Shown here: in pieces, positions 1 to 43,060 of the stretch
How the letters are laid out: the number at the start of each line of letters is the position of its first letter
Position numbering within the stretch: position 1 is the stretch's first letter
DNA from: Anaerolineaceae bacterium
Lineage (GTDB): Bacteria; Chloroflexota; Anaerolineae; Anaerolineales; Anaerolineaceae
Length of the DNA stretch: 43,060 nt
Assembly: GCA_017417055.1 (NCBI GenBank)
Contig: JAFPZX010000192.1
Coordinates: 1 to 43,060 of the forward strand
Reading direction: 5' to 3'
Program-made: the position numbers and the translations under genes
Notes under the pieces: generated by a model
Seen by the model: the letters and a program-made list of their open reading frames with translations, nothing else
The model's database searches: none
Told to the model about the DNA's origin: nothing

Positions 1-831
1 CCAGGTCACCCGTTCGCCGCCTCTGTATCCGATCTCCACTTCCCGGGTTTCCGGATGCCAGACCACCGATTTGTCATCGATCAGCCCGTCTTCGGAAACG
101 TAACCCTCTGGCAGGACGAACTCTCCAAGTTCCTTGTCGTAGACCTTTTCCTCAATCGGAATATCATCGACCCGGATGTAGGGATCAGGCCAGTCAGGCA
201 CCCGCTCTCCCGGCGGGACCGGTTGTTTCGGATAAATATAAGATGGACGATAGGTACAGCCCTCCGGAACAGCGTTCCGGATCTTTTCGGCTTCATAGGC
301 GCCTTCTGCTTCCGCCTTTTGAATTGGAGACTCAAAGGTGGTTCCCTTTTCATAATAACGAAGGTAAAGCGATTGGGAATTCATGCAGCGCTGCACATCA
401 TGGATGCAATCCAGACAAATCTTCCGCATCTGTTCCGGCAGTCTTTCATTTTCCGGTTCTTTTTTGAGAACAAGATCGCAGTGACGCAGCATGTTTTTCT
501 TACGCACGTCGCTGTCCTTTGTCACCTTGTCCATGATTTTATTGGCATATTGTTTGTCTTCATCAGCTGCGCAGTATGTACGGAAAAGTCCCATCGCACA
601 GGCAAAAAGCTCCTTTGAGGATTCCATCCACCGTTTGTTGACCGCCTCAATGGCACGGTCACCGGGCAGAATCAGGAAAAAGGCCTGCTTGTCTTCCAGA
701 TAAATCTTCATCGCGTCCGCAATGTTGTCGTAACAGGTACCGAAGCGGGTGATATGCGCGGATTCTTCGGATTCAGATACTTTCACCTGAATCACGTCGC
801 CGTTGATGTTTTTTTCAACTGTTCCGTTCAT
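1..831 (-). CDS. Hypothetical protein, C-terminal end beyond the window edge
   Basis: I do not recognise this protein. The frame opens with ATG at 831 behind a strong purine-rich ribosome binding site (GGAAGGGAGGG, then TTGAT). It stays open for 277 codons to base 1, so the C-terminus is missing. There is no signal peptide or membrane segment, so a cytoplasmic protein is likely. Residues 1-150 look helical and charged, with cysteines including a C139-x2-C142-x6-C149 group. Residues 198-217 are rich in proline, and the visible end is acidic and rich in beta-branched residues. No nearby gene suggests a function. Several smaller frames on the other strand overlap it but have no ribosome binding sites. 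Confidence 0.75.
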   Translation of the reverse strand, partial: MNGTVEKNINGDVIQVKVSESEESAHITRFGTCYDNIADAMKIYLEDKQAFFLILPGDRAIEAVNKRWMESSKELFACAMGLFRTYCAADEDKQYANKIMDKVTKDSDVRKKNMLRHCDLVLKKEPENERLPEQMRKICLDCIHDVQRCMNSQSLYLRYYEKGTTFESPIQKAEAEGAYEAEKIRNAVPEGCTYRPSYIYPKQPVPPGERVPDWPDPYIRVDDIPIEEKVYDKELGEFVLPEGYVSEDGLIDDKSVVWHPETREVEIGYRGGERVTW

Positions 832-849
832 ATCAACCCTCCCTTCCTT

Positions 850-952
850 TTTAGCTGTTAGCTTCTGTCCATTAGTTGTTAGCTTTTTAAAACTACCGCG
901 AAGCGGTTTCCTTATTCCAGCTAATCGCTAATAGCTAATGGCTAATAGCTAT
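850..952. repeat. Degenerate short-word repeat tract (TTAGC/GCTAATA type)
   Basis: Between the start of the first gene and 952 the DNA consists of imperfect reiterations: TTAGCTGTTAGC, ATTAGTTGTTAGC, then GCTAATCGCTAATAGCTAAT and so on. It cannot code. It is one of several such tracts in the window, each with its own word. Function unknown. Confidence 0.6.
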
Positions 953-1300
953 CTTCTACCTGATAATCAGAGTTTACAATGGAAAATAGAAAAAGTAAAC
1001 GGGCAATGTTGTCCCTTGACTTTTGCTAAAAAATATGGTAGGGATATAGAACAAATAAAGAACAGGGGAACAAAATGAGATATGCCCCGACGGGACGGTT
1101 ACGCAGGAACGGTCCCATAATGAATGAGCTTCGGACGGTAAATAAAGCAAATTCCGAAACAATTGCCTAAAACTCTTCGATACGCCAAAATAAACACGGG
1201 ACGGTTCCGATGTAACCGTCCCTGTTTAGTCAGGCTTTTCTCACTCTCCCATGATTTCCAGATATACGCGGGCAGCGTATATGTCGTCTGAAATCTGACT
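953..1300. other. Non-coding stretch with a GGGACGGTT hairpin
   Basis: No credible gene is seen here; the only long frames lack ribosome binding sites. The stretch holds a perfect 9-bp hairpin, GGGACGGTT (1198-1206), loop 1207-1213, AACCGTCCC (1214-1222). A related but imperfect GGGACGGTT...GGTCCC block lies near 1093-1117. The hairpin lacks a clear T-run, so it may be a repeat element and not a terminator. Confidence 0.5.
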
Positions 1301-1367
1301 TATCATCTAACGTCTATCATCTTACGTCATACGTCATACGTCAATCATCTAATATCTAACGTCTAAA
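1301..1367. repeat. Degenerate short-word repeat tract (TAACGTCTA/TACGTCA type)
   Basis: Imperfect tandem words (ATCTAACGTCTATCATC, TACGTCA three times, ATCTAATATCTAACGTCTAA). The tract runs into the end of the neighbouring minus-strand gene and supplies its last codons (FRR-stop). Nearly the same word recurs at 27385-27413. Confidence 0.6.
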
Positions 1368-1748
1368 TACATCCAGATAAGCGCGGACGGCATTGCGGAC
1401 GCAGTCCTCACAAGGACAGAGAACTTTCCCGGTATTCACGCCCTTCAGCTCATAACAATAAAGCGCACCTGAGCGGCTGCGGAAATTTTCCTGAATCTGA
1501 GCCGCATACCGCGGCGTACCTTTTCCTTCCGTTTTGATACCTGCCGCGATAACCGCACCGGCAAGCGCTCCGCAGGTTCCCTGCCGGTTGCCCATGCCGC
1601 CGCCAAACCCACCGGATGCTTGAATCAAAAGTGGATCCTCGGTCAAAGCCGCCGTCACTGCCTGGCAGCAGTTGCATCCATGGCTCCTCCGGAGTTCAAC
1701 CGCTTTTTCGTCAAGCGGTAAATCTTTCAGCGATTCAAAATCTATCAT
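1356..1748 (-). CDS. C_GCAxxG_C_C family (probable redox) protein
   Basis: Small cytoplasmic protein of the C_GCAxxG_C_C family, whose members are thought to bind metal or Fe-S clusters; the reaction is not established. From the chosen start it has 130 residues. HGCNCCQA lies at about 23-30, a glycine-rich GGFGGGMGNRQGTCGALAGA block at 46-65, and the C-terminal cysteines C111-x-C113-x2-C116 match the family signature. I chose ATG 1748 because it overlaps the vapC stop as TGATG with AAGGTG just upstream, a translational-coupling arrangement. An in-frame ATG at 1766 is possible. The last three codons lie inside a degenerate repeat tract, so the C-terminus may have been replaced. Confidence 0.8.
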   Translation of the reverse strand: MIDFESLKDLPLDEKAVELRRSHGCNCCQAVTAALTEDPLLIQASGGFGGGMGNRQGTCGALAGAVIAAGIKTEGKGTPRYAAQIQENFRSRSGALYCYELKGVNTGKVLCPCEDCVRNAVRAYLDVFRR

Positions 1749-2152
1749 CACACCTTCAATACGCACTTTTCACCATAGCCGACAAGAAGACTGTCATGAG
1801 TAATAAATATCATAGACTCAGCTTTTGCCTGAGCGATCAGAACTCTGTCAAAAGGATCATTATGGGGAGGTTCCCCAAACTTTCTATGCAGTTCATTTAC
1901 TGCTAAAACATGATAATTTTCAATTGACAGAGGAATAAATCCTGCTCGAATACAACCTTCTATAAATTCTTGCCCACTGACTGGCATTTTTTTTGGATTT
2001 TTCTCATGTTTTATCACGACTTCCCAAACAGAAGCGCTGCTGTAAAAAACTTCATTTTCCGGATTATTTAGTATCATCAAAACATGATATGGAAGTTTTT
2101 CCTCATCACTCATTGCCCAGAATAAAATATGAGTATCCAATAAATATTTCAT
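1748..2152 (-). CDS. vapC: VapC-like PIN-domain toxin (type II toxin-antitoxin)
   Basis: 134-residue PIN-domain ribonuclease toxin. Family knowledge: PIN toxins cleave RNA with Mg2+ held by a cluster of acidic residues and are neutralised by the antitoxin encoded just upstream. The acidic set is visible: D6 in LLDTHILFW, E44 in SVWEVVIK, D99/D102 in HNDPFDRVLIAQA and D120 in FITHDSLL. These motifs place it in the COG3744-like branch. It starts 2 nt after its antitoxin gene and ends in a 1-nt overlap with the next gene, so all three are probably co-transcribed. Confidence 0.88.
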   Translation of the reverse strand: MKYLLDTHILFWAMSDEEKLPYHVLMILNNPENEVFYSSASVWEVVIKHEKNPKKMPVSGQEFIEGCIRAGFIPLSIENYHVLAVNELHRKFGEPPHNDPFDRVLIAQAKAESMIFITHDSLLVGYGEKCVLKV

Positions 2153-2154
2153 AT

Positions 2155-2397
2155 TTACTCACAGGAAAATAACGAGGTTATTTCATCGTTTATATCGTCA
2201 AAATGCTCATCAAAATCCGATGGGAGATTGAAATTTGATTTTCCTGTTCTCCTGAATTTTCCATCTGGTTGGCTTGGCTTTATATTATCATTCGGCTTTA
2301 CACTATAGCTCATCATACGTAAAAAATCTACTGCTGCCTGCTGATTTTTACGCGGCATTCGTTCCAATAGTTCAGTAGCTTCTTCTATCAGTGTCAT
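2155..2397 (-). CDS. VapB-like antitoxin (DUF2281-type)
   Basis: 80-residue antitoxin partner of the PIN toxin that follows 2 nt downstream. The N-terminal helix (IEEATELLERMPRKNQQAAV) and the C-terminal LPSDFDEHFDDIND segment resemble DUF2281 antitoxins, where the acidic tail binds the toxin. It starts at ATG 2397 behind a very strong GGAGGAGG site, in line with the need for more antitoxin than toxin. Assignment rests on this resemblance and on position; no classical DNA-binding motif is obvious. Confidence 0.75.
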   Translation of the reverse strand: MTLIEEATELLERMPRKNQQAAVDFLRMMSYSVKPNDNIKPSQPDGKFRRTGKSNFNLPSDFDEHFDDINDEITSLFSCE

Positions 2398-2721
2398 TAT
2401 TCCATCCTCCTCCCATTATTTTTCTGCGATTCTATCACTATATATTTCATCATCTGCATAAAAAAGGGCCGAACAACTTATGAATCCACATTTACCATTA
2501 TAACATTCAAAACCAATTCGTAACTGTTCAGAATGAAGCACACGGGGGCGCAGCTCCGGCTCCGAATTCAATGGGCGAAGCCCGTTCCTTACGGAGCCGG
2601 GTCTTTCGCAGTTAACTTGTTGTCGCAAAGCCAACACAAGTGACTGTCCTCTGTGATGCACTGCTGAGTCCTGAATAGATACATCAATTCATAAATATCC
2701 GGCCTTGCTGCCGACAGGTGT
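2398..2721. other. Non-coding gap with nested hairpins
   Basis: No credible gene. A two-layer inverted repeat is present: outer arms CCGGCTCCG (2556-2564) and CGGAGCCGG (2592-2600) enclose an inner ATGGGC-GAA-GCCCGT hairpin (2571-2585). Next to it, ACTTGTTG...CAACACAAGT at 2614-2641 followed by GACTGTCC and TGATGCACTGCTGAGTCC looks like a diverged copy of dispersed repeat R2 in minus orientation. Confidence 0.45.
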
Positions 2722-3837
2722 TCATTGTTTTGATTCTTTTACAACCTTTTTCCATTCTTTAATAATGGAGCAGTCATCGAAGTAATTGATCCGCATCGCC
2801 GAACGGACACGGGCAAGCGTGGCATTGGTCTTTTCCACAGCTTTGGCGGTGCCGGTCTGCAGAATGTCATAGACAGAATCAATATCCGCTTCCCATTTCG
2901 CACGTTCCGCGCGGATCGGGCTCAGCGTTTCTTCCAAAACATTGATGAGGAACTTCTTGCACACGCCGTCACCCAAACCGCCGCGCTTGTAATGTTCCTT
3001 CATCTCATCCAGATTGGCATATTCCGGAGCAAATTCCGCGAAATGTTCATCCGTGCAGAGCGCATCCAGATAGGTAAAGACCACATTTCCCTCAATATGC
3101 CCCTGATCTTCTATGCGCAAGTGAAGCGGATCCGTGAACATCTTGCCGTTTACCTGTTTTTTAATGGTCTTCGGGTCATCAGAAAGATAAATACAGTTGC
3201 CGAGCGACTTGCTCATTTTTGCCTTCCCGTCTACACCGGGCAGCCGGCGCTGGGTCTCATTTTCCGGGATCATGGCTTTCGGCAGCACGAGAGTTTCCCC
3301 ATAGATCTTATTGAATTTTTCAACGATCTCGCGGGTCTGTTCAATCATCGGCAGCTGGTCTTCCCCAACAGGGACAACCGTCGCGTCAAAGGCAGTGATA
3401 TCCGCGGCCTGGGAAACCGGATAGGTGAAAAATCCGGCCGGAAGTCCTTCATCCGCAAATCCGCGCATCTGAATTTCCGCCTTCACTGTTGGATTGCGGG
3501 ACAGTCGGGCAGTCGTGACCAGATTCATATAATAAAAGGTCAGCGCATGCAGCGCAGGCAGAGCAGACTGGATACAAATCGTCGTTTTGTTCGGATCAAG
3601 TCCGACAGAGAGATAATCCAGCGCGACCTGAATGATGTTGTCGCGGATCTTCCCGGGATTGTCCACATTATCAGTCAGTGCCTGATCGTCCGCGATCAGG
3701 ATATTGATTTCATCAAATTTACCGGAGTTCTGAAGCTCCACGCGCCGGCGCAGCGATCCAACGTAATGTCCCAGGTGCAGCCGCCCCGTCGGACGGTCAC
3801 CGGTGAGGATGATCTGTTTTTGAGTCTTTTCTTCCAT
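2722..3837 (-). CDS. trpS: Tryptophanyl-tRNA synthetase
   Basis: Class Ic aminoacyl-tRNA synthetase that charges tRNA-Trp in the cytoplasm. The HIGH motif reads HLGH (residues 21-24, in PTGRLHLGHYVGSL) and the KMSKS loop is AKMSKSLGN (KMSKS at 207-211). At 371 residues it is somewhat longer than the ~330-residue E. coli enzyme and looks like the variant with RPTGxLHLGHYVGSL common in Gram-positive bacteria. I chose ATG 3837 because AAAGGA lies 9 nt upstream. An upstream in-frame TTG at 3855 would place that ribosome binding site inside the gene. It stands alone, separated from its neighbours by repeat-containing gaps. Confidence 0.95.
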   Translation of the reverse strand: MEEKTQKQIILTGDRPTGRLHLGHYVGSLRRRVELQNSGKFDEINILIADDQALTDNVDNPGKIRDNIIQVALDYLSVGLDPNKTTICIQSALPALHALTFYYMNLVTTARLSRNPTVKAEIQMRGFADEGLPAGFFTYPVSQAADITAFDATVVPVGEDQLPMIEQTREIVEKFNKIYGETLVLPKAMIPENETQRRLPGVDGKAKMSKSLGNCIYLSDDPKTIKKQVNGKMFTDPLHLRIEDQGHIEGNVVFTYLDALCTDEHFAEFAPEYANLDEMKEHYKRGGLGDGVCKKFLINVLEETLSPIRAERAKWEADIDSVYDILQTGTAKAVEKTNATLARVRSAMRINYFDDCSIIKEWKKVVKESKQ

Positions 3838-3880
3838 TTCGCTAATTCCTTTCAATACCCCGTTGTAACTGTTTATTAAC

Positions 3881-3906
3881 GAGACAAAGTGACCTGCTTT
3901 GACTCA
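3881..3906 (+). repeat. Dispersed repeat R1, shortened copy
   Basis: GAGACAAAGTGACCTGCTTT followed by GACTCA matches the left half of the full R1 copy at 8023-8085 with a short internal deletion. Confidence 0.55.
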
Positions 3907-3943
3907 TTCTGAATCGTTACATCCCGTTTATTATAATCACTCC

Positions 3944-5173
3944 TTAAAACATTTGTTCATTTTTCATAAATTCAATAAGATTTGTGTGAATAATACCGCT
4001 GCGTTTTTGCAGAAGATAATCTGTTGTAAGCAAATATTTTTTATAGTTATCCCGGATCGCTTCAAGAGAGCGGTATTCACGCTCTTCTGTCTCCCGGCTT
4101 GCAGCGATGGTATAAGATACCTGAACATAGGAATAATCCATATCCGGTGCCCGCAGGATAAAATCACATTCCAACTGCCCGATTCTGCCAACACTCACAG
4201 AATAATCCAGGCTTTTTGCATAAAAATATACAATATTTTCCAGCGTTGGACCGTAATTTACGCGATTATCTGTATTTTGAGAGAAGTAAAAGCTAAGATC
4301 AGAGATATAGTACTTTTTATCACCCGACAGCGATTTTTTTGATTTCATATCGAAGCGTTTACATTCATAAAGAATTTTTGCATCAACAAGTGCCTGTATA
4401 TATCTCATCACCGTCACACGACTGATCACAAGACCGTTTTTCGTCAATGCTTCATGGAGCTTTTTTATATTAATTGTCGCTCCGAAATTATTGATAATAA
4501 ATTGTTGAACGGTTTCAAAAGCTGCTTTATCTCTGATTTTTACCCGTTTGCGGATATCTTTTTCAAATATTTCCCGAATCACACTGTCAACATAGGTTCG
4601 CTTAGCCGCCAGATCGTCTATATGGATCGTCCGCGGAAAACCACCTTCCAGAATGTAATTTGTCAACTCAATCAGTGAATTATTATCGATCTTTTTCCCA
4701 TAAAAGGCTTTCATCTGTTCATATTCATCAAATCCAAGGGGAAACACCTCAAATTCCAGATAACGACCGGTGAGTTTAGTAACCAATTCACCGCTGAGAA
4801 GGTAGGAATTTGAACCCGTTATAAAAATCGAATATCCGCCTTCAGTCCGAAAACCATTAATGACTTCCTCAAAGGCCTGAACATTCTGTATTTCATCGAT
4901 AAATAAATAGTTAACGCCATCAAATTTTTTATGACTTTCTATCACTTTTTCCAGCTGATCAGCTGTTTTTATCTTTCTGTATTCTCTAAGATCAAGGTCA
5001 ATGAAAATAATTTGTTCTTCAGAAACGCCGTTTTGTCTGAGTTCCCGGGCAATCATCTGCATAATACTGGATTTTCCACAGCGTCTCACACCGGTTATGA
5101 CTTTGATCAGGTCATCATCATGATAAAAAGGCCTGATTTTTTTTAAATATTTTTCCCGCGGAAACAGATCCAT
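3944..5173 (-). CDS. AAA ATPase with C-terminal DUF4143 (AAA_14 family)
   Basis: About 409-residue ATPase of the AAA_14/DUF4143 group, which is widespread and often in accessory DNA; its substrate is unknown. Walker A is visible as GVRRCGKSS near residue 30 and Walker B as YLFIDEIQN near residue 95. The C-terminal half carries a winged-helix-like region and a restriction-endonuclease-like domain (GQLECDFILR), typical of DUF4143. ATG 5173 is preferred: CAGGAG lies 8 nt upstream, whereas the frame also extends to a TTG at 5212 without a good site. A 10-bp inverted repeat upstream (5246-5292) could be an operator. Confidence 0.85.
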   Translation of the reverse strand: MDLFPREKYLKKIRPFYHDDDLIKVITGVRRCGKSSIMQMIARELRQNGVSEEQIIFIDLDLREYRKIKTADQLEKVIESHKKFDGVNYLFIDEIQNVQAFEEVINGFRTEGGYSIFITGSNSYLLSGELVTKLTGRYLEFEVFPLGFDEYEQMKAFYGKKIDNNSLIELTNYILEGGFPRTIHIDDLAAKRTYVDSVIREIFEKDIRKRVKIRDKAAFETVQQFIINNFGATINIKKLHEALTKNGLVISRVTVMRYIQALVDAKILYECKRFDMKSKKSLSGDKKYYISDLSFYFSQNTDNRVNYGPTLENIVYFYAKSLDYSVSVGRIGQLECDFILRAPDMDYSYVQVSYTIAASRETEEREYRSLEAIRDNYKKYLLTTDYLLQKRSGIIHTNLIEFMKNEQMF

Positions 5174-5245
5174 GATAAAAACTCCTGCATGTACTTCATT
5201 CTGAACAGACAATCCTATTGTATCTTATTAAACAGAAATATACAT

Positions 5246-5292
5246 GTTAACGTTACATTTTTTTGAAAAATCAAATTAAATATAACGTTAAC
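5246..5292. promoter_or_regulatory. Inverted repeat GTTAACGTTA / TAACGTTAAC upstream of the AAA ATPase
   Basis: Perfect 10-bp arms at 5246-5255 and 5283-5292 in an AT-rich 27-nt spacing, 73 nt upstream of the ATPase start. Each arm contains the palindrome GTTAAC. It could be an operator or the end of the RibD-C operon transcript. Confidence 0.4.
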
Positions 5293-5313
5293 TCACATTT
5301 TCTTTAAGATTAA

Positions 5314-6003
5314 TCAGGATAAAACGCGGTATTTCAGACGCAGATAAGAATCGTCAAGAACAGTACAATCGATCAAATGAAGAATGCCTAAACCGGACAG
5401 TTCTTCTTCCGACATCAGTGAAGGTCCGTCGATCAGCGTCGGGGTGTCTTTTCCACCGGCCAGCACCGGGGCGACGACAATATCAATATAATCCAGCAGC
5501 TTTTCTCTCAGAAACAGCCCGTTGACGGTTCCGCCGGACTGGACCGTCAGCCGTTCGCAGCCAAAATCTTTTCTTAAAGAAATCAAAGCATTTCTTAAAG
5601 AAAACTCCTTCTGAAAGAGAATATGCAGATTTGGTTCCATCACGCGGAAAGCAGGATGGGCGGCATTGCTTGTGATCAAAACAAACTGTTTTGATTTTGT
5701 ACAGAACCAGCGTACACCGTTTTCATTCAGATGGTGATTGTCAAGCAGGACAAAGGATACGGGCGTTTTTTCGGGAAACGGTTTTTCGTTCACGCCCATC
5801 TTTGCCTGGACTCGTCCGGTATTGAAAGACCAGAGGTCCGTGGTCTGTTCGATCTCGTAATACTGATGCAGTCCTTCCCGCAAACCGGGAATCTTCGGAT
5901 AATCCTTATCCACATCCAGCGAATCGGAAGCTCCGGTGCTGATCTTCCCGTCAACAGACATGAGCATAAATAAAGTGGTTACAGGTCTTTCAAGCTGCGT
6001 CAT
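5314..6003 (-). CDS. RibD C-terminal-domain (dihydrofolate reductase-like) reductase
   Basis: 229-residue NAD(P)H-dependent reductase of the RibD_C superfamily. The N-terminus TTLFMLMSVDGKIS is the family substrate/cofactor strand. LTVQSGGTVNGLFL and the later VAPVLAGGKDTPTL form the nucleotide-binding and C-terminal signatures. There is no deaminase domain and no riboflavin operon nearby, so the true substrate is unknown; it could act on a pyrimidine-like compound. Its start overlaps the stop of the GNAT gene by four bases (ATGA), so the two are translationally coupled. Confidence 0.82.
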   Translation of the reverse strand: MTQLERPVTTLFMLMSVDGKISTGASDSLDVDKDYPKIPGLREGLHQYYEIEQTTDLWSFNTGRVQAKMGVNEKPFPEKTPVSFVLLDNHHLNENGVRWFCTKSKQFVLITSNAAHPAFRVMEPNLHILFQKEFSLRNALISLRKDFGCERLTVQSGGTVNGLFLREKLLDYIDIVVAPVLAGGKDTPTLIDGPSLMSEEELSGLGILHLIDCTVLDDSYLRLKYRVLS

Positions 6004-6542
6004 TTTTTAAGATTCCTTTTGGATAAATCGATCCAGTAACGTTCCAGATAGACATCCCGGTCAGGTTCATGCACCGTTGATTCGTACACACCGCCGTTAT
6101 GCAGAATCACCCGTCGGCTTCCTTCATTTTCCTGACGGCATGTGATCAAAACCCGCGGAACGTCAAGCTTCGCACATTCGGGCAGCACCATCCGCAGCAT
6201 TTCTGTCGCATACCCTTTTCGCCGCTCACCGGGCCGAACCGAATAACCGATATGGCCGCCGAATTTTTCAAGATATTCATTCAGATAATGCCGTATCTGA
6301 ATCATCCCGACCAGTTTTTGATCTTCTTCACGGATACTCAAAAACTGCGTCATGGGAACAAATCCTTCCGGCGCGGTCTCCTCTTTTTTCAGAGCTTCCA
6401 CCTCAGCCAGCCAATCCCGCGGATCTTCATATTTTCGCAGTGATCCGCAGCCATCCATACTTCCGCCCTGCCGCAAAAATTCTTCCCGATAAGCTTTTAT
6501 TTCTTCACTAAATACAACTGATGGTTCTAATAATCGAAGCAT
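6000..6542 (-). CDS. GNAT family N-acetyltransferase
   Basis: 180-residue acetyl-CoA-dependent acetyltransferase. The acetyl-CoA-binding motif A is clear: GYSVRPGERRKGYATEML near residue 98, followed by a VLITCRQENEGSRRVILHNG segment typical of GNAT motif B. The substrate cannot be told from sequence. It starts at ATG 6542 behind AAGGA and overlaps the downstream RibD-C reductase by 4 nt, forming a two-gene operon. Confidence 0.88.
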   Translation of the reverse strand: MLRLLEPSVVFSEEIKAYREEFLRQGGSMDGCGSLRKYEDPRDWLAEVEALKKEETAPEGFVPMTQFLSIREEDQKLVGMIQIRHYLNEYLEKFGGHIGYSVRPGERRKGYATEMLRMVLPECAKLDVPRVLITCRQENEGSRRVILHNGGVYESTVHEPDRDVYLERYWIDLSKRNLKK

Positions 6543-6561
6543 TTTTTATTCCTTAATTGGC

Positions 6562-7182
6562 TTATTTTTCGTTCATCTTCTCTTTTCGGTACGGATTATC
6601 CGCTGTGGCATTGAACCCGTCCAGCAGGTAGTCCGCCGGAATGTACTGTGTATAATCCAGGTCCATCATGTAATTGCAGAAAATCTGCTCCGCGTAAACG
6701 ATCCGGTTTTCTCCGAGTCCCAGCGCGTAAACAAAGCCCTGATAAGGATCCGCGTTGATCGCCAGCAGCTCATGGGTCTTTTCTTCCGTCACACTGTAGT
6801 TCCCGATGTATTCCGTAGAAGGATAAGCCCGCAGCCGTTCGACTTCCGCCTCATAAGCCTCCGGAGTATATTCAACAGTCAGATATCCCAGATATTGGGC
6901 GTCCCAGGGGTTGAAATATACCATCTTGTAATCCAGCACCTTCATGGAATCGGTAATCTTCCGCGGCCAGATGCTTTCATCCATGTTCCATTTGCTCCAT
7001 TTATTCTTGCCGTCTTTGTCCGCACCGGCAAGATAGTTTTCGTACGAGGCTATATCATCATAGACTTCTATTTTTGCGTTCATGGAGCTGATAACCATAA
7101 TGATGATCGGGAGAAATTGCACAATAAGTCCCACCGCACCGATTCCGAGCGCAATCAATGTAATTTTCAACCATTTTGGCAT
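6562..7182 (-). CDS. Membrane-anchored protein of unknown function
   Basis: 206 residues. Residues 6-33 form one strongly hydrophobic segment (ITLIALGIGAVGLIVQFL then PIIIMVI), which would anchor the protein with the ~170-residue rest outside the cytoplasm. The outer part is rich in Tyr and Trp and acidic residues and has no recognised motif. The start at 7182 follows AAGGAGG. It lies 19 nt upstream of the GNAT gene and may share its transcript. Confidence 0.72.
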   Translation of the reverse strand: MPKWLKITLIALGIGAVGLIVQFLPIIIMVISSMNAKIEVYDDIASYENYLAGADKDGKNKWSKWNMDESIWPRKITDSMKVLDYKMVYFNPWDAQYLGYLTVEYTPEAYEAEVERLRAYPSTEYIGNYSVTEEKTHELLAINADPYQGFVYALGLGENRIVYAEQIFCNYMMDLDYTQYIPADYLLDGFNATADNPYRKEKMNEK

Positions 7183-7288
7183 GTTGCTGACCTCCTTACC
7201 TGATTCTAAAGGATGTACTGATTATTTGGAGTTCGGGGAGGATTTTGCGCGAAGCGCAGAATTGTCCTCCCGCTTTCTCTGGAATTCA

Positions 7289-7975
7289 TCAGCGTTTCCT
7301 TAATTCTTTAAGATACGCCTTTTGTTCGTCGGTGATCCGATAACTTTCTACAGCTTTTTGAATGGTTTTGTTATGAGTCCACTTGTCCAGCCGCTCCTTT
7401 TCGAGATAAGGCAGCGCGGCTTCATACTGCTTCGCAAGCGCGGTGGCGAAGTACCAGGCGGTCATCATGTTGATATAATACGCATCCGAACGGATGGAAG
7501 CGGCCATCTCAAGGTAAGCCGGATCGAAATTCTCATCCAAAAAGTGCTGCATCAGCATCCCAAGTGCGAAACGGACCGTATAGGTATGGTCTGAGATCAG
7601 CCATACTTTGATTTGCTCAAGCAGTTCCGGTCGATGTTTTTTGAAAACCTTCGGAGACATCTGGTCACAGGTTGCCCAGTTGTCCACGTATGGCAGAAAG
7701 CGGTTCACTTCAGCCATACCTTTTGGAAAATCCTTTATATCGGAAACAAGAAACGCATGCAGCTGGTTTTCATCAAAATACCGGTGCGGCAAATCGTTCA
7801 GAAATTCCGAAATACGCTCATCTTTTCCCAATTGTTTTGCCAGTTTGCGCAGTTCCGGGGTCCGCACGCCGATCACATTTTCCGGGGGAACTGTCGGAAT
7901 CAGCTTGTACTGAAAGTCCCGATAGCGCTCGTCTTGAAGTCCAAACAGCATTTTTTGTATTTCATCTCTGAACAT
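7289..7975 (-). CDS. DNA alkylation repair protein (AlkD/AlkC-like HEAT-repeat glycosylase)
   Basis: 228-residue protein of the DNA alkylation repair family, which removes N-alkylated purines from DNA using a HEAT-like helical fold. Family features are visible: NVIGVRTPELRKLAKQL near residue 34, the helix pair FLPYVDNWATCDQMSPKVF, then IKVWLISDHTYTVRFALGML and the YYINMMTAWYFATALAK motif. The length is usual for the family. The start at 7975 has GGGAG upstream. It stands alone between the minus-strand block and an R1 repeat. Confidence 0.88.
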   Translation of the reverse strand: MFRDEIQKMLFGLQDERYRDFQYKLIPTVPPENVIGVRTPELRKLAKQLGKDERISEFLNDLPHRYFDENQLHAFLVSDIKDFPKGMAEVNRFLPYVDNWATCDQMSPKVFKKHRPELLEQIKVWLISDHTYTVRFALGMLMQHFLDENFDPAYLEMAASIRSDAYYINMMTAWYFATALAKQYEAALPYLEKERLDKWTHNKTIQKAVESYRITDEQKAYLKELRKR

Positions 7976-8022
7976 CGTGTTATTCTCCCGCTACAGCTAA
8001 TAAGACACTGACTAATTTACCT

Positions 8023-8085
8023 GAGTCAAAGTGACCGGTTTTCGTTGACTCAAACTTGAGTCAACAGAACAGGCTGCATTGATTC
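8023..8085 (+). repeat. Dispersed repeat R1, full copy with perfect palindrome
   Basis: About 63 bp beginning GAGTCAAAGTGACCGG and ending AGGCTGCATTGATTC. It contains a 10-bp perfect dyad GTTGACTCAA-AC-TTGAGTCAAC (8044-8065). Related copies are at 3881-3906 (same strand), 15759-15860 and 39068-39129 (opposite strand). All are intergenic or at gene ends. Confidence 0.65.
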
Positions 8086-8227
8086 TTTTCATGCATTGTA
8101 GGTATTAATCAAGGATACCATTAATCAGATTCATTTTCAAGAGTCAAATCTATTGGAAAGAATGTTTATTATGAACAAGATCCCATTTATTGATGATAAA
8201 ATATAAGCAAGAAAAGGAAATACAAAT

Positions 8228-9613
8228 ATGATCGAAAAAATTCGCAATGCATTTGAAGCATATCAACAGCAGATGCTGGATGACCTGGCGGCGCTGGTCG
8301 CCATTGACAGTTCCGGCGGAGAACCGGCCGGCGAAGGTAAACCTTTCGGAGAAGGTCCCGCGAAAGCACTCCACACCTTTTTGGATATGGCTGAACGCAT
8401 GGGCTTCGAGACCGACAACGTGGACAACTATGCCGGTGTAGTGAGCTATGGCGAGGGTGAGGAAACCGTCGGCGTACTGGCACATCTGGATGTGGTTCCG
8501 GCGGGCAAAGGCTGGACGACCGATCCGTTCAAAATGGTCATCAAGGACGAAAAGATGTACGGACGGGGCGTGATCGATGACAAAGGCTCAGCGGTCGCTG
8601 CGCTTTACGGCATGCGCATCATCCGCGACCTCGGGCTCCCTCTCAAGCGCGGACTTCGCCTGGTGGTCGGCACCAATGAAGAGCTCGGCTCCGCCTGCAT
8701 GGAATATTACGTTGCTCACCGTCAGCCGCCCACGCTCGGCTTCACCCCGGATGCGTCTTATCCGCTGATCCATGGGGAAAAAGGCAGCTTTTGGGCAAAA
8801 CTCTTTTTCGACAAAGAAGAACTGCCGATCATGAAAATGGAAGCCGGTGAGGTCTTCAATGCGGTCCCGGCGGAATGTTCCGTGATTCTTGACGGCAGCG
8901 TGGATATCGATGCATTGAAGGCTTCTGCGGATAAGGGTTTCTCAGAAGGGTATCCGGTAACCATCGAGAAAGCAGAAGATGGCACCATCCAAATGCTGGT
9001 CAAGGGTAAAGCGGCGCATGGCTCTATGCCGGACCTGGGCGTCAATGCCATTGTCTCCGCCGCGATGATCCTCTGCGACGCGCTGGGTGAAAAAGCCGGA
9101 AAGCTGCTGCACTTCGCCAAGAATGTGCTCGGACGGGAAAACAACGGTAAGACAGCAGGCGTTTACTTCGAGGATGAAAACGGAAAGCTGACGCTCAATC
9201 TCGGTTTGCTGCGCTTCGAAAACGGAGAAGGCTGGCTGGGTACGGATATCCGTTTCCCGGTGACCGGAACAGGCGCCTACGCTGCCGGGCTTTATCAGGC
9301 CATGGCCGATAGATACGGCATCCGGGCCGAGATCCCCACACCTTCCGAACCGCATTTCGTCCCGGAAGACAGCGAACTGGTCACCAAACTGCTAAACGTG
9401 TACCGCGATGTGACCGGGGAGAAGGACGCGAAATCTGTCACCATCGGCGGCGGCACCTATGCCCGTCACGTCGGAAAAAAGTTTGTCGCATTCGGACCCG
9501 AATTCGGAGATACTGACTATCACATGCACAATGCCGATGAATTTTATCCGCTGGATGAATATATGAAGCATTGCGTGATCTGCACCATGGGCATGCTCGA
9601 ACTCGCAAAATAG
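8228..9613 (+). CDS. pepV: PepV-like M20 dipeptidase (Sapep family)
   Basis: 461-residue zinc-dependent dipeptidase that hydrolyses dipeptides in the cytoplasm. M20 metal ligands are in place: H86 and D88 in AHLDVVPAGKGW, D117 in GRGVIDDKG, E151/E152 in GTNEELGS, D175 in FTPDASYP, and a C-terminal histidine in DTDYHMHNADEF. The length and the long lid domain fit PepV/Sapep. The start at 8228 has AAAGGA about 9 nt upstream. It is a single gene ending at a strong terminator. A carnosinase-like or broader peptidase activity cannot be excluded. Confidence 0.9.
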   Translation: MIEKIRNAFEAYQQQMLDDLAALVAIDSSGGEPAGEGKPFGEGPAKALHTFLDMAERMGFETDNVDNYAGVVSYGEGEETVGVLAHLDVVPAGKGWTTDPFKMVIKDEKMYGRGVIDDKGSAVAALYGMRIIRDLGLPLKRGLRLVVGTNEELGSACMEYYVAHRQPPTLGFTPDASYPLIHGEKGSFWAKLFFDKEELPIMKMEAGEVFNAVPAECSVILDGSVDIDALKASADKGFSEGYPVTIEKAEDGTIQMLVKGKAAHGSMPDLGVNAIVSAAMILCDALGEKAGKLLHFAKNVLGRENNGKTAGVYFEDENGKLTLNLGLLRFENGEGWLGTDIRFPVTGTGAYAAGLYQAMADRYGIRAEIPTPSEPHFVPEDSELVTKLLNVYRDVTGEKDAKSVTIGGGTYARHVGKKFVAFGPEFGDTDYHMHNADEFYPLDEYMKHCVICTMGMLELAK

Positions 9614-9633
9614 CTTTCTCAAAGCAAAAGAAG

Positions 9634-9686
9634 GCACACACGCATCCGGGCCTGATGTGCCATGTCCGGATGCGTGTGCTATTTTT
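9634..9686 (+). terminator. Intrinsic terminator after the PepV-like gene
   Basis: Perfect 13-bp stem CACACGCATCCGG (9637-9649) with CCGGATGCGTGTG (9666-9678), followed by CTATTTTT. Confidence 0.8.
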
Positions 9687-9738
9687 CACCCATGTGCGCC
9701 GTGTGTGTGATTCATCACGGATTTTGTTACTATTCACG

Positions 9739-9813
9739 GAGCACATGCGGGACTGATACCCTGTGTCGCGTAAGCCGACTCTGGTGTGTCTGTCCCCATG
9801 TGCGGCTCAGCAA
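9739..9813 (+). repeat. Dispersed repeat R2, full copy
   Basis: About 75 bp, from GAGCACATGCGGGACTGATA to TGTCCCCATGTGCGGCTCAG. The ends GCACATGCGGGAC and GTCCCCATGTGC pair, so the whole unit can fold into one long hairpin. It matches 12353-12430 over its full length. Confidence 0.65.
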
Positions 9814-9879
9814 TATTGACGTACGCATGGATTGTAACTAGATTTCTGCATGCAGTATAAAAATACCAACAAAAAAATC

Positions 9880-9908
9880 TTGAAATCCGGTTTTTTATAG
9901 AGTAAAAT
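9880..9908 (+). promoter_or_regulatory. Sigma-70-type promoter of the Rpn-like gene
   Basis: TTGAAA (9880-9885), 17-bp spacer, TAAAAT (9903-9908), 24 bp before the start codon; AGAGGA lies between them as ribosome binding site. Confidence 0.55.
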
Positions 9909-9932
9909 ATGTATAAAGAAAGAGGATAGCAT

Positions 9933-10808
9933 ATGAGTGAAATTAATAGAGAGAATAAAGATCGGCTTTTCCGTTTTATTTTTGGAAATGAAGAAAATAA
10001 AGCCTGGACGCTGTCTCTTTATAATGCGGTTAATGGAACTTCCTATCAGAATCCGGATGACATCATGATTACGACGATTCAGGATGCACTGTATATGGGG
10101 ATGAAGGACGATATTGCTATCCTCGTCTATGCTACGATGAATATGTTTGAGCAGCAGAGTACCTTTAACCCGAATTTACCACTCCGATATCTGATATATG
10201 CCGGAATGATTTACAGCGGATTGATCGAAAGTGGAAAATGGAAAATAAATCTGTACAGTTCAAAGATTCAAAAACTGCCTGTGCCGAAATGCGTATGCTT
10301 CTATAATGGGATTCAGGAAAAGGATGATATGATTCTTGAATTGTCATCCGCCTTTCCCGAAAATTCGGATCCGGATATACAGGTTCGGGTTCATATGCTG
10401 AATATCAATTATGGGCGGAACGAGACACTGTTGAATGCCTGTGCGCCCTTGCATGATTATTCGTTTTTGATCTATAGGATCCGCATTCATCAGAATGCTG
10501 GAATGGAGATTGGAGACGCGGTGGATCTGGCAGTGGATGAATTAAGTGATGATTCCGTAATTAAACCGTTTCTTATAAAAAACCGCGCGGAGGTGAAGCG
10601 TATGTGCATTACAGAATATGACGAAGTGAAAACCATGAATATGTTCCGTGAAGAAGGCCGTGAAGAAGGCTACAATGAAGGCAGAGCGGACGGACAATTG
10701 CAGTCTTTGGTCAGCTTGGCGGAAAAACGTTATATCACAATCGAACAGGCCGCCGAAGAAGCGGGAATGAGTGTGGAAGATTTTCTCGGAAAAATGAAGG
10801 CGAAGTGA
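9933..10808 (+). CDS. Rpn-type PD-(D/E)XK nuclease / putative transposase-like protein
   Basis: 291-residue protein resembling the Rpn recombination-promoting nuclease group. A possible active site is D60 with E73-x-Q75 (MFEQQST), and the flanking FNPNLPLRYLIYAGM and PKCVCFYNG segments recur in many gut-bacterial homologues. The C-terminal third has the typical slippage-prone Glu/Arg/Gly run (FREEGREEGYNEG, near 240-252) before a small helical tail. The start ATG 9933 follows AGAGGA and its own promoter, and a strong terminator follows, so it is a free-standing unit. Function in the cell is unknown; mobility or DNA processing is inference from the family. Confidence 0.75.
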   Translation: MSEINRENKDRLFRFIFGNEENKAWTLSLYNAVNGTSYQNPDDIMITTIQDALYMGMKDDIAILVYATMNMFEQQSTFNPNLPLRYLIYAGMIYSGLIESGKWKINLYSSKIQKLPVPKCVCFYNGIQEKDDMILELSSAFPENSDPDIQVRVHMLNINYGRNETLLNACAPLHDYSFLIYRIRIHQNAGMEIGDAVDLAVDELSDDSVIKPFLIKNRAEVKRMCITEYDEVKTMNMFREEGREEGYNEGRADGQLQSLVSLAEKRYITIEQAAEEAGMSVEDFLGKMKAK

Positions 10809-10834
10809 GAGAAACAGTATTGCTATAAAATATA

Positions 10835-10876
10835 AAAAGGGCGGAATTTTCATGTGAAAGAAAACTCCGCCCTTTT
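10835..10876 (+). terminator. Intrinsic terminator after the Rpn-like gene
   Basis: Perfect 11-bp arms AAAAGGGCGGA (10835-10845) and TCCGCCCTTTT (10866-10876), ending in a T-run. Confidence 0.8.
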
Positions 10877-10938
10877 ACTATCCTGTGAAAAGGCTCACAC
10901 GCAGCCGGACCCACATGCATACCCAACTTTGCGAAATT

Positions 10939-10983
10939 AAAACGAGAGACTTCCGCTTGAATCAAGCGGAAGTCTCTCGTTTT
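10939..10983 (-). terminator. Very long perfect hairpin downstream of tRNA-Pro
   Basis: 22-bp perfect arms (10939-10960 and 10962-10983) around a single base. The left arm begins AAAACGAGAGACTTCCGC. Read on the minus strand it follows tRNA-Pro by 20 nt and ends in TTTT, as an intrinsic terminator would. It would also work on the plus strand. Confidence 0.8.
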
Positions 10984-11003
10984 CCCGGCTAAAAGAAACT
11001 TTG

Positions 11004-11078
11004 TCGGGGCACTGGGATTTGAACCCAGGGCCTCTTGCACCCCATGCAAGCGCGCTAGCCGGGCTGCGCCATGCCCCG
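11004..11078 (-). tRNA. tRNA-Pro (anticodon GGG)
   Basis: 75-nt cloverleaf on the minus strand. The acceptor CGGGGCA pairs with TGCCCCG plus discriminator A. The D arm is GCGC...GCGC, the anticodon stem is CTTGC/GCAAG around loop ATGGGGT (anticodon GGG), and the T arm is CTGGG-TTCAAAT-CCCAG. The 3' CCA is not encoded (the DNA continues CAA). A terminator hairpin follows. Confidence 0.95.
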
Positions 11079-11239
11079 TACACCATTTTATTATACACAG
11101 AATCGGAAAAAAATCAAATGAATCAGTGATTTTTGTCTGTAATCTGAACAGCCAAAATCTGATTTTTGTGTAATAATTAGAAAACACCGCAAAAAACGCA
11201 AGCGGTGAATATTGACTTACTGTGGACTGAAAGCACACA

Positions 11240-11348
11240 GGGGTCGGACCTTCAGGTCCGTCCCCGCCATCTTGCCGACAGATGATTGATTTTTATTTAC
11301 ACTCATTTCAGTCCAGGGCAGCGGGGACGAACCTAAAGGTTCGACCCC
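11240..11348. repeat. Inverted pair of hairpins (109-bp MITE- or BIME-like element)
   Basis: Arms 11240-11267 and 11321-11348 are 28 bp each and inverted, 25/28 identical. Each arm is itself a hairpin (CGGACCT-TC-AGGTCCG on the left, GAACCT-AA-AGGTTC on the right). Two of the three differences between arms are a compensating pair that keeps the stem. The 53 bp between arms has no gene. It lies in the 340-bp gap between tRNA-Pro and the glycerophosphodiesterase gene. Confidence 0.6.
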
Positions 11349-11418
11349 TAAGGCACAGACCAGTCGTGCACGGAACAGCTTCGAACCACAGCAAAGTCAT
11401 AAAGAAACGAGGTGAAAT

Positions 11419-12162
11419 ATGCAGATTTTTGCTCACAGAGGTTTCTCATCACAGTATCCTGAAAACACCATGACCGCCTTCCGCAAAGCGCTGGAAGCCG
11501 GTGCGGACGGCATTGAACTGGACGCACGGCTCACCCAGGACGGAAAAATCATTATCATGCATGATGCGTCCGTAGACCGCACCACCAACGGCAAAGGGAA
11601 AGTCCGCGACCTGACCTTTGCTGAAATTCTCGGACTGGATGCCGGCGTCAAAAAGGGCCTTGTCTTTGAAGGCGAACGAATCCCGGTGTTGGAACAAGTA
11701 TTTGATGAACTGGGCGGAAAACTGCTGATCAACGTAGAATTATGCAACTATGACGAAGGCGACAACCGCATGCTTGCCAACCAGACGGTGGAACTGATCG
11801 AGAAATATAAGTTAGTGGACAGCGTGATCGTTTCTTCCTTCCGTTTCAACAACCTTGTTTACGTCAAAGACAAAAATCCCAACATCTCCTGTGGCCTGCT
11901 GGCAAAGCAGGGCCTCCTCGGCGCCTTCGCCCGCAGCTTTCTGAACCATTCCGTTTCCGTTGACGCCCTGCACCCCTTTTATACCGACACCAACTTCAGC
12001 CTGATCCGCCGCGAACAGCAGTGCGGCCGCAAAGTCCGCGCCTGGACCGTCAACGATCCCAAAGACATCCGCCGCCTTTACGACCTCGGCGCCGACGCCA
12101 TCTTCACCGACGACCCCCTCAACTCCCGCGAATTCTACGCCAGCGAAAAACTGTTGGAGTAG
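11419..12162 (+). CDS. Glycerophosphodiester phosphodiesterase
   Basis: 247-residue TIM-barrel enzyme that hydrolyses glycerophosphodiesters (from phospholipid turnover) to glycerol-3-phosphate and an alcohol. Signature residues are visible: H6-R7 (AHRGFSSQYPENT), E33 and D35 (GIELDARLT), H48 (IIMHDASVDRTT) and E107 (INVELCNY). The C-terminal AWTVNDPKDIRRLYDLGAD and FTDDPL are typical of the family. There is no signal peptide, so the cytoplasmic UgpQ-like form is likely. The start at 11419 follows GAGGTGA at good spacing. No transporter for glycerophosphodiesters is adjacent. Confidence 0.92.
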   Translation: MQIFAHRGFSSQYPENTMTAFRKALEAGADGIELDARLTQDGKIIIMHDASVDRTTNGKGKVRDLTFAEILGLDAGVKKGLVFEGERIPVLEQVFDELGGKLLINVELCNYDEGDNRMLANQTVELIEKYKLVDSVIVSSFRFNNLVYVKDKNPNISCGLLAKQGLLGAFARSFLNHSVSVDALHPFYTDTNFSLIRREQQCGRKVRAWTVNDPKDIRRLYDLGADAIFTDDPLNSREFYASEKLLE

Positions 12163-12229
12163 TTTTGTCTTTACTCATATAATGTATTGACATAATTCAT
12201 ACGGGAGCCTTATTCTTTGGAATTTGCTT

Positions 12230-12306
12230 TATAATCTGCCAGAACCCATGAAAATTACTATGTTCTGGCAGATTATAAATAGAAAATGCGCTATAATCTG
12301 CCAGAA
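12230..12306. repeat. Three-arm repeat TATAATCTGCCAGAA with alternative hairpins
   Basis: The 15-mer TATAATCTGCCAGAA occurs at 12230-12244 (plus), inverted at 12263-12277, and again at 12292-12306 (plus). Arm 2 can pair with arm 1 (perfect 16 bp with the flanking C/G) or with arm 3 (perfect 15 bp), not both at once. It lies in the 3' region after the glycerophosphodiesterase gene, and no gene follows on the same strand before the converging htrA. Confidence 0.6.
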
Positions 12307-12352
12307 GTTTTTCCACAAGAAATCAAATAGCTTTAATTTATCTATTATGGAT

Positions 12353-12430
12353 GGAGCACTTGAGGGACTGGTACCGAGTGTCGCGTAAACCGACACGGGT
12401 GTGTCTGTCCCCATGTGCGTCACTGAGCAA
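12353..12430 (+). repeat. Dispersed repeat R2, full copy
   Basis: Matches 9739-9813 along its length (shared GTGTCGCGTAA, GTGTGTCTGTCCCCATGTGC). Contains an inner GTGTCG...CGACAC stem and pairing ends. Confidence 0.65.
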
Positions 12431-12588
12431 CGGAACAATGCCGTCTCGTATACGTCACAGTGAAAATCATAGCACATAGCTCGGGAAGGATGCCGTGACC
12501 GGCACAGCGAATTCTTTCTTGCCCGGGAAGCTGACGATCCTTATACGGGTAGAGGCCAACTTCGACACATAGCGCCGCACAAGCGTTT
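12431..12588. other. Non-coding stretch between repeats R2 and R3
   Basis: Part of the 563-bp gap between two converging genes. GC-rich, with short dyads (GCCGTGACCGGC near 12491), but no frame with a ribosome binding site and no RNA gene that I recognise. Confidence 0.35.
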
Positions 12589-12633
12589 AGTCCTGATGTG
12601 CCGGCTTCGCGGCAGCATCAGGGCAGACCTCGT
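12589..12633 (+). repeat. Dispersed repeat R3
   Basis: AGTCCTGATGTGCCGGCTTC and then GCGGCAGCATCAGGGCAGACCTC-like sequence. Shared with 15664-15725 (plus), 39494-39556 and 42361-42421 (minus). CTGATG...CATCAG and the GC-rich centre pair. Confidence 0.6.
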
Positions 12634-12646
12634 ATGCTTCATACGG

Positions 12647-12687
12647 AACCAAAAAGGACTGCCCGGTGGGGGACAGTCCTTTTGGTT
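12647..12687 (-). terminator. Intrinsic terminator of htrA
   Basis: Arms AACCAAAAAGGACTG (12647-12661) and CAGTCCTTTTGGTT (12674-12687), one-base bulge, immediately downstream of the htrA stop on the minus strand and ending in TTTTTGG. Confidence 0.7.
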
Positions 12688-12725
12688 ATGAGCATGACTT
12701 TATTTCGTAAAGATCAGCCCATTCA

Positions 12726-14306
12726 TTATCTGGCCAGGGTATTGCCGAGGGTCAGGCGCAGGTCGATAGTTTCTTCGTCGCGGAGGACGGTGACAGTCAC
12801 GCGTTCGCCCGGCAGGTGCTTGTCGATCTCAGACTTCAATTCAGAAACGTTGGAGACTTCCACGCCGTCAAAGCTGACGATGATGTCCCCTTCTTCCATA
12901 CCGGCGTCTTCAGCTGCGCTGTCTTCATTCACAGTGTTGACATAAACACCGTCGAAATCAGAGCTGTCGGAGATATAGACACCGAGGGAAGCTTTACCGC
13001 CTTCTTCAGATTCTTCCGTCTTTTCTTCGGTCTGGGCGACAGCATTTGCATGGCGCTGAGCCTGGTTCGGGCGGGCAGCAAGAGTCAGATCCACATCCAT
13101 TTCCTTTCCGTCACGGATCAGGTGCAGGGTGATGGTATCACCGATAGAGGTGTTGGAGCTCAGGTAGGCGATGATGTCGTCCATGGCCTTCACGTCACGA
13201 TCATTGATTTTCGTGATGATGTCGCCGCCGGCACGAATGTAAGAGCCTCTCGCGATTTCGATATCTTCATCACCGGCCACGATTCCGGCTTTTTCCGCAG
13301 GACTGTTGGGCTGGATCGTCTGGATCAAAGCACCGCGCTGGTCATGGTCGAGCTCAAGCTGTTCGTTGATGGCAGGGGTCAGAGCAACGCCGCTGAAACC
13401 GATCCACGGGTGTTCATATTCGCCGTTTTCGATCAGAGCCGGGACTACGCGCTTCACCAGGTTGGATGGGATCGCGTAACCGATACCTGCGGAGGAGTAA
13501 GAGTAGGAGGAGAATGCCATCACCACACCCACAACTTCACCGTCAGCATTGATCAGGACACCGCCGGAGTTCCCCGGGTTGATGGAAGCATCCGTCTGGA
13601 TGACATCCGGGATGGTGTAGTTGCCGGAACCGTCATTTTCACCGACTGCATAGCTGCGGCCAAGAGCGGAGATGATACCCTGCGTCATGGTGCCGGTCTG
13701 TCCCAGCGGGTTGCCGATGGCGGCGGCCAGGTCACCCGGTTTCAGTGCAGCGGAATCGCCCATAGTGACAGGGATCAGTCCTTCCTTCGGGTTTTCGACT
13801 TCCAGCACAGCCAGGTCGCTGTCGGGATCAGCGCCGATCACTTTGGCGTCCCGTTCGATACCATCGGAATAGGTAATGGTAACTTCCACAGCGTTTTCAA
13901 TGACGTGGTTGTTGGTCACGATGTGGCCTTCTTCATCCCAGACAAAACCGGTACCGGAACCATAGGTGAGATTCTGTTCCTGTTCCTGCTGATCACGGTT
14001 GTTGCGGTTGTTCTGCGGATTCTGCTGGTCAAACTGCTTGAAGAATTCTTCAAACTGCGGCCCGAAGATATCGCCGAAATCAAATTCTTCGATTTGGTAG
14101 TTTGTGTCGGAGGATTCTGCAGCTTTCGCTACATAAACATAGACAACAGACGGATTGATTTGTTCATAAAGATCGGAGAATGAAGCCTTCGCTTCATTGA
14201 TCGCTTCCGTTTTCGCGTCATCAGCGAATACCGGCATGCAGACGGAGGTCAGCAGCGCCATGATGACAAATGTAAGAATCATAGAGAGTTTTTTCGTTTG
14301 TTTCAT
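12726..14306 (-). CDS. htrA: HtrA/DegP-type serine protease with two PDZ domains
   Basis: 526-residue envelope-quality-control protease of the S1C family that degrades or refolds misfolded exported proteins. The N-terminus (KQTKKLSMILTFVIMALL, then VCMPVFA) is a signal peptide or anchor. The chymotrypsin-like domain carries the triad H134 (TNNHVIEN), D164 (DSDLAVLEV) and S247 (NPGNSGG). A Gln/Asn/Asp-rich insert at about 92-112 precedes it. PDZ1 follows at ~300-410 and, after a Glu-rich linker, PDZ2 at ~440-525. ATG 14306 has AGGATG 8 nt upstream; the in-frame TTG at 14312 is less likely. It is monocistronic, with its own terminator. Confidence 0.93.
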   Translation of the reverse strand: MKQTKKLSMILTFVIMALLTSVCMPVFADDAKTEAINEAKASFSDLYEQINPSVVYVYVAKAAESSDTNYQIEEFDFGDIFGPQFEEFFKQFDQQNPQNNRNNRDQQEQEQNLTYGSGTGFVWDEEGHIVTNNHVIENAVEVTITYSDGIERDAKVIGADPDSDLAVLEVENPKEGLIPVTMGDSAALKPGDLAAAIGNPLGQTGTMTQGIISALGRSYAVGENDGSGNYTIPDVIQTDASINPGNSGGVLINADGEVVGVVMAFSSYSYSSAGIGYAIPSNLVKRVVPALIENGEYEHPWIGFSGVALTPAINEQLELDHDQRGALIQTIQPNSPAEKAGIVAGDEDIEIARGSYIRAGGDIITKINDRDVKAMDDIIAYLSSNTSIGDTITLHLIRDGKEMDVDLTLAARPNQAQRHANAVAQTEEKTEESEEGGKASLGVYISDSSDFDGVYVNTVNEDSAAEDAGMEEGDIIVSFDGVEVSNVSELKSEIDKHLPGERVTVTVLRDEETIDLRLTLGNTLAR

Positions 14307-14436
14307 TTTCAATACATCCTTTCTTCAGGGCTTCAAAATAATGATCACATGAAAAGCCCAAATCTCTTGTATGATTGTATGATAACACTTAAACATTAGA
14401 GCAACATTAGAATTTAATAGAAATTTCAATGTAATC

Positions 14437-14590
14437 GGGGACTGTCCCTTTATGGGACTGTCCCCACCGATCAGGAAGGGATTAATTTCTAAGGGATGCA
14501 CACGTGGCTGCGATGTTCCCCTGTTCAGCGCCCCACATGGGAAAAGGCACCTTGTGTTGCGCAGCCAACACAAGGTGCCAGTCCCGCATG
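14437..14590 (-). repeat. Hairpin pair and diverged R2 copy upstream of htrA
   Basis: GGGGACTGTCCC (14437-14448) and GGGACTGTCCCC (14454-14465) form a hairpin with one central mismatch. Further on, GGCACCTTGTGTTG (14546-14559) and CAACACAAGGTGCC (14566-14579) form a perfect 14-bp hairpin. Flanking CCCACATGGGA and CAGTCCCGCATGT match the ends of R2 in minus orientation (14527-14590). Confidence 0.55.
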
Positions 14591-14599
14591 TACTTCGGG

Positions 14600-15634
14600 T
14601 TAATGGACGGCTTCGCCGAGGAATTTTTTCGGCGCTTTTTTGTAGGTATCAAGCGGAAGATCACCGGCAGCCAGTTTGGTGAGCACCTCATAATAGGCTT
14701 GATTTACCGGTGTCGAAATCCCCAGCGAGTCACCATAGCGAACAACCGCCCCGTTCAGGAATTCGACTTCGCTTTCTTTCCTTCCGGCATGCAGATCGAT
14801 ATAAAAAGAGGGCATTTTGCTGCCGCGTCCGCCGCCGACCGCTTTGACCAAAATCGGTCTGGTAAGAAAACCGGGAAGATACTTTACCGCCCAGCACAGC
14901 AGTTTGATCGGGACCCCGGGAATATTCACCGGAGAAATCCCGAGCGCTTTCATGACTGCCATCGTTTCCTTCAGCTGCCTGATCTCCAGACTGAATCCAT
15001 CAGGATCGGCAAAGACCTCTGCCGGGGACATATCGAATATTGCAGAGGCTGCGTTGGAAAGCAGGTTGGAGATCATTTTGGACCACTTCATAGCCAGTCC
15101 GTCGGTCATCAGCTTCGCTTTCAGTCCCGCTTCACAGCACTCCCGCACCAGCGTTTCACAGATTGGATGCGTATCGGCTATGCCCATCCCGCGCAGTTTG
15201 GCTACCTTGATCGAGCCCTGTTCCCCGCGGCTGATGGCGGTGCAGATGGAGCAGGGGATCACCTTATCTTCACCGAACGCCGCCGCGTATTTCGCTTCGT
15301 TTTCCACGCCGTTCTGCAGGCTCAAAATCGCCGGGACTTTGTCGGCAAAGGGTTTGAGCGCTTTTATCACATCGTCGGTGTTAAATCCCTTGACCGCGGT
15401 GATGACCAGATCGATGTCATCATGGCGCGCGAAAGCCTCTTCCGCGCTGCCGTAGGCATCGAAGCGCTTCAGGTGATGCATTTCACCGTTAATATCTTCG
15501 ATGCGCACACCATTTTCTTTAAGGTTAGCGATGAACCGCGGCTGTTCCACGTAAATCAGCGGATTGCCGATCAGTGCCAGACTGCCCGCGATATAAGAAC
15601 CAATCGCTCCCGCTCCAAAACATAATATCTTCAT
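14600..15634 (-). CDS. panE: 2-dehydropantoate 2-reductase (PanE/ApbA)
   Basis: NADPH-dependent reductase that converts 2-dehydropantoate to pantoate in pantothenate and CoA synthesis. It begins MKILCFGAGAIGSYIAGSLA, the Rossmann GxGxxG that opens this family. VITAVKGFNTDDVIKALKPF and LSLQNGVENE are the expected active-site segments, and the C-terminal helical domain is complete (344 residues, slightly longer than usual). ATG 15634 is chosen because the glycine motif must be near the N-terminus and CAGG lies 6 nt upstream. The frame stays open for 32 more codons upstream only because it runs through repeat R3. No panB or panC is adjacent. Confidence 0.88.
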   Translation of the reverse strand: MKILCFGAGAIGSYIAGSLALIGNPLIYVEQPRFIANLKENGVRIEDINGEMHHLKRFDAYGSAEEAFARHDDIDLVITAVKGFNTDDVIKALKPFADKVPAILSLQNGVENEAKYAAAFGEDKVIPCSICTAISRGEQGSIKVAKLRGMGIADTHPICETLVRECCEAGLKAKLMTDGLAMKWSKMISNLLSNAASAIFDMSPAEVFADPDGFSLEIRQLKETMAVMKALGISPVNIPGVPIKLLCWAVKYLPGFLTRPILVKAVGGGRGSKMPSFYIDLHAGRKESEVEFLNGAVVRYGDSLGISTPVNQAYYEVLTKLAAGDLPLDTYKKAPKKFLGEAVH

Positions 15635-15663
15635 AATGAACCTGATTTCTGATAGCGCACTCA

Positions 15664-15725
15664 GAGTGCAGTCCTGATGTGCGGGCTTCGCCGCAGCACC
15701 AGGGCAGACCTCGGTGTCCTTTAAA
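15664..15725 (+). repeat. Dispersed repeat R3, full copy
   Basis: GAGTGCAGTCCTGATGTGCG then GGCTTCGCCGCAGCACC and AGGGCAGACCTCGGTGTCC. It lies just upstream of panE and gives that frame a false extension. Confidence 0.6.
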
Positions 15726-15758
15726 TACACATTAATAACGAATCTTTGTTGAAAGAGT

Positions 15759-15860
15759 TAATGCAGCCTGCTCTGTAAGGTACGGGGTTCGCCCGATTTT
15801 TATGCAGAGCAGGCGCTTCGCTCAAGTTAGAGTCAACGAAAACAGGTCACTTTGACTCTG
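15759..15860 (-). repeat. Dispersed repeat R1 with a 45-bp insertion
   Basis: On the minus strand it begins CAGAGTCAAAGTGACCTG, continues to CTAACTTGAG, and ends CAGAGCAGGCTGCATTA. The block 15776-15820 is extra compared with the copy at 8023. The first bases form the last codons and stop of fmt. Confidence 0.55.
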
Positions 15861-16776
15861 AATTCCACTTTCGGTAACCAGCGAGGAAAGCTTTGCCGGG
15901 CATGGCTTTTTTGCCCGGAGCCTGGAGCTCGTCCAGGACCAGCAGGCCGTCCGCTGTGGCGATGGCGGGCAGTCCTTTGCAGATGGTGCGAGTACCTGGC
16001 TGCATCTGTTCACTGTTTGATTCCCGATGAGCCTGATAGATTTTGAAAACCGCGCCGTCGATCTCAAACATGGCGGTCGGCCAGGGATTGTAAGCATGAA
16101 CTTTACAGACCAATACATCCGCACTTTGATTGAAATCCAGCATTCCGTCCTGTTTGGAGATCATTCCGGTATAACAGGCACCCTCTTCCGGCTGCGGCTG
16201 GGGCAGCAGCGTCCCTTCCGCATATGCAGGTATGGTTTCAACCAGCAGCTCTGCAGCCAGGTCCGCCATCTTCATCGAAAGAGTGACTGTGGTATCGTAA
16301 GGTTCGATCGGCAGCTCCCGTGCCTTCAGCATCGGGCCGGTATCAATGCCCGGGTCCATCTGCATGATGGTGACACCGGAGACAGTATCCCCGTTAAGGA
16401 TGGCAGCCTGGATCGGGGAAGCGCCCCGCCAGCGCGGCAGAAGGGATGCGTGCGCGTTCAAACAGCCGAGACGCGGCAGCTCCAGCACATTTTTCCGCAG
16501 AATCTGCCCAAAGGCCATTACGACGATCAAATCCGGCGCCCACTCCTGCAGTTGTTCAAAGGTTCCGGGAACCTTCATGCGTTCAGGCTGAATGACCGGG
16601 ATGTTCAATTCCAGGGCAGCCTGTTTGACCGCCGGCATCACAATTTTCTTTCCCCGCCCCGCTTCACGGTCCGGCTGGGTGACTACGCCCACCACATCAA
16701 AATGCTCCGCAAGCGCTTTCAATGACGGGACGGCTATCTCGGGCGAACCCATATAAACAATTCTTAATTTTTCCAT
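15847..16776 (-). CDS. fmt: Methionyl-tRNA formyltransferase
   Basis: 309-residue enzyme that formylates initiator Met-tRNA with 10-formyl-tetrahydrofolate. The formyltransferase domain carries the catalytic N107, H109 and D145 in LNAHASLLPRWRGASPIQ and MDPGIDTG, numbered almost as in E. coli (106/108/144). The C-terminal tRNA-binding domain is present (VHAYNPWPTAMF). The start codon has only a weak site (GGATGG). The final residues ESK and the TGA stop are encoded by repeat R1, so the original C-terminus may have been replaced. There is no def or other folate gene nearby. Confidence 0.93.
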   Translation of the reverse strand: MEKLRIVYMGSPEIAVPSLKALAEHFDVVGVVTQPDREAGRGKKIVMPAVKQAALELNIPVIQPERMKVPGTFEQLQEWAPDLIVVMAFGQILRKNVLELPRLGCLNAHASLLPRWRGASPIQAAILNGDTVSGVTIMQMDPGIDTGPMLKARELPIEPYDTTVTLSMKMADLAAELLVETIPAYAEGTLLPQPQPEEGACYTGMISKQDGMLDFNQSADVLVCKVHAYNPWPTAMFEIDGAVFKIYQAHRESNSEQMQPGTRTICKGLPAIATADGLLVLDELQAPGKKAMPGKAFLAGYRKWNSESK

Positions 16777-16792
16777 GTTCCATCCATAACAA

Positions 16793-16811
16793 AAGGGCGC
16801 TGTGCGCCCTT
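16793..16811 (-). terminator. Hairpin terminator between the PP2C-FGE gene and fmt
   Basis: AAGGGCGC (16793-16800), loop TGT, GCGCCCTT (16804-16811). On the minus strand it is followed by TTTTG, and it sits 17 nt before the fmt start. Confidence 0.6.
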
Positions 16812-16852
16812 ATTTATCGTAACTATTCAAAACCTGATCGACATACATACCG

Positions 16853-16889
16853 ACTGAGCGGCACTCGGTGCCGGTCCCCGATGTGCTCC
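16853..16889 (-). repeat. Dispersed repeat R2, shortened copy
   Basis: On the minus strand it reads GGAGCACATCGGGGACCGGC then ACCGAGTGCCGCTCAGT. It aligns with both ends of R2 while the central part is missing. Confidence 0.5.
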
Positions 16890-16926
16890 GTCCTGAATAG
16901 TCACTCAATAACTCCAAACAGAGACA

Positions 16927-19164
16927 TCACGGACGCGGACCCTGGAAGGGATCGCCCGGCTGGCCCTGGTTTTCATCCACGTAAGGCGGAATGGTGCCGC
17001 CGTTATCCGGAACCACACAGCGGAATCCGACAAAATAGCTGCTGGATTGGCTCAGATAGCTGCGTCCGGCGGTACGTGTATATGCCGGATAATTGTTCAC
17101 TTCGGTAGAGGCGCAGGAACCGCCGCGCATCACACGGGAACTGCCGTTTTCCGGTCCGGTGGGATTGGAGACGGTCGTCCCGCTCAGCTCTCCTTCGGCC
17201 TGAAGGGTCTGATAATAATTAGCGCTATACCAGGTGCTTGTCCATTCCCAGACATTCCCGGCCATATCCAACAGGCCATAGGGGCTTTCCCCATTCGGGA
17301 AGGAACCGACCTCGAACAGATCATTTCCGTATCCTTCGTCATCGACATAATTCGGGATATTCGCATAAGCGTTGTCGTAATCCGGTTCTTCATTTCCCCA
17401 CGGGTAGATCCGTCCGTCAGTACCGCGGGCTGCCTTTTCCCACTGGTATTCAGTCGGCAGATGCCCGCCGATCCAGGAGCAGAAGCGTTCCGCCTGTTCC
17501 ACAGTCACGTAAGAGACCGGATAATTTTCCAGCCCCGGCTGATACAGGGACATGTAATATCCCTGGTCGCAGACACCGGCTTCCGCACAGCGAAGGTACT
17601 GCGCGTTGGTAACTTCCGTTTTTCCAATCCAGTATCCATCCAAATAGACCCTAAGCTGAGGAGCCTCTTCCGCTTCATCAGCATAAGGGTCTTCATTTAG
17701 ATTGGAACCGAGCATGAAATTTCCGGCCGGGATGTATATCATTTCCGCACCGCTGCGTTCGTCTGTATAGTTTTCTTTGACTTCATCAGCAGCGGGTGTT
17801 ACTGCCTCAGGAGCCAGCGTCGGATAAGGTGTGGCTGTCACAGCCGCATCCGCGTTCTCTGCTTCCTGAGAACTTGTTTCAGTATTACCTGCTTCAAGGA
17901 CAGCTGCCGCTGTGCTTTCAACAGCAATCGCAACCTGGTTTTGTATTTCCGCCGCAGTGGTTTCTCTGATCATCGTCTGTGTTTCTTCCAGATCAATAAA
18001 AACCGGCGTAAAGGTGGGATAAGGCGTCTGCGTCGGCCAGGCAGCCACGGTCGCGGCAACAGCAAAGGCCTTTTGCGCCTCGGCCGTAATCTCATAAACC
18101 GTCATGCTTTCCCGAACCCAGTCAACGGTAGGTGTCGGGGTGTCACGGGGTGGAACCAGATCACCGAGATATTTCGCGCGGAATTCCTCCGGAATAATAC
18201 CAAACCGGGCCGCTGCCCAGACACCGGCTGCTAACAGCATCAGGCCAAGCAAAACCGAAAGGATGATCTGAGGCAGCTTGTCCTTTTTCTTTTTTCCGCC
18301 GTTTTCCGATTTCTGTTTTTTCGGGCGATTGGCACGGATCATCTCAATCTCTTTCTTTTCGAGATTGAGATCGGTGTCCTCCGGGCTGTCTCCGTCAACC
18401 CGGATCATTGTATCGACCTGATCCCCTTCGTAAATCCGGATCGCGGCAACAGAAGCAGGAACATTCGCTTTGTCAAGAGAAGAGGAACCCAACAGCTGCT
18501 GAACGATCGAGCGCGGGCTGTTGTTTTCCGCTGCTTCGAGGATTTCTTTTTTGCCGATAAAGGTGTCCAGGGAACCGCTGCACAGTAAAAGCGTATCTCC
18601 GCCATGCACATCAATGCCGTCATAAACATCCGTGGTGATGTCGCGTTCTTTTCCCAGCGAAGTGGGAATCGCGTTTGAATTATCGGCTTCTTTCCCGGAT
18701 TGTTCCTGTTCCTCAACCGGTGCGGCGTCTTCTGTGATCTGGAATACTTTCCCGTTTCGGATGATGTAAGCCCGGCAGCCGCCTACAGTAGCAATGGCGA
18801 CTTTTCCATTGGTGACAGACGCGGCAATAGCGGCCGATTCCATGGAATCCGACTGGACTTTGGCATATTCATAAATCTCGTTGTTCGCCGTGCGCATGGC
18901 AAGTGCCAGTTTGTTGGCATCGACATAATCATAGGAATGGAAATATTCGTAAAGGATCTTTTTCGCTGTAAAACGGGCACTGACTTCCGGAAATGAAGTG
19001 CCTTTGACGCCGCTCGCAAGAACATACAAGTTGGAAGCTCCGACTGTCCCATCCGGCTCTTTTTCATAGAAACATGAATATTCGGTGGAAAAATCACTGC
19101 TCCCGTGGAATGTACCAGCATACCCGGCGGAATAAACCTTCGGTTCAGGGTTGTTGTTTTCCAT
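16927..19164 (-). CDS. Membrane protein: degenerate PP2C-like domain, TM segment, FGE-sulfatase fold
   Basis: 745 residues. Residues ~10-245 follow the fold of PP2C serine/threonine phosphatases, but the metal-binding motifs are altered. The ADG motif is ASG (S51), GDSR is GGCR (129-130), T-x-DH is TEDA (A147) and CSDGL is CSGSL (G197). A basic stretch (291-297) and one TM segment (~298-320) follow, then a Thr/Pro-rich linker (TPTPTVDW, PTQTPYPTFTP). From 472 an FGE/SUMF1 fold is seen (IPAGNFMLGS, DGYWIGKTEVTNAQY, LPTEYQWEKAARG, DMAGNVWEW, RVMRGGS, FVGFRCV). Catalytic FGE cysteines are not apparent, so it is probably a binding or sensing module outside the cell. ATG 19164 follows GAGAGAGA; a TTG at 19182 is possible. 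Confidence 0.85.
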   Translation of the reverse strand: MENNNPEPKVYSAGYAGTFHGSSDFSTEYSCFYEKEPDGTVGASNLYVLASGVKGTSFPEVSARFTAKKILYEYFHSYDYVDANKLALAMRTANNEIYEYAKVQSDSMESAAIAASVTNGKVAIATVGGCRAYIIRNGKVFQITEDAAPVEEQEQSGKEADNSNAIPTSLGKERDITTDVYDGIDVHGGDTLLLCSGSLDTFIGKKEILEAAENNSPRSIVQQLLGSSSLDKANVPASVAAIRIYEGDQVDTMIRVDGDSPEDTDLNLEKKEIEMIRANRPKKQKSENGGKKKKDKLPQIILSVLLGLMLLAAGVWAAARFGIIPEEFRAKYLGDLVPPRDTPTPTVDWVRESMTVYEITAEAQKAFAVAATVAAWPTQTPYPTFTPVFIDLEETQTMIRETTAAEIQNQVAIAVESTAAAVLEAGNTETSSQEAENADAAVTATPYPTLAPEAVTPAADEVKENYTDERSGAEMIYIPAGNFMLGSNLNEDPYADEAEEAPQLRVYLDGYWIGKTEVTNAQYLRCAEAGVCDQGYYMSLYQPGLENYPVSYVTVEQAERFCSWIGGHLPTEYQWEKAARGTDGRIYPWGNEEPDYDNAYANIPNYVDDEGYGNDLFEVGSFPNGESPYGLLDMAGNVWEWTSTWYSANYYQTLQAEGELSGTTVSNPTGPENGSSRVMRGGSCASTEVNNYPAYTRTAGRSYLSQSSSYFVGFRCVVPDNGGTIPPYVDENQGQPGDPFQGPRP

Positions 19165-19287
19165 AGGTTCTCTCTCTCTCAAATTAAACCATTGTCAGAA
19201 CTATCTTAATAATTCCATCTTCCATTATAATACAATCCTTAAAAAAAACGAGAAAAAACATAAATTTTAAGGAAGTTTTGCTTAAAA

Positions 19288-19323
19288 GTTTGTAGTTGGT
19301 GACTGGTGGTTAGTAGCTGGCAA
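19288..19323. repeat. Degenerate short-word repeat tract (TTGGTGACTGG type)
   Basis: TGTAGTTGGTGACTGGTGGT continuing TAGTAGCTGGCAAC. It directly adjoins the broken end of the recQ remnant. Confidence 0.5.
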
Positions 19324-19325
19324 CT

Positions 19326-19619
19326 CTCGAGATGACGGTCCGCTGCTGTCCGGGCGTCAGACTGCTGTTGAGAAACGCTGCCCGGATCCCGTATTATTCA
19401 GCGTGAGCACCTGGTCCAGCATCAGGGAGACCAGCGGTGAAATCACGAGTGTCAGGCCTTCAAAGGTGAGAGACGGTATCTGGAAACAGACAGACTTTCC
19501 CGCACCTGTCGGCATGATGCTCATCACATCTTTCCCGGAAAGGATCGCGTTGACCAGGCGTTCCTGCCCGGGTGGAAGCTGTCATAGCCAAAAGTTTTCT
19601 TTAAGATTTCCTGTGCTGT
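19326..19619 (-). pseudogene. recQ: RecQ helicase remnant (N-terminal ~100 codons, frameshifted)
   Basis: On the minus strand, three frames together read as the N-terminus of Rec[17 protein letters not shown] comes first. After a one-base deletion near 19566-19571 comes [33 protein letters not shown] (Walker A) and [17 protein letters not shown]. After a second shift near 19389-19396 comes [20 protein letters not shown]. It then breaks off in a degenerate repeat. The helicase core beyond motif Ia, the RQC and the HRDC domains are absent. No start codon remains; the remnant begins 5 bp after the stop of the Rpn-like gene upstream. Confidence 0.85.
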
Positions 19620-19623
19620 CTAT

Positions 19624-20466
19624 TTATGCAGTTACCGGCTGTATTAGATATGCATTTGCTTCATCGACAGAAAGATTAAAATCCTTCATGATAACATTTC
19701 TGATCTGATCATCATCGGCATTCAATAAGGATCGATACAATTTTATAGTCTGAGTAATTTCGCCTTCCTTACGGCCTTCTTCACGGCCTTCTTCACGGCC
19801 TTCGGCCTTTATCTCATTATCTCTGATATAATGTCTTAGGTACTCAAGTCTGTTTGCTTCATTGTCTTTTACGGATTTCACTGCGTCATCTAATTCACGG
19901 CTGAAACCACCGGTCACTTTTTCGAGATCTAAATACATAATTACCTCCTTCAATTCTTCACTAATTTCCCCTTTGCATCCTTTTGTATTGACCACAATCT
20001 TATAAGCTTCATCGCCAAATTTCAGTTCAGGATCTTCTCTGCAGGTATTTTCAAAGGTATAAATATATCGGTTTTGTTCAAATGGATCATAATTACAGAT
20101 AAAAATGATATAAGAATTTCGAAGTTTATTGTAATCGTCACCCGGGTTCAAAACGCTGATATCGATTGCTGACTGATAATATCGCATTCTTTTGGGAAGA
20201 TTTCGCTTGTCCGATGTCTGTATTTCAACATTGTAAATAATACCGTTTTCATCGACTACATATAAATCCAAGCGAACACCTTTCGATTCATAAGATGTCT
20301 TTTCGGTCTTCTGCGCTTCAAGAAATTCGATTCTCGAAATATTAATATTCAGGATGCATTGCAGCAGTCGTTTCAAAATATCTTTATTCCGCATAACTGC
20401 TGCGAACATATAATCATCCATCAACGTTAATTCGTCAAGTGTTTTTTTCAAAGTTTTACCACTCAT
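19624..20466 (-). CDS. Rpn family PD-(D/E)XK nuclease / putative transposase
   Basis: 280-residue member of the Rpn (recombination-promoting nuclease, transposase_31-like) family. The N-terminus LDELTLMDDYMFAAVM is typical. The PD-(D/E)XK core is D67 (GVRLDLYVVDENG) with E81-x-Q83 (YNVEIQTSD), then RMRYYQSAIDISVLNPGDDY. The C-terminus has the family tract EGREEGREEGRKEG, encoded by a 12-bp tandem repeat (about 19769-19805), and a short helical tail. I see no good ribosome binding site before ATG 20466, but the conserved N-terminus supports it. It sits against a decayed recQ, which suggests past rearrangement. Confidence 0.88.
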   Translation of the reverse strand: MSGKTLKKTLDELTLMDDYMFAAVMRNKDILKRLLQCILNINISRIEFLEAQKTEKTSYESKGVRLDLYVVDENGIIYNVEIQTSDKRNLPKRMRYYQSAIDISVLNPGDDYNKLRNSYIIFICNYDPFEQNRYIYTFENTCREDPELKFGDEAYKIVVNTKGCKGEISEELKEVIMYLDLEKVTGGFSRELDDAVKSVKDNEANRLEYLRHYIRDNEIKAEGREEGREEGRKEGEITQTIKLYRSLLNADDDQIRNVIMKDFNLSVDEANAYLIQPVTA

Positions 20467-20504
20467 AGATTAATTATATATCGAAAAATACTATATGACA
20501 ATAC

Positions 20505-21356
20505 TCAGGAAAACTTTGCATAAGCTGTTATTGTTTTCGGCAGTGATTCCAACAGATCACCCGCCATGACTGAATAAGGATTCCCGAATGTATCAGCGGC
20601 GAGCAGACCGGCTCTGGCATGGACCTCACCGCCCAGCCAGGCTGCGTCAAAAGCTGGCTTTCCCTGTGCGGCAAAACCGGCGATAATGCCCGCAAGGACA
20701 TCCCCGCTGCCTGCAACAGAGAGCGCGGATGTGACATAGGGAAGAACGACATAATATCCTTCCGGAGAGGCAATAACCGTGTGAGCACCTTTCAATAAAA
20801 TGATATGGTGCCATTCGGCTGCCTTCGCGAGTGCCAGTTTCGCCCGATTCTCCTGCACTTCCGCCACGCTCATCCTGCACAAACGTGCCATCTCTCCCGG
20901 ATGCGGCGTCAGGACGCAGTTTTCCGGAACAGTTTCGAACCATTCAGGGCTTCGGGAAAGCAGATTCAGCGCATCCGCGTCAAGCACGATCAGTTTGCTG
21001 AACATCGCGGCACTGTTGATCAGTGAAGGCAGCTTTGCAGCGATTTCCGGGGCAGTACCCAAGCCCGGACCGATGACCGTCACAGCATTTTTCCGTTCCG
21101 GTACCAACCCATCCGCAAAGGCTTTGCAGTCCCAGACCGCCTCGGTAAATCCCGGAGCGCCGCAATTTCGCACAATTTCCGGGACGACCAGTTCCACCAG
21201 TCCGCATCCGACGCGGTAAGCTGCCTTCCCACAAAGGATCGGAGCCCCGAGATAATTCTCACATCCGCCGACCACTGTCACGCAGCCGAAGCTGCCCTTA
21301 TTTCCATCCTCTGCCCGCGCGGGCAAACTGATCAATCTCTGAACTTCGGCCATCAT
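20505..21356 (-). CDS. nnrD: ADP/ATP-dependent NAD(P)H-hydrate dehydratase, stand-alone
   Basis: 283-residue ribokinase-like enzyme that repairs hydrated NAD(P)H (NADHX, NADPHX) using ADP or ATP. Motifs: KGSFGCVTVVGG (20-31), GPGLG (96-100), LDADALNLL (125-133), LTPHPGEMARL (149-159), LKGAHTVIA and the catalytic AGSGDVLAG (215-223). The epimerase domain usually fused or paired (NnrE) is absent. Its start overlaps the toxN stop (ATGATG context, 4-nt overlap), so it is translationally coupled to the type III toxin gene, an odd partner for a metabolite-repair enzyme. Confidence 0.92.
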   Translation of the reverse strand: MMAEVQRLISLPARAEDGNKGSFGCVTVVGGCENYLGAPILCGKAAYRVGCGLVELVVPEIVRNCGAPGFTEAVWDCKAFADGLVPERKNAVTVIGPGLGTAPEIAAKLPSLINSAAMFSKLIVLDADALNLLSRSPEWFETVPENCVLTPHPGEMARLCRMSVAEVQENRAKLALAKAAEWHHIILLKGAHTVIASPEGYYVVLPYVTSALSVAGSGDVLAGIIAGFAAQGKPAFDAAWLGGEVHARAGLLAADTFGNPYSVMAGDLLESLPKTITAYAKFS

Positions 21357-21883
21357 TTAGCTCCTGATTCATTTGTTCGGCATTTGAGGAAATATTCTTT
21401 GCAATGTTTTTCATCTTCAGAAAAATTACAGCACCTGTCAGCTAATGATTTCCACGCTTTATTATTTACGATCATATTATATAATTTCTCAGCTTGATTC
21501 AAAATCAAATCACGATGTGAATTACACCATGACAATTGATTCATCAACAGTTTTTTGTACATTATTACTTCTTGTGTATCCTCTTTGTCTATTCTCATGT
21601 CTATTTCTTTGATTGAAAAATCATTCACCGGAATCATATTGTTGAAATTGACAGCGCCCCAGATACCGTTATTAATTTTCAAAAAATCTATTTGATTACT
21701 CATCGCTAAATGTTTTGGCTTTGGTGAAGTCAGCGGAGCGTAATATTTAAAATCCCTGATAGAAAAAACAATACCCACAAAAGGTCTGGATGATTTTTTC
21801 TCCATAGTATGCGGAACCTTTGCATCAAATTGCCGTAAGAAATTACAATAGGAAGTATCAATGGTGTAAAATGAAAATCTCAT
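21353..21883 (-). CDS. toxN: Type III toxin-antitoxin toxin, ToxN/AbiQ family endoribonuclease
   Basis: 176-residue endoribonuclease toxin of the ToxN/AbiQ family. These enzymes cut cellular and phage RNA at A-rich sites and are held inactive by a repeat RNA; several give abortive phage infection. Family hallmarks: FYTIDTSYCNFLRQFDAKVP (5-24), RPFVGIVFSI, YYAPLTSPKPKH with T52, S53 and K55 at the positions known from ToxN, NFNNMIPV, and YKKLLMNQLSWCNSHRDLI. The start at 21883 has AAGGTG 5 nt upstream. Just 5' lie a terminator hairpin and three 35-bp repeats with their own promoter, which is the complete toxI-toxN arrangement. The stop overlaps nnrD. Confidence 0.9.
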   Translation of the reverse strand: MRFSFYTIDTSYCNFLRQFDAKVPHTMEKKSSRPFVGIVFSIRDFKYYAPLTSPKPKHLAMSNQIDFLKINNGIWGAVNFNNMIPVNDFSIKEIDMRIDKEDTQEVIMYKKLLMNQLSWCNSHRDLILNQAEKLYNMIVNNKAWKSLADRCCNFSEDEKHCKEYFLKCRTNESGAK

Positions 21884-21895
21884 GAATTCACCTTT

Positions 21896-21924
21896 AAAAA
21901 ATGACCGGTTTTTGTTCCGGTCAT
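21896..21924 (-). terminator. Terminator between repeat RNA antitoxin and toxN
   Basis: ATGACCGG (21901-21908) and CCGGTCAT (21917-21924) form a perfect 8-bp stem; on the minus strand ATTTTTT follows. It lies between the last repeat and the toxN ribosome binding site. In ToxIN systems such a leaky terminator makes antitoxin RNA more abundant than toxin mRNA. Confidence 0.75.
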
Positions 21925-21927
21925 AAC

Positions 21928-22032
21928 TTTTTTAGCTCCCACTTATTGGTAGGGTACACCGCTTTTTTAGCTCCCACTTATTGGTAGGGTACACCGCTTT
22001 TTTAGCTCCCACTTATTGGTAGGGTACACCGC
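21928..22032 (-). ncRNA. toxI: ToxI-type antitoxin RNA: three perfect 35-nt tandem repeats
   Basis: Three identical 35-bp units (minus strand: 22032-21998, 21997-21963, 21962-21928), each starting GCGGTGTACCCTACC and ending GGGAGCTAAAAAA. Five A residues precede the first unit, so cleavage in the A-runs would give exactly three equal RNAs. Within one unit G3-G4-U5 can pair with A13-C14-C15, and C9-C10-C11 with G23-G24-G25; the pairs interleave as an H-type pseudoknot, as in known ToxI RNAs. Length (35 nt), copy number, promoter, terminator and position before toxN all fit family knowledge. There are no spacers, so it is not CRISPR. Confidence 0.88.
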
Positions 22033-22055
22033 TTTTTGGATTACTCCACAACTTT

Positions 22056-22084
22056 AGTATATAGCTTTTCTTTCAAAAAGTCAA
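22056..22084 (-). promoter_or_regulatory. Promoter of the toxI-toxN locus
   Basis: On the minus strand TTGACT (22084-22079), a 17-bp spacer, TATACT (22061-22056). Transcription would start near 22049, about 17 nt before the first repeat. A second TTGACT lies 8 bp further upstream. Confidence 0.75.
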
Positions 22085-22171
22085 GAGTCAATTTAATCAA
22101 GCTTTATTTACAGAAATTATGATTTTGATTCTCGAGATAACCAACTTTAGAACGCACTTCGTTCTGATTCC

Positions 22172-22483
22172 TCACAATTTTTTTATATAATTCTCTCGTG
22201 CATGAAAAATCCCGGAAATCTTTATACAATCATCACATATAAGATACAAAATCACATAATCATAATGAGCCAAAATGCATTTTCTATATTCTTTTTTAGC
22301 CAGATATGGATCATCACACATCGGAAAAGACTCAGGAAATTTTTCTATTGTCTCGTATAAATCAAAAATTTCATCCAATATTTCGCTTGATGCCTTCGAA
22401 TTTTTCAGTTTATTCACAATATAAAATATTATATTGTCCAGCTGATTATTTGCTTCGGCTGAAACAATGAGTTTATAGCCCAT
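22172..22483 (-). CDS. ParE/RelE-superfamily type II toxin
   Basis: 103-residue toxin of the ParE/RelE fold (small basic mRNA interferase or gyrase poison; which one cannot be told). YKLIVSAEANNQLDNIIFYI is the usual N-terminal strand and helix, FPESFPMCDDPYL follows in the middle, and YRKCILAHYDYVILYLI ends in strands with conserved Arg and Tyr, followed by HARENYIKKL. Its start overlaps the antitoxin stop by 11 nt, showing coupling. No terminator is seen between it and the toxI promoter region downstream. Confidence 0.85.
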   Translation of the reverse strand: MGYKLIVSAEANNQLDNIIFYIVNKLKNSKASSEILDEIFDLYETIEKFPESFPMCDDPYLAKKEYRKCILAHYDYVILYLICDDCIKISGIFHARENYIKKL

Positions 22484-22733
22484 ATTTAGCTCTTATATCA
22501 GTTAAGGCAGTTTTTGCGTCTAAATAGGCCCCTGCGACGAACTGCTGTTCAGAAATTGCAAGCTCTTTGAATATTTCCAGCTTTTTGAACATTTCGTCAT
22601 ATGCATCCATACTCATCAATACCATCTCACCAAACCCATTTTTTGTAATAAAAATAGGCTCATTCGTATTTCGGCACATTTCGAAAATGTGATTTGTGTC
22701 TTTGAGTTCTTTTATGGGAATTATTTGCGGCAT
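22473..22733 (-). CDS. Phd/YefM-type antitoxin
   Basis: 86-residue antitoxin. The N-terminus IIPIKELKDTNHIFEMC followed by EPIFITKNGFGEMVLMSMDAY is the Phd/YefM DNA-binding fold; the C-terminal helix would wrap the toxin encoded next. The start at 22733 follows GAGG with short spacing. Such antitoxins repress their own promoter, and a 14-bp palindrome overlapping the likely -10 element lies just upstream (22743-22773). Confidence 0.87.
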   Translation of the reverse strand: MPQIIPIKELKDTNHIFEMCRNTNEPIFITKNGFGEMVLMSMDAYDEMFKKLEIFKELAISEQQFVAGAYLDAKTALTDIRAKYGL

Positions 22734-22742
22734 AAATCCTCT

Positions 22743-22773
22743 TAAGGGATAATTATACCATAATTATCCCTTA
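22743..22773 (-). promoter_or_regulatory. Operator palindrome and extended -10 promoter of the Phd-ParE pair
   Basis: Perfect inverted repeat TAAGGGATAATTAT (22743-22756), ACC, ATAATTATCCCTTA (22760-22773). On the minus strand it contains TGGTATAAT, an extended -10 (TATAAT at 22757-22752), so a bound repressor would block RNA polymerase. It begins 10 bp upstream of the antitoxin ATG. Confidence 0.7.
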
Positions 22774-22784
22774 GGAATTATTAA

Positions 22785-24749
22785 CTAATCTTTCAGATAC
22801 AGGCAGAGAATCTGATATGGCTCTACAGTGAACGGACCGTAGGGATATTCCTTCCCAGTCATCAGATCCGTCGGAGCATTGTCAAAGCAATTGAAGACTG
22901 ATGCCGGCAGCTGGACACGATGTTCGCTGAAATTCACAACCACATGGACAGTCTCATTACCGCTGCGTTTGATAAACGTAAAGATATGCTTGTTGTATTC
23001 CAGCGGAACCTCAATGTTCTGTACGGCAAAAACGGAATGGGACTTCCGAATCTCGATCATTTTTTTGATCCGGCTCCAAAGCGTCCCGGCGACAGTATTT
23101 TCATCGCTGCGCTTTTTCCAGGCCTTCCAGTCATAATGAACCCGATGGACCCAGCGGCTGTCATCCTTCTTATCTGGATCTTCTGTAAATGAATAATCAT
23201 TCAGTTCGCCAATCTCATCGCCGAGATAAATCAGCGGCATACCGCCAATGAACATGGTAATGCCGAAGAGCAGCTGGATGCGGTCCAGAGAGAACTGGAT
23301 CTCGGTCTCATTATTTTCATCCAATGCCTTTTCCAGACCGGCAAGCGAAGCCAACATACCGGAAATCCTGCAATCACCTGTGTGTGGATTTTCCTGGAAA
23401 GGAAGTCCCTTAGCAAAGCTGCCGGGGAATTTGCCGGTATAGAAGGAATTCAGGAACTGACGATGCGGATACCCATTGATCCACAGCCGGCTTGCATCCT
23501 CATCAGAGAAGGTCCAGCCAATATCATCATGGCAGCGGATATAGTTAACCCAGGAGGTGTGCTCCGGCAGGTTGAACCGTCCGCGCATGGAAGCAGCCAG
23601 CAGCTTGGTTTCGCGGGTTGCCAGCGCTTCCCACATCAGCGCCATCAGCAGCGGGTTGTAGGAAAGGCGGCACAGAGCCGGGTCAATATAGCGGATCACT
23701 TCATCCGGGTGGACAATCGCTTCTGACTTGAAGAGCAAGGAAGGCGCACTGATGCGGGCAATGAGATTGAACACTTCCACCAGTTTATAAGCCTGCGGGA
23801 GACTCTCACAGACCGTTCCCATCTGTTTCCAGATAAAGGCAACAGCATCCAGACGCAGAATATCCACGCCCATATTCGCGAGGTGCAGCATTTCATCGGC
23901 GATAGCGCTTAATACCTGCGGATTATGATAATTCAGATCCCACTGATAGGAATGGAAAGTCGTCCAGACCCATTTGTGAATATCTTCGAACCAGGTGAAG
24001 GCGCCCGGATGCTCATCCGGGAAGATCTCACGAAGTGAGGATTCATAGCGATCCGGGACAGAACGGTCATCGAACATCCAGTAATAATTCTGATAGACCG
24101 GATCACCGGCTTTCGCCTTCATCGCCCACTCATGTTCATCGGACGTATGGTTGAAGACGAAGTCCACTGCCAGAGCAATACCGGCCTCACGAAACTCCTG
24201 TGCCAGTTTGCGCAGCTGCTGGGCAATACCCAGCTTTTCGTCTACTTCGCGGTAGGAAGAGACCGCGTATCCACCGTCGTTATTGCCCTCCGGGCATTTG
24301 AAAAGCGGCATCAGGTGAAGATATGTAATCCCCAGATCTTTGAAGAAAGGCAGCTTTTTGCGGATCCCGCTCAGATCACCGGCAAAAAGATCCACATAAC
24401 ACACTGCACCGATCATCTGATTGGAACAGAACCAATCCGGATTGGCCAGACGATCACGATCTGAGGCTTTCAGATAAGCATCACGCTTCACCCAATTTTC
24501 CGTCATGGTAGCAAGCAGATTGAAAAACTGGGGATATGCTTCGATGCAGCCGTTATACAGATCGAAATACAATTCAACCAAACGCGGGAGATAGTCCCTG
24601 AAACGTCCTAACAGCTCATTCCAGGCTTCCGGGTCTTTTTTGATAAACGAGGCATGTTTTTTTTCCAGAAGAGGCATAGCTTCCGCAAGCAGTGTTTCTG
24701 CAGCCGCCTTGCTGTCAAATTGTTCACCCTGATGATATTGATAAATCAT
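22785..24749 (-). CDS. Amylosucrase (GH13)
   Basis: 654-residue glycoside hydrolase family 13 enzyme. Amylosucrases transfer glucose from sucrose to build alpha-1,4-glucan, releasing fructose; sucrose hydrolysis is the side or alternative reaction. The helical N-terminal domain (1-110) and AVCYVDLFAGDLSGIRKKLP are amylosucrase-specific. The catalytic residues by alignment are D301 (DILRLDAVAFIWKQMG), E343 (FKSEAIVHPDE) and D408 (IRCHDDIGWTFSDEDA). The length is close to known enzymes (~630-650). GAGGAG precedes ATG 24749. It lies 53 nt after the trehalose synthase gene and is the last gene of the locus. Confidence 0.9.
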   Translation of the reverse strand: MIYQYHQGEQFDSKAAAETLLAEAMPLLEKKHASFIKKDPEAWNELLGRFRDYLPRLVELYFDLYNGCIEAYPQFFNLLATMTENWVKRDAYLKASDRDRLANPDWFCSNQMIGAVCYVDLFAGDLSGIRKKLPFFKDLGITYLHLMPLFKCPEGNNDGGYAVSSYREVDEKLGIAQQLRKLAQEFREAGIALAVDFVFNHTSDEHEWAMKAKAGDPVYQNYYWMFDDRSVPDRYESSLREIFPDEHPGAFTWFEDIHKWVWTTFHSYQWDLNYHNPQVLSAIADEMLHLANMGVDILRLDAVAFIWKQMGTVCESLPQAYKLVEVFNLIARISAPSLLFKSEAIVHPDEVIRYIDPALCRLSYNPLLMALMWEALATRETKLLAASMRGRFNLPEHTSWVNYIRCHDDIGWTFSDEDASRLWINGYPHRQFLNSFYTGKFPGSFAKGLPFQENPHTGDCRISGMLASLAGLEKALDENNETEIQFSLDRIQLLFGITMFIGGMPLIYLGDEIGELNDYSFTEDPDKKDDSRWVHRVHYDWKAWKKRSDENTVAGTLWSRIKKMIEIRKSHSVFAVQNIEVPLEYNKHIFTFIKRSGNETVHVVVNFSEHRVQLPASVFNCFDNAPTDLMTGKEYPYGPFTVEPYQILCLYLKD

Positions 24750-24802
24750 GTAATACTCCTCTTGTTCCCGATAGAATCGGGCAAGCTATTAGCTTTTAAC
24801 TA

Positions 24803-26416
24803 TCAGTTTTTATTCCGCAGCCAGTAAAATGAACGCGGAGCAATTTTTATTTCAGTTTTTGCGCTTCCCTGAATTTCAAATTCGGGATGATTCAAATCGT
24901 AATATGTACCTTCCGGAAGATCCAGTGTGAAGCACTGCTCTTGATCCGTCATGTTTTGAAGAACCCACACTTTATCATACTCGCTTTCACGGATATAAGC
25001 AAGAATCGGAATGTTATCGCCATCCACCAGCCATTCCAGCTTGCCGCGGCAGAGTGCATCAGAGGCTTTGCGGGTGGACATTAGACTGCGGATCATGTTC
25101 AGATGAGAATTCGGATCGTTTTCCTGAGAAGCAACATTGACCTGTTTATATCCGTAAACCGGATCATCGATCACCGGCATACAGGTCTTATCAGCTGTTG
25201 AAAAACCGCCGTTCTTTGTGTCATCCCACTGCATAAGGGTGCGGACACCGTTGCGGTCATAGAGACGGATGTCATCGCCCATACCGATCTCATCTCCATA
25301 ATAAAAGACCGGGGAACCGGGCATGGTGAGCATCATGGAATAAGCAAGCGCCACCTTCTTCGGATCATTGTCCAGAAGCGGCCAGAGTCGCCGGCGAATG
25401 CCAAGATTTTTGCGCATTTCCGGATCCGGAGCGTAGAAGTTCCACATCCACTGGCGGTCCTCTTCTGTCACCATCTCCAGGGTCAGTTCGTCATGATTGC
25501 GCAGGAAAGTGCACCACTGACAGTTTTCGGGAATGTCCGGTGTATCCTTAAGGATCTTCACCAGTGATTCGGCGTTCTGCTTTCCAAGGGACATGAAGAT
25601 GCGCGGCATCAGCGGGAAGTGGAATCCGAGCTGGAATTCGTCACCATCCGCAAAGTAGGGGCGGACTTCCTTCGGCCACATATTGGCTTCGCAGAGCAGC
25701 ACCGCACCGGGATATTCTTCATCCATCAGCCTGCGGCAGCGCTTCAGAAATTCGTGCGTTTCCGGCAGGTTTTCATTTTCCATGCCATCCCGTTCAAAGA
25801 GGTAGGGAACCGCATCCGCACGGAAACCATCAATTCCGAGATCCATCCAGTGGCGCATGACGTTCAGCATCGCCTCCTGAACTTCCGGATTGTCAAAATT
25901 CAGATCCGGCTGCTGGGGATAGAAGCGGTGCCAGTAATACTGTCCGGCGACCTCATCCCATGCCCAGTTGGATTTCTGTGTATCGGTGAAGATGATGCGG
26001 GTCTCGAGATACTTTTGATCAGTATCAGACCATACGAAATAGTCACGATATTTGGAATTACGGTCTTTGCGTGCCTCTTGGAACCATGGATGCTCGCTTG
26101 AGCAGTGATTCATCACCAGGTCCATGATAATTTTCATACCATGCGCATGAACCGCGTCGATAAGCTGATGATATTCTTCCAATGAACCAAAACGAGGATC
26201 CACGTTCACAAAGTCGCTGATGTCGTACCCATCATCGAACATCGGGGAAGGATAAATCGGCTGGATCCAGATACAGTCGATCCCGAGGGATTTCAGATAG
26301 TCCAGTTTTTGCGTAATGCCGACAAAATCGCCGTAACCATCACCGTTTCCATCCATGAAAGACCGTGGATAGATCTGATAAAAGTAGGCGTTCATATACC
26401 AGGGTGTGTTGTCCAT
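24803..26416 (-). CDS. treS: Trehalose synthase (maltose alpha-D-glucosyltransferase, GH13_16)
   Basis: 537-residue GH13 enzyme that interconverts maltose and trehalose by intramolecular glucosyl transfer. The start WYMNAYFYQIYPRSFMDGNG resembles many alpha-glucosidases. The segments YYWHRFYPQQPDLNFDNPEV, FRADAVPYLFERDGMENENL, LPETHEFLK, FHFPLMPRIFMSL and ENCQWCTFLRNHDELTLEMV are TreS signatures. Catalytic residues: D201, E243 (LLCEANMWP), D309 (RNHDEL). There is no fused maltokinase. AGAGG precedes ATG 26416. It forms a unit with amylosucrase (downstream) and an Rpn-like gene (upstream). Confidence 0.87.
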   Translation of the reverse strand: MDNTPWYMNAYFYQIYPRSFMDGNGDGYGDFVGITQKLDYLKSLGIDCIWIQPIYPSPMFDDGYDISDFVNVDPRFGSLEEYHQLIDAVHAHGMKIIMDLVMNHCSSEHPWFQEARKDRNSKYRDYFVWSDTDQKYLETRIIFTDTQKSNWAWDEVAGQYYWHRFYPQQPDLNFDNPEVQEAMLNVMRHWMDLGIDGFRADAVPYLFERDGMENENLPETHEFLKRCRRLMDEEYPGAVLLCEANMWPKEVRPYFADGDEFQLGFHFPLMPRIFMSLGKQNAESLVKILKDTPDIPENCQWCTFLRNHDELTLEMVTEEDRQWMWNFYAPDPEMRKNLGIRRRLWPLLDNDPKKVALAYSMMLTMPGSPVFYYGDEIGMGDDIRLYDRNGVRTLMQWDDTKNGGFSTADKTCMPVIDDPVYGYKQVNVASQENDPNSHLNMIRSLMSTRKASDALCRGKLEWLVDGDNIPILAYIRESEYDKVWVLQNMTDQEQCFTLDLPEGTYYDLNHPEFEIQGSAKTEIKIAPRSFYWLRNKN

Positions 26417-26436
26417 AATAACCTCTAAGCATCTAT

Positions 26437-27267
26437 TTAGGATAATTTCATCAACAATATGTCCCGATCCTTGGCAGGAATACCCATTGCATCCATGGCC
26501 TGTTGAGCTGATAATTTCAGATTGTTCATAAGATTTCGAATTACTTCAAGCTGAGTTTGTTCTCTGCCCTGTTCTCTGCCTTGTTCTCTGCCTTGTTCCC
26601 TGACTTCTTCAAACGCTCTGCACATTGTTTCAACTCCTTTCGGATTTTCCTTGTAATACCGTGTTGTTTCTCTGAACAATTCATAATGCATATCATCCGG
26701 ATTCCAGCAGGAAAAATCGTGCATCAGTTTTCCAAGGTCGGAATCATCTCGATATTCACCATTCACATAGATAATATGCTCGCCATCGTTGAATAATTTA
26801 TTTGTCGAAAGATTTACCCTCTCAATTCTGTATAACGGAAGACCTTCTTTATAATAATCCTTTTCCGTTATCAATATGGTATACGTTTCAGGAAGTTCAT
26901 CAAAGTCCTGACCAGCATCAAGATTTTCCACGTCCATACAGCTTGAATGATATCTTGCACGATGGACACCAGCTCCGCTGTCAGCTCGTTGAATCTCCAT
27001 ATCATACTTCTTGTTTTCATTATCAGTACCGAGAGCATCAACGCAAATCGAACGGGCACCCACAAGCCGTTTCAGATCCTTCTGAGTTTCTAAACGAGTA
27101 ATAATCAGATCTTCCTTACCTATGATAATTCGAAGTACAAGCTGCGCTAATGGAATATTATCCCGAAAAATGCAGCGCATGAAATCATCGTCAATCGGGC
27201 GCAATCCGCGCAATCGAGCAAGATCTTCCTGTCGCTCTCTGATCTTTACAATGTCTTTTTCGCCCAT
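26437..27267 (-). CDS. Rpn-type PD-(D/E)XK nuclease family protein
   Basis: 276 residues from ATG 27267 (AAAGG 7 nt upstream; an in-frame GTG at 27282 lies before that site and is rejected). It belongs to the PD-(D/E)XK nuclease-like transposase group: GLRPIDDDFMRCIFRD, D77 (SICVDALGTDNENKKY), E91-x-Q93 (YDMEIQRAD), and HRARYHSSCMDVENLDAGQDF. The C-terminal part has REQG repeated three times, coded by 12-bp tandem units (~26558-26602). It sits between the permease genes and treS, behind a terminator, as an apparent insertion into the sugar locus. Confidence 0.85.
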   Translation of the reverse strand: MGEKDIVKIRERQEDLARLRGLRPIDDDFMRCIFRDNIPLAQLVLRIIIGKEDLIITRLETQKDLKRLVGARSICVDALGTDNENKKYDMEIQRADSGAGVHRARYHSSCMDVENLDAGQDFDELPETYTILITEKDYYKEGLPLYRIERVNLSTNKLFNDGEHIIYVNGEYRDDSDLGKLMHDFSCWNPDDMHYELFRETTRYYKENPKGVETMCRAFEEVREQGREQGREQGREQTQLEVIRNLMNNLKLSAQQAMDAMGIPAKDRDILLMKLS

Positions 27268-27343
27268 ACAGATACCTTTCACCCGAAAAACCTGTTTATA
27301 TTATACACTCCTGTCCGGAAAAATCAATGTCAACTTTCTGAAG

Positions 27344-27371
27344 AAAAAAGGATGCCCTTTCACAGGCACCC
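27344..27371 (-). terminator. Intrinsic terminator after the AglG-like permease gene
   Basis: On the minus strand GGGTGCC (27371-27365) pairs with GGCATCC (27356-27350), one G-T pair, followed by TTTTTTC. It separates the transporter operon from the Rpn-treS-amylosucrase unit. Confidence 0.65.
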
Positions 27372-27384
27372 TCTTTGATACTAT

Positions 27385-27413
27385 TAACCTAACGTCTAAC
27401 GTCTTAAGTCTAA
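27385..27413. repeat. Degenerate short-word repeat (TAACGTC type)
   Basis: TAACCTAACGTCTAACGTCT followed by TAAGTCTAA, directly after the permease stop. Same word as at 1301-1367. Confidence 0.5.
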
Positions 27414-27414
27414 A

Positions 27415-28539
27415 CTATCCCTTCACAGAACCGGCCATCATACCGCGGACGAAGTAGCGCTGCAGGCTCAGGAAGACGATAAGCGGGACGATCATGGAAA
27501 CGAACGCACCGGCAGTGAGCAGGTGCCAGTCCTGACCGCGGGTACCGACGATGTTCGCCAATGCCTGGGTAATGACCATCTTCTGACCACCGCCCAAAAT
27601 AACCAGGGAAACCAGGTAGTCATTCCAGACCCAGAGGAACTGGAAAATACCGAAGGAAGCGATAGACGGGACAGAAAGCGGCAGGATCAGGCGGGTGAAG
27701 ATCGTGAAGTTGGAAGCGCCGTCAATGAAAGCGGATTCCAGAATTTCCCGCGGGATCGTGCTGATGTAGTTGAACAGCAGATAAATCGCCAGAGGCAAAC
27801 CGAAACCGGTGTGTGCCATCCAGATACCCAGATACTGACCGGAAAGTCCTACCTTTGAAAGGTCGCTCAGCACAGGCACGATCGCAATCTGCAGCGGGAC
27901 GACCATCATCGCCACTACCATGGAGAAGAACAACTTGCGTCCCGGGAAATTCAGCCATGCAAAGCCATATGCCGCAAAAGCCGCGATCAAAATCGGGATG
28001 ATCGTTGCAGGAACGGTAACTGTAATGGAATTCAGGAAGGATGAGCCAAGATCCGAACCATTACGCGTGAGTGTTTCACCGTTTTCACCGGTATATTGAA
28101 TCTTCTTACCGGTCAACACATTTCTGTAGTTTTCCAGTGTCAGATTGCTTTCAAATCCAACCCATTTCTTTTCATAGAGCTTCAGCGTGCGGGTTCGCTT
28201 GGCACCATACCATTGAACCTTTGTGCCATTGACATTCACACCGCTTTTGAAAGTATCAAACGTCCCTGTAATCGTTTTGCTGTTAGGCAGAGTTACCTCA
28301 ATATCGCCATTAACATCCACTTCGGAATCGAGTTTGATTTCTCCTGTTTCCTGCCATTCCTGGTGCGGGAAAACACGCCACCAACCACTGTTGAACACAT
28401 TTGTTGAGTTACGGAAAGAAGTCACAAAAACTCCGAAGACCGGAATAAACCAGATCAAACAGAGCAGGATCAGGACAAGATGTGTGATGAAAGAAGAGGA
28501 CTTCTTTTGTTCAGATAAACTCCTGGATTTTGCAGCCAT
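27415..28539 (-). CDS. Carbohydrate ABC transporter permease, AglG/MalG type
   Basis: 374-residue inner-membrane permease of the MalG family (alpha-glucoside importer). TM1 is at ~18-40. A large extracytoplasmic segment (~45-165), rich in Asn, Thr and Lys, separates it from the remaining five TM segments; typical MalG has ~280-300 residues, and the insertion is like that in AglG-type permeases. The EAA loop that contacts the ATPase is at ~266-286 (REILESAFIDGASNFTIFTR). Its start overlaps the stop of the AglF-type gene by one base (TAATG). No ATPase gene is present, so a shared MsmK/MalK-type ATPase elsewhere is implied. Confidence 0.9.
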   Translation of the reverse strand: MAAKSRSLSEQKKSSSFITHLVLILLCLIWFIPVFGVFVTSFRNSTNVFNSGWWRVFPHQEWQETGEIKLDSEVDVNGDIEVTLPNSKTITGTFDTFKSGVNVNGTKVQWYGAKRTRTLKLYEKKWVGFESNLTLENYRNVLTGKKIQYTGENGETLTRNGSDLGSSFLNSITVTVPATIIPILIAAFAAYGFAWLNFPGRKLFFSMVVAMMVVPLQIAIVPVLSDLSKVGLSGQYLGIWMAHTGFGLPLAIYLLFNYISTIPREILESAFIDGASNFTIFTRLILPLSVPSIASFGIFQFLWVWNDYLVSLVILGGGQKMVITQALANIVGTRGQDWHLLTAGAFVSMIVPLIVFLSLQRYFVRGMMAGSVKG

Positions 28540-29921
28540 TAGAAAGCCTTCCTTTCATTGAACTGTCTCAGGTTCATGATCATCACAGGGATAACCAGAA
28601 CAAGGAGGATAATAGCGATAGCGGAAGCACGCCCCGTGTTATACTGGACAAAACGCTGGACATAGAATTCGTTCGCGATCACATTGGTACCATAGTTACC
28701 GCCGGTCATGGTATTGACCACATCAAAGGTCTTCAGAGAGAAGATCAAAACCGTCGTTGTCACAGAAATGATCGTGCCGCTGATAACCGGGATAATTATC
28801 TTAAAGAAAATCTGCAATTCATTTGCGCCATCAATACGGGCAGCTTCCAGCAATTCAGAAGAAATGCCTTTGATCGCGGAGGAAAGGATCACCATACAGT
28901 AACCGGTCTGCAGCCAAATCATAATGATGATGAGGAAAATATTGTTCCAAAACGGAACCTGCAGCCAGGCTTTTGGCGTACCGCCGAGGGAAACTATGAT
29001 GGCATTCAGCAAACCGGTTTCATTTCCCTGACCGCGATAGTTATAGATGAACTTCCAAATCACACCGGCACCGACAAAAGAAATTGCCATCGGCAGAAAG
29101 ATGATGATCTTATAATACTTTTCAGCAGCTCCAGTTCTATCAGCCAGGACAGCAATGATCAAACCGAAAACCACACAAAAAGAAGTACCAAGGATCAGCC
29201 ACATCAGGTTGTTGCGGAAAACGATCAACATGGCAGGGTCGGTAAGTGCATATTTATAGTTTTCAAGGAAAGGAATTTGAGTTGCTTCCGTACCTTCAAC
29301 TGCTTTACTGAAAGAACGGATCACAGGGGCAATAGCTGCATACAGAACCGCGATTCCGACAATGAGGATCCACCAGCCTGTTTTTTTGGTCATTCCCTCA
29401 TTTTTGATTTCCATCTTTGAAGAAACGAGTCTGCTGAACAGCATAATGAGAAGCACAATCACAGCAACAACCAGCACAATAAAAATACCGCCGGTGATAG
29501 TTTGGTAGACACCGGTCATCCGATCAGGAGTCATTACTGTCTGGAAGGAATCCAAACCGATCCAGTCTTTGCCCATCGCGTCTTTCAAAGAAAGAATAAA
29601 AGTACGTACTGTCGGGATAGCGAGAGCCCATAACAGGATCAGCACTGCAGGCCCGACAAAGATATAAGGTTGAATACGCGAACACCATTTACGGGAAAAA
29701 TGTTCAACGATCCAGTTTGCAAGATAATAAAACAACGCTACAGAACCAACACCCCAGACAATAGCGATGATCGTCAATAAAATCTGATTGCCTTCATAGT
29801 TCTGCAGGTATTTGATACCGAAATAAAAAACGCCAAATATTACCGCCAAAGCCGCAATCATTCGGACAAACAACCAAAGTTTTTGCGGTCCGGTAGTTCG
29901 TTTTTCCGAACTATAGTACAT
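28539..29921 (-). CDS. Carbohydrate ABC transporter permease, AglF/MalF type
   Basis: 460-residue partner permease. Two N-terminal TM segments (~18-38 and 47-67) precede the usual MalF core, giving about eight in all. The EAA motif is SSELLEAARIDGANELQIFF, followed by KIIIPVISGTIISV, in the C-terminal third. GAGGAG precedes ATG 29921. It is co-translated with the AglG-type gene downstream and follows the binding-protein gene after 232 bp containing a hairpin and degenerate repeats, as is common where binding protein is needed in excess. Confidence 0.9.
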   Translation of the reverse strand: MYYSSEKRTTGPQKLWLFVRMIAALAVIFGVFYFGIKYLQNYEGNQILLTIIAIVWGVGSVALFYYLANWIVEHFSRKWCSRIQPYIFVGPAVLILLWALAIPTVRTFILSLKDAMGKDWIGLDSFQTVMTPDRMTGVYQTITGGIFIVLVVAVIVLLIMLFSRLVSSKMEIKNEGMTKKTGWWILIVGIAVLYAAIAPVIRSFSKAVEGTEATQIPFLENYKYALTDPAMLIVFRNNLMWLILGTSFCVVFGLIIAVLADRTGAAEKYYKIIIFLPMAISFVGAGVIWKFIYNYRGQGNETGLLNAIIVSLGGTPKAWLQVPFWNNIFLIIIMIWLQTGYCMVILSSAIKGISSELLEAARIDGANELQIFFKIIIPVISGTIISVTTTVLIFSLKTFDVVNTMTGGNYGTNVIANEFYVQRFVQYNTGRASAIAIILLVLVIPVMIMNLRQFNERKAF

Positions 29922-29937
29922 AGTTTCTCCTCTTCGG

Positions 29938-30067
29938 GTTCAGGACTCAGGGGGCTTTATTTAGGGCTCAGGATCCAGGATCCAGATAATAAAACCCATA
30001 GTTTGTTCGAAGAAAATTGATCCCCTATTGATTTTACAATCCTGAATACTGCACCCTGAACCCTAAA
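29938..30067. repeat. Degenerate short-word repeats (AGGATCCAGGATCC / CAGGACTCAGG type)
   Basis: CAGGACTCAGGGGG, AGGGCTCAGGATCCAGGATC and, inverted, CCTGAATACTGCACCCTGAA followed by CCCTAAA. No gene. Confidence 0.45.
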
Positions 30068-30079
30068 ATTTATTCACGG

Positions 30080-30112
30080 AAGCATGTGCCGGGATAAACC
30101 CGACACATGCTT
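30080..30112 (-). terminator. Hairpin between binding-protein and permease genes
   Basis: AAGCATGTGCCGGG (30080-30093), loop ATAAA, CCCGACACATGCTT (30099-30112), one mismatch. There is no T-run on the minus strand, so it is more likely an mRNA-stabilising or attenuating stem than a full terminator. Confidence 0.55.
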
Positions 30113-30153
30113 TTCATTTTATATTAAACAGGCGTTAAGCCTATACGAAAGTA

Positions 30154-31455
30154 TTACCAGCCTTTATCGATTTCGGTAACGACGGTATCGATGTCGGCAC
30201 CGGTGACGAGATCGGTCATACCCTTCCAGAAGGTGCCAGCACCAACGGAGGACGGCATGAGGTCGGAACCATCAAAGCGGAAGGTGTTAGCGTTCTGAAT
30301 GAATTCAGCGATTTTCGCTTCGGTCGGGTCCTTGTACCATTCAGGATCAGCATCGTTATGCGGGGACAGAGCGCCGCCCTGGCCGAGCCAGAACTTCAGA
30401 GATTCACCATGGCTGAAGAATTCGAATGCAGCCAGGACTTCCGGTTTTTCGTTGAAGACACCATAGATGTCGCCGCCGCCGAGATACGGGCTGCCGTATT
30501 CAGCATCGATCGGAGGCAGATAAAACACATCATAATCCTTCAGAGGTTCGAGACCTTCCGGGAAGTAGGCAGTGATGAAGTTGCCCATGCGGTGCATCAT
30601 GCAGCCGTCCACATCGTAGAACAGCGGTTTCACGGATTCGCCGAAGTTGGTGGAAGCAATAGCTTCGCGGCCGCCATAAACGAAACCATCGGTGAACCAG
30701 ATTTCGCTCATGATGTCAATGGCGCGGCGGACTTCCGGAGAATCGAATTTCAATTCACCGCGGGTCCATGCATCATACTGTTCCGGGGAAACGGTGCGCA
30801 GCATGATGTCTTCGAGCCAGTCAGTGGCCGGCCAACCGGTTGCGGAACCGGATTCGATACCGATGCACCACGGGGTTTCGCCGTCTTCAACCATCTGCTT
30901 GCTCAGGGCGACCATTTCGTCCCAGGTGGTCGGGACTTCGTAGCCAGCTTCAGCCCAGACATCCGGGCGATAGTAGACCTGGGATTTACCATTGTTGCGG
31001 GCCCAGATACCGGCCATCATCGGCTGACCATCAGGACCTTCCATCATGGCCAGATCCAACCAGGCTTCGCTGTAGTTTTCTTTCAGCCAATCTTCGCTGA
31101 TGACATTGCGGACATCGATCATATAACCCTTCTTGGCGAGGTTGCCCAGAAGACCCGGCTGCGGGAAGTCAGCGATATCAGGAGCGTTGCCGCCTTCGAC
31201 ACGCATTTGAATGGTGGATTCGAAGTCTTTGTTACCAACGTAGACAATGTCGATACCGGTAGCTTCTTCGAACGGTTTAATGGATTCTTCGAAGAAAACC
31301 TGGTCGTTGTCAACGAACGGACCATCGAATGTGACAGTTGTACCCTTGAATTCGCCGTCATAGGCGCGTTCCAGGTAGCTCTTCTCCTGAGCAGCGGCAG
31401 CGCAGAAAACGCTGACGAGCATCACGAAGACCAACAAAACAGATAACTTTTTCAT
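30154..31455 (-). CDS. Extracellular sugar-binding protein (family 1; AglE/MalE type)
   Basis: 433-residue substrate-binding protein of the ABC importer. The signal peptide is clear: KKLSVLLVFVMLVSVFCAAA with likely cleavage near AAA-QEK; there is no lipobox. The mature part is a family 1 solute-binding protein (KPFEEATGIDIVYVGNKDFE, GNAPDIADFPQPG, VYYRPDVWAEAGYEVPTTWD, LFYDVDGCMMHRMGNF) with many aromatic residues for sugar stacking. AGGAG precedes the start. The substrate is inferred from neighbours: sucrose, maltose or trehalose-type alpha-glucosides. Confidence 0.92.
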   Translation of the reverse strand: MKKLSVLLVFVMLVSVFCAAAAQEKSYLERAYDGEFKGTTVTFDGPFVDNDQVFFEESIKPFEEATGIDIVYVGNKDFESTIQMRVEGGNAPDIADFPQPGLLGNLAKKGYMIDVRNVISEDWLKENYSEAWLDLAMMEGPDGQPMMAGIWARNNGKSQVYYRPDVWAEAGYEVPTTWDEMVALSKQMVEDGETPWCIGIESGSATGWPATDWLEDIMLRTVSPEQYDAWTRGELKFDSPEVRRAIDIMSEIWFTDGFVYGGREAIASTNFGESVKPLFYDVDGCMMHRMGNFITAYFPEGLEPLKDYDVFYLPPIDAEYGSPYLGGGDIYGVFNEKPEVLAAFEFFSHGESLKFWLGQGGALSPHNDADPEWYKDPTEAKIAEFIQNANTFRFDGSDLMPSSVGAGTFWKGMTDLVTGADIDTVVTEIDKGW

Positions 31456-31480
31456 ATTGTCTCCTATAAATTTTTTTCAT

Positions 31481-31498
31481 CTCCGGATCTCTCCGGAG
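31481..31498. promoter_or_regulatory. Palindrome CTCCGGA-TCTC-TCCGGAG before the binding-protein gene
   Basis: Perfect 7-bp dyad 26-43 bp upstream of the start codon, between the LacI-type gene and the operon it probably controls. A candidate operator for that regulator, or a leader hairpin. Confidence 0.4.
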
Positions 31499-31535
31499 TT
31501 GACTCACAAAATAGTTTTTTCTCAGACGATTAACC

Positions 31536-31578
31536 AAAAAAGACCGCGAGTGCCACGAGTGGCACTCGCGGTCTTTTT
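31536..31578 (-). terminator. Intrinsic terminator of the lacI-type gene
   Basis: Perfect arms around GA: AAAAAGACCGCGAGTGCCAC (31537-31556) and its complement to 31578, with T-runs on both strands. Confidence 0.88.
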
Positions 31579-31659
31579 AATATTTTTTATTTTGTTCTAT
31601 TGTTAATTATTATTTTTTATTCACCTATTCTTATATTTTTACATCATCACAAAAAAACA

Positions 31660-32679
31660 TCAGGCTGATTTCCTTGTTACAATCGTAAGTGACAGCATGA
31701 TCTGCTGATCAGCCTTTTCCGGATCCCGCAGCTTTTCCATTAACGCTTTTGCAGCTACTTCACCGGATTCGTCCAAATGCTGGCTTACCGTAGTCAGCTC
31801 AAAGACATCCGCGTAATCAATATCATCAAAACCGATAATAGAAATGTCTTTTCCGGGTGTCAGACCACAATCCTTCGCCGCCTGAATCATACCGAAGGCC
31901 ATCAGATCCGCAGGCACAAAAAAGGCCTGAGGATATTTACCGGAGCGGAACACTTCAGTAAACTGGCGCCGTACCAAATGGTAGTCTATCTGGTTTTCGT
32001 AGATATTTTCTTTGGGAATAGTATAGCCGGCCGCACCGATTTCCGCCTGAAACCCCATAAAACGATCCTGCATGGAATATACCGTATATTCCCAATGAAA
32101 CGGTTCACTGAGAATACCGAAACTTTCAAACCCTTTATCCAACAGGTAACGGGCAGCGATGCGTCCGCCTTCAAAATTATCATAATCAATACAGGTGCAC
32201 AAATGGGACTGGTTTTCAATCAATACGCATTGAACACCTGCTTCTTTCACTTTTCGAATCTGTTCTTCAGTCAGAGAGAGAGAAACAAAAATCACTCCGT
32301 CAATATCCCGGGATGAAATCGTATTAATAAAATGCTCCAGCTGCGGCTGCGAATTCACAACCTGAATATACAATTCGGTTTCATAATCCAAAGATTCCAG
32401 ATAAAGATCAATTCCGCGGAGCCGCTGAACATAAGATTGCGAAGAGAAATGAGGTGTACACACACAAATGCGGGGAACGTCCTTCATTCCACGCAGACGC
32501 ATTTCGAGCAGCGGCTTATAACCGAGCTCACTGATGGCTGATTCCACAAGTTTGCGCGTGTCAGCATTGACCTTGCCGGGATTGTTTAACACACGGGAAA
32601 CAGTCGCAGTACTGACTCCTGCTTTTCTTGACACATCATATATCGTCGGAATTTTCGCCATTCTGATTTTACGCTCCAT
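31660..32679 (-). CDS. LacI family transcriptional regulator
   Basis: 340-residue DNA-binding repressor. The helix-turn-helix is MAKIPTIYDVSRKAGVSTAT, then VSRVLNNPGKVNADTRKLV, with the hinge AISELGYKP, followed by a sugar-binding core (ISSRDIDGVIFVSLSL, FFVPADLMAFGMIQAAKD, ISIIGFDDIDYADVFELTTV). Start: ATG 32679 has AAGGTAG 8 nt upstream; ATG 32661 gives the common MAKIP start but with GGAG 12 nt away. The frame extends further to 32778 without a good site. It is the first gene of the alpha-glucoside locus and probably controls it. Confidence 0.9.
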   Translation of the reverse strand: MERKIRMAKIPTIYDVSRKAGVSTATVSRVLNNPGKVNADTRKLVESAISELGYKPLLEMRLRGMKDVPRICVCTPHFSSQSYVQRLRGIDLYLESLDYETELYIQVVNSQPQLEHFINTISSRDIDGVIFVSLSLTEEQIRKVKEAGVQCVLIENQSHLCTCIDYDNFEGGRIAARYLLDKGFESFGILSEPFHWEYTVYSMQDRFMGFQAEIGAAGYTIPKENIYENQIDYHLVRRQFTEVFRSGKYPQAFFVPADLMAFGMIQAAKDCGLTPGKDISIIGFDDIDYADVFELTTVSQHLDESGEVAAKALMEKLRDPEKADQQIMLSLTIVTRKSA

Positions 32680-32771
32680 TATTAAAACTACCTTCAACAA
32701 AAGCAGTTTCAAAGAAATTTTACGCCCAATAGCTGTATTTGTCAAAATTTTAGACAAACTGAAAGTAAATA

Positions 32772-32790
32772 GTAACATTCGTCATGTTAC
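32772..32790. promoter_or_regulatory. Dyad GTAACAT-TCGTC-ATGTTAC in a divergent promoter region
   Basis: Perfect 7-bp inverted repeat, followed by ATGT words (AAATGTCATGTTTG). PadR-type regulators often bind ATGT/ACAT dyads, so this may be an autoregulatory operator; it could equally serve the divergent lacI-type gene. Confidence 0.45.
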
Positions 32791-32833
32791 AAATGTCATG
32801 TTTGTTTCTGTCGTTTCACAAATACAGTTCACT

Positions 32834-32862
32834 TTGTCACTTTCACAGATTTTTGATATAAT
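32834..32862 (+). promoter_or_regulatory. Sigma-70 promoter of the PadR gene
   Basis: TTGTCA (32834-32839), 17-bp spacer, TATAAT (32857-32862); 21 bp before the start codon. Confidence 0.75.
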
Positions 32863-32883
32863 GAAAAAAAAACGGGAAAAACT

Positions 32884-33411
32884 ATGGCACGACAACAAGA
32901 CCCCCTGACGATGGATTTTCTGCTGCTCGGTATTATTGACCGAAAACCCACCCACGCCTACGACCTTTATAAACAGCTGACCACTTCAGAAGAGCTGAAA
33001 ACCGTATGGACATTCCGACAGAGCCGGCTATACGCAGTTCTTGACAAAATCGAACGCGGCGGGCTAATCAGTACAGAGATAGAACCCGGAGATACACTTC
33101 CGAACCGGAAAATCTGTACGCTCACTCCAATCGGGAAAGCCACGTTTGAAGACTGGCTTCATTCACCGGTTGCCCACATGAATGAGATCCGCTCTGATTT
33201 TCTGGGAAAATTGTATTTTCTCAAAGACCGTCCCAAAGAGGAAATGCAGCAGCTGGTCCGCGAACAAATAAAAAGCTGCGAGCATTGGCTTGCCAATATT
33301 GAAAAGAAACTGGATGAGCATCCGGAACGGGATGATTATTTGCACATCGTTTACAGCTTCCGTGCTGAATTTATTCACTCCACATTGAGCTGGCTCAAGA
33401 AGATAAATTAG
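32884..33411 (+). CDS. PadR family transcriptional regulator
   Basis: 175-residue winged-helix regulator. The N-terminal PadR domain is clear: FLLLGIIDRKPTHAYDLYKQ, RQSRLYAVLDKIERGGLIST and YTLTP-like CTLTPIGKATFEDWL. A C-terminal helical (Vir_act_alpha_C-like) dimerisation domain follows (~95-175). There is only a weak GGGA site before ATG 32884, but a strong promoter is close. The stop (TAG) falls within a degenerate repeat. It is followed on the same strand by CYTH and membrane-protein genes, which may be its targets. Confidence 0.88.
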   Translation: MARQQDPLTMDFLLLGIIDRKPTHAYDLYKQLTTSEELKTVWTFRQSRLYAVLDKIERGGLISTEIEPGDTLPNRKICTLTPIGKATFEDWLHSPVAHMNEIRSDFLGKLYFLKDRPKEEMQQLVREQIKSCEHWLANIEKKLDEHPERDDYLHIVYSFRAEFIHSTLSWLKKIN

Positions 33412-33453
33412 GATATTGGATATAGGTTATAGGTTATAGGTTATAGGGGATAG
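33408..33453. repeat. Degenerate short-word repeat (GGTTATA type)
   Basis: TTAGGATATTGGATATAGGT then TATAGG repeats up to GGGGATAG. It begins within the padR stop codon. Confidence 0.5.
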
Positions 33454-33474
33454 TGCTGTCAAAAAGGGAACGAC

Positions 33475-34038
33475 ATGGAAAACAGAGAAATTGAAGTAAA
33501 ATTTGCAATTTCATCCGTCGGGGAAATCCTGCCGGTCATCCTTGACGCGGGTGCGGTTTTGGAACAGAAAACCCGGTTTGAACAAAACCTCCGCTGGGAT
33601 GACAAAAATGGAACCTTAACAAAATCTCATCAGGTACTCCGTCTGCGTGACAACGGCGGTACCGCCATACTGACCTACAAAGCAGAAAAACTGAATACAG
33701 AAGGTATCGCGGACCGGGAAGAAATAGAAACCGTTGTTAAAAACTTCGGGAACACCCGTTTGATCCTTGAACGTCTGGGATACGAAATCGTTTTTATTTA
33801 TGAAAAATACCGCAGTATCTATCGGCTGAACGACACCGGACTTTTTGTGGACCATACACCCATCGGGGATTTTATTGAAATCGAAGGACCGGATGCTGCA
33901 GCGATAAAAAATTCCGCAGAACAGTTGGGTCTGAATTGGAACGACCGGATCAGTCAGGGATATCGCGCTTTGTTTAAAAAATGGAAGAAGAAAACCAATT
34001 TTCAGGGCCGCGATATGGTTTTCAGTGCTAAGAAATAA
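33475..34038 (+). CDS. CYTH-domain protein (class IV adenylate cyclase / triphosphatase-like)
   Basis: 187-residue CYTH protein. These bind triphosphates in a tunnel of charged residues with metal and act as adenylate cyclase (CyaB), thiamine triphosphatase or inorganic triphosphatase; which one is not decidable here. The signature ExExK is E5-x-E7-x-K9 (REIEVKF). LRLRDNGGTAILTYKAE and later IYEKYRSIYRL and FVDHTPIGDFIEIEGP match the CyaB-like branch. ATG 33475 follows GGGAACG. It lies 6 nt before the membrane-protein gene, so they are probably co-transcribed. Confidence 0.88.
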   Translation: MENREIEVKFAISSVGEILPVILDAGAVLEQKTRFEQNLRWDDKNGTLTKSHQVLRLRDNGGTAILTYKAEKLNTEGIADREEIETVVKNFGNTRLILERLGYEIVFIYEKYRSIYRLNDTGLFVDHTPIGDFIEIEGPDAAAIKNSAEQLGLNWNDRISQGYRALFKKWKKKTNFQGRDMVFSAKK

Positions 34039-34044
34039 AAAGAA

Positions 34045-36078
34045 ATGTCAAACAACACAAACCGCATCAACCTGATCGGCATTGTCAGCGCCGTTCTTGC
34101 AGCTGTTTCGGCAAGTATCATCTATTATTGTGAAAAGCTCCAGCTGATGCCGCTCACTCCCATTGGATTGGCAGGCAGGCTTGCTCTTTCCGCACTGCTT
34201 GGCGGAACTGTGTTTTACTGCCTTTTTCTTGCGGCACGGAATCAGATCCGAACGCTTAAAGCAAAGGAATGGCTTCCCATCCTGCTTACTGCATTGACTT
34301 TATCCATATGCGTCCTGATTTGGTTTCCGATTCCCAATACGGGACTTTTTGGGGAACATATACTCTCGATTCACGCAATCCCTAATGAAAACGGTGAAAT
34401 AAACCCTGTTTCCCTTACCTGGTTCCACAGAGAAAATGGTGACATACCGCTGTCAGCTGTTCACTGCACAGGGAACTGTATCTACGATGAGAACAATCCC
34501 ACACTTACCGGACAGGGTGACGAACTCAATTGGACAGGAAAAACAGGAAATCTCATCACACTTGAATTCAAATCCGGAAAAGAACAGGGAATTGCGGAAA
34601 TATCCTGGGATGGAATCAGCACGACAGTATCCCTGAATAACGAAGCGTTTTCCCGTCTCAGCTACGATTTTGCTCTGTCGCTTTCCAATGGATTGCCGGA
34701 GCTCATCGCCGTCTGGCTGCTCAGTTTTTTCTTATGCTTTGCGGGCACCCTGTTTTCAATCAAATTATTACCAAAATGGAATTTTGGTCTTTTTTTTGGA
34801 ATTGCCTTTACGCTTTTTGCCGCATTCCGGATCATTCAGTTCTGTACGGTCACTGCTCCGCTGACCTTTATCGATTCGGATTTTTACATCGGACAATCCC
34901 GTCTGCCGCTGATGGATTTACTGCGCGGCGAAAAATACTGCCGCATTCCGGAATGGCACTGTCTTTCCCGGCCGCTGCTGATTCCCCTGGTATATAAGGC
35001 CTGTCGGCAGAATTATCAAACGATCACGATTGTTCAGCTGATCGTTTCTCTCATCAGCTGGGGATATTTTGCCCGAAAAACCGCATTACTATGCGCAAGA
35101 GATATCTCACAAAAGCTGATCGTGATTTTTTGTTTCGGTCTCGGCTGCATTCCCAACGTCACCCGCTGGGATCAAATGATCATGAGCGAATCTCTTTCGA
35201 TTTCCACAGGGATGCTGCTGATGGGGAGTTTGTTTTGGCTGACTGCCGGGAACAAAAACGATCAATGGCAATGTCAGCCGGCTTTATGTACCGCACTGAG
35301 TGCCTTTTTGTTTGCACACTCACGGGATTCCGCATTATGGACTGTGATCGCTGTTATTGTGATGCTGCTGCTCCTTACCGGCAAACGAGACAGAAAACGG
35401 GTCATTTTCCTGCTCACCGCTTTGCTGAGTCTCTTCAGTTTTCTGATCATCCGCGGTACCGGCGACCGCTGGGTTTATTCGTTTGAGAATGTACTGTTCA
35501 ACCGCATCGCCAAAGATCCGCAGGGTCTTAATTTCCTGATCAGAGAAGGAATGCCCACTCCTGAACACATTGAACAATTTTACGGAACAGAACATGTAAT
35601 GGCAGATCCATTATTCAATTCAGAAGAATTTAAACCGCTGCGGGATTGGATCTTGTCAGACGGATTGAAAACATACTTCCGATATCTGCTGCTGACACCT
35701 GCCAAAGCACTGCGAATGACCTGGTACTATGGTTTTGAAGCAGAAGCATTTGAAAAAATTGATTATACATTTACACCCTTTGAGTTTCAAAATCTGCTGC
35801 CGGATCCTCTGATAAAATTCTTTTCCGCCAATCTGCCCGGAGCCTTTATCATCTGCATCGCAATCGCAGCAGCTTTCACTGCGTTTCGCGTCCCGGATGG
35901 TGAACGATACGCATTTCCGCTCCTTCTTATTCTCACGGCGTACCCGCTCAGCACTGCCGCCAATCTTGCGGATGAATATGAACTCGATCGTCACATCATA
36001 ACAATTCTCATCATGATGAAAGCCTCCATCTGGCCGCTGCTCATCATGCTGCTCGAAGATCGGAAAACCGTCAAATAA
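34045..36078 (+). CDS. Large polytopic membrane protein of unknown function (GT-C-like layout)
   Basis: 677 residues with roughly 12 membrane segments and an extracytoplasmic beta-rich insert at ~105-205 (HAIPNENGEINPVSLTWFHR and on). Another outer loop lies at ~470-560. The layout, with a DSDFYIGQSRLPLMDLLRG motif after a TM segment, resembles lipid-linked-sugar glycosyltransferases (GT-C/GT39-like), but I do not recognise a defined family. ATG 34045 is 6 nt after the CYTH stop, with only a weak AAAGAA site. Its last bases overlap the T-run of the argS terminator. Confidence 0.75.
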   Translation: MSNNTNRINLIGIVSAVLAAVSASIIYYCEKLQLMPLTPIGLAGRLALSALLGGTVFYCLFLAARNQIRTLKAKEWLPILLTALTLSICVLIWFPIPNTGLFGEHILSIHAIPNENGEINPVSLTWFHRENGDIPLSAVHCTGNCIYDENNPTLTGQGDELNWTGKTGNLITLEFKSGKEQGIAEISWDGISTTVSLNNEAFSRLSYDFALSLSNGLPELIAVWLLSFFLCFAGTLFSIKLLPKWNFGLFFGIAFTLFAAFRIIQFCTVTAPLTFIDSDFYIGQSRLPLMDLLRGEKYCRIPEWHCLSRPLLIPLVYKACRQNYQTITIVQLIVSLISWGYFARKTALLCARDISQKLIVIFCFGLGCIPNVTRWDQMIMSESLSISTGMLLMGSLFWLTAGNKNDQWQCQPALCTALSAFLFAHSRDSALWTVIAVIVMLLLLTGKRDRKRVIFLLTALLSLFSFLIIRGTGDRWVYSFENVLFNRIAKDPQGLNFLIREGMPTPEHIEQFYGTEHVMADPLFNSEEFKPLRDWILSDGLKTYFRYLLLTPAKALRMTWYYGFEAEAFEKIDYTFTPFEFQNLLPDPLIKFFSANLPGAFIICIAIAAAFTAFRVPDGERYAFPLLLILTAYPLSTAANLADEYELDRHIITILIMMKASIWPLLIMLLEDRKTVK

Positions 36079-36122
36079 AAAAGGCCGGTGACTGCAATTC
36101 ATGTGGATCGCAGTCACCGGCC
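36077..36122 (-). terminator. Terminator of argS (bidirectional)
   Basis: GGCCGGTGACTGC (36083-36095) and GCAGTCACCGGCC (36110-36122), perfect 13 bp; TTTTTT follows on the minus strand. Confidence 0.85.
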
Positions 36123-36123
36123 A

Positions 36124-36148
36124 TCAACTACCAACTAATAACTACAAT
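36124..36148. repeat. Degenerate short-word repeat (CAACTAC/AACTAATA)
   Basis: TCAACTACCAACTAATAACT then ACAA, between the argS terminator and the argS stop. Confidence 0.4.
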
Positions 36149-36154
36149 CCATTT

Positions 36155-37915
36155 TCACATCATATCCGGCGTATCGATTCCCAGCAGTCCCAGACAGACA
36201 ATGATCGCCTGACGGGCAGCGGCAGAGAGACGCAGACGGTAATTCTTCATGTTTTCGTCCGCCTGGATCACAGGACAATTGCGGTAAAAGTTATTGTAAG
36301 CCTGTGCCAGGTCATAAGCCAGGTTCGCCAGATAAAGCGTCTTCAATTCTTTGGCGGATCGCTGAATCTCCTTCGGCACCCGGGCAATAAGATCGATCAG
36401 CTGCACTTCACTGTCGGTCAATTCATAATCCGGTGCCAAAGATTCCGGCAGCACGCCGCCGGCCTTGCGCAGAATAGAATTCGCACGCACTGCCGCATAC
36501 TGGATATAAGGAGCAGCCTGTCCGTTGAAGTCCAGCGCTGCTTCCCAGTCAAAGGTGACAATCTTCGTATTGTCGCGGGAAAGCATGGAATATTTCAATG
36601 CCCCAATGGCAACAGTATGCGCGATAGACTTTTTGGTCTCTTCCGGCAGGTCCGGATTCTTTTCATTGACAATAGCAAGAGCCCGGGCAGTTGCCTCCAC
36701 AAGCAGGTCCTGAAGGAAAACCACCGTACCATCACGGGAAGACATGGTCACATTCCCCGGAAGATTGACGATCTCATAAGCCAGATGGACCAGGTTCTTT
36801 GTCCACGGATAGCCCATCAGCTCCATGGTCTTGAAAATCTGCTGCATATAAAGTGACTGACGAACATCAATGACATAAATGGATTTTGTCAGGTCAAACT
36901 GCTCAAACTTTTTGATCGCCAGAGAAAGATCTTTGGTCGCGTAAAGGGAAGTACCGTCAGAACGCAATACGACCAGAACGCGGTATTTGTCTTTTGTCCC
37001 GCACAGGTCATCCAGTTTGACAACCACAGCGCCTTCCGGACGTTCATCGGTTGCCAGACCTTTTTCAATCAGTTCGTCCACGATCACTTTACCGGAATCT
37101 TCCACCTCACTCTCAAAATAGAGATGGTCGAACCTGACACCCAATTCTTTATATATATCGTCGAAACCGTCCAGACTCCACTGGCGGGTTTCTTTCCACA
37201 GGTCAACCACATCCTGATCCCGGCGGTCCCAGCGGGCAAACAAGGCACGGATTTCCGCATCGGCATCCGGTTCATCATGGTGGCGGCGGTCCGCCTCCGC
37301 ATAAACGTCGCCCATCCAGCGAGTGATATCTCCAGCCGGTTTTTCGCCGTTGTGATACTTCAAATAGCACCACATCCATTTGATCACATGCAGACCGATG
37401 TCGCCGAGATAATTGGCACGGACTACTTCATCACCGGATTTTTCCAGAATATTGCAGATAGAGTTTCCTAAAATCACGTTGCGCAGATGGCCGACATGAA
37501 ATGCCTTGTGCGTGTTCGGCTGAGAAAACTCCACCATCACCCGTTCACCGGTCGGAGTGCCTTTGCCATAATCATTGCCTTCCGTCAAAACGGTATCAAT
37601 GACCCGCTGTGAATAGTCTTTTGTGGAAAAATAAAGGTTCAGATAACCGCGAACCGCTTCTGCACGTTCAAAGCCTTCCGGAAGGCTGATGACATCCGCG
37701 ATGCCCTGCGCGATTTCCTGCGCATGAGCCGCGACGTTCATCTTCACACCCTTCGCTTTCGCGTCCTGTGAAGCCAATTGGAAGAAAGATGTCGCCATTC
37801 CCCAGTTCCCGCTGAAGGGAATCCATGTCCACTGGATGTTCGCTTCAGGAAGTCCGTTTTCTTTAAGGTAACGCTGTACCTGTTCCTCGATCATTTTTTG
37901 TTCGGTTTCAAACAT
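36155..37915 (-). CDS. argS: Arginyl-tRNA synthetase
   Basis: 586-residue class I synthetase that charges tRNA-Arg. The N-terminal Add1 domain is present (EQVQRYLKENGLPEANIQWT). The HIGH motif is HKAFHVGHLRN (residues 136-146). LRSDGTSLYATKDLSLAI and IYVIDVRQSLYMQQIFKTME are the expected catalytic strands, and TMSSRDGTVVFLQDLL stands where other classes have KMSKS. The anticodon-binding DALR domain ends IDTPDMM. ATG 37915 has AAGGAATAACC upstream. It is monocistronic with a strong terminator. Confidence 0.95.
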   Translation of the reverse strand: MFETEQKMIEEQVQRYLKENGLPEANIQWTWIPFSGNWGMATSFFQLASQDAKAKGVKMNVAAHAQEIAQGIADVISLPEGFERAEAVRGYLNLYFSTKDYSQRVIDTVLTEGNDYGKGTPTGERVMVEFSQPNTHKAFHVGHLRNVILGNSICNILEKSGDEVVRANYLGDIGLHVIKWMWCYLKYHNGEKPAGDITRWMGDVYAEADRRHHDEPDADAEIRALFARWDRRDQDVVDLWKETRQWSLDGFDDIYKELGVRFDHLYFESEVEDSGKVIVDELIEKGLATDERPEGAVVVKLDDLCGTKDKYRVLVVLRSDGTSLYATKDLSLAIKKFEQFDLTKSIYVIDVRQSLYMQQIFKTMELMGYPWTKNLVHLAYEIVNLPGNVTMSSRDGTVVFLQDLLVEATARALAIVNEKNPDLPEETKKSIAHTVAIGALKYSMLSRDNTKIVTFDWEAALDFNGQAAPYIQYAAVRANSILRKAGGVLPESLAPDYELTDSEVQLIDLIARVPKEIQRSAKELKTLYLANLAYDLAQAYNNFYRNCPVIQADENMKNYRLRLSAAARQAIIVCLGLLGIDTPDMM

Positions 37916-38039
37916 TGGTTATTCCTTATGGCTTATTTCAATATTCTTTATCAATAGCATTCAAAATAATTATAAATAAACTTTCCGACTTATCATCGAA
38001 ATCAGGACACCTGGTTAATGATATAATTTAAAGGATCTT

Positions 38040-39023
38040 TTATTTCGCACACGCCTTATAGGCAGCGATTCTCTTTGCCACGTTGTCCTTGATGTTGTTG
38101 TAGTAGTACGAGTAGTCGCTTGCGTGCCGGCCATCCGGTCCGAAGAATTCAGCGGAAACCGCAGCAATTTCCTCGGGTACCGGCTCAGATGCGGCGTGGG
38201 TCACGACGACGCCGCGCCCGGGAATTACCTGCGCATCCGCACCGACATCGGTAATCTCGCACCTGCCGGTTTCCGCATTCGGTATGAAGGAACCCAGATT
38301 CTCACTTGCCGGGGCGTATGTATCATCTAACTTCCAGTTCAGCGGATTGATGCTGATCGCGTTCGGCAGCAGCACGGCAGTCTTTACGTTCTGCTCCGCA
38401 TTCCTGGGGCCCTCGGTATTCCAGCTGACGATAACGCCCGTGTCGGTCTCACCGGCCGCAAATTTCAGGTGAGGACAGGCATCGAGATCGTCCTTCGTGA
38501 CCGCGTACCCGATGACATAGGCAGCGACCATACGCTCGTAGCGATCGGAATGTTCCTTGAAGTATTTCTTCAGGACAAGCTTTGTCATAGCCGAACCCTG
38601 GCTGTGACCGGCAATGATGAACGGACGCCCGCCGTTATAATTCTCAAAATAGTAATCGAGCGCGGCAGCTATGTCATCGTAAGGCATACCGGAAATTGCA
38701 GCGTCAATGTTTCCGTTTTTCTTCCAGGTTTCTCCCTCGAACTTCAAGCCGGCCTGGCGATAATACGGCATAAACACATTGGTAGAATCCTCGAACACAC
38801 TTGCATGCGCCTCATATTCAATCGGGGCGTTTGCCAGTACATCAGCGTTGCCGATCGTCGCGTAATCGGGTGCACCTTCCTCCAAACTTCCCGCGATATA
38901 TTCTGTAGCAGGGATGTAGAAAGTATCAACGTCCTTTGTGATCTCTGAAAGCTTGTGCCAACATTCCGCCTTAGAATAGTCAGGTGCAGCGCCGACTTCT
39001 TTTGATGACAAATTGTTTTTCAT
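38040..39023 (-). CDS. DUF3089 family alpha/beta hydrolase
   Basis: 327-residue protein of the DUF3089 alpha/beta-hydrolase family; the natural substrate is unknown. Family features: DTFYIPATEYI (33-43), NVFMPYYRQAGL (82-93), and the nucleophile elbow GHSQG with S141 (RPFIIAGHSQGSAMTKLVL), then VVTHAA-containing C-terminal strands. There is no signal peptide. ATG 39023 is chosen with AAAGGA about 11 nt upstream; the open frame continues upstream only because it runs into repeat R1. Confidence 0.82.
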   Translation of the reverse strand: MKNNLSSKEVGAAPDYSKAECWHKLSEITKDVDTFYIPATEYIAGSLEEGAPDYATIGNADVLANAPIEYEAHASVFEDSTNVFMPYYRQAGLKFEGETWKKNGNIDAAISGMPYDDIAAALDYYFENYNGGRPFIIAGHSQGSAMTKLVLKKYFKEHSDRYERMVAAYVIGYAVTKDDLDACPHLKFAAGETDTGVIVSWNTEGPRNAEQNVKTAVLLPNAISINPLNWKLDDTYAPASENLGSFIPNAETGRCEITDVGADAQVIPGRGVVVTHAASEPVPEEIAAVSAEFFGPDGRHASDYSYYYNNIKDNVAKRIAAYKACAK

Positions 39024-39067
39024 TCTTGATAAATCCTTTCTTTTTTCTATTCTTAACAACTGGAGAC

Positions 39068-39129
39068 ATTGCAACCTGTTCTGTTGACTCATGTCTGAGG
39101 TAGCGAAAACAGGGCACTTTTGACCCTGA
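39068..39129 (-). repeat. Dispersed repeat R1
   Basis: Read on the plus strand: ATTGCAACCTGTTCTGTTGA then CTCATGTCTGAGG and AAAACAGGGCACTTTTGACC. It aligns with the reverse complement of 8023-8085. Confidence 0.55.
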
Positions 39130-39321
39130 CCGGATCAGTCAGTGTTTTCCTGATTTGAAACCCGGAAATCTTTCATCTCTTAGACTTCAATGGTACCCAT
39201 GAAGCCCGCGATATGTTCCATGGTATTATTCCAATTATACTTTATATCTGCTCAATACAATTCAAAGAGACTTCTGGATTTCAGCCGCTTTTCCTGTAAC
39301 AATTTATGCGCTCCCAATTTT

Positions 39322-39346
39322 TACTGAGCCGCACATGGGACAGGCA
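39322..39346 (-). repeat. Dispersed repeat R2, fragment
   Basis: TACTGAGCCGCACATGGGAC followed by AGGCA matches one end of R2 in minus orientation. Confidence 0.45.
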
Positions 39347-39493
39347 GCCTTTCTCTTGATGCTGACACATATTACAAAGTTCACAATTTTCATATGACTC
39401 ATAATGTCTTACAAATTCCCTATTGTCAGACAATTGAAAATCAGGTATAAATAAGGTAGAAAAATGGCTGATTTGCCTGACAATCAATGTGGA

Positions 39494-39556
39494 TTTACAG
39501 CACATTGAGGTTTGCCTTGCTGCTGCCGCTTGCCGGCACAGCAAGACTGCACTCTG
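39494..39556 (-). repeat. Dispersed repeat R3
   Basis: CAGCACATTGAGGTTTGCCT through GCAAGACTGCACTCTG; aligns with the reverse complement of 15664-15725, with changes in the palindrome core. Confidence 0.5.
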
Positions 39557-39667
39557 TGTGCGCTATCAAATTCATTTATTGTTGTGCCTCTACAGGCACG
39601 TTGAAAAATAACGTATCGTTTTGCCGAAAGGCAGGGTTTTACCAGACATCAAACGGGAGGTTTTGAC

Positions 39668-41023
39668 ATGGATTTTGATGCAATCAAAAAAGCGGCGCAG
39701 GATTACGGTCCTGCCATGACCAAATTTCTGCGGGATCTGATCGCGATTCCCTCAGAAAGCTCTGAAGAAGAAGGTGTCATCCGCCGCATCGCAGAAGAGA
39801 TGGAAAATCTGGGATTCGACAAAGTTGAAATCGACCCGGAAGGCAACGTTCTCGGCTGGATGGGGAGCGGCGAGCGCATCATCGCGATCGACAGCCACAT
39901 CGATACCGTCGGTATCGGCAACATTGAAAACTGGAAATTCGACCCGTACAAGGGCTACGAAAATGAAACGGAAATCGGCGGACGCGGCGGCTCTGACCAG
40001 GAAGGCGGCCTTGTCTCCGCGGTCTACGGCGCAAAGATCATGAAAGATCTGAACCTGATCCCCGCCGACAAAAAGATCCTCATCGTCGGTTCCGTTCAGG
40101 AAGAAGACTGCGACGGCCTGTGCTGGCAGTACATTCACAATGAAGACGGCATCACGCCGGAATTCGTCATCTCCACCGAACCCACCGACGGCGGCATTTA
40201 CCGCGGTCACCGCGGCCGCATGGAGATCCGTGTGGACGTCCGCGGCGTTTCCTGCCATGGTTCCGCTCCGGAACGCGGCGACAACGCCATTTACAAGATG
40301 GCTGAAATCATCGAAAATGTCCGCGACCTGAATCAGAACGACGCGGAAGAAAGCACCGAAATCAAAGGCCTCGTCAAGATGCTGGATCCGAAATACAACC
40401 CGGAACACTGGGAAGATGCCCGCTTCCTCGGACGCGGGACCTGCACCGTCTCTCAAATCTTTTACACATCCCCGTCCCGCTGCGCGGTTGCGGACTCCTG
40501 CGCGATCTCTATTGACCGCCGCATGACCGCCGGTGAAACATTCACCAGCTGCCTGGATGAGATCCGCGCGCTGCCGGCCGTTCAGAAATACGGTGATGAC
40601 GTGAAGGTCTCCATGTACAAATACGACCGTCCTGCCTGGACCGGTCTGGTTTATGAGACTGAATGTTACTTCCCGACCTGGATCAACAAAGAAACCGCGC
40701 CGCATGTACAGGCTGTGGTGGATTCTTACAAAGCCATGTTCGGGGAAGAGCGCATTGGCGCGGAAGGCGCCATGCACCTGCGCAAACGCCCGCTGATCGA
40801 CAAGTGGACCTTCTCCACAAATGGCGTATCCATCCAGGGACGCTTCGGCATTCCATGCGTCGGCTTTGGTCCTGGTGCGGAAAGCCAGGCGCACGCCCCG
40901 AATGAAATCACCTGGAAACAGGATCTTGTTACCTGCGCAGCTGTTTACGCCGCTGTCCCAATGCTTTACAAGGGCAAAGGGGATGAAGACGTGACCGAAT
41001 ACCGCGGGAAATTGGATAAATAA
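39668..41023 (+). CDS. ygeY: YgeY family (selenium-metabolism-linked) M20 hydrolase
   Basis: 451-residue M20 metallohydrolase of the YgeY type. In E. coli and clostridia ygeY lies in the purine/selenium-dependent hydroxylase cluster beside ygeW and ygeX; the substrate is not firmly known, a ureido or amino-acid derivative being likely. Metal ligands: H77 and D79 (IDSHIDTV), D110 ([11 protein letters not shown]), E145/E146 ([10 protein letters not shown]), E in STEPTDG, and H in SQAHAPNE. The dimerisation segment [18 protein letters not shown] is complete. GGGAGG precedes ATG 39668. It is followed by ygeW after 86 bp. Confidence 0.93.
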
Positions 41024-41026
41024 TAG

Positions 41027-41091
41027 TCAGGAATTAGGAGTGAGGAGTTAGGAGTGATATTATCTAACACCTGACACCTGCCACCTTACAC
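41027..41091. repeat. Degenerate short-word repeat (TTAGGAG, then CACCTGA type)
   Basis: AATTAGGAGTGAGGAGTTAG then GAGTGA, followed by CTAACACCTGACACCTGCCA. It fills the gap between ygeY and ygeW. Confidence 0.55.
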
Positions 41092-41109
41092 CCGAAAAAA
41101 GGAGTAACA

Positions 41110-42300
41110 ATGTCATTAGCATACGAACTTGCAAATTATCTTGAAAAATTGAACATCAACAACATGTACAATAACGATTTCTATTGGACCTGGGACAAGA
41201 CCGATGATGAAATCGATGCTATTTTCACCGTTGCAGACGCTCTGCGCGACCTGCGCGAACGAAACAAGAGCTGCCGCGTTTGGGATTCCGGTCTGGCGAT
41301 TTCCGTCTTCCGCGACAATTCCACCCGTACCCGCTTCTCCTTTGCTTCCGCCTGCAACCTGCTGGGCCTGACCGTCAACGACTTGGATGAAAAGAAATCC
41401 CAGATCGCCCATGGTGAAACCGTTCGTGAGACCGCCAACATGGTCTCCTTCATGGCAGACGTCATCGGCATCCGCGACGATATGTTCATCGGCGAAGGCC
41501 ACAAATATCAGAAGACCTTCATGGACGCAGTCGACGAAGGATTCCATAACGGTGTCCTCGAACAGCGCCCAACCCTGGTCAACCTGCAGTGCGACGTCGA
41601 TCACCCGACCCAGTCCATGTCCGACTTCGACCACATCATCCACTGTTTCGGCGGCGTTGAAAACCTGAAGGGCAAAAAGATCGTGATGTCCTGGGCTTAT
41701 TCCCCGTCCTACGGCAAACCACTTTCCGTCCCGCAGGGTGTGGTCGGCTTGTTTACCCGCTTCGGCATGGATGTTGTCCTTGCCCATCCGGAAGGCTATG
41801 AGATCATGTCCGACGTGGAAGATATCGCGAAAGCCAACGTTGCCAAGAGCGGCGGTTCCTTCACCAAGACGCACAACATGGCAGAAGCCTTTGAAGGCGC
41901 AGACATCGTTTATCCGAAGTCCTGGGCGCCTTACGCTGCCATGGAAAAACGCACCAAGCTCTACCAGGCCGGCGACGTCGATGGCATCAATGCCCTCGAA
42001 AAGGAACTGCTCAAGCAGAACGCCGAACATAAAGACTGGGCCTGCACCGAAGAGCTGATGAAAAAGACCAAAGACGGCAATGCGCTTTACATGCACTGCC
42101 TGCCGGCCGATATCACCGGTCTCTCCTGCAAGGAAGGCGAAGTGGACCGCAGTGTCTTTGAACGCTACATCGATCCGCTTTACCTCGAAGCCTCCTACAA
42201 ACCGTATATCATCGCCGCAATGATCCTCACCTCCAAGGTCAAGGATCCCGCCAACTGCCTGCGCAAGCTGGATGCCGGCGGTGCCCGCAAACTGTTCTGA
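41110..42300 (+). CDS. ygeW: YgeW, knotted carbamoyltransferase family protein
   Basis: 396 residues, the same length as E. coli YgeW. Aspartate/ornithine carbamoyltransferase superfamily: the carbamoyl-phosphate-binding STRTR is at 71-75 (VFRDNSTRTRFSFASACNLL). The second domain has MSWAYSPSYGKPLSVPQGV in the knotted-loop region and MHCLPADI near the C-terminus. In the family this protein is thought to act on 2,3-diaminopropionate or a related amine in ureide catabolism together with YgeX and YgeY; that is inference. AAAGGAG precedes ATG 41110, and a strong terminator follows. Confidence 0.93.
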   Translation: MSLAYELANYLEKLNINNMYNNDFYWTWDKTDDEIDAIFTVADALRDLRERNKSCRVWDSGLAISVFRDNSTRTRFSFASACNLLGLTVNDLDEKKSQIAHGETVRETANMVSFMADVIGIRDDMFIGEGHKYQKTFMDAVDEGFHNGVLEQRPTLVNLQCDVDHPTQSMSDFDHIIHCFGGVENLKGKKIVMSWAYSPSYGKPLSVPQGVVGLFTRFGMDVVLAHPEGYEIMSDVEDIAKANVAKSGGSFTKTHNMAEAFEGADIVYPKSWAPYAAMEKRTKLYQAGDVDGINALEKELLKQNAEHKDWACTEELMKKTKDGNALYMHCLPADITGLSCKEGEVDRSVFERYIDPLYLEASYKPYIIAAMILTSKVKDPANCLRKLDAGGARKLF

Positions 42301-42320
42301 TTCACTTCCTTTTATTTCAA

Positions 42321-42355
42321 AAAAACAGCCGGTGGCACTCCCGCCGGCTGTTTTT
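42321..42355 (+). terminator. Intrinsic terminator of ygeY-ygeW
   Basis: AAAAACAGCCGG (42321-42332) and CCGGCTGTTTTT (42344-42355), perfect 12 bp ending in a T-run. Confidence 0.85.
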
Positions 42356-42360
42356 GATAA

Positions 42361-42421
42361 TAAAGCACACTGAGGTCTGCCCTGATGCCGCGGCGAAGCC
42401 CGCGCAGCAGGACTGCACTCT
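42361..42421 (-). repeat. Dispersed repeat R3, full copy
   Basis: TAAAGCACACTGAGGTCTGC to GCAGGACTGCACTC; aligns with the reverse complement of 15664-15725, with core CGCGGCGAAGCCCGCG. Confidence 0.6.
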
Positions 42422-42516
42422 TGCTGCGCCACGATAAATCCATTTACCGTGGCACTTGTGGAGAGATGTTTGGTTACCCGGTGTTTCTCTAACTTTTTTC
42501 TCACATAATCCCGACC

Positions 42517-42912
42517 ATGTTATACTTGAAAACAAGTGCTTATTCGCAGAACAATGGTGAAGATTATCGTATCGACCTGCTTTTTTTCCACCGCAGCCTC
42601 CGCTGCCTTGTGGCAGTGGAATTGAAAATAGGAAAATTTAAACCCGAATACGTTTCAAAAATGGATTTTTATCTTGAAGGTCTGGACAGGCAAATCAGAA
42701 AACCGGATGAGAATCCAAGTGTTGGACTGCTGTTATGTGCGTCAAAAAATGATGAGGTTGTCGAATACGCATTGAGCAGGACACTCTCGCCAATGATGGT
42801 TGCTCAGTATCAATTACAACTGCCGGACAAAGATATACTGCGGAAAAAACTGAAGGAATTGTCAAGTATCCCGAAAATTGATGAAAAACATGATATAACA
42901 GATACAAAATAA
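42517..42912 (+). pseudogene. Truncated YhcG (DUF1016) PD-(D/E)XK nuclease, C-terminal domain only
   Basis: 131 codons matching only the C-terminal nuclease domain of YhcG/DUF1016 proteins, which normally have ~330-370 residues with an N-terminal winged-helix half. The active-site pattern is intact: D20 (YRIDLLFFHRSL), E35-x-K37 (VAVELKIGKF), then FYLEGLDRQIRKPDENPSVG and LCASKNDEVVEYALSR. The residues before position 14 do not resemble the family and no ribosome binding site is seen, so it is probably a remnant. An expressed short nuclease cannot be excluded. Confidence 0.7.
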
Positions 42913-43060
42913 CAGTTAAAAACTTAAACTTGACAGTTAAAACTACGAGATAAAACTCGTAAAAACAAAGAACCTTGACAATTGAATAGAAATGAGCCAA
43001 AGGGAAGAAAAAGAAGCTCTTTTGTGAGATAATTATTTTAGCTTAACAAAATCAACAAAG
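42913..43060. other. Non-coding end of the window
   Basis: AT-rich, with direct words (CAGTTAAAA twice, ACTCGTAAAAAC) and no gene that I can support. Confidence 0.3.

Follow-up and report, generated by a model that had tools for sequence, protein, structure and literature searches.

A complete chromosomal ToxIN (type III) toxin-antitoxin locus with three identical antitoxin units in an Anaerolineaceae bacterium

On the minus strand of the window, the whole 43,060-nucleotide stretch of Anaerolineaceae DNA analysed here, a gene of 176 aa is preceded, reading from 22084 down to 21353, by a promoter-like site, an array of three identical 35-nt units, a terminator hairpin and lastly a ribosome-binding site. 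The features are as follows.

22056..22084, minus strand: promoter-like site TTGACT-17-TATACT before toxI-toxN (score 10 of 12)
22003..22037, minus strand: ToxI unit 1, 35 nt (sequence, Tandem Repeats Finder; Rfam RF02519 positions 1-34, 16.4 bits)
21968..22002, minus strand: ToxI unit 2, 35 nt, same letters as unit 1 (sequence, Tandem Repeats Finder, Rfam alignment)
21933..21967, minus strand: ToxI unit 3, 35 nt, same letters as units 1-2 (sequence, Tandem Repeats Finder, Rfam alignment)
21932-21927, minus strand: AAAAAG, a partial fourth ToxI unit (sequence)
21896..21924, minus strand: intrinsic terminator in the toxI/toxN interval (8-bp stem at 21924-21901, then five T)
21889..21894, minus strand: toxN ribosome-binding site AAGGTG (sequence)
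21353..21883, minus strand: toxN, a 176-aa ToxN/AbiQ-family toxin and predicted endoribonuclease (Pfam, PADLOC and PDB sequence matches)

This order of promoter-like site, array, terminator and toxN agrees with the published type III layout (PMC5086642, in part). The earlier note had listed the same elements, namely the promoter, three perfect 35-bp repeats, the terminator hairpin, AAGGTG and a ToxN-like gene with T52, S53 and K55, and all were found where it had placed them. Only the repeat register differs, its 21928-22032 corresponding to the array at 22037-21927.

The note had identified the locus as a ToxIN/AbiQ-type type III system and proposed a ToxN profile search as one check, with failure to match as a refuting result. 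That result did not occur: the protein matched Pfam PF13958 ToxN_toxin over profile positions 2-159 of 159 (177.6 bits against a cut-off of 25, E 2.7e-52) and the PADLOC AbiQ profile over positions 2-157 of 160 (E 4.6e-38). NCBIfam returned no family for it at E up to 0.001. Among PDB sequences, matches at E up to 1 were confined to four ToxN/AbiQ entries: 4ato (E 2e-22, residues 4-169), which we take to be Bacillus thuringiensis ToxN; 2xd0 (5.3e-18), presumably Pectobacterium atrosepticum ToxN; 7d8o (3.5e-16); and 4glk (5.7e-9), of Lactococcus AbiQ. Profile, structure-sequence and RNA evidence back the proposed identity. Membership of the CptIN or TenpIN groups was rejected, ToxN_toxin being the sole Pfam match at E up to 0.001 and the PDB matches being ToxN/AbiQ only.

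The catalytic Thr-Ser-x-Lys motif is present as T52-S53-P54-K55, and S53, P54, K55 and H58 are invariant across an eight-row alignment that includes the Pectobacterium protein and one from a Lactococcus plasmid. The active site of Pectobacterium ToxN comprises Tyr29, Lys33, Thr52, Ser53 and Lys55 (PMC5086642, in part). Its Tyr29 and Lys33 have no identical counterpart in the window protein, and the aligned plasmid proteins of Lactococcus, Fusobacterium and Sutcliffiella lack them too.

Characterised systems resemble the locus to differing degrees. B. thuringiensis ToxIN, the best PDB match, has about three units (2.9) of 34 nt (PMC5086642, in part), but its sequence is clearly diverged, it belongs to another phylum and the window unit is 35 nt. 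Pectobacterium ToxIN (pECA1039, L095) shares the toxin family, the T-S-x-K motif and the array-terminator-toxN order, but its protein is only 31% identical and its units are 36 nt long in 5.6 copies by Tandem Repeats Finder. The antiQ RNA of Lactococcus AbiQ, whose PADLOC profile the window protein matches, has a 35-nt unit in 2.8 copies (PMC5086642, in part). A Lactococcus plasmid locus of the ToxN/AbiQ family (L094) has a unit core, GCGGTGAATCTCCACC, that resembles the window unit, but it is plasmid-borne and its protein is 39% identical. The nearest relative is L005, from 'Lachnospiraceae bacterium isolate B68'. Its ToxN is the sister of the window protein in the tree (support 98*) at 63% identity, and it has the same layout with three units, the 34-nt unit being almost identical to that of the window; it differs in its Firmicutes host and in that its three units differ among themselves. 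Identity to plasmid relatives was under 60% in all 165 records. A peptide-pattern scan of viral contigs gave no relative, and diverged ToxN proteins occur in three phage records.

Tandem Repeats Finder reported a single array at 21927-22037, with period 35, 3.2 copies and 100% match, bearing out the three perfect repeats. Its score of 222 compares with a best of 56 in 30 Markov-1 resamples of the window, and the array is thus not a product of chance. At curated thresholds Rfam found no ToxI in the window; a permissive scan aligned each unit to positions 1-34 of ToxI RF02519 at 16.4 bits (E 2.7), so far under the gathering score of 50 that Rfam alone would not call ToxI. A nested fold of one unit was no better than shuffles (z 0.07), which is as expected if the unit is a pseudoknot yet lends a pseudoknot no support.

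Covariation among relatives was more informative. MAFFT misplaced the 3' arm of stem 2 in an alignment of 26 short units, and covariation was therefore tested by arm permutation. A first run on 25 of these hand-picked units, one L051 unit having been dropped since its arm does not fit the rule, agreed on stem 2 covariation. In the second run a script extracted the letters of units from the window, from its relatives and from those among 13 plasmid or phage loci whose unit contains GGTG or GGAG, giving 175 units of which 65 were distinct. The four bases ahead of the connecting base were paired with the 3' part of their own unit or of a permuted partner. The mean run across the 65 units was 3.29 with the unit's own arm and 2.77 with permuted arms, and none of 5000 permutations reached the observed sum. 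When each of the 16 distinct arms was represented by a single unit, the values were 3.38 and 2.55 (0/5000). The pairs include CCC/GGG, TCC/GGA, GCC/GGC and CTC/GAG, and the weakest case is a Fusobacterium phage unit with two bases paired by the rule. Stem 1, GGU with ACC or GCC, was seen by inspection only; it hardly varies and so lies outside the covariation test. Taken together, these comparisons support an H-type pseudoknot as the predicted fold of the ToxI unit, with stem 2 carried by covariation.

The 33-nt terminator stretch folds at -12.4 kcal/mol (z -4.30), and a terminator-like hairpin was present in 49 of 59 loci compared with 88 of 295 shuffles. The letters of the promoter are likewise in place at 22084-22056, but promoter-like matches between 21300 and 22800 numbered six against a mean of 6.8 in shuffles and are thus not above chance by count. 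The site gains some weight from a decayed ToxIN copy in a same-genus genome (L003), in which TTGACT-17-TATACT before the array is retained (read by eye), and from the comparison of loci, since in 27 of 56 the best promoter score ahead of the array was at least 10 of 12, compared with 16% of shuffles.

The locus adds a new member to ToxIN, by its toxin family, T-S-x-K motif, array, terminator and stem 2 covariation. We put at roughly 95% the probability that it is a complete chromosomal type III locus, with the standard ToxIN cycle as its proposed mechanism. In that cycle one promoter would yield a short RNA of three ToxI units, mostly stopping at the terminator, with a minority of transcripts presumably reading through into toxN. 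ToxN would cleave the A-rich linkers, and the four A-runs would delimit exactly three units. Each released 35-nt unit would fold as a pseudoknot, with stem 1 GGU/ACC and stem 2 CCC/GGG, and be bound head to tail between two ToxN proteins so that their active sites are blocked, probably in a 3:3 ring as in the solved relatives. If the supply of short-lived ToxI were to drop, as upon phage infection in known systems, free ToxN would be expected to cut RNA and halt the cell. RNase activity, processing and neutralisation are here predicted by analogy with known ToxN proteins, and a role in phage defence would follow from membership of the ToxIN family.

The earlier note had further reasoned that three equal antitoxin units would suit a 3:3 complex. 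As a necessity this does not stand, since Pectobacterium ToxI has 5.5 units and B. thuringiensis 2.9, yet both give 3:3 hexamers (PMC5086642, in part); in E. coli, between 3 and 5.6 repeats make up a ToxI cluster (PMC8860590, in part). Copy number outside the branch of the window was sampled in the 13 plasmid or phage loci, hand-chosen from 168 records, and ranged from 1.9 to 10.1. Four enterobacterial plasmids had 5.0, 5.6, 5.8 and 10.1 copies, four Bacillota plasmids and two Clostridioides phage records 2.9-3.2, a Pseudomonas locus 3.0, and two Fusobacterium records 3.4 and 1.9. Within the branch three units are usual, which gives the intuition some comparative backing. A genome scan yielded 64 relatives, in which units were counted by Tandem Repeats Finder and by motif count, and three units of 34-37 nt were the usual arrangement. 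Among the loci with three units, ToxN sequences diverge at roughly half of their positions.

Unit number was then compared between intact and broken toxins in 59 scored loci, the window included; six loci (L022, L030, L037, L042, L059, L068), in which a contig edge cuts or may cut the array, were left out, and the counts of L051 (3) and L011 (4) were set by eye. Amongst 49 loci with an intact toxin, the window being one, 44 had three units, two had two, two had four and one had five. The ten loci with a broken toxin comprised five with one unit, two with two and three with three. Fewer than three units were thus found in 2/49 intact compared with 7/10 broken loci (Fisher p = 1.1e-5, not corrected for relatedness), and for every one of the ten broken loci the intact relative that scores best has three units. 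Three class assignments departed from the automatic rule of the order-wide extension (below) or its outcome: L055 and L065, intact by the rule, were classed as broken, since their homology stops at residues 137 and 114, respectively, whilst L176, broken by the rule for want of a start codon, was left unscored. A code that reads TGA cannot rescue L049 and L052, as their in-frame stops are TAA. In the five single-unit loci, leader and terminator flank one whole unit, and these arrays look like the result of contraction by recombination and not of mutational decay.

Three relatives (L011, L014, L061) have mixed arrays beside an intact ToxN, in which three units of 59 nt, whose pseudoknot loop holds an insert, are followed by ordinary units of about 34 nt; in L014 ordinary units also precede them. 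The insert is perhaps an extra hairpin (fold z only -1.41).

A quick tree implied ten separate toxin losses and nine separate reductions below three units, its forks being mostly weak. Restricted to supported branches there were three independent pairs, and a sign test showed nothing (median p = 1). The comparison was also extended across the order. We submitted 187 loci to tblastn (the 64 relatives, three same-genus loci and 120 new ones, these being 30 and 30 from two scans and 60 picked among the matches listed), and 172 had a match. Repeat removal left at least 135 loci; the figure of 135 is too low, as 12 loci lacking a recognised array and start codon, most of them unscored, were wrongly merged (L002, L059, L068, L129, L136, L138, L139, L143, L173, L178, L191, L200), and many of the remaining extension loci duplicate loci of the 64-relative set.

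Broken toxins in the extension stood beside about three units in L140 and L166 (Tandem Repeats Finder), about two in L165, L169 and the same-genus L003 and L004, and one in L141 and L149. Ten more broken loci had no recognised array (L002, L137, L142, L144, L145, L147, L148, which lies at a contig edge, L157, L167 and L168). L198, with the unit type of the window's branch, combines an intact toxin with a single unit. Amongst intact loci with other unit types, seven have about two copies (2.0-2.5; L172, L210, L211, L213, L216, L223, L224), L220 has 4.0 and the rest mostly 2.8-3.2; about 20 more had no array by Tandem Repeats Finder and were left unscored.

One interpretation is that unit number in this branch is under selection, three being held while the toxin is alive and the array collapsing to one or two once toxN is broken. 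The intact two-copy loci lowered our confidence in it, and we now rate it at slightly under even odds. It would fit the report that adding or removing one antiQ repeat weakens AbiQ phage resistance (PMC5086642, in part). If correct, unit number would be part of function, through antitoxin dose or ring assembly, and not a neutral repeat count. Array contraction following toxin loss, the most interesting by-product of the comparison, amounts to a hint, to which the phylogeny adds little and which meets counter-examples. Setting intact against broken toxins nevertheless makes the old question of antitoxin repeat number directly testable.

The neighbours of ToxIN in the window are an amylase gene and nnrD, and the sequence between these two is AT-rich. 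Counterparts of nnrD in four same-genus genomes are 87%, 83%, 80% and 76% identical. G005 carries a broken ToxIN flanked by the same two genes, its amylase gene being 90% identical, and in G012 the amylase gene (95% identical) neighbours nnrD with ToxIN absent. A binning error is unlikely as the source of the locus, given these counterparts and the shared amylase-nnrD neighbourhoods.

The host is read as Chloroflexota from 16S genes of its genus. None was found in the genome of the window or in a same-family genome, but those of two same-genus genomes (G009 and G004) both contain exact target sites of the Chloroflexi probes GNSB941 and CFX1223 (probe sequences from PMC7387413, in part). ToxN was found in only 1 of 400 evenly drawn Chloroflexota genomes, that of the window itself, and in 3 of the 201 nearest genomes: that of the window, G005 and G006. 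By contrast, in the order of the Firmicutes relative L032 (uncultured Clostridium sp.), ToxN matches at E up to 0.001 occur in 150 of 385 genomes, and in 136 the score exceeds the family cut-off. Horizontal gain from Firmicutes would be the natural reading. The kind of system is already known and is rare in this Chloroflexota lineage, where a well-preserved ToxIN is found together with a decayed copy at the same site in a species of the same genus. A 2016 review listed type III systems in only eight bacterial phyla (PMC5086642, in part); Chloroflexi went unmentioned in the portion of the type III and ToxN literature covered, which leaves room for earlier reports of a locus of this kind.

G005 and G006 hold only broken ToxN, indicating that ToxIN is often lost in the genus. 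At the shared site G005 has two units and a ToxN reduced to a 37-aa in-frame stretch, and G006 has two broken ToxN pieces, elsewhere than the amylase-nnrD site, one of them with two degenerate units. The window copy might likewise be silent or dying, its toxN intact but expression or function gone. We judge this improbable, as toxN reads uninterrupted across the full length of the profile, the three repeats match perfectly, and the locus has its promoter-like site, terminator and ribosome-binding site in place; broken-toxin loci also tend to have fewer units than the three seen here.

Downstream, the stop codon of toxN and the start codon of nnrD share the letters ATGA (21356-21353), and AGGAG occurs inside toxN just upstream of that start, as might be expected of a single operon coupling the toxin to NAD(P)H-hydrate repair. 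This arrangement is very improbable: G006, G012 and G013 carry nnrD behind other sequence, and in G012 it neighbours the amylase gene, with no ToxN match. The adjacency is best read as an insertion beside a gene. The 283-aa nnrD (20505-21356) stands alone in the window, G005, G006, G012 and G013. The other 24 matching genomes have it within a longer open frame, of about 520-570 aa, which is probably a fusion to nnrE.

Upstream of toxI lies a type II toxin-antitoxin pair (22172-22733), in which a Phd/YefM-like antitoxin (22473-22733) overlaps a ParE-like toxin (22172-22483; both by Pfam). With tblastn at E 1e-3, neither the equivalent region of G005 (L003) nor L070-L072 gave a match to the pair. 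The position of ToxIN directly beside this second pair raises the question of a selfish addiction module, whose loss kills the cell and which gives little or no phage defence. The AT-rich stretch, with 31-37% GC in 500-base windows where nnrD and the amylase gene on either side have about 50%, would suit such an element, as would the PDDEXK_2 transposase-family genes at 19624-20466 and 26437-27282 (Pfam) that flank the amylase and toxin-antitoxin stretch, the decayed copies in two same-genus species, and the plasmid stabilisation conferred by some type III systems (PMC5086642, in part). It was, however, phage resistance that led to the discovery of type III systems, and AbiQ gives protection from some phages (PMC5086642 and PMC5772629, both in part). 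We consider addiction with little or no defence rather unlikely, and the two roles are not exclusive.

Some further observations concern the neighbourhood and the family. The protein encoded at 16927-19182 (751 aa) has a sulfatase-modifying-factor (FGE) domain at its C-terminus, and residues 100-161 give a PP2C-like match under threshold (Pfam). In the Firmicutes order, two single genomes (G719 and G652) have nine and eight ToxN matches, respectively. Seven others (G612, G640, G715, G754, G779, G828, G831) have ToxN-profile matches in open frames that, at 371-393 aa, are roughly double the normal length and possibly fusions to another domain.
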